DNA from: Couchioplanes azureus
GTDB taxonomy: Bacteria; Actinomycetota; Actinomycetes; Mycobacteriales; Micromonosporaceae
DNA: 64,000 nucleotides
Assembly: GCF_014648355.1 (NCBI RefSeq)
Contig: NZ_BMQY01000002.1
Span: forward strand, 580,389-644,388
Direction: 5' to 3'
The position numbers and the translations under genes are program-made. Position 1 is the first letter of the stretch. Each line of letters starts with the position of its first letter. Below the pieces are notes generated by a model, which ran no database searches, had not been told where the DNA came from, and saw nothing but the letters and a program-made list of their open reading frames with translations. This document shows, in pieces, positions 1 through 64,000 of this stretch.

Positions 1-605
1 GGGGCCGCGCCGTTCCACAGCACCCCGGCGTCGGCGGAGCTGAGCTTCACCAGGTCCGCCGTCGCGAAGAACTCCTCGACCAGCTCGCGCAGGGCGCCCA
101 CCGCGGCGGCGTCCGGCAGCAGCTTCGGGCGTACGTTGGGATCGAAGACCCGCAGCGGACCCGGCACCGACCAGGCCTTGCGCGCCGCCGAGCGGAAGGG
201 CTCGCGCATCAGCGCGATCGAGCCGGCGTAGAGCACGCCGGCGCCCGCGACCGTCTGCTCGTCGACGTCCTCGGGGCGCACCAGCGCATACGACGGGGGT
301 TCGCCGTAGAACTGGAAGGTCGGCTCCGCGCCCTCGAACGTGGTGACCGCCAGGGTGGTGGGCACGCTCACCCGGGTCGTCGCGGCGGTGCCGACCCCGG
401 TGCGGCGCAGGAACGCGGCGATCCGGTCGCCGAGCGTGTCGTTGCCGAGCGAGCCGACGTAGCGGACCTCGCCGCCGAGACGGGTGACGCCGACCGCGAC
501 GTTGAGGGGCGCGCCGCCGATCGCCTGCCGATAGATCAGCTCGCCGTCACGCTCGGTCTCCAGGAGATCCACGAGCGCTTCCCCGAGCACCACCGCGTAC
601 GCCAT
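1..605 (-). CDS. PfkB-family carbohydrate kinase (partial)
   Basis: Only the N-terminal ~201 residues are present; the gene runs off the left edge. It should phosphorylate a sugar (fructokinase/ribokinase superfamily) using ATP in the cytoplasm; the substrate cannot be told. The protein begins MAYAVVLGEALVDLLE and carries the PfkB N-terminal signature GGAPLNVAVGVTRLGG at about residues 29-44, followed by the small lid domain and the start of the Rossmann-like core. The catalytic GAGD motif lies beyond the window. ATG at 605 is preceded by a good Shine-Dalgarno (GGAGGG). The gene is divergent from the SOD-like gene. Confidence 0.88.
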   Translation of the reverse strand, partial: MAYAVVLGEALVDLLETERDGELIYRQAIGGAPLNVAVGVTRLGGEVRYVGSLGNDTLGDRIAAFLRRTGVGTAATTRVSVPTTLAVTTFEGAEPTFQFYGEPPSYALVRPEDVDEQTVAGAGVLYAGSIALMREPFRSAARKAWSVPGPLRVFDPNVRPKLLPDAAAVGALRELVEEFFATADLVKLSSADAGVLWNGAA

Positions 606-708
606 CTGCGAACCCTCCACGTCCCGCCGCCGTCTGCCGTCAGCCTTCCGTCCGCGGCGGGAGAAAGCCAGCACCCGGCCGATGCTCGCCGGATATGCCG
701 GGTTTTGA

Positions 709-714
709 CATACT
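709..714 (+). promoter_or_regulatory. -10 element of a leaderless transcript (SOD-like gene)
   Basis: CATACT lies 6 nt before the ATG at 721, which has no Shine-Dalgarno. Transcription would start at or next to the ATG. No convincing -35 is seen. Confidence 0.5.
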
Positions 715-720
715 TCGCCC

Positions 721-1395
721 ATGCGCCGTACTCTGCCGCTCCTGGCCGTCGCCCTGGCCGCGCTCGCCGGCTGCTCCGGGACGGGCGGCACCGCCCCCGC
801 GACCACCGTCCCGTCACCGCCGCCGGCCGGCACACCCTGGATCGTCTCCAGCGGCATCGCCGATCCGGACGCCTCCGGTTCCCCGCTGGCGACCGCCTCC
901 GGCCAGGCGCCGCTGACCGTCGGCACGGCGTCCGGCACGTTCCAGCCCGTCCCCGACGGCACCCAGGCCATCACCTACGACTCGGCGGCGGTCCCGCCGG
1001 GCGCGACGGCCCAGGTCAGCGTCGCCACGACCGTCCAGGGCATCCGCGTACGGCTGGCCGTCACCGGCCTGGTGAGCCGCCGGGCGTACGGCGCGCACCT
1101 GCACACGAAGACCTGCACGTCGGTGCCGGACGACGCCGGCCCGCACTACCAGCACCAGGCCGACCCGTCGCAGCCGTCGGTCGACCCGGCGTACGCCAAC
1201 CCCCGCAACGAGGTGTGGCTCGACTTCACCACCGATCCCCGCGGCGCCGCCACGGTCGCGGCGCAACAGAGCTGGACGTTCGATCCGGTGCGCCCGCCCC
1301 GCTCGCTGGTGCTGCATGCGCAGCTCACCCGTACCGATCCCGGCAAGGCGGGCACCGCCGGTGCGCGAGTGGCCTGCCTGACCCTGCGCGGCTGA
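721..1395 (+). CDS. Superoxide dismutase [Cu-Zn]-family lipoprotein
   Basis: This 224-residue exported protein resembles Cu/Zn superoxide dismutase, which disproportionates superoxide outside the cell. A lipobox (LAGC, Cys about residue 18) follows a short hydrophobic signal, so it is probably a lipoprotein. Residues ~30-80 are low-complexity. The SOD-like domain has GAHLHTKTC near residue 125 (the paired copper-site His), GPHYQH, NEVWLDF and a C-terminal LVLHA that could supply the last His. The Zn-loop His spacing is looser than in classic SodC, so some metal sites may be altered; family membership is firmer than enzymatic activity. The start has no Shine-Dalgarno but a -10-like CATACT sits 6 nt upstream. 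Confidence 0.75.
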   Translation: MRRTLPLLAVALAALAGCSGTGGTAPATTVPSPPPAGTPWIVSSGIADPDASGSPLATASGQAPLTVGTASGTFQPVPDGTQAITYDSAAVPPGATAQVSVATTVQGIRVRLAVTGLVSRRAYGAHLHTKTCTSVPDDAGPHYQHQADPSQPSVDPAYANPRNEVWLDFTTDPRGAATVAAQQSWTFDPVRPPRSLVLHAQLTRTDPGKAGTAGARVACLTLRG

Positions 1396-1505
1396 CGTGT
1401 CGCCGGTCACGCCGCACTTCGCCCGCGGTGGCACTCCGGCCGCGAATTCCGTCGCACCGAGGCGGTAACGTCAGGGACGCCACGCGGGAGAAGGGGAGAG
1501 CCACC

Positions 1506-2975
1506 ATGGCCGAGCAAGGCGAGAGCACGACGGCGGCGAAGACGGAATCGCACGACCCCGACTTCCCCGAGGCGTTCCTGCAGTTCATGCGCAGCGGCTG
1601 GCGGGAGGACGCGCTCGAGGTCACGACCAGGCCCGAGGCGCCCAACTATGCCAAGCGCCGGGCGGCGCTCTCCGACGCCTTCCCCGGCGAGACGCTGGTG
1701 ATCCCGACCGGCAACGAGAAGGTGCGCGCCAACGACACCGACTACCCGTTCCGGCCCGGCAGCGACTTCGTCTACCTGACCGGCGACAGCGACCCCGACG
1801 GCGTGCTGGTCCTGCGCCCCAGCGGCTCGGGCCACGACGCGGTGCTCTACACCCACGACCGCAACTCCAAGGCCACCGACGCCTTCTTCCGCAGCCGCAA
1901 CGGCGAGCTGTGGGTCGGGCGCCGGCACACCCTCGGCGAGAAGTCGGCGGAGCTGGGCATCGAGACCGCGTCCTACACCGAGCTCGGCCGGGCGCTCGCC
2001 GACTGCGCGCCGGGCCGCACCCGGGTGCTGCGCGGCCTCGACGCGGCCGTCGACCGGGCCGTACTGCCCTACGACCCCGACCCCGCGGTCCGCCGCGACC
2101 GCGCCCTGGCCAGCGTCATCTCCGAGCTCAAGCTGGTCAAGGACGAGTGGGAGATCGCCCAGCTGCAGGAGGCGATCGACGCGACCGTCCGCGGCTTCGA
2201 GGACGTCGCCCGCGTCCTGCCCGCCGACCGCGGCGTCAAGGAGCGCCTGCTCGAGGGCGTCTTCGCGCTGCGCGCCCGCACGGACGGCAACGACGTCGGC
2301 TACGGCAGCATCGTCGGCGCCGGTGCGCACGCCACGATCCTGCACTGGGTCCGCAACACCGGCGTCACCGTCCCGGGCGAGCTGCTGCTCATGGACATGG
2401 GCGTCGAGGCCCGCTCGTTCTACACCGCCGACGTCACCCGCACGGTCCCGGTCTCCGGCACCTTCACGCCGCTGCAGCGCCAGGTCTACGACATCGTGCA
2501 CGCCTCGCAGCAGGCCGGCATGGACGCGATCAGGCCCGGCGTGAAGTTCCACGACGTCCACCTGACCTGCATGCGGGTGCTCGCCGAGGGCCTGCACGAC
2601 CTCGGCCTGCTCCCGGTGAGCGTCGACGAGGCGATGTCCGAGCAGTCCACGGTCTACCGCCGGTGGACGCTGCACGGCTTCGGCCACATGCTCGGCATCG
2701 ACGTCCACGACTGCAACGCCGCCCGCAAGGAGACCTACCGCGACGGCCCGCTCCAGGAGGGCTACGTCCTGACCGTCGAGCCCGGCCTCTACTTCCAGCC
2801 GGAGGACGACCTCGTCCCCGAGGAGCTCCGCGGCGTCGGCGTCCGCATCGAGGACGACGTCCTGGTCACCGCCGACGGCTGCCGCAACCTGTCGGCCGGC
2901 CTGCCCCGCTCCTCCGCCGACGTCGAGGCCTGGCTGACCTCGCAGCGCGAGGCCGGCCCCCGCCTGCCGGAGTAG
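1506..2975 (+). CDS. pepP: Xaa-Pro aminopeptidase (M24B, aminopeptidase P family)
   Basis: This 489-residue metallopeptidase would remove N-terminal residues preceding proline in the cytoplasm. The N-terminal creatinase/prolidase-like domain covers about residues 40-180 and the pita-bread M24 domain follows. Dinuclear metal ligands are visible: Asp in LLLMDMG (~296), Asp in YTADVTRT (~308), His in HGFGHMLG (~394), Glu in TVEPGLYF (~424) and Glu in VRIEDD (~448). Length is typical of actinobacterial PepP. The frame stays open far upstream, but the ATG at 1506 is chosen because GAAGGGGAG lies just before it and homologs begin in this region. A GC hairpin follows the stop. Confidence 0.93.
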   Translation: MAEQGESTTAAKTESHDPDFPEAFLQFMRSGWREDALEVTTRPEAPNYAKRRAALSDAFPGETLVIPTGNEKVRANDTDYPFRPGSDFVYLTGDSDPDGVLVLRPSGSGHDAVLYTHDRNSKATDAFFRSRNGELWVGRRHTLGEKSAELGIETASYTELGRALADCAPGRTRVLRGLDAAVDRAVLPYDPDPAVRRDRALASVISELKLVKDEWEIAQLQEAIDATVRGFEDVARVLPADRGVKERLLEGVFALRARTDGNDVGYGSIVGAGAHATILHWVRNTGVTVPGELLLMDMGVEARSFYTADVTRTVPVSGTFTPLQRQVYDIVHASQQAGMDAIRPGVKFHDVHLTCMRVLAEGLHDLGLLPVSVDEAMSEQSTVYRRWTLHGFGHMLGIDVHDCNAARKETYRDGPLQEGYVLTVEPGLYFQPEDDLVPEELRGVGVRIEDDVLVTADGCRNLSAGLPRSSADVEAWLTSQREAGPRLPE

Positions 2976-2998
2976 CTCGCCACGCCGGGCCGGCGCAA

Positions 2999-3021
2999 GC
3001 CCGGCCCCTCCAGGGCCGGGC
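2999..3021. terminator. GC-rich hairpin between convergent genes
   Basis: A perfect 9-bp stem (GCCCGGCCC / GGGCCGGGC) with a 5-nt loop lies 23 nt after the pepP stop, with no U-run. It probably terminates pepP and perhaps the convergent gene. Confidence 0.55.
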
Positions 3022-3078
3022 GCTTCGCGCACTGCACCGCGGTAGCGGGTTCGCGACGTCCGGATAGCGTTCTGTGCG

Positions 3079-3450
3079 CTACGCGAAGTCCATGACCGCC
3101 CGGCGGCCCAGCTGCTCGGCGCAGAGCCGATCGGCGCGTTCGCGGGCGAACTTCGCGTCCCGTTGCGCCGTGGCGGCCTGGTCGATCAGCCGGTCGGCGG
3201 CGACGGCGCGCTGGTGAGCGCGTTCGCGGGCCCGGGCGGCCTCAGCGCGCAGGGCTTCGACCCGTTCGCGGATCGGGGATCGGCCACTACTGTCTTCCAC
3301 CCCTTCATGCACACGTGGGGCGGACGAGACGTCAACATCGACCCTTTCGGAGGCTCGTTCTCCGGTGAGGCTCGACGTGATTCGTGCAAACCTGACCGAC
3401 GTGGGCCGGTTCGGGGTGCGAGGGTCGGAGGACCGCCATGGCGGTGACAT
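3079..3450 (-). CDS. Small coiled-coil protein of unknown function
   Basis: The family is not recognised. The C-terminal ~65 residues are rich in Arg, Ala and Glu with a heptad-like pattern (RERVEALRAEAARARERAHQ and similar), so one long coiled-coil helix is likely. The end reads RRAVMDFA. The N-terminal ~55 residues look poorly conserved and the true start is uncertain: the ATG at 3450 gives 123 residues, while in-frame GTG codons near the middle would give about 70. It converges on pepP and its upstream edge overlaps the remains of an AraC-type regulator on the other strand. The helix-forming composition supports a real product; expression is unproven. Confidence 0.45.
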   Translation of the reverse strand: MSPPWRSSDPRTPNRPTSVRFARITSSLTGERASERVDVDVSSAPRVHEGVEDSSGRSPIRERVEALRAEAARARERAHQRAVAADRLIDQAATAQRDAKFARERADRLCAEQLGRRAVMDFA

Positions 3451-4054
3451 CGGTACCGGTCGTGCGAGGCACGATGCAGTCGCGCGATCTCGGCGAAGTC
3501 CATGACGTGATGAGCCGGCGGTACGTCGAGCACCGCGCCCGGATGGTAGGAAACGCCGACGGGTTCATGTTCCGCACCGCGGCGGCGAGGCCGGTGCGCT
3601 GACCGTCGATCAGCTCACCTACCCGGCGTGCATGGCGATCACGGCGGAGCCGTTCACGTCGCTGCTGATCGTCTCGACACCCCCCACCGGCTACCTGCTG
3701 AGGGTCCGCCTCGAACGCGCCCACCGAGACCTGCAGCCGCAGAAAAGCCCGGAACCCGGCAGACCGCCGCCCATCCGCAGGTGGGACGAGCGAACCGCGC
3801 CAACGGCAGGCAGGCGTGACAAGGTCCGTCCCGGGGCGGACCATCTTCCGACGCGGCCGGAGTGGACCGCTCAGCCTGCGATCTCCCTGTGGGCGCAGCT
3901 CAAGACCGCCGTCGACGACCACATAGGCCGCAGCGAGCCGGTCCCGCGCGACCTGTACCACCGGATCGTCGGCTGGCAACGGCCCGGGGCGGCTCCATCA
4001 AGGGTTGAATTCTTGCGGGCTATGGAAGAATTTACATGGGCAAGGCATCGGTAA
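3438..4054 (+). pseudogene. Remnant of an AraC-family transcriptional regulator
   Basis: The ATG at 3438 opens a frame reading TMQSRDLGEVHDVMSRRYVE, typical of the N-terminal ligand domain of AraC-like activators (AraC_binding_2 type). The frame stops at about 3602. A +1 shift restores the same domain: EAGALTVDQLTYPACMAI, then TAEPFTSLLIVSTP to ~3680. Directly after this the sequence reads GYLLRVRLERAHRDLQ (about 3688-3735), which matches the distal part of an AraC HTH domain. The rest of the ligand domain and the first HTH are missing, so at least one frameshift and one large internal deletion have occurred. The frame stays open to 4054 as unrelated-looking sequence ending RAMEEFTWARHR, which I do not recognise. 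Confidence 0.6.
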
Positions 4055-4129
4055 CCGCCACTTAACGGCGCCCGGCGAGACTCCCCTGCGGCCGCGGGAA
4101 CACCGCGGCCGCGCAGAGGGGGTAGATCG

Positions 4130-6619
4130 TTGTCTGTCCACCGCCGGCCGGGGAGGGCGCTCGTCGCGGCGCTCGCCCTGGCGTTGACCACCGTCGCGGT
4201 GCCCGCTCACGCGGCGCCCGGGGACTCCAAGATCGAGCCGCGGCTGCGCGCCCAGCTCGCGGCGAATGCCGGCGCCACCTTCTGGGTGGTGCTGCGGGAC
4301 CGGGCCGACCTGGGGCCGGCCCGGCGCGCCACCGGGACCCAGCGGGCCGAGCGGGTCCACCGGATCGCCACCGAGCATGCCGCGCGCAGCCAGGCCTCGG
4401 TGCGCGCGCTGCTGACGGCCCGCCGGGCGAGCTTCACGCCGTACTGGATCGCCAACACCGTCCGGGTCACCGGGGACGCCCGCCTCGCCGCGGCCGTCGC
4501 CGCCCGGCCCGAGGTCAGCCGGGTGCTCGCGGACAAGGTGGTCCCGCTGCCCAAGCTGACGCCCGCCGCCGCGCTCCCCCGCGTCCGCAGCGGCGCGCAG
4601 AACGCCGAGTGGAACCTCGCCCGCGTGCAGGCCCCCCGGGTGTGGGACGACCTGAGCGTCCGTGGCGACGGGATCGTCGTCGCCACCGTCGACACCGGGG
4701 TGCAGTACGACCACCCGGCGCTCGCCGCGAGCTACCGGGGCCGGGCGGCGGACGGCACGCTCCGGCACGACTACTCGTGGTTCGACCCGACCGGCCTGTG
4801 CGCCGACGGCGTACCGTGCGACAACGCCGGGCACGGCACCCACACGACCGGCACGATGGTCGGCCTCGACGGTGACCACGCGATCGGCGTGGCGCCCGGC
4901 GCCCGGTGGATCGCCGCCAAGGGGTGCGAGTCGAACGCCTGCTCCACCGCGTCGCTGCTCGCCGCCGGCCAGTGGATCGTCGCGCCGACCGACCGGGCGG
5001 GGAACGCCCCGCGGCCCGACCTCGCCCCCGACGTGGTGAACAACTCCTGGGGCGGCTGGGGGTTCGATCCGTGGTACGCGCAGATCGTCGACGCGTGGGT
5101 GGCGGCCGGCATCTTCCCGGCGTTCTCCAACGGCAACGCCGGCCCCGGGTGCGCCAGCGCCGGTTCCCCGGGCAACTACGCCGCGGCGTACGCCAGCGGC
5201 GCCCACGACCCGGCCGGCGCCATCGCCTCCTTCTCGAGCCGGGGCGGCGGCCAGGACGGCACCGTCAAGCCCGACATCGCCGCGCCCGGTGTCGACGTCC
5301 TCTCCAGCGTGCCGGGCGGGTACGCCAGCTACAGCGGCACGTCGATGGCGTCGCCGCACACCGCGGCGACGGTCGCCCTGCTCTGGTCGGCGGTGCCCGG
5401 CCTGCGGCGCGACATCGCCACCACGCGCCAGGTGCTCGACGCCACCGCCACGGACACCGACGACACCTCGTGCGGCGGCACCCCGGCCGACAACCAGGTG
5501 TACGGCGAGGGCCGGCTGGACGCGTACGCGGCGGTGTCCGGGGCCCGGCAACCGTCCGGCGTGCTCGCCGGCACCGTGACCGCGGAGGGCGCCGCACTCT
5601 CCGGGGCGACGGTCTCCGTCACCGGCACGGTGGCGCGGCAGGGCAGCACCGGCCCGGACGGCGCCTACCGGCTGGCGCTGCTCCCGCCGGGCACCTACGA
5701 GGCCACGATCACCCGGTACGGCTACCGTGCCATCGCCCGTACCGTGGTGGTCGCCGCCGGAGAGACCGCCCGGCTGGAGGCAAACCTGGAGCCGGCACCG
5801 GCCGCGACCCTGACCGGAACGGTCACCGGCACGCGGGGGCCGGTCGCCGGGGCGACGGTCGGGTTCGCCGGCACGCCCGCCACCACCCGGACCGACGCCG
5901 GCGGCCGGTTCACCCTGACCGCCCCGACCGGCCGGTACGAGCTGCGGGTGCAGCCGCGCGACGGCTGCGACGGCGTACGCACCCGCGGTATCGACTTCAC
6001 CGGCGACACGACGGTCGACCTCCCGCTGCCCGCCCACCGTGACGCCTACGGCTACTCGTGCGCGGCGACCGCCGGCGGCTACGCCGAGGGCACCCGGCGG
6101 CTGGAGCCGGACGGCCCCGACGACGGGACGGCCCGGATCGACCTGCCGTTCCCGCTGCCGTTCTACGGGGATCCGCAGCTGGCGGCATGGGTGTCGGTCA
6201 ACGGCCAGATCGCGTTCGGCGGGCCGGAGACGGCGTTCACCAACCTCGCCATCCCGGACCCGCTGCCGCCCAACCACATGATCTCGGCGTTCTGGGACGA
6301 CCTGTACGTCGACGAGCTGGGCGGCATCTACACCGCCAGCGGCGCCGACACGGTGGTCGTCGAGTGGCGCAACGTGCGGTTCTACGGTGACCCGTCGCAA
6401 CGCATCTCGATCAGCGTGGTGCTGGGTCGCGACGGCACGATCGCCGTGCACCACCGGGGCCTGCAGGGCGCCCTGGCCGACGGCGGCAGCGCCACCATCG
6501 GCATCGAGAACGCCGACGGCACGGACGGGCTGCAGTTCTCGTACGGTGCCGGCGTGGTCAGCGAGGGCGGCGGCGTGACCTTCCGCCCGCCCGGCGCCCC
6601 ACGGCTCCGGGGCCGCTGA
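4130..6619 (+). CDS. Secreted S8 serine protease (subtilase) with C-terminal accessory domains
   Basis: This 829-residue exported endopeptidase starts at TTG 4130 with a signal peptide (hydrophobic ALALTTVAVPAHA, cleavage near residue 28). A propeptide-like segment (~30-150) is followed by the subtilisin domain: Asp in VATVDTGV (~188), His in GHGTHTTG (~236), oxyanion Asn in SNGNAGP (~334) and Ser in GTSMASPH (~404). Two carboxypeptidase-regulatory-like beta-sandwich repeats follow (~480-560 and ~562-625; SGATVSVTG and AGATVGFAG strands). A final domain (~640-829) is of unknown type. The architecture recalls bacillopeptidase F-like subtilases. The role is probably extracellular protein degradation. 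The TTG start is supported by the signal peptide; upstream Shine-Dalgarno is weak (GAGGGGG). Confidence 0.92.
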   Translation: MSVHRRPGRALVAALALALTTVAVPAHAAPGDSKIEPRLRAQLAANAGATFWVVLRDRADLGPARRATGTQRAERVHRIATEHAARSQASVRALLTARRASFTPYWIANTVRVTGDARLAAAVAARPEVSRVLADKVVPLPKLTPAAALPRVRSGAQNAEWNLARVQAPRVWDDLSVRGDGIVVATVDTGVQYDHPALAASYRGRAADGTLRHDYSWFDPTGLCADGVPCDNAGHGTHTTGTMVGLDGDHAIGVAPGARWIAAKGCESNACSTASLLAAGQWIVAPTDRAGNAPRPDLAPDVVNNSWGGWGFDPWYAQIVDAWVAAGIFPAFSNGNAGPGCASAGSPGNYAAAYASGAHDPAGAIASFSSRGGGQDGTVKPDIAAPGVDVLSSVPGGYASYSGTSMASPHTAATVALLWSAVPGLRRDIATTRQVLDATATDTDDTSCGGTPADNQVYGEGRLDAYAAVSGARQPSGVLAGTVTAEGAALSGATVSVTGTVARQGSTGPDGAYRLALLPPGTYEATITRYGYRAIARTVVVAAGETARLEANLEPAPAATLTGTVTGTRGPVAGATVGFAGTPATTRTDAGGRFTLTAPTGRYELRVQPRDGCDGVRTRGIDFTGDTTVDLPLPAHRDAYGYSCAATAGGYAEGTRRLEPDGPDDGTARIDLPFPLPFYGDPQLAAWVSVNGQIAFGGPETAFTNLAIPDPLPPNHMISAFWDDLYVDELGGIYTASGADTVVVEWRNVRFYGDPSQRISISVVLGRDGTIAVHHRGLQGALADGGSATIGIENADGTDGLQFSYGAGVVSEGGGVTFRPPGAPRLRGR

Positions 6620-6624
6620 GACGG

Positions 6625-6658
6625 CCGCCCCCGGCCGGACCGTGCCGGTCGGGGGCGG
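6625..6658. terminator. Bidirectional terminator between subtilase and pullulanase
   Basis: A 14-bp stem (CCGCCCCCGGCCGG with CCGGTCGGGGGCGG, one G-U pair) and a 6-nt loop lie 5 nt after the subtilase stop, between convergent genes. There is no U-run. Confidence 0.75.
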
Positions 6659-6713
6659 TCCCCGGAGGTCAGGCGCGGTCCGGGGACGTCCGGCGCACCG
6701 CAGAGACCGACGC

Positions 6714-9959
<3,246 letters not shown>

Positions 9960-9991
9960 CTCGCCATGATGGCATCGGCGTCCGACGGTTT

Positions 9992-10381
9992 TCAGCGCGT
10001 GGCGATGACCGTGGTGATCCGCGGCCCGTCGACGTCGGTTCGGATCAGGTAGCGGTAGCGCTCGCCGGGCACCGCGTTGCCGAGGCTGTCGAGGTATTCC
10101 CACTCGACCGCGACCATCGCCAGCGCGTCACTGAGCCACTGCACGTCGTGCAGCTGCGCGTGTGCGGCCACGATCTGCTGTTCCTGGTACGCCGGGGCCG
10201 CCCCGAGGAACGACAGCGCGACCGCCGCCGGCGAGGCGAACGTGAAGCTGTACGAGTCGGAGACGACCAGGCCGGGCAGCGCGTAGCAGCCCGCCACCGC
10301 CGCCACGTCGCCCCGGGTCAGCGCGGAGCCATAGCGGTCGAAGAAGTCGGTGAGAGCCTCGAGGTCGGTGAAGGACTGCAC
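9992..10381 (-). CDS. SnoaL/NTF2-like fold protein
   Basis: This 129-residue protein has the pattern of small NTF2-like/SnoaL domains: a helical start (SFTDLEALTDFFDRYGSAL), ALPGLVVSD, a VALSFLGA helix and C-terminal strands (MVAVEWEYLDS, YRYLIRTD, ITTVIATR). Such domains act as small enzymes or binding pockets; nothing identifies a substrate. The start is GTG at 10381. It ends 32 nt before the pullulanase GTG on the same strand, so the two may be co-transcribed. It is divergent from acnA. Confidence 0.6.
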   Translation of the reverse strand: MQSFTDLEALTDFFDRYGSALTRGDVAAVAGCYALPGLVVSDSYSFTFASPAAVALSFLGAAPAYQEQQIVAAHAQLHDVQWLSDALAMVAVEWEYLDSLGNAVPGERYRYLIRTDVDGPRITTVIATR

Positions 10382-10429
10382 GGAACGCGGTGTTCCCGAT
10401 GATCACCCCGGGTAAACCTCCGGACCGGG

Positions 10430-10459
10430 TTGCACGCAATAACAAGACGGACGTACGGT
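10430..10459 (+). promoter_or_regulatory. Candidate acnA promoter with overlapping AcnR-like site
   Basis: TTGCAC (10430-10435) and TACGGT (10454-10459) are separated by 18 nt, a plausible sigma-70-type pair. The -10 overlaps ACGTACGG (10451-10458). The same octamer occurs inside the palindrome CCGTACGTACGG upstream of the AcnR-like gene, so this is a candidate repressor site. Confidence 0.45.
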
Positions 10460-10480
10460 TTACGGAAGACGTGAACCCTG

Positions 10481-10498
10481 AGTTAGGTAGCCCTAACT
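10481..10498 (+). promoter_or_regulatory. Iron-box-like inverted repeat upstream of acnA
   Basis: AGTTAGG-TAGC-CCTAACT is a perfect 7-bp inverted repeat with a 4-nt spacer. The TTAGG...CCTAA arms match the half-sites of DtxR/IdeR/DmdR iron-dependent repressors. It lies between the promoter and the start of an Fe-S enzyme gene, where binding could block transcription. Regulator assignment is inference. Confidence 0.5.
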
Positions 10499-10569
10499 GG
10501 CGGGCGGCCGTCACCGGTGCGACAGACTGCTGAGGACTACTCACAGTCGCTGGGTGTGAAGGAGATGAC

Positions 10570-13341
<2,772 letters not shown>

Positions 13342-13357
13342 CGCGTACGCTCGCGGA

Positions 13358-13394
13358 AACGCCCCGCCGTCCCGGATGGACGGCGGGGCGTTTT
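13358..13394 (+). terminator. Intrinsic terminator of acnA
   Basis: A perfect 15-bp stem (AACGCCCCGCCGTCC and its complement), 5-nt loop and TTTT tract lie 16 nt after the acnA stop. Confidence 0.93.
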
Positions 13395-13427
13395 CCGTCG
13401 GCGTACCCGCGGCCTCGTCACAGGTCG

Positions 13428-13433
13428 TAAGCT
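13428..13433 (+). promoter_or_regulatory. -10 element of a leaderless transcript (DUF2630 gene)
   Basis: TAAGCT lies 6 nt before the ATG at 13440 and no Shine-Dalgarno is present. Confidence 0.5.
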
Positions 13434-13439
13434 CACGCC

Positions 13440-13685
13440 ATGGATGACAAGTCGGTGCTGGACCGCATCCACGGCCTGGTGGACGAGGAGCACAAGCTGC
13501 GCGAGCAGCTCCGCCGCGGCGAGATCAGCGGCGAGGAGGAGCGCACCCGGCTCCAGGAGGTCGAGGAGTCCCTCGACCAGTGCTGGGACCTGCTGCGCCG
13601 GCGGCGGGCCGCCCGGGAGGCCGGAAACGACCCGGACGCCGAGCGGGCCCACAGCACCGGCGAGGTGGAGAGCTACCTCCAGTGA
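13440..13685 (+). CDS. DUF2630 family protein
   Basis: This 81-residue protein is highly charged and almost entirely helical: SVLDRIHGLVDEEHKLREQL, then EERTRLQEVEESLDQCWDLL and RRRRAAREAG. It matches the small conserved actinobacterial DUF2630 family, whose role is unknown; a two-helix coiled coil is likely. The DQCWDLLRRRRA segment is the family's most recognisable part. It probably starts at the ATG at 13440 on a leaderless mRNA. It stands alone between the acnA terminator and a hairpin facing the RIO kinase. Confidence 0.85.
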   Translation: MDDKSVLDRIHGLVDEEHKLREQLRRGEISGEEERTRLQEVEESLDQCWDLLRRRRAAREAGNDPDAERAHSTGEVESYLQ

Positions 13686-13699
13686 CGCGGCACCGGCCG

Positions 13700-13723
13700 C
13701 GGCCGCCGGGTGGCCGGCGGCCG
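13700..13723. terminator. Bidirectional hairpin between convergent genes
   Basis: A perfect 10-bp stem (CGGCCGCCGG / CCGGCGGCCG) with a GTGG loop lies 14 nt after the DUF2630 stop and about 35 nt beyond the RIO kinase stop. No U-run. Confidence 0.6.
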
Positions 13724-13758
13724 GGGGCCGGATCGCGCCCGGCGCGATGCCGCGCGGC

Positions 13759-14676
13759 TCATCGCAGGCCCGCCTCGTAGCAGAGCCGCTCGATCACCTC
13801 GTCGACGTCCACGGGCAGGCCCCGCGAGGTGAACCAGGCCGCCACGTTGCGCACGTCGCGGGCGAGGAACTCGCCGCCCTGCGGGTTGGCGATCACGTCG
13901 ACCACCTGGGGCAGGTCGATGAGCACCAACCGGCCGTCATGGACCAGCGTGTTGTACGGCGACAGGTCCCCGTGGGCCAGCTGCGCACGGGCGAGCACGC
14001 TGAGCGCGTCCACCATCTGGCCCCACAGGTCCTCCAGACCGTCGCGGTCCGGGCGCACCTGGGCCAGGCGCGGTGCCGCCTCGCCGGTCTCCCAGTCGCC
14101 GATGAACTCGAGCATCAGCTCGGTGCCGATCAGCTGCACCGGGTACGGCACCGAGATCGTGCCGCCCTCCTGACCGGCCTGCCAGAGGCGGGACAGCGCC
14201 CCGAACTCGGCGGCCGCCCACTGGCCGGCGATCAGTTCCTTGCCGAAGGCCGTACGGTTGGTCATCGCCCGCATCTCGCGGGACCGGCGCACCCGGCGCC
14301 CTTCGAGATAGCCGGCGTCGCGGTGGAACAGGCGGTGCTCGCCGTCGCGGTAGCGCTTGGCCGCGAGCATGCTGACCTCGCCGGTGCCGGGGACCGCCCG
14401 GCGGACCAGGTGGACGTCGGCTTCCTTGCCGGTCTTGAGCACGCCCAGCTCGGTGTCCACGGCGCCGTGCTCGGTGCGGACCCAGGCGGGTCGCGGTGCG
14501 GGGCCGTGCAGGGCGCCGTCCCAGGTCGACCAGCGGTCGCCGGTCTCGGGCAGATCGGGGTCCTCGGCGAGCCGCGGCTCGAGCCGGCCGCGCCTTACGA
14601 AGTCGGAGTCGTCGTCGTCGAACTTGCGGCGGCCGCGGCGCATGGTGGACGGGCCGGAAGAGTCGTGCTCGCGCAC
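13759..14676 (-). CDS. RIO-type serine protein kinase
   Basis: This ~305-residue RIO1-like kinase would autophosphorylate or phosphorylate proteins with ATP; bacterial substrates are poorly known. An acidic N-terminus (RRKFDDDDSDF) precedes the kinase core: KTGKEADVHLV (nucleotide loop), MLAAKRYRDG with the ATP-binding Lys, HGDLSPYN as catalytic loop (Asp and Asn present) and LIDLPQVVD replacing DFG, as usual in RIO enzymes. Activation and peptide-binding loops are absent, also as expected. GTG at 14676 is chosen because a GAGGAGA Shine-Dalgarno precedes it; the frame is open further upstream but that part looks non-coding. Confidence 0.88.
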   Translation of the reverse strand: MREHDSSGPSTMRRGRRKFDDDDSDFVRRGRLEPRLAEDPDLPETGDRWSTWDGALHGPAPRPAWVRTEHGAVDTELGVLKTGKEADVHLVRRAVPGTGEVSMLAAKRYRDGEHRLFHRDAGYLEGRRVRRSREMRAMTNRTAFGKELIAGQWAAAEFGALSRLWQAGQEGGTISVPYPVQLIGTELMLEFIGDWETGEAAPRLAQVRPDRDGLEDLWGQMVDALSVLARAQLAHGDLSPYNTLVHDGRLVLIDLPQVVDVIANPQGGEFLARDVRNVAAWFTSRGLPVDVDEVIERLCYEAGLR

Positions 14677-14828
14677 TGGAGGGTCTCCTCGGAGAAGGAA
14701 GAAGGAAGTTTCGGAACCTGGGCACGGCGAAGGACAACGACAGCCATGAGGTCCACCCCCTTCTCTTCCGAGGAATCTCGCGGAACACGTACGGGAGCAC
14801 TCTGTCGGGTGATCCCGGGTCACGCAAC

Positions 14829-15479
14829 CTATTTAGTGGTCGCCATGATGGCAGACAGTCCCTGGATGACGTTGCCCACCACGCGGGTCGGCGCGAAGCG
14901 GTTGTCGATCCACTCGCGTCCCCGGTGCAACCACACGCTGGGTAGTCCCATCGCGGCCGCCCCGCCGATGTCGGCCTCCGGGCTGTCGCCGCAGATCCAG
15001 GCCCCGCTCAGCCGCATCCGGACCCGCTGGGCGGCGAGCGCGAAGATGCGCGGGTTGGGCTTGCTCACCCCGGCCTGCTCGGAGATGACCCAGTCGGCGA
15101 TGTAGCGGTCCAGACCGGTGCGCCGGATCCGGGATTCCTGCTGCTCGTGGGGGCCGTTGGTGACCACGACCGGCACCCAGCCGGCGTCGCCGGCGATCTG
15201 CAGCGCGCAGGCGACCAGAGGGTCGAGGCGCTCGTAGGCGAGCGGCCCCTCGTGCAGCTCCTCCAGCAGGTCGATGGAGGGGATGTCGAGCTGGTAGCGG
15301 TCGCGGATCAGGTCGGCGAGGTCCCACCGCGAGGTGAGCCCGTCGGCATCCACGGACAGTAGCCAGTCGAGATCCTCCTGTGGTGCCGCGATCTCGTCGA
15401 GGAAGCCCTTCGCCCACAACTTGAACGCACCGCTGCGATCGAGCAGGGTGTCGTCCAGGGCGAGGAAGACGAGAGGCAC
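14829..15479 (-). CDS. HAD-superfamily hydrolase-like protein lacking the nucleophile Asp
   Basis: This ~216-residue protein has the haloacid dehalogenase fold with a helical cap, usually a phosphatase. Motif II (VVVTNG, Thr), motif III (Lys in SKPNPRIF) and motif IV (GDSPEADIGG) are intact. Motif I reads FLALDDTLLDR where the family has DxDxT: the first Asp, which forms the phospho-intermediate, is Ala (codon GCC). The protein may be catalytically dead or have another role. GTG at 15479 is chosen because TACAGT lies 6 nt upstream and it places motif I at the usual distance from the N-terminus. Divergent from the AcnR-like gene. Confidence 0.85.
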   Translation of the reverse strand: MPLVFLALDDTLLDRSGAFKLWAKGFLDEIAAPQEDLDWLLSVDADGLTSRWDLADLIRDRYQLDIPSIDLLEELHEGPLAYERLDPLVACALQIAGDAGWVPVVVTNGPHEQQESRIRRTGLDRYIADWVISEQAGVSKPNPRIFALAAQRVRMRLSGAWICGDSPEADIGGAAAMGLPSVWLHRGREWIDNRFAPTRVVGNVIQGLSAIMATTK

Positions 15480-15485
15480 CCGGGC

Positions 15486-15491
15486 ACTGTA
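15486..15491 (-). promoter_or_regulatory. -10 element of a leaderless transcript (HAD gene)
   Basis: TACAGT on the minus strand is 6 nt before the GTG at 15479; no Shine-Dalgarno is present. Confidence 0.5.
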
Positions 15492-15590
15492 CGTGAGTGA
15501 ATACGGCAGCGAACAGCCCACGAGTGCTATCCAGGGTCCGTCTGCCGGGTCTTTTTGCACCATCAGGAGGCTGAGGCTCCGGCTGCCAAG

Positions 15591-15602
15591 CCGTACGTAC
15601 GG
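15591..15602. promoter_or_regulatory. Palindrome upstream of the AcnR-like gene
   Basis: CCGTACGTACGG is a perfect 12-bp palindrome 38 nt before the regulator's GTG, in the region shared with the HAD gene. It contains ACGTACGG, which also overlaps the acnA -10 hexamer. Candidate autoregulatory operator; inference. Confidence 0.4.
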
Positions 15603-15640
15603 ATTGCAAGCGCGCCGGGCGGCGTGACACCATCGCTTCC

Positions 15641-16216
15641 GTGCCCAGGGTAAGCCAGGACCAGCTAGAGGCCCGCCGCCACGAAATCCTCGCCGCGGCC
15701 CGCGGATGCTTCGCGCGGTACGGCTACGAGGGCGCCACCGTGCGCCGCCTCGAGGAGGCCACGGGCCTGTCCCGGGGCGCGATCTTCCACCATTTCCGGG
15801 ACAAGGACTCGCTGTTCCTCGCGGTCGCCGAGGACGACGCCGCCGCGATGGTCGAGACCGTCGCCCGCAACGGTCTCGTCCAGGTGATGCGCGACCTGCT
15901 GGAGCGGGCCGGGGCCAGCGGCGACACCGCGGGCTGGCTCGGCACCCAGCTGGAGGTCTCCCGGCGGCTGCGCACCGACCCCGAGTTCGCCCAGCGCTGG
16001 AGCGAGCGGGCCGCGGCGGTCGAGGCCGCCACCCGGGAGCGCCTGCAGCGCCAGCGCGACGCCCGCGTGCTGCGCGACGACGTGCCGGTCGACGTGCTGA
16101 CGCAGTTCCTCGAGCTGGCGTACGACGGGCTCGTGCTGCACCTGGCCACCGGCCGCCCGCCGGGCGAGCTGGGCCGGGTCCTCGACGTCGTGGAGGAAGC
16201 CGTCAGGCGGCCGTGA
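15641..16216 (+). CDS. acnR: TetR-family regulator, AcnR-like aconitase repressor
   Basis: This 191-residue TetR regulator has the N-terminal HTH at ~12-58 with RYGYEGATVRRLEEATGLSR and GAIFHHFRDKDSLFLAVA. These segments are nearly identical to what I recall of Corynebacterium glutamicum AcnR, which represses acn. The ligand domain also matches (ARNGLVQVMRDLLE, LRTDPEF, DVPVDVLTQFLE, LATG, VLDVVEEAVR). In corynebacteria acnR directly follows acn; here three genes intervene (one + strand, two - strand), so the link is loosened but not lost. Start GTG 15641, no clear Shine-Dalgarno. Citrate responsiveness is known for the corynebacterial protein, not shown here. Confidence 0.85.
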   Translation: MPRVSQDQLEARRHEILAAARGCFARYGYEGATVRRLEEATGLSRGAIFHHFRDKDSLFLAVAEDDAAAMVETVARNGLVQVMRDLLERAGASGDTAGWLGTQLEVSRRLRTDPEFAQRWSERAAAVEAATRERLQRQRDARVLRDDVPVDVLTQFLELAYDGLVLHLATGRPPGELGRVLDVVEEAVRRP

Positions 16217-16225
16217 CCTGAATGT

Positions 16226-16240
16226 TGCACTGATCTGCAC
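16226..16240. promoter_or_regulatory. TGCAC direct repeat ahead of the MNIO operon
   Basis: TGCAC-TGATC-TGCAC lies in the 61-nt gap between acnR and the membrane protein, 37 nt before the ATG. It may be an operator or part of the promoter (TTGCAC). Weak evidence. Confidence 0.25.
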
Positions 16241-16277
16241 AATGAGGGCCAGCAACCCTGCGAACACGGGAGGTCAC

Positions 16278-17201
16278 ATGGCCCTCGCAGCACAAGGCGA
16301 CACCTGGGGCATCTCCGGCCCGGCCTTCCTCCTGCTCTACGTCGCCGCCATGGTCGCGGTGGCGGTCATCGCGGTCGTCCACCGCCGCCTCCTGTTCTCC
16401 GGTCCCCGCGACGCCTCCGTCGACACGCTCGGTCCGCAGCAGGTGGCATACCTGAACGGCGGCGACAAGCTCGCCGTCTACGCATCCCTCGGCGGGCTGC
16501 GCGGTGCGGGAGCCATCGACAGCTCGGCGGGCAGCAAACTGAAGCAGAGCGGTCCCATGCCCGCCGGCGTCACCCCGCTCGACACCGCCGTCTACAACGC
16601 CGCGGGCCGGCGGATCCCGGTCCGTCAGGTCCTCGCCGACTCGTGGGTGCGCTCGGCACTCGACCAGCTGCGCGCCGGCCTGGAGGCGAACGGCCTCGCC
16701 GTCAGCGCGGCACAGACGCGCGCGGCCCGGTCCTGGCTCTTCGCCGGCCTGGCCCTGATCGCCCTGGGCGCCGCCCGGCTGGCCGCCGGAATCGCCAACG
16801 ACAAGCCGGTCGGCTTCCTCGTCGTCGCCCTGATCCCCGCCGTCGTCCTCACGATCTTCCTGGGCCGGGCCAACCGCCGGGCCACCGCGGTGGCGCGCAA
16901 GGGGATGGCCGACCTGCGGCGCCGGTACGACCACCTGGCGCCCCACCAGTCGCCGTCCTACGCGACCTACGGCGCGGCGGGTGCGGCGATGGGCGTGGCC
17001 CTGTTCGGCGCGGCGTCGCTCTACACCATGGACCCGGCCTTCGCGGCGGAGGCGGAGATCCAGCGCCTCAACGCCACCGGCAGCCCCAGCACCTGGACCT
17101 CCACCAGCTCCTGCGGCAGCAGCAGCTCCTCCTGCAGCAGCGGCAGCAGCTCCTGCGGTGGCGGCGGCGGGTGCGGAGGCGGCGGCGGGTGCGGCGGGTG
17201 A
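16278..17201 (+). CDS. TIGR04222-type membrane protein with Cys-rich Gly/Ser tail
   Basis: This 307-residue protein has a hydrophobic segment at ~15-34 (FLLLYVAAMVAVAVIAVV), a soluble domain (~40-145, with TPLDTAVYNAAG), two close membrane segments (~147-192) and a fourth (~228-248). The last 31 residues are almost only Ser, Gly and Cys, with Cys at 279, 286, 293, 299 and 305, spaced by 6, 6, 5 and 5 residues, ending CGG. This layout matches what I recall of family TIGR04222, whose members end in such tails and sit beside DUF692 genes. The tail looks like a modifiable substrate region. ATG 16278 has GGGAGG upstream; its stop overlaps the next start (GTGA). Function is unknown. Confidence 0.85.
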   Translation: MALAAQGDTWGISGPAFLLLYVAAMVAVAVIAVVHRRLLFSGPRDASVDTLGPQQVAYLNGGDKLAVYASLGGLRGAGAIDSSAGSKLKQSGPMPAGVTPLDTAVYNAAGRRIPVRQVLADSWVRSALDQLRAGLEANGLAVSAAQTRAARSWLFAGLALIALGAARLAAGIANDKPVGFLVVALIPAVVLTIFLGRANRRATAVARKGMADLRRRYDHLAPHQSPSYATYGAAGAAMGVALFGAASLYTMDPAFAAEAEIQRLNATGSPSTWTSTSSCGSSSSSCSSGSSSCGGGGGCGGGGGCGG

Positions 17202-18019
17202 ACCTGCCCGCGTACGGCGTCGGCATCGGCTGGCGCCCCGAGATCTCCGGCTACGTGGCCGCGCTGCCCGGGCTGCGCTTCACCGAGGTCGTCGCCGAGT
17301 CGCTGCACGCGCACGCCGAACTGCCCCGAGGCCTCGCCGAGCTGCGCGCACGCGGCGTCTCGGTGGTGCCGCACGGCGTCAAGCTCTCCCTCGGCGGCGC
17401 GGAGCCGGTCGACCCCGCCCGGGTCGGCCACCTGGCGGCGGTCGCCCGGCGCCTCGATGCCCCGCTGGTCAGCGAGCACATCGCGTTCGTACGGGCGGGC
17501 GGGGTGGAGGCCGGGCACCTGCTCCCCGTGCCCCGCAGCCGGGAGGCCGTCGACGCGGTGGTCGCCAACGTGCGGCGTACCCGCGAGGAGCTGGACGTGC
17601 CGCTCGCCCTCGAACCGATCGCCGCCCTGTTCGACTGGCCGGACGACGAGCTCGACGAGGGTGCGTTCCTGACCGAGATCCTCGAGCGTACGGACGCCCT
17701 GCTGCTGCTCGACGTGGCTAACGTGTACGCCAACGCGCGTAACCGCGGCACCGACCCGGCCGCCCTGCTCGACCGGCTGCCGCTCGACCGGATCGCCTAC
17801 TGCCACGTGGCCGGCGGCTCGGCGCACGACGGCGTCTACCACGACACGCACACCGACGCGGTGCCGCGGGAGGTGCTCGACCTCGTCGCGGAGCTCTGCC
17901 GACGGCACCGGCCCCCGGCGCTGATGCTGGAACGCGACGGCGCCTACCCGCCCGCCGCCGAGCTGTCTGCCGAGCTGGACGCGATCGCCGCCGCGTCCGG
18001 ATATCCGGTGGTCACATGA
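17198..18019 (+). CDS. DUF692 / MNIO family (multinuclear non-heme iron oxidase)
   Basis: This 273-residue TIM-barrel protein belongs to DUF692, now called MNIO, whose studied members (MbnB, TglH and others) use two or three iron ions to modify cysteines of ribosomal peptides. Likely ligands are visible in order: VVPHGVKLSL, SEHIAF, LALEPIAAL, LLLDVANVYANA, CHVAGGSAHDG with HDTHTD, and LERDG. All family positions appear intact. It starts at GTG 17198 inside the preceding stop (4-nt overlap) and overlaps the next gene the same way, implying coupled translation. The neighbouring Cys-rich tail is the obvious candidate substrate; this is inference from context. Confidence 0.92.
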   Translation: MNLPAYGVGIGWRPEISGYVAALPGLRFTEVVAESLHAHAELPRGLAELRARGVSVVPHGVKLSLGGAEPVDPARVGHLAAVARRLDAPLVSEHIAFVRAGGVEAGHLLPVPRSREAVDAVVANVRRTREELDVPLALEPIAALFDWPDDELDEGAFLTEILERTDALLLLDVANVYANARNRGTDPAALLDRLPLDRIAYCHVAGGSAHDGVYHDTHTDAVPREVLDLVAELCRRHRPPALMLERDGAYPPAAELSAELDAIAAASGYPVVT

Positions 18020-18453
18020 CGTCCCTGGCCGAACGGCAAGCGGCGCTCGTCGCGGCGCTGACCTCGGGCGCGCCCGTACCCCCGGGTTTCGACGCCCGGC
18101 TGGTCGGGATCGCCCGGGTCGCGCTGCTGCGCAAGCGGGCCGGCGAGGTCGCACGGCAGTGGCCCGAGCTGGCCGCGGCCCTCGGCCCGCGGTGGCCGGA
18201 CGTGTGGGCCGGGTGGGCCGCGCACCGCCCGACCCAGGGTTCGCTGCGCGACGGCTGGGACCTGGCCCGCGACCTCGCCGGCCGGGGCGACCTGCCCCCG
18301 GCCGCCGCGGCCGAGCTCGCCACCCGCGAGGCGGCGATGCGCTACGACGGCCGGTCGGCGCCGCAGACCCGCCGCCTGCCCGCACTGCGCCGCGCCGGCG
18401 GCTGCCTCGCTCTCCAGGCCGGCGGCCGGGTACGCGTCCTACGCCGCCCCTGA
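18016..18453 (+). CDS. Partner protein of the MNIO oxidase (unknown function)
   Basis: This 145-residue protein starts at an ATG overlapping the oxidase stop (ATGA). It is largely helical: LAERQAALVAALTSG, ARVALLRKRAGEVARQWPEL, then a short C-terminal Arg-rich strand segment (RYDGRSAP, RAGGCLALQAGGRVRVLRRP). MNIO enzymes commonly need a small partner that binds the substrate leader, and this gene has the right position. It is not a clear match to the usual DUF2063 partner; it resembles a short protein found beside DUF692 in streptomycetes. Its last 15 nt overlap the convergent HEAT-like gene. Confidence 0.7.
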   Translation: MTSLAERQAALVAALTSGAPVPPGFDARLVGIARVALLRKRAGEVARQWPELAAALGPRWPDVWAGWAAHRPTQGSLRDGWDLARDLAGRGDLPPAAAAELATREAAMRYDGRSAPQTRRLPALRRAGGCLALQAGGRVRVLRRP

Positions 18454-19818
18454 GCCGCCGCTGCCCGTCGCCGTGGCGCGGGCCGTCGCGAGCAGCCGGT
18501 CGCGCAGCAGCTCGTCGTTGACGACGATGTCGTCGTCGGCGCCGCCGACGGTCAGCCGCTCGTCGCGCGCGGCCAGCCGGGCCGCCTCCGCCGTCGCGCC
18601 CAGCTCGTGCAGCAGGGCGACCGCCGCGGCCGGGCGCCGGCCCTCCTCGACCGCCCGCGCCGCGACCGGCACCAGCTCGCCGGCCGCGGCGCCGAGCCGC
18701 CACAGCGCACCGGCCGCCGCCACACCGGCCCACGGGTCGTCCAGCAGGGCTCGCAGCTCCGGCACCCAGACGGCCATCTCTCCCCGCCATCCGCCGCCGC
18801 TCGCCCCGGGACCGGCCGCGGCCAGGTCGGCCACCACGGCGGCGGCCAGCACCGCGCGGTGCCCACCGGCGGTGAGGACGGCGTGCAGGGTCGGCAGCGC
18901 CGCGGTGGTGTCCCCCGTCGCGGCGATCACCACCTGGGCCGCGAGGACCTGCGCGGCGCACTGGGGCGGGGCGGCGGCGGCCTCCCCGGTCAGCAGCAGC
19001 TCGAACTCGGGCACCAGCGGCAGCGCCAGCGGGCCGAGCAGCGCGACCACGCCGGGCGGCACGGGCGGCCGCGCGGTCAGCAGGGCCCGCAGGGCGGGCG
19101 TGGGGTCACCGGTGAGCCGGAACAACGCGGTGGCGGCCGGCAGTCCCCCGGGCCGGGACGCGGCCGCCCGCAGGCCGGGAACCATCGGCGCACCGAGATG
19201 ACCCGCGGCGAGCAGCGCCCGGGTCGCCGCCCCCGGCGCATGCGGCAGGGCATCGAGCAGTTCCGGCACCGTCTCCCGGGCGTCGGTTCCCCACCGGGCC
19301 ACGATCTCGCACAAGGTTGCGAGGGCGCCCGCTCCCCCGGCAGCCTCGCCGGCGCTTTCCCCGGCAGCCTCCCCGCGGCCACTCTCCGCGCGGGCGATGA
19401 GGGTGGCCAGGCGGCGGCGGACGGTGTCACGGACCTCGGGCGGGCACGGCAGCGGCATCAGGGCGTGTGGCAGCAGGGCGGCGCCCTCGCAAACGACCGG
19501 GTCGACCCAGCGCGGGTCACCGATCAGCATGAGCGTCTCGACCGCCCGGCGCCGCGTCGCCGGCTCCGGCGCCGCGGCCGCCGCCTCGCCGAGGAAGCCG
19601 GCATACCGCGCCGCGGCCCGGCCGCACCGGCGCAGGGCCACCACCGCGTCGTCCCGCGAGCGCGGATCGTGCACCAAGGGCTCCAGCAACGGTACGAGCC
19701 GCGCGGGCGCCGACCGGGCCGCCTGGCAGCGCGCGGTCAGCTCCCCGAGGGCGGCACGGCGGGCCTCGGGGTCCGTCCCGGTCAATGCCGCCTGGTCCAC
19801 CCCGTCGTCGTCGAGCAC
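18439..19818 (-). CDS. HEAT-like repeat protein of unknown function
   Basis: This 459-residue protein is Ala/Leu-rich and made of repeated helical pairs such as EARRAALGELTARC, DAVVALRRCGRAAARYAGFL, ALATLCEIVARWG and VPELLDALPHAPGAATRALLAAGHLG. The pattern suggests an alpha-solenoid scaffold without catalytic motifs. A SGEAAGE-type acidic linker sits near residues 150-165. The start is GTG 19818, with TAGGGT 6 nt upstream and no Shine-Dalgarno. Its 3' end overlaps the MNIO partner gene by 15 nt on the opposite strand. No partner can be named. Confidence 0.65.
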   Translation of the reverse strand: MLDDDGVDQAALTGTDPEARRAALGELTARCQAARSAPARLVPLLEPLVHDPRSRDDAVVALRRCGRAAARYAGFLGEAAAAAPEPATRRRAVETLMLIGDPRWVDPVVCEGAALLPHALMPLPCPPEVRDTVRRRLATLIARAESGRGEAAGESAGEAAGGAGALATLCEIVARWGTDARETVPELLDALPHAPGAATRALLAAGHLGAPMVPGLRAAASRPGGLPAATALFRLTGDPTPALRALLTARPPVPPGVVALLGPLALPLVPEFELLLTGEAAAAPPQCAAQVLAAQVVIAATGDTTAALPTLHAVLTAGGHRAVLAAAVVADLAAAGPGASGGGWRGEMAVWVPELRALLDDPWAGVAAAGALWRLGAAAGELVPVAARAVEEGRRPAAAVALLHELGATAEAARLAARDERLTVGGADDDIVVNDELLRDRLLATARATATGSGGSGAA

Positions 19819-19824
19819 CGGGGC

Positions 19825-19830
19825 ACCCTA
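19825..19830 (-). promoter_or_regulatory. -10 element of a leaderless transcript (HEAT-like gene)
   Basis: TAGGGT on the minus strand lies 6 nt before the GTG at 19818. Confidence 0.5.
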
Positions 19831-19893
19831 CCCGTCACGACCCGCATGTCGTCGCACTCGTGCCGCCGCGGTGAGCCTCCCCGGCGGTGATGG

Positions 19894-19899
19894 CAGGAT
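19894..19899 (+). promoter_or_regulatory. -10 element of a leaderless transcript (SDR gene)
   Basis: CAGGAT lies 6 nt before the ATG at 19906. AGGA could instead act as a weak Shine-Dalgarno. Confidence 0.4.
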
Positions 19900-19905
19900 C
19901 GGGGT

Positions 19906-20661
19906 ATGGATCTGGGCCTCGCCGACCGCGTCTACGTCCTCACCGGAGCCTCGCGGGGCCTCGGCTTCGCCACCGCGCAAGCCCTCGTGGCCGACGGCGC
20001 GCGGGTCGTGATCTCCTCCCGGTCGCCCGCCGGGGTCGAGGCGGCCACCGCCGCGCTCGGCGACGCCGCCGCCGGGGTGGCCGCCGACCTCGCCGATCCG
20101 GGCACGCCGGAGCTGCTGCTGCGCACCGCCACCGAACGGTTCGGCCGCTGCGACGGCGCGCTGATCTCGGTGGGCGGCCCGGCCCAGGGCACCGCCGCCT
20201 CCCGCACCGACGACGAGTGGCGCGCCGCCTTCGAGACGGTCTTCCTCGGCGCGGTGCGGGCCGCGCGCACCTTCGCGGCAACGCTGCCGGCCGGAGGCGC
20301 GATCGGCTTCGTCCTGTCCACGTCGGCGCGGACGCCGATCCCGGGCCTGGGCCTGTCCAACGGTCTGCGCCCCGGCCTGGCCGGCGTCGCCAAGGACATG
20401 GCCGACGAGTACGGCCCCCGCGGCGTCCGCGTCCTCAGCCTGCTCCCCGGCCGCGTACTGACCGACCGCAACCGGGAACTGTTCGCGGCCACCGGCGACC
20501 CGGAGCGCGCGGCGGCGGAGGCGGCCGCGGCCGTCCCCCTCGGCCGGCTCGGCGAGCCCGAGGAGTTCGGCCGGGTGGCGGCGTTCCTGCTCTCCCCGGC
20601 GGCGAGCTACCTGACCGGCATCTCGGTCCCCGTCGACGGCGGCGCGCTGCGCACGCTCTGA
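19906..20661 (+). CDS. SDR-family oxidoreductase-like protein with altered active site
   Basis: This 251-residue short-chain dehydrogenase has the cofactor motif TGASRGLG (residues ~13-20), a D-L pair in AADLADP and a VGGPAQG strand. The active-site region reads STSARTP...LSNGLRPGL: where classic SDRs have YxxxK, this has SxxxR. Such a subgroup, similar to 3-oxoacyl-ACP reductases but without the standard catalytic residues, is known. The C-terminal LTGISVPVDGGALRTL is typical. It may bind NAD(P)H without normal catalysis or use other residues. Monocistronic. Confidence 0.85.
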   Translation: MDLGLADRVYVLTGASRGLGFATAQALVADGARVVISSRSPAGVEAATAALGDAAAGVAADLADPGTPELLLRTATERFGRCDGALISVGGPAQGTAASRTDDEWRAAFETVFLGAVRAARTFAATLPAGGAIGFVLSTSARTPIPGLGLSNGLRPGLAGVAKDMADEYGPRGVRVLSLLPGRVLTDRNRELFAATGDPERAAAEAAAAVPLGRLGEPEEFGRVAAFLLSPAASYLTGISVPVDGGALRTL

Positions 20662-20713
20662 TCCGGCCGATGGCCGGCGGCGCCGGGCCGGAGCGCCGGG
20701 CCAGGGCGCGAAG

Positions 20714-20807
20714 GACGCGCCGGTGCTCAGTGCACCGGTCCGTAGGGCGCGTGGGACGCGCCGGTGCTCAGTGCACCGGTCCGTAGGGCGCGTGGGACGC
20801 GCCGGTG
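20714..20807. repeat. 41-bp tandem duplication across a gene 3' end
   Basis: Two exact 41-bp copies (20714-20754, 20755-20795) and a 12-nt third start (20796-20807) span the last codons and stop of the VanX-type gene. Each copy holds the 3' coding end, the stop and a few following bases. Since 41 is not a multiple of 3, the outer copy is in another frame and untranslated. Confidence 0.95.
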
Positions 20808-21406
20808 AGCAGGGCCCAGTAGCGGTCGCCGTAGGACCAGTGCCACCACTCGGTCGGATAGTTCACCATGCCCACCGCGGAGAGCGCGTCGCTCAGCAGC
20901 CGCCGGTTCTCGACCGCCGCGGCCGGGATGTTGCGGGCGCCGGTGAAGCAGGCGTTGTCGCACTCGACCGGGGTCGCGTCGATCGGCGTACCCATGTCGA
21001 GCTCTTCGCCGTCCGCCGTGCACAGGGTGAGATCGACGGCGCCGCCGGTGCTGTGCGGGGCCACCTCGACCGGGGAGACGAACTTGCTCGTCTCCACCAG
21101 CAGCCGCCCGTCCGGCCAGGACGGGTGGAGCCGGCGCAGCTCGTCGCGGTACCGGGTCCAGATGGCGTGCTGCGTCGCGTACGGCCGATATCCCTCGACG
21201 ATCAGCAGGCGCAGCCCCTCGGGCAGTTTGCGCTGGGCGTCCACCAGCCGCGACGCGACCTCGGCGCGCAACCGGGCGTAGGAGCCCTCGCCGTCGGCGG
21301 CGCGGCCGTCGAGCCGCAGCTCCGGCACGTCGCGCACGTCGATCATCGGCTCGCCGCCGTCCTCGCTGGGCACCGCGGCGACGCGGGGGTCGGAGAGCAG
21401 GATCAT
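20768..21406 (-). CDS. D-Ala-D-Ala dipeptidase, VanX family (M15D)
   Basis: This ~212-residue zinc peptidase would hydrolyse D-alanyl-D-alanine or related muropeptide ends. The zinc site is visible: His and Asp in APHSTGGAVDLTL, catalytic Glu and third His in TEWWHWSYGDRYWA. YRPYATQHAIW is the usual active-site Arg/Tyr strand. There is no signal peptide, so it is probably cytoplasmic as VanX is. No vanH or vanA neighbour is present, so a housekeeping or glycopeptide self-protection role cannot be separated. The start is ATG 21406 or GTG 21415 (GGGAA upstream of the latter). Confidence 0.88.
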   Translation of the reverse strand: MILLSDPRVAAVPSEDGGEPMIDVRDVPELRLDGRAADGEGSYARLRAEVASRLVDAQRKLPEGLRLLIVEGYRPYATQHAIWTRYRDELRRLHPSWPDGRLLVETSKFVSPVEVAPHSTGGAVDLTLCTADGEELDMGTPIDATPVECDNACFTGARNIPAAAVENRRLLSDALSAVGMVNYPTEWWHWSYGDRYWALLTGASHAPYGPVH

Positions 21407-21596
21407 CGCGCGCACGCCGTTCCCGCGAGGCGTCCGGGCGCGGTCCCGTCGTGCGCCGTGCCACCCGGCATGGTGTCGAGCTCGTTCACGTCCACCGTCC
21501 CGCCGCCTCAGGCCCGCGACCAGCGTCGTGCGGAGCGTCGGTCGGGCGCCGCGTTTGCTCCTCGAACCACCCGTACGGGGTGGCACGCCGCCTCGT

Positions 21597-22622
21597 TCAT
21601 GCCCACCGCGGATGCGCCCTACGCGCCCGGGTCAGGTCCCTGCCGGTGGTCAGCAGGTCGGCGACGAGCGCGGGTGCGACGTTGCCGCCGGTGAGCAGGA
21701 CGCCGACCGTACGGTGGATGCCGCGCTCGGCCACCCGCAGCGCGCCGGCGAGCGCGGCCGCGCCGGACGGTTCGGCCAGGAGCCGCAGCTCCGACATGAC
21801 CAGCCGGAACGCCTCCGCGATGGCGTCGTCGCCGACCCGTACCGCGCCGATCCCCGCCTCGTGCAGGATGCCGAACGGCAGCGCGCCGACGCACGTGGGC
21901 CGCAGGCCGTCGGCGAGGGTCGGGGCCGGGACGACCGGCACCCGGCGACCGGCCTCGAGGCTGCGGGCCAGCGAGTCGCAGCCGACCGGCTCGACGCCGT
22001 ACAGGTCGATGCGCCGGCCGGTCGCCGCCAAACTCGCCCCGGCGGCGCCTCCCCCGCCGCCGACCGGGACGACGAGGGCGTCCAGCGGCGTGCCGGCCCG
22101 CTCCGCCTCCTCGATCAGCTCGAGGGCGGCCGTGCCCTGCCCGGCGACGACGTCCGGATGGTCGTACGCGTCGATCACGGCGTACCCGGTCTCGGTGGCG
22201 ATGCCCTCGACCAGCCGCAGCCGCTCCTCGGCGCCCGCACCACCCACCACGACGCGCGCACCGGCCGCCTCCGCCTGCCGCACCTTGGTCGCGGGCGCAT
22301 CCGGCGGCAGCACCACGACCGCGGCGAGCCCGTGCCGGCGGGCGGCGAGCGCGACGGCCAGCGCGTGGTTGCCGGTGCTCTGGCAGACGACGCCGGTCGC
22401 ACCCCCGGCCGCGGCCAGCCGCCCCACGGCGACGGTCGCGCCCCGCATCTTGTACGAGCCGCCGTCCTGCAGGTTCTCCGCCTTGAACAGCAGCCGTGTC
22501 CCGGCCCGGGCGTCGAGGCCCGCCGAGCGCACCACGGGCGTACGCACGACCCGCCCGTCGAGGAACCGCGCCGCCGCCTCCACGTCGGAGCGCGCGAGCC
22601 GCCGCGTGACCGCCATCCCCAT
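21597..22622 (-). CDS. PLP-dependent threonine/serine dehydratase
   Basis: This 341-residue fold-type II PLP enzyme should deaminate L-threonine or L-serine to 2-oxobutyrate or pyruvate. The PLP Lys is in GSYKMRGA (~residue 56), the phosphate loop is VPVGGGGGAAG and STGNHALA binds substrate. The C-terminal EPSGAAALAG region is typical. It lacks the C-terminal ACT regulatory domains of biosynthetic IlvA, so it is of the catabolic/short type; diaminopropionate or hydroxyaspartate lyase activity is also possible. ATG 22622 gives the standard N-terminus (AVTRRLARSDVEAA). Confidence 0.87.
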   Translation of the reverse strand: MGMAVTRRLARSDVEAAARFLDGRVVRTPVVRSAGLDARAGTRLLFKAENLQDGGSYKMRGATVAVGRLAAAGGATGVVCQSTGNHALAVALAARRHGLAAVVVLPPDAPATKVRQAEAAGARVVVGGAGAEERLRLVEGIATETGYAVIDAYDHPDVVAGQGTAALELIEEAERAGTPLDALVVPVGGGGGAAGASLAATGRRIDLYGVEPVGCDSLARSLEAGRRVPVVPAPTLADGLRPTCVGALPFGILHEAGIGAVRVGDDAIAEAFRLVMSELRLLAEPSGAAALAGALRVAERGIHRTVGVLLTGGNVAPALVADLLTTGRDLTRARRAHPRWA

Positions 22623-22734
22623 GCCCGTTCCCCCGCTCGATCGACCGACGGGCCCGAGTCTCACAGCGAACGCCCGGCGCGGCCTCGGTCCGCGGGTGGA
22701 TCATGGGCCCGGCGGGTCTGCGACTTTCGGCGGA

Positions 22735-22740
22735 TACGCT
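22735..22740 (+). promoter_or_regulatory. -10 element of a leaderless transcript (mug)
   Basis: TACGCT lies 6 nt before the ATG at 22747; no Shine-Dalgarno. Confidence 0.55.
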
Positions 22741-22746
22741 CGGCGC

Positions 22747-23325
22747 ATGACGCCCCGGCCCGCACCGCCTCCCTCCCCGCGGGTCCGGCCCACCGCCGCG
22801 GAGGTCGCGGCGGCCGCGGGCCGGACGATCCCGGACCTGGTCGGCCCGGGTCTGCGGGTGCTGTTCTCCGGTATCAACCCGAGCCTGTACTCGGCCGCGA
22901 CCGGCCACCACTTCGCGCGACCCGGCAACCGCTTCTGGCCGGCCCTGCACCGCTCCGGCTTCACACCGCGGCTGCTGCACCCGTCCGAGCAGTGGTCGCT
23001 GCCGGAGGCCGGGCTCGGCATCACCAACGTGGTGGCCCGGGCCACCGCCCGGGCCGACGAACTGTCCACGGCGGAGCTGGTGGCGGGCGGCGAGATCCTG
23101 GCCGCGCTGACCGGCCGGTGGCGGCCCCGGTTCCTGGCGGTGCTCGGCGTGACGGCGTACCGGACCGCCTTCGCCCGGCCCAAGGCGACGATGGGCCCCC
23201 AGGCCGAGCGCATCGCGGGCGTCCCGGTGTGGGTCCTGCCCAACCCGAGCGGCCTGAACGCCCACTACACGGCCGACACCCTCGCCGCGGCATTCGCCGA
23301 GCTCAGAGAGGCGGCCGACCGGTGA
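22747..23325 (+). CDS. mug: G/U mismatch-specific DNA glycosylase
   Basis: This 192-residue uracil-DNA glycosylase-superfamily enzyme removes U or damaged pyrimidines opposite G in base-excision repair. The active-site motif GINPSLYS (~residues 44-51) and the DNA-intercalating motif NPSGLNAHYT (~165-174) are both present, with the Asn of GINPS as in Mug/TDG. HHFARPGNRFWPALH is the conserved helix between them. The first ~25 residues are a Pro-rich extension. ATG 22747 fits a leaderless mRNA. It is coupled to the next gene by a GTGA overlap. Confidence 0.93.
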   Translation: MTPRPAPPPSPRVRPTAAEVAAAAGRTIPDLVGPGLRVLFSGINPSLYSAATGHHFARPGNRFWPALHRSGFTPRLLHPSEQWSLPEAGLGITNVVARATARADELSTAELVAGGEILAALTGRWRPRFLAVLGVTAYRTAFARPKATMGPQAERIAGVPVWVLPNPSGLNAHYTADTLAAAFAELREAADR

Positions 23326-24017
23326 CGTCCGCCCGGGGTCTCACCCCGGTCCTGATCCCGAGCGTGTACCTCGGCCCGGCCGCGTGGCAGCCCGTCGCCG
23401 AGGCCATGCGTCGCCTCGGCCTCACGGCCGTCGTGCCCACACCGCCGGTGCCCGCGGTGGCCGATCCCGCGGCGGTGCTCACTACCCTGCGCGACCAGCT
23501 CACGGAGCGGGACGACCTCGTGCTCGTACCGCACAGCAACGCCGGCTTGTACGCGCCGGGGCTGGTGGCCGCCCTGCCGGTCCGCGCGGTGGTGTTCGTG
23601 GACGCGGTACTGCCACCGCCCGCCGGTGACCTGCCGGCGGCTCCCCCCGGCATGCGGGACCTGCTCCGCGAGCGGGTGGACGCGGAGGGCCTGCTGCCGC
23701 CGTGGACCGAATGGTGGCCCGAGGAAGACATCGCGCGGCTGTTCCCCGACGCGGCCACCAGGCGCAGGGTGGCGGCCGAGCAGCAGCGGATCCCGTTCGG
23801 ATACCTGTCAGCGAGGGTCGAGGTGCCGGCCGGCTGGGATCACGTCCCGGCGGCCTACCTCGCGTTCGGCGACGGCTACGCCGAGGAGCTCGCCGATGCC
23901 CGGGGCCGGGGCTGGCCGGCGCACGTCATGCCCGGCGGTCACCTCCACATGCTGTGCGACCCGGACGCGGTGGCGGCCGAAATCGTACGGCTGGCCCGAA
24001 CCTCCCTACCGGCCTGA
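23322..24017 (+). CDS. Alpha/beta-hydrolase-like protein
   Basis: This ~231-residue protein has the alpha/beta-hydrolase pattern: TPVLIPSVYLGPAAW strand and oxyanion region, nucleophile elbow LVPHSNAGLYA (Ser in HSNAG), VVFVDAVLPP strand and a C-terminal catalytic His candidate in PGGHLHMLCDP. Substrate is unknown. It starts with GTG overlapping the mug stop, so the genes are translationally coupled; no functional link to DNA repair is evident. Confidence 0.75.
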   Translation: MTSARGLTPVLIPSVYLGPAAWQPVAEAMRRLGLTAVVPTPPVPAVADPAAVLTTLRDQLTERDDLVLVPHSNAGLYAPGLVAALPVRAVVFVDAVLPPPAGDLPAAPPGMRDLLRERVDAEGLLPPWTEWWPEEDIARLFPDAATRRRVAAEQQRIPFGYLSARVEVPAGWDHVPAAYLAFGDGYAEELADARGRGWPAHVMPGGHLHMLCDPDAVAAEIVRLARTSLPA

Positions 24018-24160
24018 CCGCCCATCTACCAGCCGGTGTGACCGCTTCCGCTACGCCCACGGGGACACGGGGCCGGCGGCGGCCGGCGACTTCACGGCGC
24101 GGCCGGCGGCGAGGTGCCCGGCAGGTTGCGAACGGGGTAGCGGCGGCCGCGGGCATGCCC

Positions 24161-24166
24161 TACGGT
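24161..24166 (+). promoter_or_regulatory. -10 element of a leaderless transcript (small membrane protein)
   Basis: TACGGT lies 8 nt before the GTG at 24175, with no Shine-Dalgarno. Confidence 0.45.
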
Positions 24167-24174
24167 TCCCCGCC

Positions 24175-24639
24175 GTGGGAACAATGAGCAAGATCAGTGA
24201 ATGGCGTACGAAGATCGGCCTCTGGATCGGCCTGCCGCTCTTCGCCGCCGCAGCGATAGCGTACGGCGCCACCGATCTCGTGCCCGCCTGGAAGGCGCAC
24301 AACGGCGGCGGGACGACCGGCACCTTCACCGCGGAACGCGAGGAGTGCGGCAGGCGGTCGTGCAGCTTCTACGGAGCGTGGGAGGCGGCCGGCGGCGACC
24401 GGCGGCGGAGCGATGTCAAACTGTTCGACGAGCCCGACTCGCTCGTGGTCGGACAGGCCGTCGAGGCGGTGGACACCGGCGCGAGTGGCGTGTTCGCCGC
24501 CGCGGGCGGGTCGACCTACCTCTTCGTCACCGGGTTCATGGCGGCCGGCTTCGCGGCACTCGCCGGCTGGGTCTTCGTGATCCGCAACGCCCTGCGGCGC
24601 CGGAGGCAACGGAAGGCTGCGGCGCCCGTGGCCGCGTGA
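24175..24639 (+). CDS. Two-TM membrane protein of unknown function
   Basis: This ~154-residue protein has a membrane segment near residues 16-32 (LWIGLPLFAAAAIAYGATD), an external loop of ~85 residues with a Cys pair (EECGRRSCSFYG) that may form a disulfide, and a second segment (VTGFMAAGFAALAGWVFVI), ending in a basic tail RNALRRRRQRK. The family is not recognised. The start is GTG 24175 (leaderless signal) or ATG 24184. A hairpin separates it from the convergent DUF1905 gene. Confidence 0.65.
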   Translation: MGTMSKISEWRTKIGLWIGLPLFAAAAIAYGATDLVPAWKAHNGGGTTGTFTAEREECGRRSCSFYGAWEAAGGDRRRSDVKLFDEPDSLVVGQAVEAVDTGASGVFAAAGGSTYLFVTGFMAAGFAALAGWVFVIRNALRRRRQRKAAAPVAA

Positions 24640-24649
24640 CGACGTTCGC

Positions 24650-24678
24650 TGACCGCCTCGCCGCCGGCGAGGCGGTCA
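24650..24678. terminator. Bidirectional hairpin between convergent genes
   Basis: A perfect 13-bp stem (TGACCGCCTCGCC / GGCGAGGCGGTCA) with a 3-nt loop lies between two stop codons that are 50 nt apart. Confidence 0.75.
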
Positions 24679-24688
24679 CGACCAGATC

Positions 24689-24976
24689 TCAGGGAGCCAC
24701 CGTCAGGCGCACGGTCACCGTGTCGCCCACCTCGATTCCCTCCGCCACCCGGACGGCCGACTTCACCGGCACGATGTAACGACCGTCCTTGGGCCACAGC
24801 GACGTGGTCCACCCGGTGCCGCCGATCCGGGCGCCGACCGGGATCATCCCCCACCCGTAGCTCACGAGCGCGGCGGCCGACTGCAGCTCGTGGCACTCGC
24901 GGTCCGGCACGGTGACGAAGTGCCACGGGGCCGGCCCCCGCCAGAACCACATATCGCCGCTGAACTCCAGGTCCAC
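24689..24976 (-). CDS. DUF1905 domain protein
   Basis: This 95-residue single-domain protein matches DUF1905: it begins MDLEFSGDMWFWRGPAPWHF, continues VTVPDRECHEL, IPVGARIGGTGWTTSLWP and YIVPVK, and ends TVTVRLTVAP. These small beta-barrels occur alone or fused to YdeI-like domains; function unknown. GTG 24976 is chosen because the N-terminus then matches the family and TATCCT lies 6 nt upstream. Confidence 0.85.
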   Translation of the reverse strand: MDLEFSGDMWFWRGPAPWHFVTVPDRECHELQSAAALVSYGWGMIPVGARIGGTGWTTSLWPKDGRYIVPVKSAVRVAEGIEVGDTVTVRLTVAP

Positions 24977-24982
24977 CCGGTC

Positions 24983-24988
24983 AGGATA
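24983..24988 (-). promoter_or_regulatory. -10 element of a leaderless transcript (DUF1905 gene)
   Basis: TATCCT on the minus strand lies 6 nt before the GTG at 24976. Confidence 0.5.
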
Positions 24989-25083
24989 GAAGCCGCGGCG
25001 CACCGCACTCCCGCTGCCGCGGATCAGGCCGTACCCGATGCGGCGTCCGGCCCGACCGCGCCCTGCGGTGGGTGGTCGGCGGC

Positions 25084-27021
25084 TCAGGGCTCGATCGGCG
25101 TCGGGACCGGGATGATGACCGGTTCCACCTCCGGGGTGAGAGGGCTGCTGTCGGCGAACTGGGTGCGGTACAGCTCCGCATACAGACCGCCGGCGGCCAC
25201 CAGGTCGGCGTGGTTGCCGCGTTCGACGATGCGGCCGTCGTCGAGGACCAGGATCTGGTCGGCCTCGCGGACGGTGGACAGCCGGTGGGCGATGACCAGT
25301 GCGGTGCGGCCCGCCAGTGCCGCGGACAGCGCCCGCTGGACGGCGGCCTCGGACTCGCTGTCGAGGTGGGCGGTCGCCTCGTCCAGGATGACGATGGACG
25401 GCTGCTTGAGCAGCAGGCGGGCGATCGCGAGGCGCTGCTTCTCGCCGCCGGAGAACCGGTAGCCGCGCTCGCCGACCACCGTGTCCAGGCCGTCGGGCAG
25501 GGACCGGACGAGATCGGCGACCTGCGCGCCGCGCAGCGCCTCCCACATCTGTTCCTCGGTGGCGCCGGGGCGGGCGTAGCGCAGGTTCTCGGCGATGGTC
25601 TCGTGGAAGAGGTGGGAATCCTGGGTGACCACGCCGATGGTGTCGCGCAGCGAGTCGAGGGTGGCGTCGCGCACGTCGATGCCGCCGACGCGGACCGCGC
25701 CCTCGGTCACGTCGTAGACCCGGGACACGAGCATGGAGGTCGTGGACTTGCCGGCGCCGGACGGGCCGACGAGGGCCACCATCTGTCCCGGCTCGACGGT
25801 GAAGTCGACGCCGCGCAGCACGGGGGCGTTCTCCGTGCGGTCCAGCGCCGACACGTCCTCCAGCGTGGCCAGGGAGACCTCGGCGGCGCTCGGATACCGG
25901 AAGTGCACGTCGCGGAACTCGAGCCGGCCCGCGCCGGCCGGGATGGCGACCGCGCCGGGCTTCTCCTCGATGCCCGGCCTGAGGTCGAGCACCTCGAACA
26001 CCCGGTCGAAGGAGACCAGCGCGCTCATCACGTCGACGCGGACGTTGCTGAGCGCGGTCAGCGGACCGTAGAGCCGGGTGAGCAGCAGCGCGAGGGTCAC
26101 GACGGTGCCGGCGGTGACGCTGCCGGTGACCGCGAGCCAGCCGCCCAGGCCGTAGGTGAGGGCCTGCGCGAGGGAGGCGACCAGCAGCATCGCCACGAAG
26201 AAGGTGCGGGAATACATGGCCTGCTGCACGCCGATGTCGCGGACCCGCTGGGCGCGCTCGCCGAAGCGGGCCGCCTCCGTCTCCGGGCGCCCGAACAGCT
26301 TGACCAGCAGGGCCCCGGAGACGTTGAAGCGCTCGGTCATCGTCGCGTTCATCTTGGCGTCGAGGTTGTAGGACTCGCGGGTGATCTCGGCGAGGCGCTT
26401 GCCCACCCGGCGCGCCGGGATGATGAACAGCGGCAGCAGCACGAGCGAGAGCACGGTGATCTGCCACGAGAGGCTGAACATCACGGCCGCGGTGAGCACG
26501 AGCTGGATCACGTTGCTGACCACGCCGGACAGTGTCGACGTGAACGCCCGCTGAGCCCCGGTGACGTCGTTGTTGAGGCGGCTGACCAGCGCGCCGGTCT
26601 GGGTGCGGGTGAAGAACTGCAGGGGCATCCGCTGGACGTGGTCGTAGACCCGGGTGCGCAGGTCGAGGATGATGCCCTCGCCGATGCGGGCCGAATACCA
26701 CCGCTGGGCCAGCGACAGGAAAGCATCCACCACGGCCAGCGCGGCGATGGCGAGCGCGAGCCGGACGACGGCCGACGCGGCGTCGGCGCCGCCGGTGGTG
26801 ATCGCGTTGACGACGTGGCCAGCGAGCACCGGGGTGGCGACGCCGATGCCCGCGGCCAGCACGACCGTGACGAGGAAGACGAGGATGTCGCGCCGGTAGG
26901 GCCGGGCGAACCGCAGAATGCGCCGGGTCGTGCCCTGGCTGAGCCGGTGCTGGGTGACCCGGTCGGAATTCTGAATCGAGCGCAGCATGGCCCAGCTCGA
27001 TCCACCGGACATGGGCCCCAT
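25084..27021 (-). CDS. ABC exporter, fused permease and ATPase
   Basis: This 645-residue half-transporter has an N-terminal six-helix membrane domain (~40-345) and a C-terminal ATPase: Walker A GPSGAGKST, Q-loop GVVTQDSHLF, signature FSGGEKQRLAIARLL, Walker B IVILDEATAHLD and H-loop VIAHRLS. It would work as a homodimer exporting a lipid, drug or peptide; no substrate clue is nearby. The ATPase has an insert (VSLATLEDVSALDRTENAP) before the A-loop strand. ATG 27021 has a strong Shine-Dalgarno (GGGAGG). The C-terminal tail ends PVIIPVPTPIEP. Confidence 0.93.
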   Translation of the reverse strand: MGPMSGGSSWAMLRSIQNSDRVTQHRLSQGTTRRILRFARPYRRDILVFLVTVVLAAGIGVATPVLAGHVVNAITTGGADAASAVVRLALAIAALAVVDAFLSLAQRWYSARIGEGIILDLRTRVYDHVQRMPLQFFTRTQTGALVSRLNNDVTGAQRAFTSTLSGVVSNVIQLVLTAAVMFSLSWQITVLSLVLLPLFIIPARRVGKRLAEITRESYNLDAKMNATMTERFNVSGALLVKLFGRPETEAARFGERAQRVRDIGVQQAMYSRTFFVAMLLVASLAQALTYGLGGWLAVTGSVTAGTVVTLALLLTRLYGPLTALSNVRVDVMSALVSFDRVFEVLDLRPGIEEKPGAVAIPAGAGRLEFRDVHFRYPSAAEVSLATLEDVSALDRTENAPVLRGVDFTVEPGQMVALVGPSGAGKSTTSMLVSRVYDVTEGAVRVGGIDVRDATLDSLRDTIGVVTQDSHLFHETIAENLRYARPGATEEQMWEALRGAQVADLVRSLPDGLDTVVGERGYRFSGGEKQRLAIARLLLKQPSIVILDEATAHLDSESEAAVQRALSAALAGRTALVIAHRLSTVREADQILVLDDGRIVERGNHADLVAAGGLYAELYRTQFADSSPLTPEVEPVIIPVPTPIEP

Positions 27022-27117
27022 GCGTCACCTCCCAGGCGTCGTTCTGCTCAGCAGGCCACAAGTGTGCCCGCTGGGTATGACAACCCGAGCGGTAACCCCG
27101 TTGTTCCTCGTCGGTCC

Positions 27118-27897
27118 TTACTCCGTCCCGGCCAGGTCACGCAGCCGGCGCGTCTGTGCCTCCCGTTCGCTGCGGTCCTGCTCCTCGTACGAGCGCACCG
27201 ACGCCCCCGCCAGCAGCGCCTTGATCTCCGCCACCGCGCCGCCGTCCGCGGACAGCACGGCCGCGGCGAGATCCGAGACCGCGGCGTCCAGCTGGTCGCG
27301 GGGGACGACGGCGGTGGCCAGGCCGATTCGGTCCGCCTCGTCCGCCGCGATCCGCCGGCCGGTGACGCAGATCTCCAGCGCCCGGGACGGGCCGACGAGC
27401 TCGGTGAGCCGCTTGGTGCCGCCGAGGTCCGGGACCAGGCCGAGGGTCACCTCGGCCATGGAGAAGCGGGCGTCGTCGGCGAGAATCCGCATGTCGCAGT
27501 TGAGGGCGAGCTGGAATCCGGCGCCGATGGCATGCCCCTGGACGGCCGCGATCGTGACCAGCGACGGCCGCCGCAACCATGTGAAGGCTTCCTGGAAGCC
27601 GGCAATGCGATCCGCGCACTCTTCCGGTGACAAGCGGGCGAGGGCGGGTAGCGAAGAATCGCCCTCTCCCCGCGCCACCGACAAGTCGAGTCCGGCGGAA
27701 AAAGAGCGTCCCGCTCCTTGGACAATGACGACTCGTACGTCCCCCGGCATTTTCCGGGAAATGTCGACGAGCTCGGACCACATCGCCGGCGTCTGCGCAT
27801 TGAGCACATCGGGCCGGTTCAACGTCACCGTCGCGACCGGCCCGTCCTGCTGATACCGAACACCGGCCTCTGATCCGGGGGTTATGCTGGTCGTCAC
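27118..27897 (-). CDS. Enoyl-CoA hydratase/isomerase family protein
   Basis: This 259-residue crotonase-fold enzyme acts on acyl-CoA thioesters. The first oxyanion strand is GAGRSFSAGLDL and the second GHAIGAGFQLALNCDMRI. The Glu at the usual hydratase positions is seen only in the second site (SMAEVTLGLVPDLGG), so hydratase versus isomerase activity cannot be fixed. Codons in the first third are less GC-rich than in neighbours. It starts with GTG 27897 overlapping the stop of the HTH gene (GTGA), so expression is coupled to it. Confidence 0.88.
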   Translation of the reverse strand: MTTSITPGSEAGVRYQQDGPVATVTLNRPDVLNAQTPAMWSELVDISRKMPGDVRVVIVQGAGRSFSAGLDLSVARGEGDSSLPALARLSPEECADRIAGFQEAFTWLRRPSLVTIAAVQGHAIGAGFQLALNCDMRILADDARFSMAEVTLGLVPDLGGTKRLTELVGPSRALEICVTGRRIAADEADRIGLATAVVPRDQLDAAVSDLAAAVLSADGGAVAEIKALLAGASVRSYEEQDRSEREAQTRRLRDLAGTE

Positions 27898-28121
27898 GCC
27901 TTCTTGCGACGCCGCGCGCCGCCCCGCTGGCGCAGTTGCACGCCCGACTCGGTGAGCACCCGGTGCACGAAGCCGTACGACCGTCCGGTGGATGCGGCCA
28001 AGGCACGAATGCTCTCGCCGGAGGTGTAGCGCTTCACCAGGTCTTTGGCGAGCGTCTGGCGCTCGCTTCCGACGATTCGACGACCCTTCTCAGTGCTGGT
28101 GGCTGTGCCCGTGGCTGCCAT
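27894..28121 (-). CDS. Small helix-turn-helix DNA-binding protein
   Basis: This 75-residue protein has a basic N-terminus, a helix LAKDLVKRYTSGESIRALA and the HTH AASTGRSYGFVHRVLTESGV (~40-59), then a very basic tail GGARRRKKA. It is a widely conserved small actinobacterial DNA-binding protein; its regulon is unknown to me. ATG 28121 has GAGGA upstream. It is the first gene of a two-gene unit with the enoyl-CoA hydratase. Confidence 0.85.
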   Translation of the reverse strand: MAATGTATSTEKGRRIVGSERQTLAKDLVKRYTSGESIRALAASTGRSYGFVHRVLTESGVQLRQRGGARRRKKA

Positions 28122-28642
28122 GTTGAATCCTCACGTCCCAGACTGTGCGGTTCGATACGGTCCCACCTATTAGACCGCCTCCAACGATCATGCGCTAGGT
28201 ATCTCGGCTTAGCGAACGTGCCCTTTTGGCGGTGTCAGGAACCCGACGATGACCACGCTCATCAATGTCAGACAGTTGCCGGAGCGGCCCGATCGAGCGC
28301 CAATGAAGGGCCCGGGACGCCTTTCGCCGGGGCGCCGGCACCGCTTCCGGCACCGCCCGGGCCCACCCGATCAAGGGTTGTTGACCTGCACAAACATCAT
28401 CCGGCCGAGGGACCGACAACGCTGTCACGCAGCGTCTAACGAGCGTTCACCCAGAGGCACGATCTTGCCGCCCCCGGGCCCCACCGGCAGCGTCCGGACG
28501 CGCCGCCGGGAGGCCGCGAGGGGCTGGATGCCCGATCGACGTCGCACTGTCTGTGTGGGCACCAGTTGACAACTGACGATGCCCATGATCCCCGATCAAG
28601 CGCGGCCAGGGCCCGCCGCGACGGGCGGGATGGTGGGCGGGA
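28122..28642. other. 521-nt intergenic region, no supported gene
   Basis: This lies upstream of the HTH gene and downstream of the ABC-F gene. It holds a 13-bp palindrome CAGTTGACAACTG at 28563-28575 and TTGTTGACC near 28380, but no clear terminator or promoter pair. Open frames here have no recognisable protein features. Confidence 0.5.
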
Positions 28643-30247
<1,605 letters not shown>

Positions 30248-30503
30248 GAGGAGGCGTCTCGCTCTCGGGGAGAAGGCTGGCTCAGGGCACACGGAAGCGC
30301 CGGCCGGTATATCACACGGTCGGCGCGGGGCAGTCAGCCTTCGCAGAGCAGCACCCGACGATTGTACCGGGCGCCCCGCGCGCCCACCCACCCGATTAGG
30401 CGGCGTGATCATCGGGTACACGCCCCGGCACGTGCCGCCACAGACCGACGAGGGCCTGCGGCCGGTGGGCCGAGTTGCGCGGGCCGGTGCCCGGGAGGAC
30501 GAG

Positions 30504-31421
30504 ATGGAACTCAACGAGAACGCCGAGATCGACACCAGCCAGATCGACGACCGGCGCTCCTCCGGTGGCGGAGGAGGCGGCTTCGGCGGCCTGCCCATCG
30601 GCGGTGGCGGCCTGAGCGGCATCATCGTGACCGTGCTGCTCGCCGTCGTCGGCGGCTACTTCGGCATCAACACCCTCGGCGGCGACGGCGGGGCTCCGCA
30701 GAGCGGCGACAACACGGAGCTGAAGCAGAAGTGCGCGCAGACCCAGAAGCTCCAGCAGCTGGACTGCCGCAACGCGCTGTACGTCAACGCGATCCAGGAC
30801 TACTGGGTGGACGCGTACCCGCAGCACTTCGGGGAGCCGTACCAGCCGGCCAAGACGGTGTTCTTCGCCCGGGCCGTCAGGACGCAGTGCGGTGCCGCCG
30901 ATTCCGGCGTCGGCCCGTTCTACTGCCCCGCGGACGACCAGGTCTACATCGACCTGACCTTCTACCGGCAGCTGGCGGACCAGCTCGGGGCGCCGGGCGA
31001 GTTCGCACAGCCGTACGTGCTCGCCCACGAGTACGGGCACCACATCCAGGACATCTCCGGCACCGAGAGCGCGATGCGCCGCGCCCAGCAGCGCGACCCG
31101 GACCAGGCGAACCCGCTGTCGGTCAAGCTCGAACTGCAGGCCGACTGCTACGCCGGCGTGTGGGCCAGGAACGCGACCGGCGCCGACGACCGCAGCGGCC
31201 GGAAACTGTTCAAGAGCATCACCGCGCAGGACATCCAGGAGGGCCTCGACACCGCCGCCCAGATCGGCGACGACACCCTGCAGAAGCGCGGCGGGGGCAC
31301 CATCAACCCGGCCGAGTTCACCCACGGCACGAGCGCGCAACGGCAGCAGTGGTTCCAGACGGGGTTCGACAGCGGCTCACCGAAGAGCTGCGACACCTTC
31401 GCCGCGGGGGCCGTGTCCTGA
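30504..31421 (+). CDS. Neutral zinc metallopeptidase, YpfJ family
   Basis: This ~305-residue protein has a Gly-rich N-terminus (SSGGGGGGFGG), one membrane anchor (~37-57, SGIIVTVLLAVVGGYFGI) and an extracytoplasmic peptidase domain. The zinc motif HEYGHH is at ~174-179 and a downstream ELQADCYAGVWA Glu likely completes the site. Cys pairs (CAQTQ...DCRN and AVRTQCG...YCPAD) may be disulfides. Substrate unknown. ATG 30504 has GGGAGG 7 nt upstream; the frame is open further up but the family start is here. Confidence 0.92.
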   Translation: MELNENAEIDTSQIDDRRSSGGGGGGFGGLPIGGGGLSGIIVTVLLAVVGGYFGINTLGGDGGAPQSGDNTELKQKCAQTQKLQQLDCRNALYVNAIQDYWVDAYPQHFGEPYQPAKTVFFARAVRTQCGAADSGVGPFYCPADDQVYIDLTFYRQLADQLGAPGEFAQPYVLAHEYGHHIQDISGTESAMRRAQQRDPDQANPLSVKLELQADCYAGVWARNATGADDRSGRKLFKSITAQDIQEGLDTAAQIGDDTLQKRGGGTINPAEFTHGTSAQRQQWFQTGFDSGSPKSCDTFAAGAVS

Positions 31422-31592
31422 CCACCCCCGCCGGGCCGGGCCGGAAAACCCGTTGTCCGCGGGTGTCGGCGGGCGGCACCATGGCCGCGTGACCGTACCG
31501 AGCCTGCCGAAGCCCGCTGCCGCCGCCGCACCCGTCCGGGTAGCGCGACAGCAGCGTAGTCCCGGCGGCCCTGCGGTCCCCGCACCCGTGTC

Positions 31593-32186
31593 ATGACCGG
31601 GGCTTTCCTGGCCGGCGTCGTCGCCGGCTACGGCGTCGCCGTGCCCGTGGGCGCCATCGCCGTCCTGATCGCCGGCCTCAGCGCACGCACCTCGCTGCGG
31701 GTCGGCGCCGCCGCGGGCCTGGGGGCGGCCACCGCCGACGGCGCGTACGCCCTCCTCGCCGTGCTCGGAGGGGCCGCCCTGGCCGGGGTCATCGCCCCGA
31801 TCGCCGCTCCCCTGCGCTGGGCCGCCGCCGCGGTCCTGCTCCTGCTCGCGGCGCACACCGCCTGGTCAGCGCTCACCAAGCCGGCGACCACCCGCGAAAC
31901 GGACCGGACCACCCCGCTGGGGGCGTACGCCGGCATCCTGGGCCTCACGATGCTCAACCCGGCCACCGTCGTCTACTTCGCCGCGCTGGTCCTCGGCCGT
32001 GGCGGCGAGGGCGGCGGCGCCTGGTTCGTCCTCGGGGCGTTCCTGGCCTCGGCGAGCTGGCAACTGCTGATCGCCGCCAGCGGCGCGCTCGCCGGCCGCT
32101 TCCTGACCGGCGAACGAGCCCGGCTCCTCACCGCCCTGGCCTCCAGCGCCGTGATCGCCGTCCTCGCCGTCGCGCTGGTGGTGTGA
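31593..32186 (+). CDS. LysE/RhtB-type exporter
   Basis: This 197-residue membrane protein has about six hydrophobic segments and the family start GVVAGYGVAVPVGAIAVLIA, with MLNPATVVYFAAL in the second half. LysE-family proteins export amino acids or related solutes by proton coupling. It is slightly shorter than average. The 3' end lies 6 nt from the convergent phosphatase gene. Confidence 0.8.
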   Translation: MTGAFLAGVVAGYGVAVPVGAIAVLIAGLSARTSLRVGAAAGLGAATADGAYALLAVLGGAALAGVIAPIAAPLRWAAAAVLLLLAAHTAWSALTKPATTRETDRTTPLGAYAGILGLTMLNPATVVYFAALVLGRGGEGGGAWFVLGAFLASASWQLLIAASGALAGRFLTGERARLLTALASSAVIAVLAVALVV

Positions 32187-32192
32187 CGCCGG

Positions 32193-32882
32193 TCAGGGCG
32201 CCAGGTGGTCGACGCTGTTGTAGCCGGCGAGGACCAGCCGCCCCGACGACCCGTCGAACCGGGTGATCGAGGCGTTGCGGACGGGACCGGCGCCGGCCAC
32301 CGCGGCCACGCCGTCCCAGTCCAGGCCCTCGATGACGCACCGCATCATGAGCACCACCGAGTCGTGCGCGACCACCACCACCCGCCGCCCGGCATGCTCG
32401 CGGTGCAGGTCGTCCAGGAAGGCGCCGACCCGCGCCGCGACGTCCTCGAACGCCTCCCCGTTCGGCGGCCGGTAGCGGAACTCGCCGAGGGCCGCCAGCC
32501 GGCCGGGCTCGTCCGGGAACCGCTGGGCGACGGCCGCCCGGGTCAGCATCTCCAGATCCCCGAGCAGCCGGTCGACCAGCCGCTCGTCGGTGGCCGGCGC
32601 CGGCAGCTCCAACCCGGAGGCCTCCGCGGCGATCCGCCAGGTCTCCCGAGCCCGCACGTACGGCGAGGTGACGACCACCTGAGGCAGCCGGGCGGCGGGA
32701 AGGCCGGCGAGCCACCGGCCGACCGCGCGAGCCTGCTCGGCTCCCAGCCGGGTCAACGCCACGTCCGCGTCCCGCCCGGACAGCCCGGACTCCAGCAACC
32801 CGGCCGCGTCGGCCTCGGGAAAGGCCACGTTGGAGGCACTCTGCCCATGACGGATCAGGACCAGCTCGGCGACGACACCCAC
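32193..32882 (-). CDS. Histidine phosphatase family protein
   Basis: This ~229-residue protein has the branch-1 signature LVLIRHGQSASN (phospho-His), an Arg pair with Glu in SPYVRARET and the distal catalytic HD in VVVVAHDSV. It would be a phosphatase or mutase-like enzyme; the insertion GLLESGLSGRDADVALTRLG is typical of actinobacterial members. The GTG at 32882 is preferred because TAGGGT lies 8 nt upstream and the catalytic strand is then near the N-terminus; an ATG at 32921 would add 13 residues. Confidence 0.87.
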   Translation of the reverse strand: MGVVAELVLIRHGQSASNVAFPEADAAGLLESGLSGRDADVALTRLGAEQARAVGRWLAGLPAARLPQVVVTSPYVRARETWRIAAEASGLELPAPATDERLVDRLLGDLEMLTRAAVAQRFPDEPGRLAALGEFRYRPPNGEAFEDVAARVGAFLDDLHREHAGRRVVVVAHDSVVLMMRCVIEGLDWDGVAAVAGAGPVRNASITRFDGSSGRLVLAGYNSVDHLAP

Positions 32883-32890
32883 GATCGCCA

Positions 32891-32896
32891 ACCCTA
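32891..32896 (-). promoter_or_regulatory. -10 element of a leaderless transcript (histidine phosphatase)
   Basis: TAGGGT on the minus strand lies 8 nt before GTG 32882. Confidence 0.45.
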
Positions 32897-33006
32897 TCCC
32901 CGGGTACGCCGCCGGCGTCATGCACGAGAACTCGGGCCGGCGGCCGAGCGCCAGGCGTCGCGCCCGGCGGCCGAGCGGAACGCACCGGCGGCCGCGCCAG
33001 CATGGG

Positions 33007-33639
33007 CTAGGGGTCGCGCACCAGGATGCGGACCGCCCGGGCGCGGGCGACGGCCTCCTCCAGCACGGCCCGCCGGGGCTCCGGCACGTCGAGGAAACGA
33101 TCGTGGCGGAGCGGCACGAGGGCGGCGAGCGCCGGGGCGGCGAGGATGGTGTCCACCGTCGTACGGTCGCCGCCCGTGACCAGGACGCTCAGGGCGCCGG
33201 CCTCGGGCAGCAGGACCCGCGCGGCGATGGCGGCCCCGTCCGCGGCGGCGGCCCTGGCCTGATTGTCCCGGCGGCGGGCGAAGCGCTGCTGCGACCAGCC
33301 GCCGGCCGCGGTCCGGCCCTGCACGTAATGCGTGTCGACCTTGGAGACGACGAGCTCGGGGCCGTCGGCGACACCGGCGGCCACGGCACCCTTGCGCGCC
33401 AGCAACAGCCCGACCCGGCGCGGCGCCGAGGCGTGAAGGCGCAGGTCCTCGAGGTCTGTCACGGACGGCGCACCGGGCGGCGCGGACAACTCGGCCGTGG
33501 CGCCGTCCGCACCCGTCAGCACGAGGCCCCGCACGGTGTGACCGCCGTGCCGCGACGAGAAGTTCTCCACCCACCGGTCCAGCCGCTCCGGGGGCACATC
33601 CACCCACCGTCCCCCACCGGCCGCCGGACGTGCGCTCAT
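33007..33639 (-). CDS. acVLRF1-like peptidyl-tRNA hydrolase (actinobacterial Vms1-like release factor)
   Basis: This 210-residue protein matches the actinobacterial Vms1/eRF1-like (VLRF1) family, proposed to release nascent chains from tRNA on stalled large subunits. The diagnostic loop is GGWSQQRFARRRDNQA (~residues 107-122), whose Gln corresponds to the catalytic Gln of Vms1/ANKZF1 and of release-factor GGQ loops. Flanking strands ARRVGLLLARKG and LVVSKVDTHYVQGR fit the RNase H-like core; VLVTGGDRTTVD follows. Start ATG 33639, TACGCT 7 nt upstream. Confidence 0.82.
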   Translation of the reverse strand: MSARPAAGGGRWVDVPPERLDRWVENFSSRHGGHTVRGLVLTGADGATAELSAPPGAPSVTDLEDLRLHASAPRRVGLLLARKGAVAAGVADGPELVVSKVDTHYVQGRTAAGGWSQQRFARRRDNQARAAAADGAAIAARVLLPEAGALSVLVTGGDRTTVDTILAAPALAALVPLRHDRFLDVPEPRRAVLEEAVARARAVRILVRDP

Positions 33640-33646
33640 GGGCCTC

Positions 33647-33652
33647 AGCGTA
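33647..33652 (-). promoter_or_regulatory. -10 element of a leaderless transcript (acVLRF1)
   Basis: TACGCT on the minus strand lies 7 nt before ATG 33639; the flanking TACGCTGAGGC is also seen upstream of the GH3 gene. Confidence 0.55.
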
Positions 33653-33666
33653 CGGCGACACGCCCC

Positions 33667-33895
33667 GCCGCCGAGATCCCCGCCCCCCGAGACGGCGCGG
33701 CGCCGCCGAGATCCCCGCCCCCGAGACGGCGCGGCGCCGCCGCCCGGCAGCCCTGCCCGGATCCGTCACCCGGTGACACTTGCACCGCACATCGTCCGAC
33801 CGCGCAGCCCGGCAGCGGGCCGGAAAGTTGTTCCCGCGGCGTCCTTCGCCGCGCAGCCCAACAACGTGCCGGAAAATGCCCCCCGTGCCGTTCGG
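33667..33895. repeat. Degenerate direct repeats in an intergenic region
   Basis: A ~35-nt unit (starting GCCGCCGAGATCCCC) occurs twice at 33667-33735, differing by one C. Further on, segments starting GCGCAGCCC and containing GCCGGAAA occur near 33803 and 33855 as a diverged direct repeat. The whole 33640-33948 interval has no supported gene. Confidence 0.7.
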
Positions 33896-33960
33896 TGGCG
33901 CAGGGCGACGGTGTCGTCCGGCAGTCGTCGGTGGCGGTTCGGAATGGCATGATCCGGCTC

Positions 33961-34644
33961 ATGACGCGATCGCTGGCCGACGAGGTCATGGAGAGGCTGG
34001 GCCGGTCCTACGAGGGCGCCCGCGACCCTGACCGGGCTGTACGCGCGGCGGCCTACATGCGTGACCAGTTTCCCTTCCTCGGGATCGCGAGCCCGGCCCG
34101 GCGCGCGCTCGATCGGGCCGTGGTCGCCGGGCTTCCCACTCCCACCGAAGAAGACCTCGCTGCGGTGGCGGCGGCTTGCTGGGAGCGCAGGGAACGGGAA
34201 TACCAGTACTTCGCCTGCGACTGGCTGCGAAGGCACGTGGCGGTGCCGGGGCCGGGCTTCCTGCCGACGGCCCGCTTCCTGGTCACCACGAAATCGTGGT
34301 GGGACACCGTCGACGCCCTGGCGTCCCATCTCGTCGGCGGTCTCGTCGCCTCCCATCCGGAGCTCGCCGCGCAGATGGATCTCTGGGTGGAGGACGACGA
34401 CATGTGGGTCGTCCGCACGGCGATCCTGCACCAGCTGACCTACGGCCGGCGGACGAACGCCGACAAGCTCTTCGGTTATTGCACGCGGCAGGCCGGTCAC
34501 CCGGACTTCTTCGTGCGCAAGGCCATCGGCTGGGCGCTACGCCAGTACGCCCGAACCGACGCCGAAGCGGTCCGCACTTACCTCTCCCGGCATCAGCACC
34601 TGCTGTCGCCGTTGTCCGTCCGCGAGGCCGCCAAGCACCTCTGA
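33961..34644 (+). CDS. DNA alkylation repair protein, AlkD family
   Basis: This ~227-residue HEAT-like glycosylase would excise bulky or cationic alkylated bases such as 3-methyladenine. The core FLVTTKSWWDTVDALASHLVG contains the AlkD-type Trp and catalytic Asp; helices such as DDMWVVRTAILHQLTYG and FFVRKAIGWALRQYAR are characteristic. The start is ATG 33961 or an in-frame ATG at 33949. It converges on the mycothiol-enzyme gene across a tandem repeat. Confidence 0.9.
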   Translation: MTRSLADEVMERLGRSYEGARDPDRAVRAAAYMRDQFPFLGIASPARRALDRAVVAGLPTPTEEDLAAVAAACWERREREYQYFACDWLRRHVAVPGPGFLPTARFLVTTKSWWDTVDALASHLVGGLVASHPELAAQMDLWVEDDDMWVVRTAILHQLTYGRRTNADKLFGYCTRQAGHPDFFVRKAIGWALRQYARTDAEAVRTYLSRHQHLLSPLSVREAAKHL

Positions 34645-34717
34645 ACCATCCGGACACGGCGAAGAGGTCACGCCCGCAGCGCCCGCACGGCCGCGACCCA
34701 CCAAAGGTCCAGGTGAG

Positions 34718-34813
34718 TGAGTCGCTGCCGGTGCCGGTCAGTTGGTCATCGTCGGTCCAGGTCAGTTAGTCGTTGTCGGTCCAGGTCAGTTAGTCGTTGT
34801 CGGTCCAGGTCAG
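34718..34813. repeat. Decaying 24-bp tandem array across a stop codon
   Basis: Four 24-bp units lie at 34718-34741, 34742-34765, 34766-34789 and 34790-34813. The last two are identical, the third from the gene has 3 changes and the outermost more. Each unit encodes LTWTDND plus a stop on the minus strand, so the gene's final seven codons and stop are repeated in frame. Confidence 0.95.
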
Positions 34814-35542
34814 GAGTTCGTCGACGGCTGAGGTGTCTCCCTTGACGACGACCGCGTCCGTGCCGATGCGGCCGTAGAGGAGTAGGAGGAGGTCGCTGGC
34901 CGGTGCGTGGATTGTGGCGAGGGGATCGCCGCTGGGGGCCGGGTTGGCCTTTGCGCCGGCGGGGGTGAGGTCGAGGAGCCAGGTGGGGCCTTCCACCGCG
35001 GACAGGGCGATGCGGGCCGGGCGGTGTGGCCATGGGCCCAGGCTGCCGAGGCTGGCGACCAGGAACTCGGAGATCGCGTCGACGGCGATCGCGGCGGGGA
35101 GGGGCTCTGCCTTGCCGGCGGCCTCCTGCGCGTCGTATGCGTGCACTGCCGCCTCCTGCACCTGGTGGCGGGCGACCGCTGCGACGGTCGTCGGGGCCTC
35201 GGAGGCCTTCCACCACGTCCAGCATTCGCGGTCGGGTGCGGCGGACCGCAGGGCGTCCAGCAGCAGGCGGGTGGACTCCGCCGACCAGGCCAGCAGGTCT
35301 GGCTGCGGGGCGGTGTCGCCGATGGCCTGGGCGGGTGGGGGATCCTCGGACGGTCCGGCCGCGACGGTCGCCGCCCAGAAGCGGTGGACCTTGCCGAGGT
35401 GGGCGGTCAGGTCACGCACCGTCCATTGCGGGCAGCCCGGCACCCGGGCTGTGGGACCGGCCATGGTCACCGCCTCGCGGAACGCGGTCGCGCGCTCGTC
35501 GATCTGGTCCAGCAGGTCCGGGTACGGCGGCGTCGAGGTCAT
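34790..35542 (-). CDS. Maleylpyruvate isomerase-family mycothiol-dependent enzyme
   Basis: This 250-residue protein has the DinB-like four-helix metal-binding domain: LTAHLGKVHRFWA (~45-57) and ARHQVQEAAVHAYDA (~128-142) supply the His ligands. A C-terminal domain (PTWLLDLTPAG ... LYGRIG) resembles the sterol-carrier-like half of mycothiol-dependent maleylpyruvate isomerase. The substrate is unknown; the family includes S-transferases and isomerases using mycothiol. The 3' end is duplicated as a 24-bp array. Confidence 0.83.
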   Translation of the reverse strand: MTSTPPYPDLLDQIDERATAFREAVTMAGPTARVPGCPQWTVRDLTAHLGKVHRFWAATVAAGPSEDPPPAQAIGDTAPQPDLLAWSAESTRLLLDALRSAAPDRECWTWWKASEAPTTVAAVARHQVQEAAVHAYDAQEAAGKAEPLPAAIAVDAISEFLVASLGSLGPWPHRPARIALSAVEGPTWLLDLTPAGAKANPAPSGDPLATIHAPASDLLLLLYGRIGTDAVVVKGDTSAVDELLTWTDND

Positions 35543-35845
35543 GCCCGTTTGTCTACCACCGGCCACCGACATTTCCGGGAACCGCAGGTCAGCGAATGTC
35601 CAGGAGTCGCGCCCCCGAGCCAACGCAGGGCACGGGATCCGGCGGCCGCGGAGTGGTGACGCGGGAAGCGACGGCCGCGGCCATGGCGGGTCCGGAAACG
35701 ACCACGCCGGCCGGCGCGGGGTCGCGCGGGCCGGCGTGACGACGTCTCTGGTCGGCGTTCCCGGGGTGCAGGAGCGGTGGAGCAAACCCTGACTGCCGGG
35801 CGCGCCAGCCGCGGCCGGCGCGTCGAGCGCGCCGGCCCGGTGCGG
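35543..35845. other. 303-nt intergenic region, no supported gene
   Basis: It lies between the mycothiol-enzyme start and the sufT stop. TAGACA 7 nt before the ATG at 35542 may be a leaderless -10. Nothing else is recognised. Confidence 0.5.
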
Positions 35846-36346
35846 TCAGACGTTGAAGCCGAGCGCCCGGAGCTGGTCCCGGCCGTCGTCGGTGATCTTG
35901 TCCGGGCCCCACGGCGGGAGCCAGACCCAGTTGATCCGGAAGTCCTTCACCAGGCCGCCGCCGGGGCCGGTGGTCAGGGCCTGGCGGGTCTGGTCCTCGA
36001 TCACGTCGGTCAGCGGGCACGCCGCCGAGGTCAGCGTCATGTCCAGGGTGGCGACGTTGTCGTCGTCGACGTGGACGTCGTAGACGAGGCCGAGGTCGAC
36101 GACGTTGATGCCGAGCTCCGGGTCGACGACGTCCTTCATCGCCTCCTCGACGTCGGCGACGGCGGCCTTGGCACCCGCGCCGCCGGCGGCCGGGGCCGCG
36201 GAGGAAGCCTGGTCCGCGGGGGCGGCACCCGCGCCCTCGGAGTCGTCCGGGGCGACCGGGGCCGTCGAGGCCCGCGACGTCGCGTCGTCCGGTCCGGCCG
36301 TCTCGGCCGCGTCCGCGGCGATCTCTTCCACAGTTCTGTCGGTCAT
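35846..36346 (-). CDS. sufT: SufT-type Fe-S assembly factor (DUF59/MIP18)
   Basis: This 166-residue protein has an Ala/Asp-rich N-terminal extension (~65 residues) and a MIP18/DUF59 domain: EEAMKDVVDPELGINVVDLG, LDMTLTSAACPL with the conserved Cys, and the C-terminal WVWLPPWGPDKITDDGRDQL. SufT-type proteins help mature Fe-S enzymes. It is the last gene of the suf operon; its ATG overlaps the sufU stop (ATGA). Confidence 0.92.
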   Translation of the reverse strand: MTDRTVEEIAADAAETAGPDDATSRASTAPVAPDDSEGAGAAPADQASSAAPAAGGAGAKAAVADVEEAMKDVVDPELGINVVDLGLVYDVHVDDDNVATLDMTLTSAACPLTDVIEDQTRQALTTGPGGGLVKDFRINWVWLPPWGPDKITDDGRDQLRALGFNV

Positions 36347-36789
36347 GCCGTCACCTCCGGGTTGATGCCCACACCGGCGCGCGCCGCGGCGTCCTTGAAG
36401 GCCATCCATGGCAGCAGCGCGCACTTCACCCGGGCCGGGTACTTCGCGACGCCGGCGAAGGCGATGCCGTCGCCGAGCATTTCCTCGTCCGGTTCCTTCT
36501 GGCCCCGGCTCTGCATCAGGTCGAGGAACTCCGCGTGGATCGCAAAGGCCTCGGCCACCGGACGGCCCTTGAGCAGCTCGTGCAGGACCGACGCCGAGGC
36601 CTGGCTGATCGAGCAGCCCACCCCGTCGTACGAGATGTCGGACAGGTCGCTGGTGACCCGGACGGTGATCTCGTCGCCGCAGGTCGGGTTCACGTGGTGC
36701 GCCTCGCCCTGGTACGGGTCGCGCAGCCCGCGCCCGTGCGGATGCTTGTAGTGGTCCAGGATGATGTCCTGGTAGAGCTGGTCGATCAT
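36343..36789 (-). CDS. sufU: Fe-S scaffold/sulfur acceptor SufU
   Basis: This 148-residue protein accepts sulfur from SufS. The three Cys are in NPTCGDEITV, GVGCSISQASAS and ARVKCALLPW, and the SufU-specific insertion between the second and third Cys (RGQKEPDEEMLGDGIAF region) is present. The start ATG overlaps the sufS stop by one base (TGATG). Confidence 0.95.
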   Translation of the reverse strand: MIDQLYQDIILDHYKHPHGRGLRDPYQGEAHHVNPTCGDEITVRVTSDLSDISYDGVGCSISQASASVLHELLKGRPVAEAFAIHAEFLDLMQSRGQKEPDEEMLGDGIAFAGVAKYPARVKCALLPWMAFKDAAARAGVGINPEVTA

Positions 36790-38018
36790 CAGGCGAACAC
36801 CCTCCGCACCTGCTCGAGACCGCGCGCCAGGGCGTCGATCTCGTCGGTCGTCGTATAGAGGTAGAACGAGGCTCGGGTCATCGCCGGCACCCCGTACCGG
36901 GTGCACACCGGGCGCGCGCAGTGGTGGCCCACTCTCACCTCGACGCCGAGGCTGTCGAGGATCTGCCCCACGTCGTGCGGATGTACCCCGTTCACCTCGA
37001 ACGACACCGTGCCGCCGCGCCCTTCCGGCGTGGCGGGGCCGTAGATGCGCACGCCCGGGACGTCGGTGAGCGCCTTCAGCGCGTACGCGGTGATCTCCTG
37101 CTCGTGGCGGTGCACGTTCTCCATGCCGAGCGCCGTCAGGTAGTCGACGGCGGCGCCGAGGCCGACGGCCTCGGTGATCGGCGGGGTGCCGCCCTCGAAG
37201 CGGGCCGGGGGCGGTGCGAACGTGGTGCCGCCGAGGCTGACCGTCTCGATCGTGGACCCGCCCGCGAGGAAGGGCGGCATCGACTCGAGCAGTGCCATGC
37301 GTCCCCAGAGCACGCCGATGCCGGTCGGGCCGAGCATCTTGTGGCCGGTGAACGCGATGAAGTCGGCGCCGAGGTCGCGGACGTCCACCGGGAAGTGCGG
37401 CACCGACTGCGAGCAGTCGAGCATGACCAGCGCGCCGACCTCGTGCGCGCGGGCGACGATGCGCGCCGGGTCGTTGATCGTGCCCAGGATGTTGGACATG
37501 TGCACGACCGAGACCAGCTTCGTCCGCTCGTTCACCAGGGAGGAGAGCTCGGACTCGTCGAGCCGGCCCTCGTCGGTGACGCCGAACCAGCGCAGGGTCG
37601 CGCCGGTGCGCTGGCAGAGCAGCTGCCACGGTACGAGGTTGGAGTGGTGCTCCATCTCGGAGACCACGATCTCGTCGCCGGGGCCGAGCGACAGGAACTC
37701 CGCCGCCGTCCACGCCACCAGGTTGATCGCCTCGGTGGAGTTCTTGGTGAAGACCACCTCGTCCGGCGAGGGCGCCCCGATGAACGCGGCGACCTTCGCG
37801 CGGGCCGCCTCGTACGCGGTGGTCGACTCGGTGCCCAGCGTGTGCACCGAGCGCGACACGTTGCCGTTGTGCCGCTCCTGGTGATCACGCATGGCGTCGA
37901 TCACCTGGCGCGGCTTCTGCGAGGTGTTGGCGCTGTCCAGGTAGACCAGCGGATGCCCGTTGATCTCCCGGCCCAGGATCGGGAAGTCGGCGCGAACCCG
38001 GGCCACGTCGAAGGTCAT
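36789..38018 (-). CDS. sufS: Cysteine desulfurase SufS
   Basis: This 409-residue group II cysteine desulfurase takes sulfur from cysteine for cluster assembly. The PLP Lys is in FTGHKMLGPTG (~residue 230) and the catalytic Cys in VGHHCARPVC (~372). EMEHHSNLVPW and the PLP-phosphate-binding segments are typical. It follows sufC by 27 nt. Confidence 0.96.
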   Translation of the reverse strand: MTFDVARVRADFPILGREINGHPLVYLDSANTSQKPRQVIDAMRDHQERHNGNVSRSVHTLGTESTTAYEAARAKVAAFIGAPSPDEVVFTKNSTEAINLVAWTAAEFLSLGPGDEIVVSEMEHHSNLVPWQLLCQRTGATLRWFGVTDEGRLDESELSSLVNERTKLVSVVHMSNILGTINDPARIVARAHEVGALVMLDCSQSVPHFPVDVRDLGADFIAFTGHKMLGPTGIGVLWGRMALLESMPPFLAGGSTIETVSLGGTTFAPPPARFEGGTPPITEAVGLGAAVDYLTALGMENVHRHEQEITAYALKALTDVPGVRIYGPATPEGRGGTVSFEVNGVHPHDVGQILDSLGVEVRVGHHCARPVCTRYGVPAMTRASFYLYTTTDEIDALARGLEQVRRVFA

Positions 38019-38045
38019 CTTGATCTCCCTAGGGACGGACCCGGC

Positions 38046-38810
38046 TCAGGCGCGGGCGCCGGCGACGTACCGCTCGTACCCCTCGGCCTCGAGCTGCTCG
38101 GCGAGCTCGGGGCCACCCTCCTGGACGATCTTGCCGGCCACGAAGACGTGCACGAAGTCGGGCTTGATGTAGCGCAGGATGCGGGTGTAGTGGGTGATCA
38201 GCAGCAGGCCGGTCTCGCCGGTCTCGCGGACCCGGTTGACGCCCTCGCTGACGATGCGCAGCGCGTCGATGTCGAGGCCGGAGTCGGTCTCGTCGAGGAT
38301 CGCCATCTTCGGCTTGAGCAGCTCCAGCTGCATGATCTCGTGCCGCTTCTTCTCACCACCGGAGAAGCCCTCGTTGACGTTGCGCTGGGCGAACGACGGG
38401 TCCATCTGCAGCTTCTCCATGGCGCCGCGCAGCTCGCCGGCCCAGGTACGCAGCTTCGGCGCCTCGCCGTCGATCGCGGTCTTGGCGGTACGCAGGAAGT
38501 TGGCCACCGACACCCCGGGCACCTCGACGGGGTACTGCATGGCGAGGAAGAGGCCGGCCCGGGCGCGCTCGTCGACGCTCATCTCCAGGACGTCCTCGCC
38601 GTCGAGGGTCACCGTGCCGCCGGTGATCTCGTACTTGGGGTGGCCCGCGATGGAGTACGCCAGGGTGGACTTGCCGGAGCCGTTGGGGCCCATGATGGCG
38701 TGGGTCTCGCCCGACTTCACGGTGAGGTCGACCCCGGCCAGGATCGGCTTCAGGTCGCCCTCGGGCAGCTTGACCGAAACCTGCAGGTCACGGATCTCCA
38801 GGGTGCTCAC
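38046..38810 (-). CDS. sufC: Fe-S assembly ATPase SufC
   Basis: This 254-residue ABC-type ATPase energises the SufBCD scaffold. Walker A is GPNGSGKSTL, the signature FSGGEKKRHEIMQ and Walker B MAILDETDSGLD. GTG 38810 overlaps the Rieske protein stop (GTGA). Confidence 0.97.
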   Translation of the reverse strand: MSTLEIRDLQVSVKLPEGDLKPILAGVDLTVKSGETHAIMGPNGSGKSTLAYSIAGHPKYEITGGTVTLDGEDVLEMSVDERARAGLFLAMQYPVEVPGVSVANFLRTAKTAIDGEAPKLRTWAGELRGAMEKLQMDPSFAQRNVNEGFSGGEKKRHEIMQLELLKPKMAILDETDSGLDIDALRIVSEGVNRVRETGETGLLLITHYTRILRYIKPDFVHVFVAGKIVQEGGPELAEQLEAEGYERYVAGARA

Positions 38811-39139
38811 GGCTCTACTCCATTACTCGGTGTCGTCGAAACGTAGATGTCGCCGTCGCGGATCTCGACGGGGAAGGTCGCCACCGGCTCGGTGGCGGGC
38901 GGTCCGGACGGCTCGCCGGTACGCAGGTCGAAGCGGGAGCCGTGCAGCCAGCACTCCAGGGTGCAGCCGTCGGTCTCGCCCTCGGAGAGCGCGACGGCCG
39001 CGTGGCTGCACTCGTCGCGCACGGCGTAGAAGTTGTCGTCGTCGGCGTGCACCACGGCGACGTCGACGCCGTTCACCTCGACGGAGATCGCCGTGCCCTT
39101 CGCCACGTCGGCGGCGGGCCCGACAAGCTCGAAGGACAT
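38807..39139 (-). CDS. Rieske [2Fe-2S] ferredoxin in the suf operon
   Basis: This 110-residue small Rieske protein has both cluster motifs: CSHAAVAL (Cys-x-His) and CWLHGSRFD. It resembles ferredoxin subunits of non-heme dioxygenases, and actinobacterial suf operons often carry one between sufD and sufC. It may provide electrons for cluster assembly; that role is inference. Confidence 0.93.
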   Translation of the reverse strand: MSFELVGPAADVAKGTAISVEVNGVDVAVVHADDDNFYAVRDECSHAAVALSEGETDGCTLECWLHGSRFDLRTGEPSGPPATEPVATFPVEIRDGDIYVSTTPSNGVEP

Positions 39140-39142
39140 GGC

Positions 39143-40276
39143 TCAGGCCCCCGCCTTCGCCAGCCGGGACTCGATGGCGTCGCCCAGGCGCTCGCGCAGC
39201 TCCTCGACCGGGATCTTGTTGACCAGCTCGGCGAAGAAGCCGCGGACGACGAGCTTGCGGGCCTCGAACTCGGGGATGCCGCGGGCCATCAGGTAGAAGA
39301 GCTGCTCGTCGTCGAAGCGGCCGGTGGCGCTGGCGTGGCCCGCGCCGGCGACCTCGCCGGTCTCGATCTCGAGGTTGGGCACCGAGTCGGCCCGGGCGCC
39401 GTCGGTCAGCACCAGGTTGCGGTTGATCTCGTACGTCTCCGTGCCGGTCGCCGCCGCCCGGATGAGCACGTCGCCGACCCAGACGGTGTGCGCCGACGCG
39501 CCTTGCAGTGCGCCGCGGTAGCCGACGTAGCTGCGGCAGTCCGGCACACTGTGGTCGACCAGCTGGCGGTGCTCGAGGTGCTGGCCGGCGTCGGCGAAGT
39601 ACAGGCCCCAGAGCTCGGCGTCGCCGCCGCGGCCGGTGTACTCCACGGAGGTGAACTGGCGGACCAGGTCACCGCCGAGGGCCACCTGCACGTGCTGGAC
39701 CCGGGCGTCCTTGCCGACCCGGAACTTGACGTGCTGGGCCTGGACCGAGCCGCCGTCCCACTCGGCGAGCGTGACGAAGGTGAGCTGGGCGCTGTCGCCG
39801 AGCACGACCTCGATGTTGTCGGCCAGGCTCGCCGTGCCGGTCTGCTCCAGCACGACGGTGACCTTGGCGAAGTTGCCGACCCGGACGTACGTGCGCGCGG
39901 CCGCGGCCTCGGCGCCCTGCCCGACGACGCGGATCACGGCGGCCGTGTCGGACACCGTCTCGGCGGCGACGTCGATCAGCGTCACCTCGGCCGCCGAGCC
40001 GTACGCCAGCGCGCTGATCCGGTCGAACGGCGTCAGCACCGGGTCGACCTTGCCCGCGTCGACCTGGGTGACCGAGATGCCCGCCGGCAGGTCGCCCGGG
40101 GCGTACCCGGGCGCCGCGCCGGTGAGCGAGTTCGCCGTGATCAGGGCGCCCAGCCGCTTGACCGGGGTGAAGCGCCACTCCTCCTCCAGGCCGGTGACGG
40201 CCGGGAAGTCGGTGACGTCGAAGGAACGCAGCACCTGCGACTTGGTGCTCGGCGGGGCCATGGCCTCGGTAGTCAT
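39143..40276 (-). CDS. sufD: Fe-S assembly scaffold protein SufD
   Basis: This 377-residue protein has the right-handed beta-helix core typical of SufD and the C-terminal ASATGRFDDEQLFYLMARGI and LVRGFFAEL motifs shared with SufB. It pairs with SufB and SufC. Start ATG 40276, 46 nt after sufB. Confidence 0.95.
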   Translation of the reverse strand: MTTEAMAPPSTKSQVLRSFDVTDFPAVTGLEEEWRFTPVKRLGALITANSLTGAAPGYAPGDLPAGISVTQVDAGKVDPVLTPFDRISALAYGSAAEVTLIDVAAETVSDTAAVIRVVGQGAEAAAARTYVRVGNFAKVTVVLEQTGTASLADNIEVVLGDSAQLTFVTLAEWDGGSVQAQHVKFRVGKDARVQHVQVALGGDLVRQFTSVEYTGRGGDAELWGLYFADAGQHLEHRQLVDHSVPDCRSYVGYRGALQGASAHTVWVGDVLIRAAATGTETYEINRNLVLTDGARADSVPNLEIETGEVAGAGHASATGRFDDEQLFYLMARGIPEFEARKLVVRGFFAELVNKIPVEELRERLGDAIESRLAKAGA

Positions 40277-40322
40277 CTCGTCCTTGTTCTCAGTCTTCTC
40301 GCGGGCCGGGGGGTGGGCGCGG

Positions 40323-41744
40323 TCAGCCGACCGCGCCCTCCATCTGGAGCTCGATCAGGCGGTTGAGCTCGAGGGCGTACTCCATCGGGAGCTCCTTGGC
40401 GATGGGCTCGATGAAGCCGCGCACGATCATCGCCATCGCCTCGTCCTCGGTCAGGCCGCGGCTCATCAGGTAGAAGAGCTGGTCCTCGCTGACCTTGGAG
40501 ACGGTCGCCTCGTGGCCCATGTTGACGTCGTCCTCGCGGATGTCGACGTACGGGTACGTGTCCGAGCGCGAGATGGTGTCGACCAGCAGCGCGTCGCACT
40601 TGACCGTGCTGGCGCTGTGGTGCGAGCCGTCCATGACCTGCACCAGGCCGCGGTAGGAGGTGCGGCCGCCGCCGCGGGCGATGGACTTGCTGACGATCGT
40701 CGAGGACGTGTACGGCGCCGCGTGCACCATCTTGGCGCCGGCGTCCTGGTGCTGGCCCTCGCCGGCCATCGCGACGCTCAGCACCTCGCCCTTGGCGTGC
40801 GGGCCGGTCATGTAGACGGCCGGGTACTTCATCGTCACCTTGGAGCCGATGTTGCCGTCGATCCACTCCATGGTCGCGCCCTCCTCGCAGGTGGCGCGCT
40901 TGGTGACCAGGTTGTAGACGTTATTCGACCAGTTCTGGATGGTCGTGTACCGGCAGCGGGCGTTCTTCTTGACGATGATCTCGACGACCGCGCTGTGCAA
41001 CGAGTCCGACGAGTAGATCGGCGCGGTGCAACCCTCGACGTAGTGCACGTACGCGCCCTCGTCGACGATGATCAGGGTCCGCTCGAACTGGCCCATGTTC
41101 TCGGTGTTGATCCGGAAGTACGCCTGCAGCGGGATCTCCACGTGCACGCCCTTGGGCACGTAGATGAACGAGCCGCCGGACCACACGGAGGTGTTCAGCG
41201 CGGCGAACTTGTTGTCGCCGACCGGGATGACCGTGCCGAAGTACTCCTTGAAGATGTCCTCGTGCTCCTTGAGAGCCGTGTCGGTGTCGAGGAAGACGAC
41301 GCCCTGCTCCTCGAGGTCCTCACGGATCTTGTGGTAGACGACCTCGGACTCGTACTGCGCGGCGACGCCGGCCACGAGGCGCTGCTTCTCCGCCTCGGGG
41401 ATGCCCAGCTTGTCGTAGGTCGCCTTGATGTCCTCGGGCAGGTCCTCCCAGCTGGTGGCCTGCTTCTCGGTGGAGCGCACGAAGTACTTGATGTTCTGGA
41501 AGTCGATGCCGGTGAGGTCGGCGCCCCAGTTCGGCATGGGCTTGCGGTCGAACAGGCGCAGGCCCTTGAGGCGCAGGTCGAGCATCCACTGCGGCTCGTT
41601 CTTCTTCGCGGAGATGTCGCGCACCACGGCCTCGGACAGACCGCGCTGCGCGGCGGCGCCCGCGACGTCGGCGTCGGCCCAGCCGTACTCGTACTTGCCA
41701 AGAGCGGCCAGGTGCTCTTCCTGAGTGACGATCTGGTCGGTCAT
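40323..41744 (-). CDS. sufB: Fe-S assembly scaffold protein SufB
   Basis: This 473-residue protein is the main scaffold of the SufBCD complex. It has the [10 protein letters not shown] start region, [35 protein letters not shown] and the C-terminal [20 protein letters not shown]. No intein is present. ATG 41744 overlaps the sufR stop by one base (TAATG). Confidence 0.97.
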
Positions 41745-42466
41745 TATCCGTTCCTAACCGTGGTGTGGTTATGGGGTGGGCACTGCGGGGCGGGGATGTG
41801 CGTGGTGCACACCCCGTCGCCGTGCGCGATGGTGGCGAGGCGCTGCACGTGGGTGCCGATGAGCCGCGAGATGACCGCGGTCTCGGCGTCGCACAGCTGG
41901 GGAAACTCGGCGGCCACGTGGGCCACCGGGCAGTGGTGCTGGCACAGCTGCCCGCCGGACGCGATCGTGGTCGCGTTGGCAGCGTAGCCCTCGGCGGTCA
42001 GCGCCTCCGCGAGTGCCTCCGCCCGGGCGAGCGGGTCGTCGCCGGCCTCCAGCAGCGCGGCCCGGCAGCGCTCCTCCAGCGCGGAGACCTGGGCGGCGGC
42101 GAAGGCGTCGACGGCCTCGGGGCCGCCGTGCTCGGCGATCCAGCGCAGGGCCGCGGTGGCGATGCCGTCGTAGAAGTGCGGGAAGCTCTCCCGGGCGGCG
42201 GCGGTGAGCACGAAGACCTTGGCCGGCCGGCCGCGCCCGCGCGGGCCGCGGCGGGGCGCCTCACGGACCTCGACGAGGGCGTCGGCGAGCATCGCGTCGA
42301 GGTGCTTGCGGATGGCGGCCGGGCTCAGGCCGAGCTCGGCGCCGAGCTCGGCCGCGGTGGCCGTGCCGCGCTCGAGCAGCAGCTGCGCAACCCGGTCCCG
42401 GGTGCGCCCGTCGACGCCTCTACCCTCGGCGGAGGGCGTGCGGGAGCCAGCGGCCGGAACGGCCAC
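41744..42466 (-). CDS. sufR: Fe-S-sensing transcriptional repressor SufR
   Basis: This ~240-residue DeoR/ArsR-like winged-helix regulator heads the suf operon. The HTH is [20 protein letters not shown] (~27-46). The C-terminal Fe-S site is [21 protein letters not shown], three Cys as in cyanobacterial and mycobacterial SufR. It should repress suf when it carries a cluster. GTG 42466 has AGGAG 7-8 nt upstream; the frame extends to a TTG at 42535 that is less likely. Confidence 0.92.
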
Positions 42467-42509
42467 CTGACTGCTCCTCGACAGCACTCCGTTTTTCACT
42501 ACGGCAACG

Positions 42510-42517
42510 TTACGTAA
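42510..42517. promoter_or_regulatory. Palindrome in the sufR-ctaA intergenic region
   Basis: TTACGTAA lies in an AT-rich patch about 45 nt before the sufR GTG and 100 nt before ctaA. It may be part of the SufR operator or of the suf -10. Inference only. Confidence 0.35.
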
Positions 42518-42602
42518 TTCGTTCCGTGCCTGCAAACCGGCGCTCGGGTGATCCAGGACACCGCGCCCGGGAGGGCCCGGAGGTGGCGGTCGATTTCGGG
42601 CG

Positions 42603-42608
42603 TACGAT
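42603..42608 (+). promoter_or_regulatory. -10 element of a leaderless transcript (ctaA)
   Basis: TACGAT lies 7 nt before GTG 42616. Confidence 0.5.
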
Positions 42609-42615
42609 CGCGGAG

Positions 42616-43572
42616 GTGAACGAGACCACCCTGCTGCGCCGTCTGGCCCTGGCGTCCCTGGTCGCCAACATCGGCCTGGTCGTGACCGGCGCGGCGGTCC
42701 GGCTGACCGGCTCCGGTCTCGGCTGCCCCACCTGGCCCAAGTGCACCGAGGCGTCGTACACGACCACCCGCGAGATGGGCGTCCACGGCGTCATCGAGTT
42801 CGGCAACCGGCTGCTCGGCATCGCGCTGGGCCTGATCGCCCTGGCCACCTTCATCGCGGCGCTGTGGCGCAAGCCCCGCCGCCGTCCGCTGGTCCTGCTC
42901 TCGCTCGCGGCCGGTCTGGGCATCCCGGGCCAGGGCGTCATCGGCGGCATCACGGTCCTGACGGACCTCAACCCGTGGGTGGTCGGCCTGCACTTCCTGC
43001 TCTCGATGGCCCTGATCTCGGTCACCTGGGCCCTCTGGCAGCGCACGAAGGAAGGCGACGCACCCACCCGGGTGCTGGTCGCCGCGCCGCTGCGGCACCT
43101 GGCCGGCCTGACCGCCCTGGTCAGCGCGGCGGTGATCGTGGTCGGGGTGATCGTCACGGGCAGCGGCCCGCACGCGGGCGACGAGGACGCCAAGCGCAAC
43201 GGCCTCGACCCGGCGACCATCTCCCAGGTCCACGCCGACCTGGTCTTCCTGCTCCTCGGCCTCTCCGTGGCCCTCTGGTTCGCGCTGCGCGCGGCGAGCG
43301 CCCCGGCCCCGGCGATCCGGGCGGCAGCCGTCTTCGTCGCGGTGGAGCTCGCCCAGGGCCTGATCGGCTTCGTGCAGTACTTCACCCACCTGCCGGTCGT
43401 CCTGGTGGCAGCCCACATGCTCGGCGCGTGCCTCGTCTGGGTGGCCACCCTCAACACCCTCTGGCGCCTCCGCGACCGCCCCGCACCGGCGACACCCGAA
43501 CCGGCCCTGCCCTCCGCCACGACCAAGGCGAGCAGGGCAGACGAGGCAGATCCCGCCCGGGTAGTGGCCTGA
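42616..43572 (+). CDS. ctaA: Heme A synthase (COX15/CtaA family)
   Basis: This ~318-residue eight-TM protein oxidises heme O to heme A for aa3-type oxidase. The conserved His are seen in GVHGVIEFGNRL, VGLHFLLSMA, SQVHADLVFL and VAAHMLGA. VRLTGSGLGCPTWPKC is the family start with a Cys pair. The C-terminal ~30 residues are a hydrophilic tail. The GTG at 42616 gives the usual N-terminus (NETTLLRRLALAS). Confidence 0.93.
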   Translation: MNETTLLRRLALASLVANIGLVVTGAAVRLTGSGLGCPTWPKCTEASYTTTREMGVHGVIEFGNRLLGIALGLIALATFIAALWRKPRRRPLVLLSLAAGLGIPGQGVIGGITVLTDLNPWVVGLHFLLSMALISVTWALWQRTKEGDAPTRVLVAAPLRHLAGLTALVSAAVIVVGVIVTGSGPHAGDEDAKRNGLDPATISQVHADLVFLLLGLSVALWFALRAASAPAPAIRAAAVFVAVELAQGLIGFVQYFTHLPVVLVAAHMLGACLVWVATLNTLWRLRDRPAPATPEPALPSATTKASRADEADPARVVA

Positions 43573-43597
43573 CCCGACGGCCCCGGCCCACACGAAA

Positions 43598-43622
43598 GCG
43601 GCCCGGACATCGCCCGGGCCGC
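43598..43622. terminator. Bidirectional hairpin after ctaA
   Basis: A 9-bp stem (GCGGCCCGG / CCGGGCCGC) with a 7-nt loop lies between convergent ctaA and the small gene at 43642. Confidence 0.65.
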
Positions 43623-43641
43623 ACCGAAAGATCAGGAAGAA

Positions 43642-43938
43642 CTACCTCGCCATGCTGCGGCGGGACATCGAACGCCAGAGGTCGTTGCTGGGGCGCATCT
43701 GCTCCATGAGCTCGCGCTCCCACTCGTTCTCCACCTCGACGCCCGCGGTCTCGCAGGCCTTGCGGGCCACGTCCGTGCCGGCGGCGGCGAACTGGTCCGT
43801 CCACTCCCCGTCCTCGCCCACCAGGACGATGCGGGCACCACGCTTGCCGACGTACTCGATGACCGCCTTCGCGCCGCCGTGGCCGGAGGCGAACGACCGG
43901 ATTTCCGCGGTCAGTGTCGTATCGGAACCTTCTGCCAT
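43642..43938 (-). CDS. Small conserved hypothetical protein
   Basis: This 98-residue protein alternates strands and helices (ARIVLVGEDGEWTDQFAAA, VARKACETAGVEVENEWERE) and ends with a basic segment (NDLWRSMSRRSMAR). It looks like a small alpha/beta protein similar to uncharacterised actinobacterial proteins near heme A genes. Family not identified. Confidence 0.65.
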   Translation of the reverse strand: MAEGSDTTLTAEIRSFASGHGGAKAVIEYVGKRGARIVLVGEDGEWTDQFAAAGTDVARKACETAGVEVENEWERELMEQMRPSNDLWRSMSRRSMAR

Positions 43939-44176
43939 GGGCAAAGCCTAGGCAGACTCGGGCCCGGAGCAAGTAACGACAGGTGCTTTTTGTGATGCCA
44001 ATTACCTGCGGGTTTGGTGGATCAAGGCATTGGTATGACCGGATATCGTCCGATTTATACCCCAGGTCACGTCCACTCGATCGAGGGACGGAGTGTCACC
44101 GCCAGGGTCGAAAAAACGGGCATTGTGTGCGAGGGCACGCAATGGCGTCACTCAATGCGATCGCACACTTTGTGCG
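43939..44176. other. AT-richer intergenic patch
   Basis: This 238-nt region is clearly less GC-rich than its surroundings and holds the ctaB terminator at 44111-44144. Two overlapping + frames (from 43983 and 44014) have no recognisable features. Confidence 0.5.
44111..44144 (-). terminator. Intrinsic terminator of ctaB
   Basis: On the minus strand CATTGCGTGC pairs with GCACACAATG (one mismatch/wobble) around a 4-nt loop, followed by CCCG and six T. It is 33 nt after the ctaB stop. Confidence 0.88.
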
Positions 44177-45133
44177 TCAGACGAGGGCGTCGACGGCGAC
44201 CGCGATGAAGAGGATCGTCAGGTAGGTGATCGACCAGTGGAAGAGCCGCATGGCGTTGAGCGGCTCCCCGCGGCGCGAGCGACCGACCAGGCGGACGGCC
44301 TCGAGGAGGAACAGGGCACCCGCCAGCAGGGCCGTGCCGCCGTAGATCGGGCCCATGCCCAGCGGCCAGGCCGCCAGCGACGCCGCGACCGTCAGCACCG
44401 TGAAGATCAGGATCTCGGCGTCGACCCGGCGTGCCGAGCGGACCACGGGCAGCATCGGGATGCCGGCGCGGGCGTAGTCGTCCTTGTACTTGATGGCGAG
44501 CGGGTAGAAGTGCGGCATCTGCCAAAAGAAGACAACCGCAAAAAGCGCCCAGCCGATGGGTGCCACCGTGCCGGTCACCGCCGCCCAGGCGATGAGCACC
44601 GGGGCCGCGCCGCAGATGCCGCCCCAGAAGGTGTTCTGCGGGGTGCGCCGCTTGAGCCAGAGCGTGTAGACCACGTCGTAGTAGACGATCGCGGCCGCGG
44701 TCAGCGCCGTCGCCAGCCAGTTGGTGAACACGGCCATGAGCACGAGCGAGACCACGGCCAGGGACAGACCGAAGACCAGCACCGAGCGCGGCGTGAGGCT
44801 GTGCGTCGCCAGCGGGCGGCGCTTGGTGCGCCGCATGAGCTGGTCGATGTCGCGGTCGATGTAGCAGTTGAGCGCGCTGGCCGCGCCCGCGGCCAGCGAG
44901 CCACCGACCAGCACGACCGCCATCAGGCCCAGGTCGGGGCGCCCGCCGGCGGCGAACATCATCGCCGGGATGGTGGTCACCAGCAGGAGCTCGACGATCT
45001 GCGGCTTGGTCAGCGAGACGTACGCCATGAGCACGGCGCGGATGTCGCGGCGGGCCGGGGCGGCCGCCCGCGGCGCCGCCTCCCGGAGACCCGGCGACCG
45101 CCCCTGGACGGGACGCTCGGTGATCATGCTCAC
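44177..45133 (-). CDS. ctaB: Heme O synthase (protoheme IX farnesyltransferase)
   Basis: This ~318-residue polytopic UbiA-family enzyme attaches farnesyl to heme b, making heme O. The Asp-rich motif [21 protein letters not shown] region holds the first prenyl-diphosphate site; [12 protein letters not shown] and the second Asp-rich loop ([14 protein letters not shown]) are present. Together with ctaA it makes heme A. GTG 45133 or the ATG two codons later. It is divergent from tkt. Confidence 0.95.
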
Positions 45134-45342
45134 GGACAGCCACCTTCCGGCATCGGCGAGGGCGCATTTCGTCAGCCGTCACCGGTGCGGACGGGCTGGC
45201 ACGTTCGGACAGCCTACGCGCAGCCCCAGGCGCTGCCCGGGCGACCCGTCGGGGGTGCACGGCGTCACAGCAACTGCCGGTGTGTCCGCTCTCAGCGTAT
45301 GGGCCTGCGGCGTTCCCGCGGCGGTGGTTTACACGGACTGGA

Positions 45343-45348
45343 TAGGGT
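45343..45348 (+). promoter_or_regulatory. Candidate -10 of the pentose phosphate operon
   Basis: TAGGGT lies 45 nt before the tkt GTG, compatible with the Shine-Dalgarno-bearing leader. No good -35 is seen. Confidence 0.35.
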
Positions 45349-45393
45349 CACTTTCGTAGGGATCCCACACCATGCCCGAGGAGATCGACCGAC

Positions 45394-47520
45394 GTGGCTG
45401 CCACTGACGATTTGAACTGGTCCGACCTCGACCGCCGGGCGGTAGACACCGTCCGTGTGCTCGCCATGGACGCCGTCGAGAAATCCGGCAACGGTCACCC
45501 CGGCACGGCCATGAGCCTCGCGCCGGCCGCCTACCTCCTGTTCAACCGGGTGATGCGGCACGACCCCACCGACCCGCTGTGGGCCGGGCGGGACCGGTTC
45601 GTGCTCTCCTGTGGCCACTCCAGCCTCACCCTCTACATCCAGCTCTACCTCTCCGGCTACGGTCTCGCGCTCGACGACCTGGCCTCGCTGCGGCAGTGGG
45701 GCTCGCTGACCCCCGGCCACCCGGAGTACGGGCACACCCCGGGCGTCGAGGTCACCACCGGTCCGCTCGGCCAGGGCATCGGCAACGCCGTGGGCATGGC
45801 GATGGCGGCCCGCCGCGAGCGCGGCCTGTTCGACCCGGACGCCGCCGACGGCACCTCCGTCTTCGACCACCACGTCTTCGCGCTCTGCTCGGACGGGGAC
45901 ATCGAGGAGGGCGTCAGCCACGAGTCGAGCGCCGTCGCCGGCGTGCAGAAGCTCGGCAACCTCACGGTGATCTACGACGACAACGAGATCTCCATCGAGG
46001 ACGACACCCGCATCGCCAAGAACGAGGACGTCGGCGCGCGCTACGCGGCCTACGGCTGGCACGTGCAGACGGTGGACTGGCGCCAGGGCGACCCCGACAA
46101 GGGCGAGTACCACGAGGACGTGGAGGCCCTCTACGCGGCGATCCAGGCCGCGAAGGCGGTCACCGACCGGCCGTCCTTCATCGTGCTGCGCACCATCATC
46201 GGCTGGCCCGCGCCGAACAAGCAGAACACCGGCAAGATCCACGGTTCGGCCCTGGGTGCCGAGGAGGTCGCGGCCACCAAGGAGATCCTGGGCTTCGACC
46301 CGAACGAGACGTTCGCCGTCGCCGACGAGGTGCTCCAGCACGCCCGCCAGGTCTCGGCCCGCGGCCGCGAGGCGCACGCCGAGTGGGACAAGGCCTTCGC
46401 GGCCTGGGCGGCCGGCAACGCCGACGGCAAGAAGCTGTACGACCGCCTCGCCGGGCGCGCGCTGCCCGAGGGCTGGGCCGCGGCGCTGCCCGAGTTCCCG
46501 GCCGACGACAAGGGCCTGGCCACCCGCGCCGCCTCCGGCAAGGTCCTCGAGGCCCTCGCGCCGGTCCTGCCCGAGCTGTGGGGCGGCTCGGCCGATCTGG
46601 CCGAGAGCAACAACACCACGATGAAGGGCGAGCCCTCGTTCATCCCGGCCGAGTACGCCACCAAGGCCTTCCCCGGCCACGAGTACGGCCGCACCCTGCA
46701 CTTCGGCGTCCGCGAGCACGGCATGGGCTCGATCCTCAACGGCATCGCCGCGCACGGCGGCACCCGGCCGTACGGCGGCACGTTCCTGGTCTTCAGCGAC
46801 TACATGCGCGGCGCCGTCCGGCTGTCGGCGCTGATGAAGCTGCCGGTCGTCTACGTGTGGACGCACGACTCCATCGGCCTGGGCGAGGACGGCCCCACCC
46901 ACCAGCCGATCGAGACGCTCACCGCGCTGCGGGCCATCGTCGGCCTCGACGTGGTGCGCCCGGCGGACGCCAACGAGACCGCCTGGGCCTGGCGCGGCGC
47001 GCTGGAGCACACCGACCGCCCGACCGCCCTGGCGCTCTCCCGGCAGAACCTGCCGACCATCGACCGCAGCAAGTACGCGTCCGCGGAGGGCGTCCTCAAG
47101 GGCGGCTACATCCTCTCCGAGGCGTCCGGCGGCGAGCCGAAGGTGATCCTCATCGGCACCGGCTCCGAGGTGCAGTACTGCCTCACCGCGCAGGAGCGTC
47201 TGGAGGCCGAGGGCACCCCGACCCGGGTCGTGTCGATGCCCTGCCAGGAGTGGTTCTTCGAGCAGGACACGGCCTACCAGCAGCAGGTACTCCCCCGCGG
47301 CGTCAAGGCGCGCGTCGCCGTCGAGGCCGGCATCCGGATGAGCTGGGACCGCCTGATCGGCGACGCCGGCGAGGCCGTCAGCATCGAGCACTACGGCGCC
47401 AGCGCCCCGGCGAAGATCCTCTTCGAGCAGTTCGGCTTCACCGCGGACAACGTGGTGGCCAAGGCCAACGCCGCCCTCGCCAAGGTCGGCGAAATCACCG
47501 GTCACACGACCGGCAACTGA
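45394..47520 (+). CDS. tkt: Transketolase
   Basis: This 708-residue thiamine-diphosphate enzyme moves two-carbon units between sugar phosphates. The N-terminal ThDP site is HSSLTLYIQLY with CSDGDIEEGVSHES and IYDDN; SGNGHPGTAMSLAP is the family start; YVWTHDSIGLGEDGPTHQP and VSMPCQEWF mark the other domains. GTG 45394 has GAGGAG upstream. It is the first gene of tkt-tal. Confidence 0.97.
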   Translation: MAATDDLNWSDLDRRAVDTVRVLAMDAVEKSGNGHPGTAMSLAPAAYLLFNRVMRHDPTDPLWAGRDRFVLSCGHSSLTLYIQLYLSGYGLALDDLASLRQWGSLTPGHPEYGHTPGVEVTTGPLGQGIGNAVGMAMAARRERGLFDPDAADGTSVFDHHVFALCSDGDIEEGVSHESSAVAGVQKLGNLTVIYDDNEISIEDDTRIAKNEDVGARYAAYGWHVQTVDWRQGDPDKGEYHEDVEALYAAIQAAKAVTDRPSFIVLRTIIGWPAPNKQNTGKIHGSALGAEEVAATKEILGFDPNETFAVADEVLQHARQVSARGREAHAEWDKAFAAWAAGNADGKKLYDRLAGRALPEGWAAALPEFPADDKGLATRAASGKVLEALAPVLPELWGGSADLAESNNTTMKGEPSFIPAEYATKAFPGHEYGRTLHFGVREHGMGSILNGIAAHGGTRPYGGTFLVFSDYMRGAVRLSALMKLPVVYVWTHDSIGLGEDGPTHQPIETLTALRAIVGLDVVRPADANETAWAWRGALEHTDRPTALALSRQNLPTIDRSKYASAEGVLKGGYILSEASGGEPKVILIGTGSEVQYCLTAQERLEAEGTPTRVVSMPCQEWFFEQDTAYQQQVLPRGVKARVAVEAGIRMSWDRLIGDAGEAVSIEHYGASAPAKILFEQFGFTADNVVAKANAALAKVGEITGHTTGN

Positions 47521-47528
47521 GCAATTGA

Positions 47529-47559
47529 GGTGGCTTCGCCGCGGTGCGGCGAAGCCACC
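47529..47559 (+). other. Perfect hairpin between tkt and tal
   Basis: A 14-bp perfect stem (GGTGGCTTCGCCGC and its complement) with a 3-nt loop fills most of the 54-nt gap. There is no U-run, and the tal Shine-Dalgarno follows 4-5 nt later. It may partially terminate or stabilise the upstream message. Confidence 0.7.
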
Positions 47560-47574
47560 GATGAAGGAGTGACA

Positions 47575-48684
47575 ATGACCGACAGGCTTGCCGACCTTTC
47601 CGCCGCCGGCGTGGCGGTGTGGCTCGACGATCTCTCCCGGGTCCGCCTGCAGAGCGGCTCGCTGGACAAGATGCGCCGCGAGCAGAACGTGGTCGGCGTG
47701 ACCACGAACCCGACCATCTTCGCCAAGGCGCTCTCCGACGCCGACGCCTACGACGAGCAGCTGCGCGACCTCGCCGCGCAGAAGGTCACCGTCGAGGAGG
47801 CGGTGCGGCTGCTCACCTCGTACGACGTGCGCTGGGCGTGCGACGTCATGAAGCCGGCGTACGACGCGTCCAACGGCGTCGACGGCCGGGTGTCCATCGA
47901 GGTCGACCCGCGCAGCGCGCACGAGACCGAGAAGACCATCGCCGAGGCGAAGACCTTGTGGTGGCTCGTCGACCGTCCGAACCTCTTCATCAAGATCCCG
48001 GCGACCGAGGCGGGCCTGCCGGCGATCACGGCGACGCTGGCCGCGGGCATCAGCGTCAACGTCACGCTGATCTTCTCGCTGGAGCGCTACCGGGCCGTCA
48101 TGGACGCCTTCCTGGCGGGCATGGAGCAGGCCAAGGCGAACGGCCACGACCTCACCAAGATGGGCTCGGTCGCCTCGTTCTTCGTGTCCCGGGTGGATAC
48201 CGAGATCGACAAGCGGCTCGACAAGATCGGCAGCGACGAGGCCAAGGCGCTGCGGGGCAAGGCGGCGATCGCCAACGCCCAGCTCGCGTACCAGGCGTAC
48301 GCCGAGGTGTTCGGCTCGGAGCGCTGGCAGGCCCTGGCCGACGCGGGCGCGCACCCGCAGCGGCCGCTGTGGGCGTCGACCGGCACGAAGAACCCCGACT
48401 ACAAGGACACCATCTACGTCGAGGAGCTGATCGCGCCCGGCACGGTCAACACCATGCCGGAGTCGGTCATCACGGCGTACCACGACCACGGCGAGACCCG
48501 GGGCGACACCGTGACCGGCTCGTACGCGGCCGCCCAGAAGGTCATGGACGACGTCGCCGCGATCGGCGTCGACCTGCCGGACGTCTTCCGGGTGCTCGAG
48601 AGCGAGGGTGTCGAGAAGTTCGAGGCCAGCTGGGCCGAGCTGGTCGCCGACATGAAGAAGTCGCTCGACGCCGCGGCGCGCTGA
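47575..48684 (+). CDS. tal: Transaldolase
   Basis: This 369-residue enzyme transfers dihydroxyacetone units in the non-oxidative pentose phosphate pathway. The Schiff-base Lys is in [16 protein letters not shown] (~residue 141), NPTIFAKAL is the first conserved strand and [12 protein letters not shown] the last. ATG 47575 has GAAGGAG. Length is typical of actinobacterial type. Confidence 0.96.
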
Positions 48685-48691
48685 CCGCCCG

Positions 48692-48725
48692 GCCCGCTCC
48701 CGGCGCGACGCCGCCGGGAGCGGGC
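48692..48725 (+). terminator. Hairpin between tal and zwf
   Basis: A perfect 13-bp stem (GCCCGCTCCCGGC and its complement) with an 8-nt loop lies 7 nt after tal. No U-run. Confidence 0.65.
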
Positions 48726-48781
48726 GCCCGGTCGTTGTGGGTAACCCTGCGGTACGACGAAAAACTGGCAGGATGTGACAC

Positions 48782-50299
48782 GTGGGTAATCCGCTGCGCA
48801 CCGCACAGGACCGACGGCTTCCCAGGATCCCGGAGCCCTGCGCTCTGGTGATCTTCGGCGTCACCGGTGACCTGTCGCGGAAGAAACTGATCCCGGCCGT
48901 CTACGACCTCGCCAACCGGGGCCTGCTGCCGCCCGGCTTCGTGGTCCTCGGCTTCGCCCGGCGCGACTGGGGCGACGGCGACTTCGAGTCGCTGGCCTAC
49001 GAGGCCGCCAAGAAGGGCGCCCGGACGCCGTGGCGTGAGGACGTCTGGCAGCGGCTGTCGAGCCAGTTCCAGTTCGTCCCCGGCTCGTTCGACGACGACG
49101 CCGCCTTCGACCACCTGGCGGCCACCCTGGACGAGCTGCGCGAGCGCAACGGCATCGCGGGCAACGCCGCCTTCTACTTCTCCATCCCGCCGGCCGCGTT
49201 CCCGCTGGTGCTCAACCAGCTGAACCGCACCGGGATGGCCGACAACGCCAAGTCCGGCGGCTGGCGCCGGGTCGTCGTCGAGAAGCCGTTCGGCAACGAC
49301 CTGAAGACCGCCATGGCGCTCAACCAGCTCGTCGACGAGGTCTTCACGCCGGAGGACGTCTTCCGCATCGACCACTACCTCGGCAAGGAGACGGTCCAGA
49401 ACATCCTGGCCCTGCGCTTCGCCAACAGCCTGTTCGAGCCGGTGTGGAACTCCAAGTACGTCGACTCGGTGCAGATCACCATGGCCGAGGACGTCGGCAT
49501 CGGCACCCGCGCCGCGTTCTACGACTCCGCCGGCGCCGCCCGCGACGTGCTGCAGAACCACCTGCTGCAGCTGCTGGCGCTGGTGGGCATGGAGGAGCCG
49601 ACGAGCTTCGACCCCAACGAGATCCGCGCCGAGAAGCTCAAGGTGCTCAAGGCGATCAGCCTGCCGGCGGACATCGCCGCCGGCTCGGTGCGCGGGCAGT
49701 ATCTGCAGGGCTGGGTGGCCGGCGAGCGCGCGGTGGGCTACCAGGAGGAGAAGGGCGTGCCGCAGGGCTCCACCACGGAGACCTACGTCGCGGTGCGCCT
49801 GGGCATCCAGAACCGCCGCTGGGCCGGCGTCCCGTTCTACGTCCGGGTGGGCAAGCGGATGCCGCGCCGGGTGACCGAGATCGCCATCCTCTTCAAGCGC
49901 GCGCCGCACCTGCCGTTCGACCCGGCCGACGTCGAGATGCTCGGCAACAACCAGCTCGTCATCCGGGTCCAGCCCGACGAGGGCGTGGTGCTGAAGTTCG
50001 GCTCCAAGGTGCCGGGCACCACCATGGAGGTCCGGGACATCGCGATGGACTTCCAGTACGGCGAGGCGTTCACCGAGTCCAGCCCGGAGGCGTACGAGCG
50101 GCTGGTGCTCGACGTGCTCGTGGGCGACCGGACGCTGTTCCCGGACGCCGCCGAGGTGGAGCAGAGCTGGCGCGTCGTCGATCCCCTCGAGGAGGCCTGG
50201 ACCGGCACCCAGCCGGAGCCGTACCGCGCCGGCGAGTGGGGTCCGCGCGCTTCGGACGAGATGCTGGCCCGCGAGGGCCGGGCTTGGAGGCGGGCATGA
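48782..50299 (+). CDS. zwf: Glucose-6-phosphate dehydrogenase
   Basis: This 505-residue enzyme makes 6-phosphogluconolactone and NADPH. The cofactor motif is IFGVTGDLSRKKL, the substrate site EKPFGNDL and the catalytic His RIDHYLGKE. GTG 48782 follows CAGGAT by 7 nt, which could be a leaderless -10 or a weak Shine-Dalgarno (AGGA). opcA overlaps its end (ATGA). Confidence 0.97.
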   Translation: MGNPLRTAQDRRLPRIPEPCALVIFGVTGDLSRKKLIPAVYDLANRGLLPPGFVVLGFARRDWGDGDFESLAYEAAKKGARTPWREDVWQRLSSQFQFVPGSFDDDAAFDHLAATLDELRERNGIAGNAAFYFSIPPAAFPLVLNQLNRTGMADNAKSGGWRRVVVEKPFGNDLKTAMALNQLVDEVFTPEDVFRIDHYLGKETVQNILALRFANSLFEPVWNSKYVDSVQITMAEDVGIGTRAAFYDSAGAARDVLQNHLLQLLALVGMEEPTSFDPNEIRAEKLKVLKAISLPADIAAGSVRGQYLQGWVAGERAVGYQEEKGVPQGSTTETYVAVRLGIQNRRWAGVPFYVRVGKRMPRRVTEIAILFKRAPHLPFDPADVEMLGNNQLVIRVQPDEGVVLKFGSKVPGTTMEVRDIAMDFQYGEAFTESSPEAYERLVLDVLVGDRTLFPDAAEVEQSWRVVDPLEEAWTGTQPEPYRAGEWGPRASDEMLAREGRAWRRA

Positions 50300-51306
50300 T
50301 CGGCTTGTGGGACACCACCGGCACCGAGGTCGTCAAGGCGCTCGCGGCCGAGCGGCGCAGCGCCGGCGGCGTGGCCTCCGGCCTGGCCCTCACCCTGGTC
50401 GCCGTGGTGGAGGAGAAGAAGGTCCGCGAGGCGGAGGCCGCCGCCACCATCGCGGCGTCCGCCCACCCGTGCCGCCTGCTCATCGTGGTCCGCTCCGATC
50501 TGGAGGGCCGCAGCCGGCTGGACGCGGAGATCGTCGTGGGCGGGCGGCTGGGCCCGGCCGAGGCCGTCGTGATGCGCATGTACGGCCGCCTCGCCCTGCA
50601 CGCCGAGTCGGTGGTCATGCCGCTGCTCGCCCCGGACGTGCCGGTGGTGACGTGGTGGCACGGTGAGCCGCCGGACGTCATCGCCAACGACTTCCTCGGC
50701 GTCGTCGCGGACCGCCGCATCACCGACAGCAAGCTCGCCGCGGACCCGGTCGCCGCCCTGCGGCAGCGGGCGGTCGACTACGCGCCCGGTGACACCGACC
50801 TGACCTGGACCCGCATCACGCTGTGGCGCACGCTGGTGGCGGGCGCGTTCGACACCACCGACGAGCGGGTCACCGGCGCCACGGTCGTCGCCCCGGCCGA
50901 CGACCCCACCGCCGCCCTGATGTGCGGGTGGCTGAAGTCCCGGCTGGGCATCGAGCCGACGTGGGAGTACACCGACCGGGCCCCGCGCATGCACTCGGTG
51001 CAGCTCTCCTGCGCCAACGGCGACTGCGTCACGGTCACCCGCGAGGAGGGCACGGCGCTGTTCAGCCGCACCGGGCAGGAGCCGCGTTACATGCCGCTGC
51101 CGAAGCGGCCGGTCGGCGACGAGCTGGCCGAGGAGCTGCGCCGGCTGGACGCCGACCAGATCTACGGCGAGGCGCTGGGCGCCATGGCCGGCCTGCCCGG
51201 CCTCGACCGCAAGCCGGCGATGCGCGTCCACGTGTGGAAGGACCCGGCGCTGGCGGCCCGCGAGGAGGCCGGTGCCATGGCGGGCCCCGGCGGTTCCGCC
51301 GCCTGA
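50296..51306 (+). CDS. opcA: Glucose-6-phosphate dehydrogenase assembly protein OpcA
   Basis: This 336-residue protein activates or assembles Zwf in cyanobacteria and actinobacteria. It has the typical N-terminus (GLWDTTGTEVVKALAAERR), PCRLLIVVRSD, VTWWHGEPP and ITLWRTLVA. Its ATG overlaps the zwf stop, so the two products are made together. Confidence 0.95.
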   Translation: MIGLWDTTGTEVVKALAAERRSAGGVASGLALTLVAVVEEKKVREAEAAATIAASAHPCRLLIVVRSDLEGRSRLDAEIVVGGRLGPAEAVVMRMYGRLALHAESVVMPLLAPDVPVVTWWHGEPPDVIANDFLGVVADRRITDSKLAADPVAALRQRAVDYAPGDTDLTWTRITLWRTLVAGAFDTTDERVTGATVVAPADDPTAALMCGWLKSRLGIEPTWEYTDRAPRMHSVQLSCANGDCVTVTREEGTALFSRTGQEPRYMPLPKRPVGDELAEELRRLDADQIYGEALGAMAGLPGLDRKPAMRVHVWKDPALAAREEAGAMAGPGGSAA

Positions 51307-51321
51307 GTCACTAAGATCGAC

Positions 51322-51354
51322 GGGGCCGCTCCGCCGTTGCGCGCGGGCGGCCCC
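51322..51354 (+). terminator. Weak hairpin after opcA
   Basis: GGGGCCGC pairs with GCGGCCCC across a 17-nt loop, 15 nt after opcA. Partial termination at best. Confidence 0.3.
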
Positions 51355-51405
51355 GCCGTCCGGGTAGCCGGCCCGGCGCGGGGCGCCGAGGTGCTGAGGA
51401 GTCCG

Positions 51406-52125
51406 ATGAGCGAGACCGTTGTCGTGGTAGTTCCGGACGCCGACATCCTGGCGTCGGTGGTGGCGGCCCGGCTGGTCACCGCGATCGTCGACGCGCAGGC
51501 GGTGCGCGGCCGGGCGGACGTGGTGCTGACCGGCGGCCGGGTCGCGGCGAAGGTGCTGCGTGCCGTCGGGGACCTGCCGGCGGCGGCCGCCGTCGACTGG
51601 TCCCGGGTCGACCTGTGGTGGGGTGACGAGCGCTTCCTGCCCTCCGGCGACCCCGACCGCAACGAGACCCAGGCCCGCGAGGCCCTGCTGGACAGCCTGC
51701 CCCTGGTTCCGGAGCGGGTGCACGCGATGCCGCCGGCGGACGGCCCGGACGGCGACGACGCGGCGGCCGCGGCGGCCCGCTACGCCCACGACCTCGCGGC
51801 CGGCGGCGCCACCTTCGACGTGCTCATGCTCGGCGTCGGCGAGGACGGGCACGTGGCCTCGCTGTTCCCCGGCCACCCGGACGCGACCGCCGAGGGCACG
51901 GTCACGGCGGTGCACGACAGCCCCAAGCCGCCGCCCACCCGCATCTCGCTCACCATGCCGGCGATCCGGTCGGCGGCAGAGGTCTGGCTGGTGGCGGCCG
52001 GGCCGGACAAGGCCGCCGCGGTCGGCGCCGCCCTCAGCGGTGACGCCTCCCTCCCGGCGGCCCGGGCGACCGGCGCGGCGAAGACGGTGTGGCTGCTGGA
52101 CACGGCGGCGGCCGCCAAGCGCTGA
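51406..52125 (+). CDS. pgl: 6-phosphogluconolactonase
   Basis: This 239-residue enzyme hydrolyses the Zwf product. Family motifs are VLTGGRVAAKVL, WWGDERFLP and MLGVGEDGHVASLFPGHP. It completes the oxidative branch. ATG 51406 follows a TGAGGAG Shine-Dalgarno. Confidence 0.95.
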   Translation: MSETVVVVVPDADILASVVAARLVTAIVDAQAVRGRADVVLTGGRVAAKVLRAVGDLPAAAAVDWSRVDLWWGDERFLPSGDPDRNETQAREALLDSLPLVPERVHAMPPADGPDGDDAAAAAARYAHDLAAGGATFDVLMLGVGEDGHVASLFPGHPDATAEGTVTAVHDSPKPPPTRISLTMPAIRSAAEVWLVAAGPDKAAAVGAALSGDASLPAARATGAAKTVWLLDTAAAAKR

Positions 52126-52133
52126 ACGAGACG

Positions 52134-52165
52134 AAAAAAGCCGCCCCGCGGTCTGCGGGGCGGCT
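52134..52165. terminator. Bidirectional intrinsic terminator pgl/fliQ
   Basis: An 11-bp stem (AGCCGCCCCGC / GCGGGGCGGCT) with a 5-nt loop; on the minus strand it is followed by six T, so it is a true intrinsic terminator for fliQ and stops pgl as well. Confidence 0.88.
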
Positions 52166-52180
52166 CTCGTGTGTCCGGGT

Positions 52181-52453
52181 TCAGGACATCAGCAGCGTCG
52201 GGAGCTTCTCGAACAGCTGCGTCGTGTACGTCATCATCTCGTGCAGCATCCAGTTGCCCGAGAACAGCATCGCCGCACCCACCGCGATCGCCTTCGGCAC
52301 GAACGACAGCGTCGCCTCCTGGATCTGCGTCACCGACTGGAACAACGAGATCGCGAAGCCGATCAGCAACGCCGTCAGCAGCACCGGCGCGCTCATCTTC
52401 GCCGCGATGGTCATGGCCTGCAGTCCCAGCTCAACGATCTGCGTGTCCGTCAT
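52181..52453 (-). CDS. fliQ: Flagellar export apparatus protein FliQ, isolated
   Basis: This 90-residue protein matches FliQ, a two-helix component of the flagellar type III export gate. MTDTQIVELGLQAMTIA, LLTALLIGFAISLFQSVTQI and QEATLSFVPKA are diagnostic, and the two hydrophobic helices are intact. ATG 52453 has GAGGA upstream. No other flagellar gene is in the window; fliP and fliR normally flank fliQ. Presence of a functional gene fits a motile actinomycete. Confidence 0.92.
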   Translation of the reverse strand: MTDTQIVELGLQAMTIAAKMSAPVLLTALLIGFAISLFQSVTQIQEATLSFVPKAIAVGAAMLFSGNWMLHEMMTYTTQLFEKLPTLLMS

Positions 52454-52543
52454 GCCATCCTCTTCGGGCCCCCCGCGGATCCACCGAGTGCACAACGGGC
52501 GCACGACGGTTGCAGTCAGGTTCGCGCCGGCGGAATCCTCAAG

Positions 52544-52951
52544 TCAGGCCCGGGACGAGATCTGCTGCACCGCCCAGCCGTTGCCGTCGGGGTCGCTGAA
52601 GAAGAGGAACCCGACGTTGTCCAGCGGGTCCGGCGTGGGGCGGGGGTTCTCCCCGACCTTCTGCACGTCGCTGACCGGCACGCCGCGGGCCACCAGCTCG
52701 GCGTGCGCCCGGTTGATGTCCGGCACCACCAGTTGCAGGCCCCTCAGCGACCCCGGCACCATCTCCGGCACCACGCCGCGACCGATGACGATCGAGCAGC
52801 CGGAGCCGGGCGGGGTGAGCTGCACGATCCGCGCGTCGTCGCCGATGACGGTGTCGTGGTCGACGACGAAGCCGAGCTTGCCGGCGTAGAACTCCTTCGC
52901 CCGGTCGATGTCCGAGACCGGAACGATCACCACTTCCAGCGTCCAGTTCAC
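52544..52951 (-). CDS. VOC-family (glyoxalase-like) protein
   Basis: This 135-residue protein has two beta-alpha-beta-beta-beta modules: LEVVIVPVSDIDRAKEFYAG at the start and FLFFSDPDGNGWAVQQI at the end. It resembles glyoxalase/dioxygenase-like proteins of unknown substrate. The N-terminal metal His is replaced (VVIVPV), so metal binding is uncertain. GTG 52951 follows CAGGAT by 6 nt. Confidence 0.82.
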   Translation of the reverse strand: MNWTLEVVIVPVSDIDRAKEFYAGKLGFVVDHDTVIGDDARIVQLTPPGSGCSIVIGRGVVPEMVPGSLRGLQLVVPDINRAHAELVARGVPVSDVQKVGENPRPTPDPLDNVGFLFFSDPDGNGWAVQQISSRA

Positions 52952-52957
52952 CGGCCC

Positions 52958-52963
52958 ATCCTG
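52958..52963 (-). promoter_or_regulatory. -10 element of a leaderless transcript (VOC gene)
   Basis: CAGGAT on the minus strand lies 6 nt before GTG 52951. Confidence 0.4.
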
Positions 52964-53000
52964 ACAGGTACGCGGACCGCCCGGGGACCCCTCGCGGACG

Positions 53001-53429
53001 TCACGGCGACGAGGTGGGCGAGACGTTGTCCGGGCCGCCCGTCGGAAACCCGCTGTCCGACGGCGACGGGACCGACGGACCGGGCGATCCCGAGGGGTCC
53101 ACCGGCCCCGGTCCGCCGGACGGATCCCACGACGGCTGCCCGGACGGATCCCACGACGGCTGCCCGGACGGATCGAGCGGACCCGGCGCGGCCGGGGCGT
53201 TCGGCGCCGGGCCGGAGCCGTCGTTCCCCCGGGGGAGGAGGGCGGCGCCGACGACGGCGAGCGCGAGGGCCATGCCCACCGCCGCCGCCACCAGGCGCCA
53301 CCGCAGGGCCGGAATCCGCCGCCCGGGCGACATCGCGGTCGGCGGGACGGCGGGTGCCAGAGCGTCGGCCGTGACCGCGCGCGCCCGCGCCTCCAGCGCC
53401 GCCCGCAACCGCTCCTCGAGCGCGCTCAT
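53001..53429 (-). CDS. Membrane-anchored Pro/Ser-rich protein, possible anti-sigma partner
   Basis: This 142-residue protein has a helical N-terminus (SALEERLRAALEARARAV), one membrane segment (~45-66, WRLVAAAVGMALALAVVGAALL) and an outer tail rich in Pro, Ser, Gly and Asp, including DPSGQPSW repeated (24-bp DNA repeat, 53121-53168). It lacks a ZAS zinc motif. Its ATG overlaps the sigma factor stop, a position where anti-sigma factors usually lie, so a regulatory partner role is inferred. Confidence 0.7.
   Translation of the reverse strand: MSALEERLRAALEARARAVTADALAPAVPPTAMSPGRRIPALRWRLVAAAVGMALALAVVGAALLPRGNDGSGPAPNAPAAPGPLDPSGQPSWDPSGQPSWDPSGGPGPVDPSGSPGPSVPSPSDSGFPTGGPDNVSPTSSP
53121..53168. 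repeat. 24-bp coding tandem repeat
   Basis: Two exact copies at 53121-53144 and 53145-53168, with a partial third, encode the repeated DPSGQPSW in the external tail of the membrane protein. Confidence 0.9.
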
Positions 53430-54010
53430 CGCCGCTCTCCCAGCAGGCCGCGCAGGAGGGTCAGCGCCCGGTGTGCGGTCGACTTCACGGTGCCCCGGGA
53501 CACGTCCAGCACGTTGGCGATCTCTTGTTCCGACATCTCCGACCAGTAGCGCAGCACCATCACCTGACGCTGCCGTACCGTCAGCTTCGCTAGTGCCGCC
53601 AGCACCTCGTGGTCTCCCTCGCTCAGCAGCATCTGGTCCTCGGCGGCCGGCACGGTGCCCGCCGGCGGCGGCACGTACGCCCGCGCGGTGCGGCGGCGCC
53701 GCAACGCCGAGCGCGCCGCGTTCATCACCCCGGAGGTGAGGTAGGCGTCGGGGTCCTCGACGGAGCGCAGGTGCGCGCCGTGCCGCCGGAAGAGCGACGC
53801 GAACACGTCCTGCACGATGTCCTCGGCCGTGCCCAGGTCGTCGACCATGAGCACGGCCAGCCGCACCAGCCTCAACCGGCGTGCGTGGTACAGCTGGTTG
53901 ATCGCCGGGGGCCCGGACGACGCCGTGCCCCGGACCGGCGCCGGGGATCCGGACAACGCGGAACGCCACCACCGCAGCAGGGGGCGGGCCAGGGGCAGAG
54001 CGAGAGACAT
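53426..54010 (-). CDS. ECF sigma factor (SigE-like)
   Basis: This ~194-residue sigma-70-family factor has region 2 (INQLYHARRLRLVRLAVLMV, DDLGTAEDIVQDVFASLFRR) and region 4 (VRQRQVMVLRYWSEMSEQEI, ANVLDVSRGTVKSTAHRALT). It resembles the actinobacterial SigE-type ECF group. ATG 54010 is the likely start. It lies between a secreted repeat protein and a membrane protein in one operon, suggesting an envelope stress circuit. Confidence 0.9.
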   Translation of the reverse strand: MSLALPLARPLLRWWRSALSGSPAPVRGTASSGPPAINQLYHARRLRLVRLAVLMVDDLGTAEDIVQDVFASLFRRHGAHLRSVEDPDAYLTSGVMNAARSALRRRRTARAYVPPPAGTVPAAEDQMLLSEGDHEVLAALAKLTVRQRQVMVLRYWSEMSEQEIANVLDVSRGTVKSTAHRALTLLRGLLGERR

Positions 54011-54026
54011 GGGGCGCGGCCTGGGG

Positions 54027-54527
54027 TCAGCGGGTCCGGGTGGGCGACGGTACCGCGCTGGGTCCAATCGTCGTCGGCGTCACGTCCGGCCCGGGGACGG
54101 CGGATCCGCTCGGCATCGGCTCGGCGGCGGGTCCGCTCGGCATCGGGCACGGCGGGTACGACGGCGACGGCATCGGAATCTCGAGCCACGCCGACGACGA
54201 GGGCATCGGCGTTGCGGGCCACGCCGACGACGAGGGCATCGGCGTTGCGGGCCACGCCGACGACGAGGGCATCGGCGTTGCGGGCCACGCCGACGACGAG
54301 GGCATCGGCGTTGCGGGCCACGCCGAGGCCGAGGGGCCTTCGGGGCCGGGCGACGGCAGTCCCTCGCCCTCGCAGGGCAGGTCGCCGGCCGGCGGACTGG
54401 GCTGCACGCCCGGCGCCGGGCGCGGCCCGGTCGCCCCGGCGAACGCGGTGGCGGCATAGCCTCCCCCGAGCAGGACGAGGGCGGACACGGCGACGGTGTA
54501 CGTGGCGGTACGGGCGGTCAGACGCAT
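54027..54527 (-). CDS. Secreted Pro/Ser-rich repeat protein
   Basis: This 166-residue protein has a signal peptide or anchor (YTVAVSALVLLGGGYAATAFA) and a mature region of low complexity. The core is an 11-residue repeat (WPATPMPSSSA) four times, then related PMPSPS and EPMPSGS segments. No domain is recognised. It is first in the operon with the ECF sigma factor, 16 nt ahead of it. It could span the wall as a spacer; speculation. Confidence 0.65.
   Translation of the reverse strand: MRLTARTATYTVAVSALVLLGGGYAATAFAGATGPRPAPGVQPSPPAGDLPCEGEGLPSPGPEGPSASAWPATPMPSSSAWPATPMPSSSAWPATPMPSSSAWPATPMPSSSAWLEIPMPSPSYPPCPMPSGPAAEPMPSGSAVPGPDVTPTTIGPSAVPSPTRTR
54185..54316. repeat. 33-bp coding minisatellite, four copies
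   Basis: Exact copies at 54185-54217, 54218-54250, 54251-54283 and 54284-54316, followed by a diverged partial unit. Each encodes 11 residues in frame. Confidence 0.97.
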
Positions 54528-54631
54528 CGGGCGACTCCACGGCTCGGTGACGAGGTCTCACCGGGAGGGACGCGCGACGGCGGAAAAGGTTGGCGCCGAA
54601 ATGGTGACGCAGGACACAGATCTTGGCCGCC

Positions 54632-54637
54632 TAGACT
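54632..54637 (+). promoter_or_regulatory. -10 element of a leaderless transcript (GNAT)
   Basis: TAGACT lies 7 nt before GTG 54645. Confidence 0.5.
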
Positions 54638-54644
54638 TCCGTAA

Positions 54645-55262
54645 GTGCAGCCTGTGATCCGCCCATTCCGTTCGAGTGACCTCGACGCCGTGTACGACAT
54701 CTGCGTCCGCACCGCCGACGCGGGTGGCGACGCCCGTGGCCGCTACTTGTCCGACCGGCTCATGGGCGACATCTTCGCCGCGCCCTACGTCGTCCTGGAG
54801 CCCGAGCACGCCCACATCCTCGACGACGGCACCGGCACGGCGGTCGGCTACGTGCTCGGCACGGCCGACACCGCACGCTTCGCCCGCCGCTACCGCGACG
54901 AGTGGCTGCCCGCGACGGCCGGGCGCTACCCGGCGCCGAACGACCCGCCGGTGACACCGGACGACGAGATGCTGGCCCTGCACCACCACCCGGAGCACAT
55001 GATCGTGCCCGAGCTGGCGGACTATCCGGCCCACCTGCACATCGACCTGCTGCCCGGCTGGCAGGGCAGGGGCTGGGGGCGGAGCCTGATCGGCAGGTTC
55101 CTGCGGGGACTCCGCGCGGCCGGCGTGCCCCGCGTCCACCTGGGCATGGCGTCCGCGAACACCGCGGCGAGAGCCTTCTACCGCCGCCTCGGCTTCGTCG
55201 AGCTGGACGTGCCGGGGGCAGCCACGGTCACCTACCTGGGCCGCGACACGACCCCGGTGTAG
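54645..55262 (+). CDS. GNAT-family N-acetyltransferase
   Basis: This 205-residue protein begins IRPFRSSDLDAVYDICVRT, has the acetyl-CoA motif LLPGWQGRGWGRSLI (Q/RxxGxG/A) and ends with AARAFYRRLGFVEL. The acidic YPAHLHIDLLP strand and the insertion near 80-115 resemble the acetyltransferase-like domain of bacterial O-GlcNAcase-type proteins. Acceptor unknown. Confidence 0.88.
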   Translation: MQPVIRPFRSSDLDAVYDICVRTADAGGDARGRYLSDRLMGDIFAAPYVVLEPEHAHILDDGTGTAVGYVLGTADTARFARRYRDEWLPATAGRYPAPNDPPVTPDDEMLALHHHPEHMIVPELADYPAHLHIDLLPGWQGRGWGRSLIGRFLRGLRAAGVPRVHLGMASANTAARAFYRRLGFVELDVPGAATVTYLGRDTTPV

Positions 55263-55264
55263 AC

Positions 55265-55606
55265 CTACTCCCCGCGCCGCTGCCGGACCTTCGCGAGCGC
55301 CTCGGCCAGGATCGCCGCCCCGTCAGCCTCCGAGCGCCGCTCCTTCACGTACGCAAGGTGGGACTTGTAGGGCTCGACCCGCATCCGGCCCGGCGGGTTG
55401 GCCGGGTCGAGGCCGGCCGGCTGGCCGCACCGGGTGCAGTCCCAGGTCTCGGGCGGGGGTGCGTCGGCGGCGAACCGCACCTCCACCTCGTGCCCGCCCG
55501 AGCACCAATACCTCACCTCCCGGCAGGGTGCGAGCTCGCTGCGCTCATCGGGGCGCATCGGGCTGGAGCCGATGCGGCTGCCGCGGATGGCACTGCCACT
55601 GGACAC
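55265..55606 (-). CDS. rbpA: RNA polymerase-binding protein RbpA
   Basis: This 113-residue actinobacterial transcription activator binds sigma group 1/2 factors and RNA polymerase. The basic N-terminus (AIRGSRIGSSPMRPDE), zinc-ribbon-like core (Cys in RYWCSGGHE and DCTRCGQP) and the sigma-interacting C-terminal PPGRMRVEPYKSHLAYVKER are all present. GTG 55606 has AGGAG upstream. It is followed by the convergent GNAT gene. Confidence 0.96.
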   Translation of the reverse strand: MSSGSAIRGSRIGSSPMRPDERSELAPCREVRYWCSGGHEVEVRFAADAPPPETWDCTRCGQPAGLDPANPPGRMRVEPYKSHLAYVKERRSEADGAAILAEALAKVRQRRGE

Positions 55607-55663
55607 GGATGTGACTCCTGTCTTTCAGGGGCGGTACAGCTTGTTCGAGGGCGATACAGCGGG

Positions 55664-55703
55664 AAAAACAACCGCGCGGCCCGGAAAACACCGGACCGCG
55701 CGG
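55664..55703 (-). terminator. Intrinsic terminator of secG
   Basis: On the minus strand CCGCGCGGTCCGG pairs with CCGGGCCGCGCGG (one mismatch) around a 6-nt loop, followed by TTGTTTTT. It separates secG from rbpA. Confidence 0.85.
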
Positions 55704-55770
55704 CAGAGTCTACGACTCCCTCAGGCGCCTCAGGAAGGGTTGTTGACGAACCGTAAGAAGCTGGTCGTTC

Positions 55771-56025
55771 TCAGGCGGCCTGGGCGAGCTTCAGCCAGAG
55801 GCCGAGGCCGACGATGCAGGCGAACCACACGATGCCCACCAGCACGGTGTAACGGTCGAGGTTCTTCTCCGCGACCGAGGAGCCGGCCAGGCTGGAGGTG
55901 ACGCCGCCGCCGAACATGCTGGACATGCCGCCGCCCTTGCCGCGGTGCAGCAGGATCAGCAGGGTCAGCAGGATGCTGGTGATGATCAGCAACACGATCA
56001 ACGTGTACGCGAACGCGATCGGCAT
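55771..56025 (-). CDS. secG: Protein translocase subunit SecG
   Basis: This 84-residue two-TM protein stimulates SecYEG export. TM1 is YTLIVLLIITSILLTLLILL, the conserved loop HRGKGGGMSSMFGGG and TM2 VLVGIVWFACIVGLGLWL. ATG 56025; the operon gap-pgk-tpiA lies upstream and a hairpin intervenes. Confidence 0.95.
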   Translation of the reverse strand: MPIAFAYTLIVLLIITSILLTLLILLHRGKGGGMSSMFGGGVTSSLAGSSVAEKNLDRYTVLVGIVWFACIVGLGLWLKLAQAA

Positions 56026-56084
56026 GGTCCGGTCATTCCTCTCGAAGGGCACTGCAGCGCCACCACAATAGCGGGCGCAGGAGG

Positions 56085-56110
56085 AACCAGCCGCCCTGGG
56101 GCGGCCGGTT
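56085..56110 (-). terminator. Hairpin between tpiA and secG
   Basis: An 11-bp stem with one G-U pair (AACCGGCCGCC / GGCGGCTGGTT on the minus strand) and 4-nt loop. Its right arm sequence GGGGCGGCCGGTT recurs at 56162-56174. No U-run. Confidence 0.5.
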
Positions 56111-56188
56111 TCGCACGACGGACCATCGCGGGCCGTGCGCGCGGAACCAGGCCATGAGGATGGGGCGGCCGGTTCCTCATCTTAGAGC

Positions 56189-56980
56189 TCAGCGCTGGAC
56201 GTGCTCGCGGAACCGGACGATCGAGGCGAACTCCTCGGCGTCCAGGCTCGCGCCGCCGATCAGCGCCCCGTCGACGTCCGGCTGCGCCATGATCGCGGCG
56301 ATGTTCGCCGCCTTCACGGAGCCGCCGTACTGGATCCGCACCGCGTCGGCCGTCTCGGCGCCGTACTTCTCGGCGAGCCGCGCCCGGATGGCGCCGCACA
56401 CCTCCTGCGCGTCCTCGGGCGTGGCGGTCTTGCCGGTGCCGATCGCCCACACCGGCTCGTACGCGATGACGATGCTCTTGACCTGCTCGGCCTTGAGCCC
56501 GTCGAGGGCGCCGTCGAGCTGGGTGCAGCAGTGCGCGACCTGCCCGCCGGCCTCGCGGATCTCCAGCCCCTCGCCCACGCAGAGGATGGGCGTGAGCTCG
56601 TTGGCGAGCGCCGCCTTCACCTTCGCGTTGACCAGGGCGTCGTCCTCGCCGTGGTACTCGCGGCGCTCGGAGTGCCCGACCACCACGTAGGAGCAGCCCA
56701 GCTTGGCGAGCATCGCGCCGGAGATCTCACCGGTGTACGCGCCGCCCTTGTGCTGCGACAGGTCCTGGGCGCCGTACCCGATCTTCACCTTGTCGCCGTC
56801 GATCGCCGTCTGCACGCTGCGCAGGTCGGTGTACGGCGGCAGCACGACCGCCTCGACGTCGGTGAGCTGCTGCTCGGTGAGGCTGGCGGCCAGCTTCTGC
56901 ACCAGGAGGATCGCCTCGAGGTGGTTGAGGTTCATCTTCCAGTTGCCGGCCATGATCGGCCGGCGGGTGACGTCCGTCAT
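56189..56980 (-). CDS. tpiA: Triosephosphate isomerase
   Basis: This 263-residue TIM barrel interconverts dihydroxyacetone phosphate and glyceraldehyde 3-phosphate. AGNWKMN holds the Lys, VGHSERRE the His and [11 protein letters not shown] the catalytic Glu. The start lies 2 nt from the pgk stop. Confidence 0.97.
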
Positions 56981-56982
56981 GC

Positions 56983-58179
56983 TCAGCTCTCCAGCGCGGC
57001 GAGACCCGGCAGGGTCTTGCCCTCGAGGTACTCCAGCGACGCGCCGCCGCCGGTCGAGATGTGTCCGAACGCGGACTCGTCGATGCCCAGCGTGCGCACG
57101 GCCGCGGCCGAGTCGCCGCCGCCCACCACGGAGAAGCCGTCGATCTTCGTGATCGCCTCGGCCACGCCCCGGGTGCCGGCCGCGAACGGCGCCAGCTCGA
57201 ACACGCCCATCGGCCCGTTCCAGAACACGGTCTTCGCCGACCCGATGGCCTCGGCGAACAGCGCCACCGACCGCGGACCGATGTCCAGCCCCAGCCGATC
57301 AGCCGGAATTTCCGAAATGTCGGAGATGTCGTGCTCCGCGTCCGCGGCGAACGCGGTCGCCGCGACGACGTCCACCGGCAGCACGATCCGGCCTTCGGCC
57401 GACGCCAGCAGCTCCGCGCAGGTGGAGATCATCTCCTCTTCGAGCAGCGACTTGCCGACCTCGTGGCCCTGGGCCTTGAGGAAGGTGAAGCACATGCCGC
57501 CACCCACGAGCAGCTTGTCCACCTTGGGCAGCAGCGCCTTGATCACGGCAAGCTTGTCGGAGACCTTCGAGCCGCCGAGCACCACCACGTAGGGCTGCTC
57601 CGGGCTCTCGGTCACCCGCCGCAGCACCTCGACCTCGCGCCGCACCAGGCCGCCGGCGAAGTGCGGGAGCCGGGCCGGCACGTCGTACACCGAGGCGTGC
57701 TTGCGGTGCACCGCGCCGAACGCGTCGTCGACGTACGCGTCGGCGAACGCGGCCAGCTGGTCGGCGAACGCGCCCCGCTCGGCGTCGTCCTTCGCGGTCT
57801 CCCCCGCGTTGAAGCGCAGGTTCTCCAGCAGCAGCACCTGGCCGTCGGCCAGGGCCGCGACCGACTCCGAGGCCGAGGCACCCACGGTGTCGGAGGCGAA
57901 GACCACCGGGTTGCCGAGCAGCTCACCGAGGCGGGTGGCGACCGGCGCCAGGGTGAACTTGGGGTCCGGGGCGCCCTTGGGGCGTCCCAGGTGCGAGCAC
58001 ACGATCACGCGGGCACCCGCGTCGCGCAGCGCCACCAGCGTCGGCAGGACCGCGCGGATGCGGCCGTCGTCGCTGATGACCGTGGGGTCGCTCTTGTCGA
58101 ACGGGACGTTCAGGTCGGCGCGCACCAGCACGCGCCGACCCGACACACCCTCGCCGAGCAGGTCGTCGAGAGCCTTCAC
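56983..58179 (-). CDS. pgk: Phosphoglycerate kinase
   Basis: This 398-residue glycolytic kinase makes ATP from 1,3-bisphosphoglycerate. [23 protein letters not shown] and [11 protein letters not shown] are characteristic. GTG 58179, 5 nt after gap. Confidence 0.97.
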
Positions 58180-58184
58180 GAGAC

Positions 58185-59539
<1,355 letters not shown>

Positions 59540-61792
59540 ATGGGCCTTCACCCCGGCACATCCCTGGACGTCCCCGCCCTGATCGGCGCCCTCACGCTGG
59601 AGGAGAAGGCCGCGCTGCTCGACGGCGCCGACTTCTGGCGTACACCCGCGGTGGAGCGCCTGGGCATCCCCGCGCTGACCCTCACCGACGGCCCGCACGG
59701 CCTGCGCAAGCAGGCCGGCGAGGCGGACCACCTGGGCCTGAACGACAGCGTCCCGGCGACCTGCTTCCCGCCCGCCGCCGGCCTCGCGTCCAGCTGGGAT
59801 CCCGAGCTGCTGACCCGCGTCGGCGCCGCCCTCGGCCGGGAGTGCCGGGCGGCGGAGGTCGCCGTCCTGCTCGGCCCGGGCGTCAACATGAAGCGCTCGC
59901 CGCTGTGCGGGCGCAACTTCGAGTACTTCTCCGAGGACCCGCTGCTCGCCGGCGAGCTCGGCGCGGCGCTGGTGGACGGCGTGCAGAGCCAGGGCGTCGG
60001 CACGTCGCTGAAGCATTTCGCGGCGAACAACCAGGAGACCGACCGGATGACGGTCTCCGCCGACGTGGACGAGCGGACGCTGCGCGAGATCTACCTGCCG
60101 GCCTTCGAGCGGATCGTCACGGGGTCGCAGCCGTGGACGGTCATGTGCGCGTACAACCGGATCAACGGCACGTACGCGAGCGAGGATCCCTGGCTGCTCA
60201 CCACGGTCCTGCGCGACGAATGGGGCTTCCGCGGCCTGGTCGTCTCCGACTGGGGCGCGGTCCACCGCCGCGACGCGGGCCTGGCCGCGGGCCTGGACCT
60301 GGAGATGCCCTCCTCCGGCGGCGCCGGCACCCGGATCATCCTGGACGCCGTGCGCGCCGGCACCCTGAGCGAGAAGGACGTCGACCGCGCCGCCACCCGG
60401 GTCCTCGAGCTGGTCGGCCGGGCACTGCGGGCGCTCGGCCCGGGACAGGGCTTCGACGCCGCCGCGCACCACGCCCTGGCCCGCGAGGCGGCGACGGCCA
60501 GCGCCGTACTGCTCAAGAACGACGGCATCCTGCCGCTGCCCCGCACCGGCGGCCCGATCGCGGTGATCGGCGAGTTCGCCCGTACGCCCCGGTTCCAGGG
60601 CGCCGGCTCCTCGCAGGTCAACCCGACCCGCGTCGACACCGCCCTGGACGCGCTGCGCGACGCCCTCGACGGCGCCCGCGAGGTCGTCTTCGCCCCCGGC
60701 TTCACGGGCGAGTCCGGCGCGGCCGATGCCGCCCTGATCGAGGAGGCGGTCCGCGCCGCCGCCGGCGCCGAGGTGGCCGTGGTCTTCCTGGGGCTGCCGC
60801 CGGCGGCCGAGTCCGAGGGCTACGACCGCACCCACCTGGATCTGCCCGCCGGCCAGGTCGCGCTGCTGCACGCCGTCGCCGACGCGAACCCCCGGGTCGT
60901 GGTGGTGCTCTCCAACGGCTCGGTCGTCACCGTGGCACCGTGGCAGGACCGCGCCGGCGCCGTGCTGGAGGGCTGGCTCCTCGGCCAGGCCGGCGGCGCC
61001 GCCACCGCGGACCTGCTGCTCGGCACCGCCGCACCGGCCGGCCGGCTCGCCGAGACCATCCCGGTGCGCTACGAGCACAACCCCGCGATCGGCGCCTTCC
61101 CCGGCGAGCACGGCCACGTCCGGTACGGCGAGGGCCTGCTGATCGGCTACCGCTGGTACGACGCGCACCGGCTGCCGGTGGCGTACCCGTTCGGGCACGG
61201 GCTGTCGTACACGTCGTTCGCGTACGGCGACCTGGCGGTCACCGTGGACGGCCGCAGCGTGCGGGTGACGGTGACGGTGACCAACACCGGCGCGCGCCCC
61301 GGCACGGAGGTCGTCCAGGTGTACGTGACCGACCCCGTGGCCGGGGTCTACCGGCCCGAGCAGGAGCTGCGCGGCTTCGCCCGCGTCACGCTCGCGCCCG
61401 GCGAGAGCCGCGCGGTGACGGTGTCCCTCGGCGACCGGGCGTTCGCCTACTGGCACCCGGTGCTACGGCGCTGGACGGTCGAGGGAGGCGCCTTCGGCAT
61501 CCGTGTCGGGGCGTCGTCGCGCGACATCCGCCTGGAGACCACGATCGAGCTCCCCGGCGACGACCTGACCACCCCGCTCACCCCGGGGGCGACGGTGGAC
61601 GCCTGGCTCGCCCACCCGGCCGCCGGTGCCTGGCTCCGCGAACGGCTGGGCGACGACCTCGTCGAGGCCATGTTCCTCGACCCGGCGAACGGCCGGATGA
61701 TGCGGGCGATCCCGCTGCAGCGGCTCTCCCGCTTCCCCGGCTTCCCGGTCACCGAACCTCAGGTGGAAGAGGCAGCAGCCCGCTTCGCCTGA
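59540..61792 (+). CDS. GH3 beta-glucosidase
   Basis: This 750-residue enzyme hydrolyses beta-linked glucosides or xylosides. The TIM-barrel domain has LTDGPHGLRKQ, KHFAANNQETDR and the nucleophile Asp in VVSDWGAVH (~235). The second domain (~400-560) and C-terminal fibronectin III-like domain (FGHGLSYTSFAYG, VTVTNTGARPGTEVVQVYV) follow. No signal peptide is seen, so it is intracellular. The first residue choice follows the TACGCT element. Confidence 0.92.
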   Translation: MGLHPGTSLDVPALIGALTLEEKAALLDGADFWRTPAVERLGIPALTLTDGPHGLRKQAGEADHLGLNDSVPATCFPPAAGLASSWDPELLTRVGAALGRECRAAEVAVLLGPGVNMKRSPLCGRNFEYFSEDPLLAGELGAALVDGVQSQGVGTSLKHFAANNQETDRMTVSADVDERTLREIYLPAFERIVTGSQPWTVMCAYNRINGTYASEDPWLLTTVLRDEWGFRGLVVSDWGAVHRRDAGLAAGLDLEMPSSGGAGTRIILDAVRAGTLSEKDVDRAATRVLELVGRALRALGPGQGFDAAAHHALAREAATASAVLLKNDGILPLPRTGGPIAVIGEFARTPRFQGAGSSQVNPTRVDTALDALRDALDGAREVVFAPGFTGESGAADAALIEEAVRAAAGAEVAVVFLGLPPAAESEGYDRTHLDLPAGQVALLHAVADANPRVVVVLSNGSVVTVAPWQDRAGAVLEGWLLGQAGGAATADLLLGTAAPAGRLAETIPVRYEHNPAIGAFPGEHGHVRYGEGLLIGYRWYDAHRLPVAYPFGHGLSYTSFAYGDLAVTVDGRSVRVTVTVTNTGARPGTEVVQVYVTDPVAGVYRPEQELRGFARVTLAPGESRAVTVSLGDRAFAYWHPVLRRWTVEGGAFGIRVGASSRDIRLETTIELPGDDLTTPLTPGATVDAWLAHPAAGAWLRERLGDDLVEAMFLDPANGRMMRAIPLQRLSRFPGFPVTEPQVEEAAARFA

Positions 61793-61804
61793 CGCCGCCC
61801 GGTA

Positions 61805-62785
61805 CTAGCAGGCCATCATCTCCGGGGTGACCGCCGCCTCGGTGTCGGGGATGCCCAGGTCGCGGGCGCGCTTGTCGGCCAGGGCGAGCAGGCGCCGGAT
61901 CCGGCCGGCGATGGCGTCCTTGGTCAGCGGCGGGTCGGCGAGCGCGCCCAGCTCCTCCAGGCTCGCCTGGCGGTGCTCCAGCCGCAGCCGGCCGGCCGAG
62001 GTCAGGTGGTTCGGCGCCTCGTCGGCGAGGATCTCCAGGGCGCGGGTCACCCGGGCCGCCGCCGCCACCGCCGCGCGGGCCGAGCGGCGCAGGTTGGCGT
62101 CGTCGAAGTTGGCAAGGCGGTTCGCCGTCGCGCGCACCTCCCGGCGTACCCGGCGCTCCTCCCAGGCGAGCACGCTCGCGTGCGCGCCGATCCGGGTGAG
62201 CAGCGCGGCGATCGCGTCCCCGTCCTTGATCACGACCCGGTCGACGCCGCGCACCTCGCGCTCCTTGGCGGTGATGCCGATCCGGCGGGCGGCGCCGCGC
62301 AGCGCCAGGGCCGCCTCCGGGCCCGGGCAGGTGATCTCCAGCGCGCTGGAACGGCCGGGCTCGGTCAGCGAGCCGTGGGCCATGAAGGCTCCGCGCCAGG
62401 CCGCGACGGCGCAGCAGACGTTGGCGGAGACGACGTGCGGGGGCAGGCCGCGCACCGGACGGCCCCGGACGTCGAGCAGGCCGGTCTGCCGCGCGAGCGC
62501 CTCGCCGTCCTTGACGATCCGGACGATGTAGTGGCTGCCCTTGCGCAGGCCGCCCGAGGCGAGGACGTGCACTTCGCTCGGGTAGCCGTACACGTCGGCG
62601 ATCTCGCGCCGCAGCCGCCGGGCGACGGCGCCGGTGTCCAGCTCGGCCTCGACGACCACCCGGCCGGAGACGATGTGCAGGCCGCCGGCGAAGCGCAGGA
62701 GGGCGGCCATCTCCGCACGGCGGCAGCACGGCTTGGGTACGTCGACCCGGCTCAGCTCGTCCTTGACCGCTGCCGTCATCGCCAT
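61805..62785 (-). CDS. whiA: Sporulation/cell-division regulator WhiA
   Basis: This 326-residue protein has a LAGLIDADG-like N-terminal domain ([36 protein letters not shown]) and a C-terminal HTH ([20 protein letters not shown]). It controls sporulation-linked cell division in actinomycetes. ATG 62785. It follows yvcK, the normal order. Confidence 0.96.
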
Positions 62786-62901
62786 CTCGAAGTCACCTCA
62801 TGCTGTTCTTGCGGTCTTCTTACGCGGTCTGTGTGTCGTGCCGGCCCGTCGCCGACTGCTGGACCCCTCGCCCGGTGCTCGCCGATCCCATAGCCAGTTG
62901 C

Positions 62902-64000
62902 TTAACGATCGGGGCCCAGGAGCGGCACCAACGCACTGCCCAACGACTCAGGATCATGCTTGGGACTGCCGTCCGCAACGGCGAGCGGCGCGAGTACCAG
63001 CCGCGCCCCGAGCGCCTCGGCGGCATGGTGCACCGGATCCGGCTCGCCGACCCACTTGGCGTCGGCGAGCACGACGTCGATCCGCAGCTCCGGCAGGTAC
63101 CAGTGGAGGGCGTCGAGATGCTCGGCCACGGAGAGCCCGAGCGTCTCGTTGTCGGCGGCGAGGTTCATCGTCACGAGCCGCCGTGCCGGACTGGCCACGA
63201 TCGCGGCGGCCAGCTCGGGCACCAGCAGGTGCGGAAGCACGCTGGTGTACCAGCTCCCCGGCCCGAAGATCAGCCAGTCGGCGTCCCGGATCGCGTCCAG
63301 CGCCGCCTGGCAGGCGGGCGGCGACGGGGGCACGATCCGCACCGCCTCGACATGCCCGGAAGCGATCGCGACGGCATGCTGCCCCCGCACGGTCACGACG
63401 TCCCCGGGCCGCGCCGGATCGGCGCCCCGCACATCGGCCTCGATCCCGACCGCGTGCGACGCCATGGGCAGCACCCGCCCCTGCGCGCCGACCATCTTCC
63501 CGGCATGCGCGAGCGCCTCGACGGGATCGTCCATGAGCTCAAGGAGCCCGAGCAGCAGCAGGTTGCCGACGGCATGCCCGGCAAGGGGGTCGTGCTTGCC
63601 CCCGAGCGAGGCGATCCGGCGATCGACGTTCCCCCAGCCGTCCTTCCCACCGACCTCGCCGGCGCTCGCTCCCCCGGCCGCTGCCGCCCCATCGCCCGCT
63701 TCGTCCCGCTGGCCCGGTTCGTCCCGCGCGCCAGCTTCGTCCTGCTGGCCCGGTTCGTCCTGCGCGCCCGCTTCGTCCTGCTGACCTGGTTGACCCCGCT
63801 GGCCCGGTTCGTCCTGCTGACCTGGTTCGCCGCGCTCGCCCGCTTCGTCACCGGCTGGCGTCGCCGCCGTCGCTCCTTGGCGGCGGTCCGGGTTGCCGAC
63901 CGGCGCGAACCGGTGCTGCATGAGCCGCACGGTCGTCTGGTGGGCGGGATCGTCATCGGCGAGGGCGGCCAGCGCCATCCGCAGGTCACCCGGAGGAAGC
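62902..64000 (-). CDS. YvcK/GlmR-like gluconeogenesis factor (N-terminus missing)
   Basis: The frame is open to the right edge, where LPPGDLRMALAALA is the usual YvcK phosphate-binding region; the first ~40 residues are outside the window. The protein belongs to the CofD/YvcK fold: GHAVGNLLLLGLLE, FGPGSWYTSVLPHLLVPELA and MNLAADNETLGL. An unusual insertion of ~60 residues rich in Asp, Glu, Pro, Gly and Gln (about 63698-63860) interrupts it just after VGNPDRRQG. YvcK homologs bind UDP-sugars and affect wall metabolism. Confidence 0.9.
   Translation of the reverse strand, partial: LPPGDLRMALAALADDDPAHQTTVRLMQHRFAPVGNPDRRQGATAATPAGDEAGERGEPGQQDEPGQRGQPGQQDEAGAQDEPGQQDEAGARDEPGQRDEAGDGAAAAGGASAGEVGGKDGWGNVDRRIASLGGKHDPLAGHAVGNLLLLGLLELMDDPVEALAHAGKMVGAQGRVLPMASHAVGIEADVRGADPARPGDVVTVRGQHAVAIASGHVEAVRIVPPSPPACQAALDAIRDADWLIFGPGSWYTSVLPHLLVPELAAAIVASPARRLVTMNLAADNETLGLSVAEHLDALHWYLPELRIDVVLADAKWVGEPDPVHHAAEALGARLVLAPLAVADGSPKHDPESLGSALVPLLGPDR
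63698..63841. repeat. 36-bp coding minisatellite in yvcK
   Basis: Four 36-bp units (63698-63733, 63734-63769, 63770-63805, 63806-63841), themselves two related 18-bp halves, encode 12-residue repeats like DEPGQQDEAGAR. Copies differ by a few bases and keep the frame. Confidence 0.9.

Follow-up and report, generated by a model that had tools for sequence, protein, structure and literature searches.

Characterised MNIO enzymes (formerly DUF692) rewrite peptide residues, and the locus described here raises the question of what such an enzyme acts on when the gene directly upstream encodes a multi-span membrane protein. The window, a 64,000-nucleotide stretch of the Couchioplanes azureus genome, holds a three-gene operon (Table 1), which a preliminary description had reported as overlapping by GTGA and ATGA. 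Both coordinates and overlaps proved exact: the TGA stop of the membrane protein (17199–17201) shares bases with the MNIO GTG at 17198, and the MNIO TGA (18017–18019) shares bases with the ATG of the third gene at 18016. The ATG at 16278 is preceded by GGGAGG, a Shine–Dalgarno-like stretch, and gives the 307-residue product, while an alternative in-frame ATG further upstream (16242) lacks such a stretch and would give 319 residues.

Table 1. Features of the operon and its upstream neighbour (positions in the window).
Feature	Coordinates	Strand	Details
TetR-family regulator gene, upstream of operon	15641..16216	+	PF00440, 58.4 bits
TIGR04222 membrane protein gene	16278..17201	+	307 aa; NCBIfam TIGR04222 match
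Tail-coding DNA (Ser/Gly/Cys, residues 268–307)	17079..17198	+	proposed substrate segment; 5 Cys
MNIO (formerly DUF692) oxidase gene	17198..18019	+	273 aa, GTG start; PF05114
Third protein gene, putative MNIO partner (PME-type 2)	18016..18453	+	145 aa, ATG start

We assembled 47 loci with a TIGR04222 protein directly upstream of an MNIO, 11 found by similarity to the window membrane protein and 36 by an order-wide family search. In 37 of these, the TIGR04222 stop shares bases with a candidate start codon of the MNIO, and in 26 of the 37 the overlap reads NTGA. That the three genes form one unit belongs to a reading that we consider likely as a whole, together with a two-subunit oxidase, modification of the tail, display outside and metal binding. 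The TetR-family gene is a possible regulator of the operon; clustering of neighbouring genes placed a related TetR-type gene at 17 loci, and the 16 with a listed position all belong to the window's family or to records named as Actinoplanes, Phytohabitans or Micromonospora-type. A scan for promoters and terminators between 15500 and 18700 found none.

The middle gene had been described as a DUF692/MNIO with intact metal ligands, and the sequence comparisons bear this out. The protein matches PF05114 with 274.1 bits (Pfam gathering cut-off 25) and carries all nine iron ligands of TglH. Those listed in the relevant passage of PMC10880893 (His71, His107, Glu151, Asp184, Asn187, His216, Asp229, His231 and Glu258) correspond to H59, H94, E139, D172, N175, H203, D216, H218 and E245, a mapping read by eye from alignments with TglH and 3bww, where H59 rests on 3bww because the TglH alignment begins at residue 71. 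Across 50 MNIO sequences, the window's own included, eight of the ligands are identical throughout, and E245 is present in 49, with one gap. The enzyme does not reach the NCBIfam cut-off for BufB, HvfB, ApyH, ChrH or MbnB; the best scores are with BufB (183.6 bits, cut-off 310) and HvfB (165.3, cut-off 360), and the MbnB model gives 30 bits (cut-off 325).

The third gene is a near-constant companion of the enzyme: 46 of the 47 loci have a homologue no more than 900 bases beyond the MNIO. The two genes are joined in a single reading frame in Parafrankia EUN1f (L043) and at five loci of one related genus. The exception is G101 (L119), where the Cys tail is linked and a third gene was not found. 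The protein matched no Pfam or NCBIfam family, DUF2063 included, and neither the sequence alone nor a profile found a match in the PDB. Its model (pLDDT 89) was compared with 391 chains using VIA, where MbnC ranked first (7dz9_C; Z 5.1, 3.2 Å over 81 residues) and NGO1945 second (3dee; Z 4.4, 4.5 Å over 81 residues), with the next row at Z 3.1; by the tool's own warning, matches with Z under 8 may reflect merely a common arrangement. Foldseek gave E 4.8 against 7dz9_C and no significant match for the models of either the third protein or the membrane protein. TglI, another MNIO partner, is missing from the VIA rows, which we do not count as contrary evidence. Comparison with one DUF2063 protein by hhalign gave P 0.1, with 0.061 as the lowest value from 100 shuffles, and a DUF2063 search across 396 genomes returned three with a match, one of them above cut-off. 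The preliminary description was right that the operon includes a further small protein, which it called simply a small partner; a weak but specific fold match suggests that it pairs, probably as a subunit, with the MNIO itself.

The upstream protein had been described as a 307-residue multi-span protein with a Cys/Gly/Ser tail, and this also held. It matches NCBIfam TIGR04222 (near_uncomplex) with 158 bits against a cut-off of 43, and four membrane helices are predicted (residues 14–39, 144–173, 179–197 and 229–251). The AlphaFold2 model (mean pLDDT 78) shows a four-helix membrane protein in which the first helix leads into a folded part, the TIGR04222 domain (about residues 40–143, predicted cytosolic). 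From about residue 268 the chain is a disordered Cys/Gly/Ser tail with five Cys that ends in Cys-Gly-Gly, and pLDDT is below 50 at residues 268–299 and 301–305. Searched at E up to 1, the protein showed no DUF2282 or other Pfam or NCBIfam bufferin signature, and TIGR04222 proteins are weakly like DUF2207_C in 7 of 13 cases (Pfam; best E 0.00058).

In each of the 47 loci the TIGR04222 tail holds between two and eight Cys, and in 44 the protein closes with Cys-Gly-Gly. Within the last 30 codons of the tails, NGC codons read Gly (GGC) 446 times, Ser (AGC) 137 times, Cys (TGC) 154 times and Arg (CGC) never, and the tail cysteine is thus under selection. Drift of a G+C-driven repeat was considered as the origin of the tail and rejected: CGC is one base away from the other NGC codons and is absent from all 47.

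The distribution of charge suggests that the tail lies outside and the TIGR04222 domain inside. Lys and Arg are denser in the predicted cytosolic than in the predicted outside parts of all 47 proteins, and make up 2.0% of the tail; contrary to the pattern, the predicted outside loop at residues 174–178 is short yet 16% Lys and Arg. This arrangement bears on a reading in which the membrane protein would be a partner or anchor holding the oxidase at the membrane, its tail Cys delivering metal or binding the complex together. A TIGR04222 domain that folds in the model and is predicted to face the cytosol would suit an anchor, and an MNIO with a transmembrane partner is mentioned in a passage of PMC10880893, but the loci already encode a separate partner-like protein in all but one case and charge puts the tail across the membrane from the enzyme. 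We regard an anchoring role as very unlikely.

A survey of how TIGR04222 and MNIO genes co-occur had been set beforehand as a check, and it favours the reading in which the MNIO modifies the tail. The order sample comprised 121 genomes, of which 42 encode 72 TIGR04222 copies; of the below-cut-off matches in this search, two (G000:C15 and G076) were looked at and the 14 others left out. By hand count, an MNIO is present in 39 of the 42. The cysteine tail itself tracks the enzyme: at least two tail Cys are found in all 36 copies directly upstream of an MNIO vs 2 of 14 unlinked copies. Six unlinked paralogues of one genus (L086, L094–L097 and L102) keep the domain and have a short Arg-rich end with no Cys, while the two unlinked copies that are Cys-tailed (L104 and L108) both come from genomes with an MNIO elsewhere. 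Every genome with a Cys-tailed TIGR04222 protein (37/37) has an MNIO, so that about a third of the sample (37 of 121) carries both. The Fisher P of 5e-26 from this survey overstates independence, since the genomes are related.

The wider phylum sample (246 genomes) holds TIGR04222 matches at E up to 0.001 in 45 genomes, above cut-off in 10, and most of the weak matches were left out of the counts. Here the pairing is looser in one genus (g52) with six MNIO genomes: a linked Cys-tailed TIGR04222 protein occurs in one, a linked TIGR04222 protein without a Cys tail in three, and no TIGR04222 protein at the locus in two. Elsewhere in this sample, the linked copy L139 of genome G133 has a single tail Cys. 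Regular separation of the two genes had been named in advance as the outcome that would count against the pairing; it is seen in part in g52, where the MNIO and its partner persist while the TIGR04222 protein is Cys-less or absent.

These exceptions speak for a second reading, in which the enzyme and its partner modify some other substrate, with its gene elsewhere, while the Cys tail happens to share the operon as a thiol tail for metal binding or redox that stays unmodified. Genus g52 retains the MNIO and third gene in the five genomes where the linked Cys tail is missing, and G073 has both genes and no TIGR04222 protein, with no clear substitute in the frames just upstream. A scan of ten genomes for CGG-type tail patterns, some of them with an MNIO but no Cys tail linked to it, was uninformative, its matches being about equal to or below the backward control. 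Against a separate substrate stand the constant presence of an MNIO wherever a Cys tail occurs, the scarcity of such tails in unlinked copies, and the fact that the window genome has one MNIO, located in this operon. Gene families beyond the cassette also vary among families of genomes in the neighbour clustering, their Cys content being unscored. Taken together, we consider a substrate elsewhere unlikely.

The preliminary description knew of no established function for the pairing, but the combination of TIGR04222 and MNIO is not new and has already been predicted in print. In Antoine et al. (2025; PMC12452194), a subset of TIGR04222 proteins is put forward as MNIO substrates with the tail outside. 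Their TIGR04222–MNIO–PME-type 2 clusters share with ours the domain family, the order precursor, MNIO and partner, a Ser/Gly tail with interspersed Cys, and occurrence mostly in Actinomycetota; with five Cys in such a tail and an adjoining MNIO, the window protein falls within the group that they delimit by these features. The link that they describe is looser, as 490 of 1372 TIGR04222 genomes have no MNIO and PME-type 2 partners occur in at least 10% of clusters, whereas in our narrower sample the third gene is nearly constant and the Cys tail tracks the enzyme. They also refer to TIGR04222 proteins with 'large periplasmic domain(s)', a placement that differs from the cytosolic one suggested here by charge. 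The cross-tabulation of Cys tails with MNIO presence is new beside these passages. A TIGR04222 'peptide' is named within a bacteriocin-type cluster in part of PMC5183585, and among the open-access matches listed we found no further study of TIGR04222.

Comparison with known systems suggests what the chemistry may be. Bufferins and captophorins (MNIO with PME-type 1 partners, 5-thiooxazole copper binders) combine a Cys-containing substrate, an MNIO and then a partner, an order shared by the candidate substrate, MNIO and putative partner here. BufB and HvfB are the models that the window MNIO matches most strongly, yet far below their cut-offs. In the literature, most of the precursors in those systems are exported peptides that carry a Sec signal and an EGKCG or DUF2282 signature, and the partners are DUF2063 proteins; the operon here has a four-helix membrane protein with a Cys-Gly/Ser tail and no DUF2063 match. 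The methanobactin enzyme MbnBC is a two-subunit MNIO and partner, MbnC being the best VIA match of the third protein; there the precursor is a short peptide, unlike the membrane protein that is the candidate here, and the MbnB score is low. Both 5-thiooxazole formation and copper binding are described for other MNIO products in passages of PMC12668002.

We propose that the MNIO and the third protein would form a two-subunit oxidase in which the third protein delivers the substrate. That substrate would be the Cys/Gly/Ser tail made by the gene directly upstream as part of the membrane protein. The tail would be oxidised in the cytosol, before export, at its Cys-Gly/Ser sites, some or all of them, the product most likely being 5-thiooxazoles by likeness to other MNIO products. 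The last membrane helix would then keep the tail, now modified, on the outside as a membrane-anchored extension, where by the same analogy the heterocycles probably serve as surface ligands for copper or another soft metal. The membrane-tethered modified tail of the preliminary description survives as the best reading, given that the Cys tail tracks the MNIO, and the modification is what we infer: oxidation of the tail cysteines by the MNIO and its partner, with display outside and perhaps copper binding, is in our judgement probable.

A variant shares the modification step, and the likelihoods of the two are not exclusive: the modified tail would be cut by a protease to release a metallophore, with the TIGR04222 domain as an elaborate leader. 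Other MNIO products are peptides (passages of PMC12452194 and PMC12668002), and the long Gly/Ser linkers and common Cys-Gly-Gly end would suit an autonomous peptide; but none of the three cassette genes encodes a protease, and the genes around them, unscreened for proteases, vary among families of genomes. Release is distinctly unlikely in our estimation.

If the tail instead stays tethered, the cytosolic domain may have a role of its own. GPP34 was a guess at its fold relative made ahead of the fold search, and the profile comparison points to a resemblance: the TIGR04222 and GPP34 profiles align across 124 columns (P 7e-5 with an HHalign probability of 63%; P 3e-5 and 72% in the other direction), against 0.069 for the best of 40 column shuffles. 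The membrane protein model resembles GOLPH3 structures 9qpq_B (Z 7.1, 5.1 Å, 151 residues) and 3kn1 (Z 6.8, 5.1 Å, 145 residues), which rank 9 and 12, beneath unrelated helical matches of up to Z 10.3. The window protein has no Pfam match to PF05719 (GPP34) at E up to 1, and, as a difference from GPP34, the TIGR04222 helices aligned with its later helices appear membrane-spanning; there is no reason to expect phosphoinositide binding. Titles and abstract openings among the open-access matches listed include none linking GPP34 with TIGR04222.

We tentatively suggest, as a possibility that we hold at somewhat less than even, a membrane-tethered captophorin: a polytopic membrane protein with several thiooxazoles on its tail, installed by the MNIO and its partner, would form a permanent soft-metal trap on the outer face of the actinobacterial membrane, and the GPP34/GOLPH3-like cytosolic domain would have been recruited as a docking leader, bringing the tail to the enzyme before export. 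To our knowledge, no multi-span membrane protein has so far been seen to undergo a modification of the RiPP type, and this one would be the first. The cassette is small and intact, and the Cys-less paralogues are ready controls. If MNIOs do rewrite the tails of membrane proteins, ribosomal-peptide chemistry would be a route to metal-binding proteins of the cell surface.

The three genes of the cassette (coordinates in the table) are a real and conserved unit, of a kind predicted in print beforehand. As proposed in the preliminary description, their frames overlap, the TIGR04222 stop with the MNIO GTG start (GTGA) and the MNIO stop with the ATG of the third gene (ATGA). The membrane protein matches NCBIfam TIGR04222 with 158 bits (cut-off 43), and the proposed DUF692/MNIO identity of the oxidase is confirmed by Pfam PF05114 (274 bits against a cut-off of 25). 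No NCBIfam or Pfam family matched the third protein. This MNIO is the only one in the whole genome, which has one TIGR04222 protein over cut-off; a second, weak match (C15, 31 bits), with a C-terminal Gly stretch without Cys, was missed by our in-house profile and stands outside the TIGR04222 counts. Relatives of the TetR-family regulator gene immediately upstream of the cassette were found in 17 loci by neighbour clustering.

Coordinates of the cassette, its neighbours and related loci
Feature	Location	Position	Strand	Detail
TetR-family regulator gene	window	15641-16216		
TIGR04222 membrane protein	window	16278-17201	+	307 aa; start preceded by GGGAGG
TIGR04222 domain	window	16395-16706	+	residues 40-143
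GTGA overlap	window	17198	+	
MNIO	window	17198-18019	+	273 aa
ATGA overlap	window	18016	+	
Third protein	window	18016-18453	+	145 aa
SelR/MsrB-like gene	L082 (f15)	3436-3876		
MNIO and third protein in single frame	L043 (Parafrankia EUN1f)	5906-7327		
Same	L132 (g52)	2436-3731		
Same	L133 (g52)	3673-5298		
Same	L134 (g52)	6077-7513		
Same	L136 (g52)	3291-4871		
Same	L137 (g52)	3201-5303		
MNIO and third gene, each apparently split over two frames	L113 (genome G033)	about 5035-6258		frameshifts or sequencing errors

The neighbourhood survey suggested in the preliminary description was run as a TIGR04222 and PF05114 profile search of 121 genomes of the order. Fifty-nine regions were taken, round each TIGR04222 over cut-off, each MNIO and one weak match, and tails were scored by a script, with profiles built for this analysis. 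By hand count, TIGR04222 was over cut-off in 42 genomes, PF05114 in 42 and both in 39, so the two occur together in 39 of the 42 TIGR04222 genomes. Of the 72 TIGR04222 copies, 36 have fewer than 600 bases between their end and the MNIO downstream, and all 36 carry at least two tail cysteines, as do 13 of 20 that sit farther upstream within the cluster and 2 of 14 without a same-strand MNIO in the region taken; of two copies at contig breaks, one was Cys-tailed. All 37 genomes with a Cys-tailed TIGR04222 protein encode an MNIO (Fisher P 5e-26, uncorrected for relatedness of genomes), including those of two unlinked Cys-tailed copies (L104, L108), where it lies elsewhere. Six isolated paralogues from one genus (L086, L094-L097, L102) keep the domain, end in a short Arg-rich stretch, and have neither an MNIO neighbour nor a tail Cys. 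Five genomes have an MNIO and no Cys-tailed TIGR04222: contig ends interrupt the cassette in G084 and G112, G009 and G086 carry MNIOs of another sort with the third gene absent, and G073 lacks TIGR04222 but keeps both MNIO and third gene.

In eight loci of family f15 (L082, L085, L089, L091, L093, L100, L101, L106) a single MNIO follows a tandem array of two to four TIGR04222 genes; the MNIO-nearest copy is Cys-tailed every time, the other copies only sometimes. These loci and L105 have a SelR/MsrB-like gene (Pfam check for L082 alone) upstream of their TIGR04222 genes, and seven of the nine also have a chlorite-dismutase-like gene on the opposite strand, at a distance of about 1.9-2.8 kb from the start of the MNIO.

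Several observations speak against this coupling, the two unlinked Cys-tailed copies of the order sample (L104, L108) among them. In the phylum sample (246 genomes), TIGR04222 was over cut-off in 10 genomes, MNIO in 14 and both in 9. The TIGR04222 fragments in G148, which lacks an MNIO, lie on a short contig and contain no Cys; G133 has a linked TIGR04222 with one tail Cys (L139). Among six MNIO genomes of genus g52, a linked Cys-tailed TIGR04222 occurs in one only (L132, downstream of MNIO), three have linked copies without tail Cys (L133-L135), and two loci have no TIGR04222 (L136, L137), with MNIO and third gene kept despite the missing Cys tail; G276 and G297, two of the six, each carry an extra unlinked copy with one tail Cys (L141, L142). 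Either MNIO has an alternative substrate in g52 or the system is decaying there. The fused MNIO at L133, L134, L136 and L137 has as neighbours a PTH2-type and a DUF4142 protein, each checked by Pfam for L133 alone, together with a larger protein that contains Cys. Antoine et al. 2025 (PMC12452194) report that 490 of 1372 genomes with TIGR04222 lack an MNIO, and that over a quarter of TIGR04222 proteins have no C-proximal Cys.

The codons GGC, AGC, TGC and CGC lie one base apart, which matters in G+C-rich DNA, where the tail might be a mere simple repeat. Counted over the final 30 codons of each of 47 tails (36 from order-sample loci, 11 from loci found by separate search), there are 446 GGC, 137 AGC, 154 TGC and no CGC, nor any other Arg codon. 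We reject the repeat on the absence of CGC: selection retains cysteine in the tail and keeps arginine out. The residue after a tail Cys is Gly (170), Ser (37) or Ala (2), and 44 of the 47 tails have a Cys-Gly-Gly terminus.

A model of the TIGR04222 protein (13 sequences, pLDDT 78) agrees with the multi-span, Cys-tailed protein first described, having a disordered tail and helices at residues 14-39, 144-173, 179-197 and 229-251. In the parts predicted cytosolic, Lys+Arg account for 12% (residues 40-143) and 22% (198-228) of positions; in those predicted outside, the figures are 4% for the N-terminus, 2% for the tail and 16% for the short loop 174-178. Pooled density is higher in the cytosolic segments in 47 of 47 proteins. 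From this distribution the tail is predicted to lie outside and the TIGR04222 domain inside, whereas Antoine et al. 2025 put both outside. The TIGR04222 profile aligned with GPP34 of the same phylum (hhalign, 59 vs 10 sequences) at P 7e-5, probability 63%; as controls, 40 column shuffles gave P no lower than 0.069, the reversed alignment 0.14 and unrelated profile pairs 0.06-0.45. The model's GOLPH3 fold match (Z 6.8-7.1) ranked under some unrelated helical matches. Because the window protein had no match in the Pfam GPP34 test, we claim only that the domain appears to resemble GPP34/GOLPH3.

Counterparts of all nine TglH iron ligands (PMC10880893) are present in the window MNIO, as expected from the apparently intact ligand set noted earlier; eight are invariant across the 50 MNIO sequences compared, and E245 is found in 49 of them, with one gap. 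Its scores fall below the NCBIfam product-level cut-offs for BufB (183.6/310), HvfB (165.3/360), ApyH (110.4/400), ChrH (70.8/600) and MbnB (30.3/325), and by that test it is therefore none of these.

A third-gene homologue lies within 900 bases after MNIO in 46 of 47 linked loci (absent in L119), or 47 of 48 by MNIO rows, since L113 occupies two. The third protein is a putative PME-type 2 partner, a class defined by Antoine et al. 2025 and found in at least 10% of TIGR04222 clusters. Its AlphaFold2 model (12 sequences, pLDDT 89) has five helices and three strands. Among 391 chains, the best VIA match was MbnC, partner of MbnB (7dz9_C, Z 5.1, 3.2 Å, 81 residues; Foldseek E 4.8), then the DUF2063 protein NGO1945 (3dee, Z 4.4, 4.5 Å, 81 residues), and the third row had Z 3.1. 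Two MNIO partners at ranks 1 and 2 suggest a specific match, though scores are low. Comparison of the third protein's sequence profile with one DUF2063 protein by hhalign gave P 0.1, where the lowest of 100 shuffles reached 0.061.

Most likely, oxidation of the tail cysteines by MNIO and the third protein would take place in the cytosol, before the tail is placed outside. As MNIOs of the best-scoring families yield 5-thiooxazole in products that bind copper (PMC12668002, preprint), 5-thiooxazole is our first guess, by analogy, for the product, and the tail may bind metal.

The pairing, which the preliminary description regarded as without established function, had already been published as a prediction. 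In work in silico by its own description, Antoine et al. 2025 found TIGR04222 to be 40% of more than 1,000 signal-less Cys proteins encoded ahead of MNIO genes, described the Ser/Gly tail with Cys and proposed a subset as MNIO substrates. To this we add the count of tail-Cys and MNIO co-inheritance, with Cys-less paralogues as control, the test of Arg exclusion, a near-constant, sometimes fused third gene, and a GPP34-like, probably cytosolic domain.
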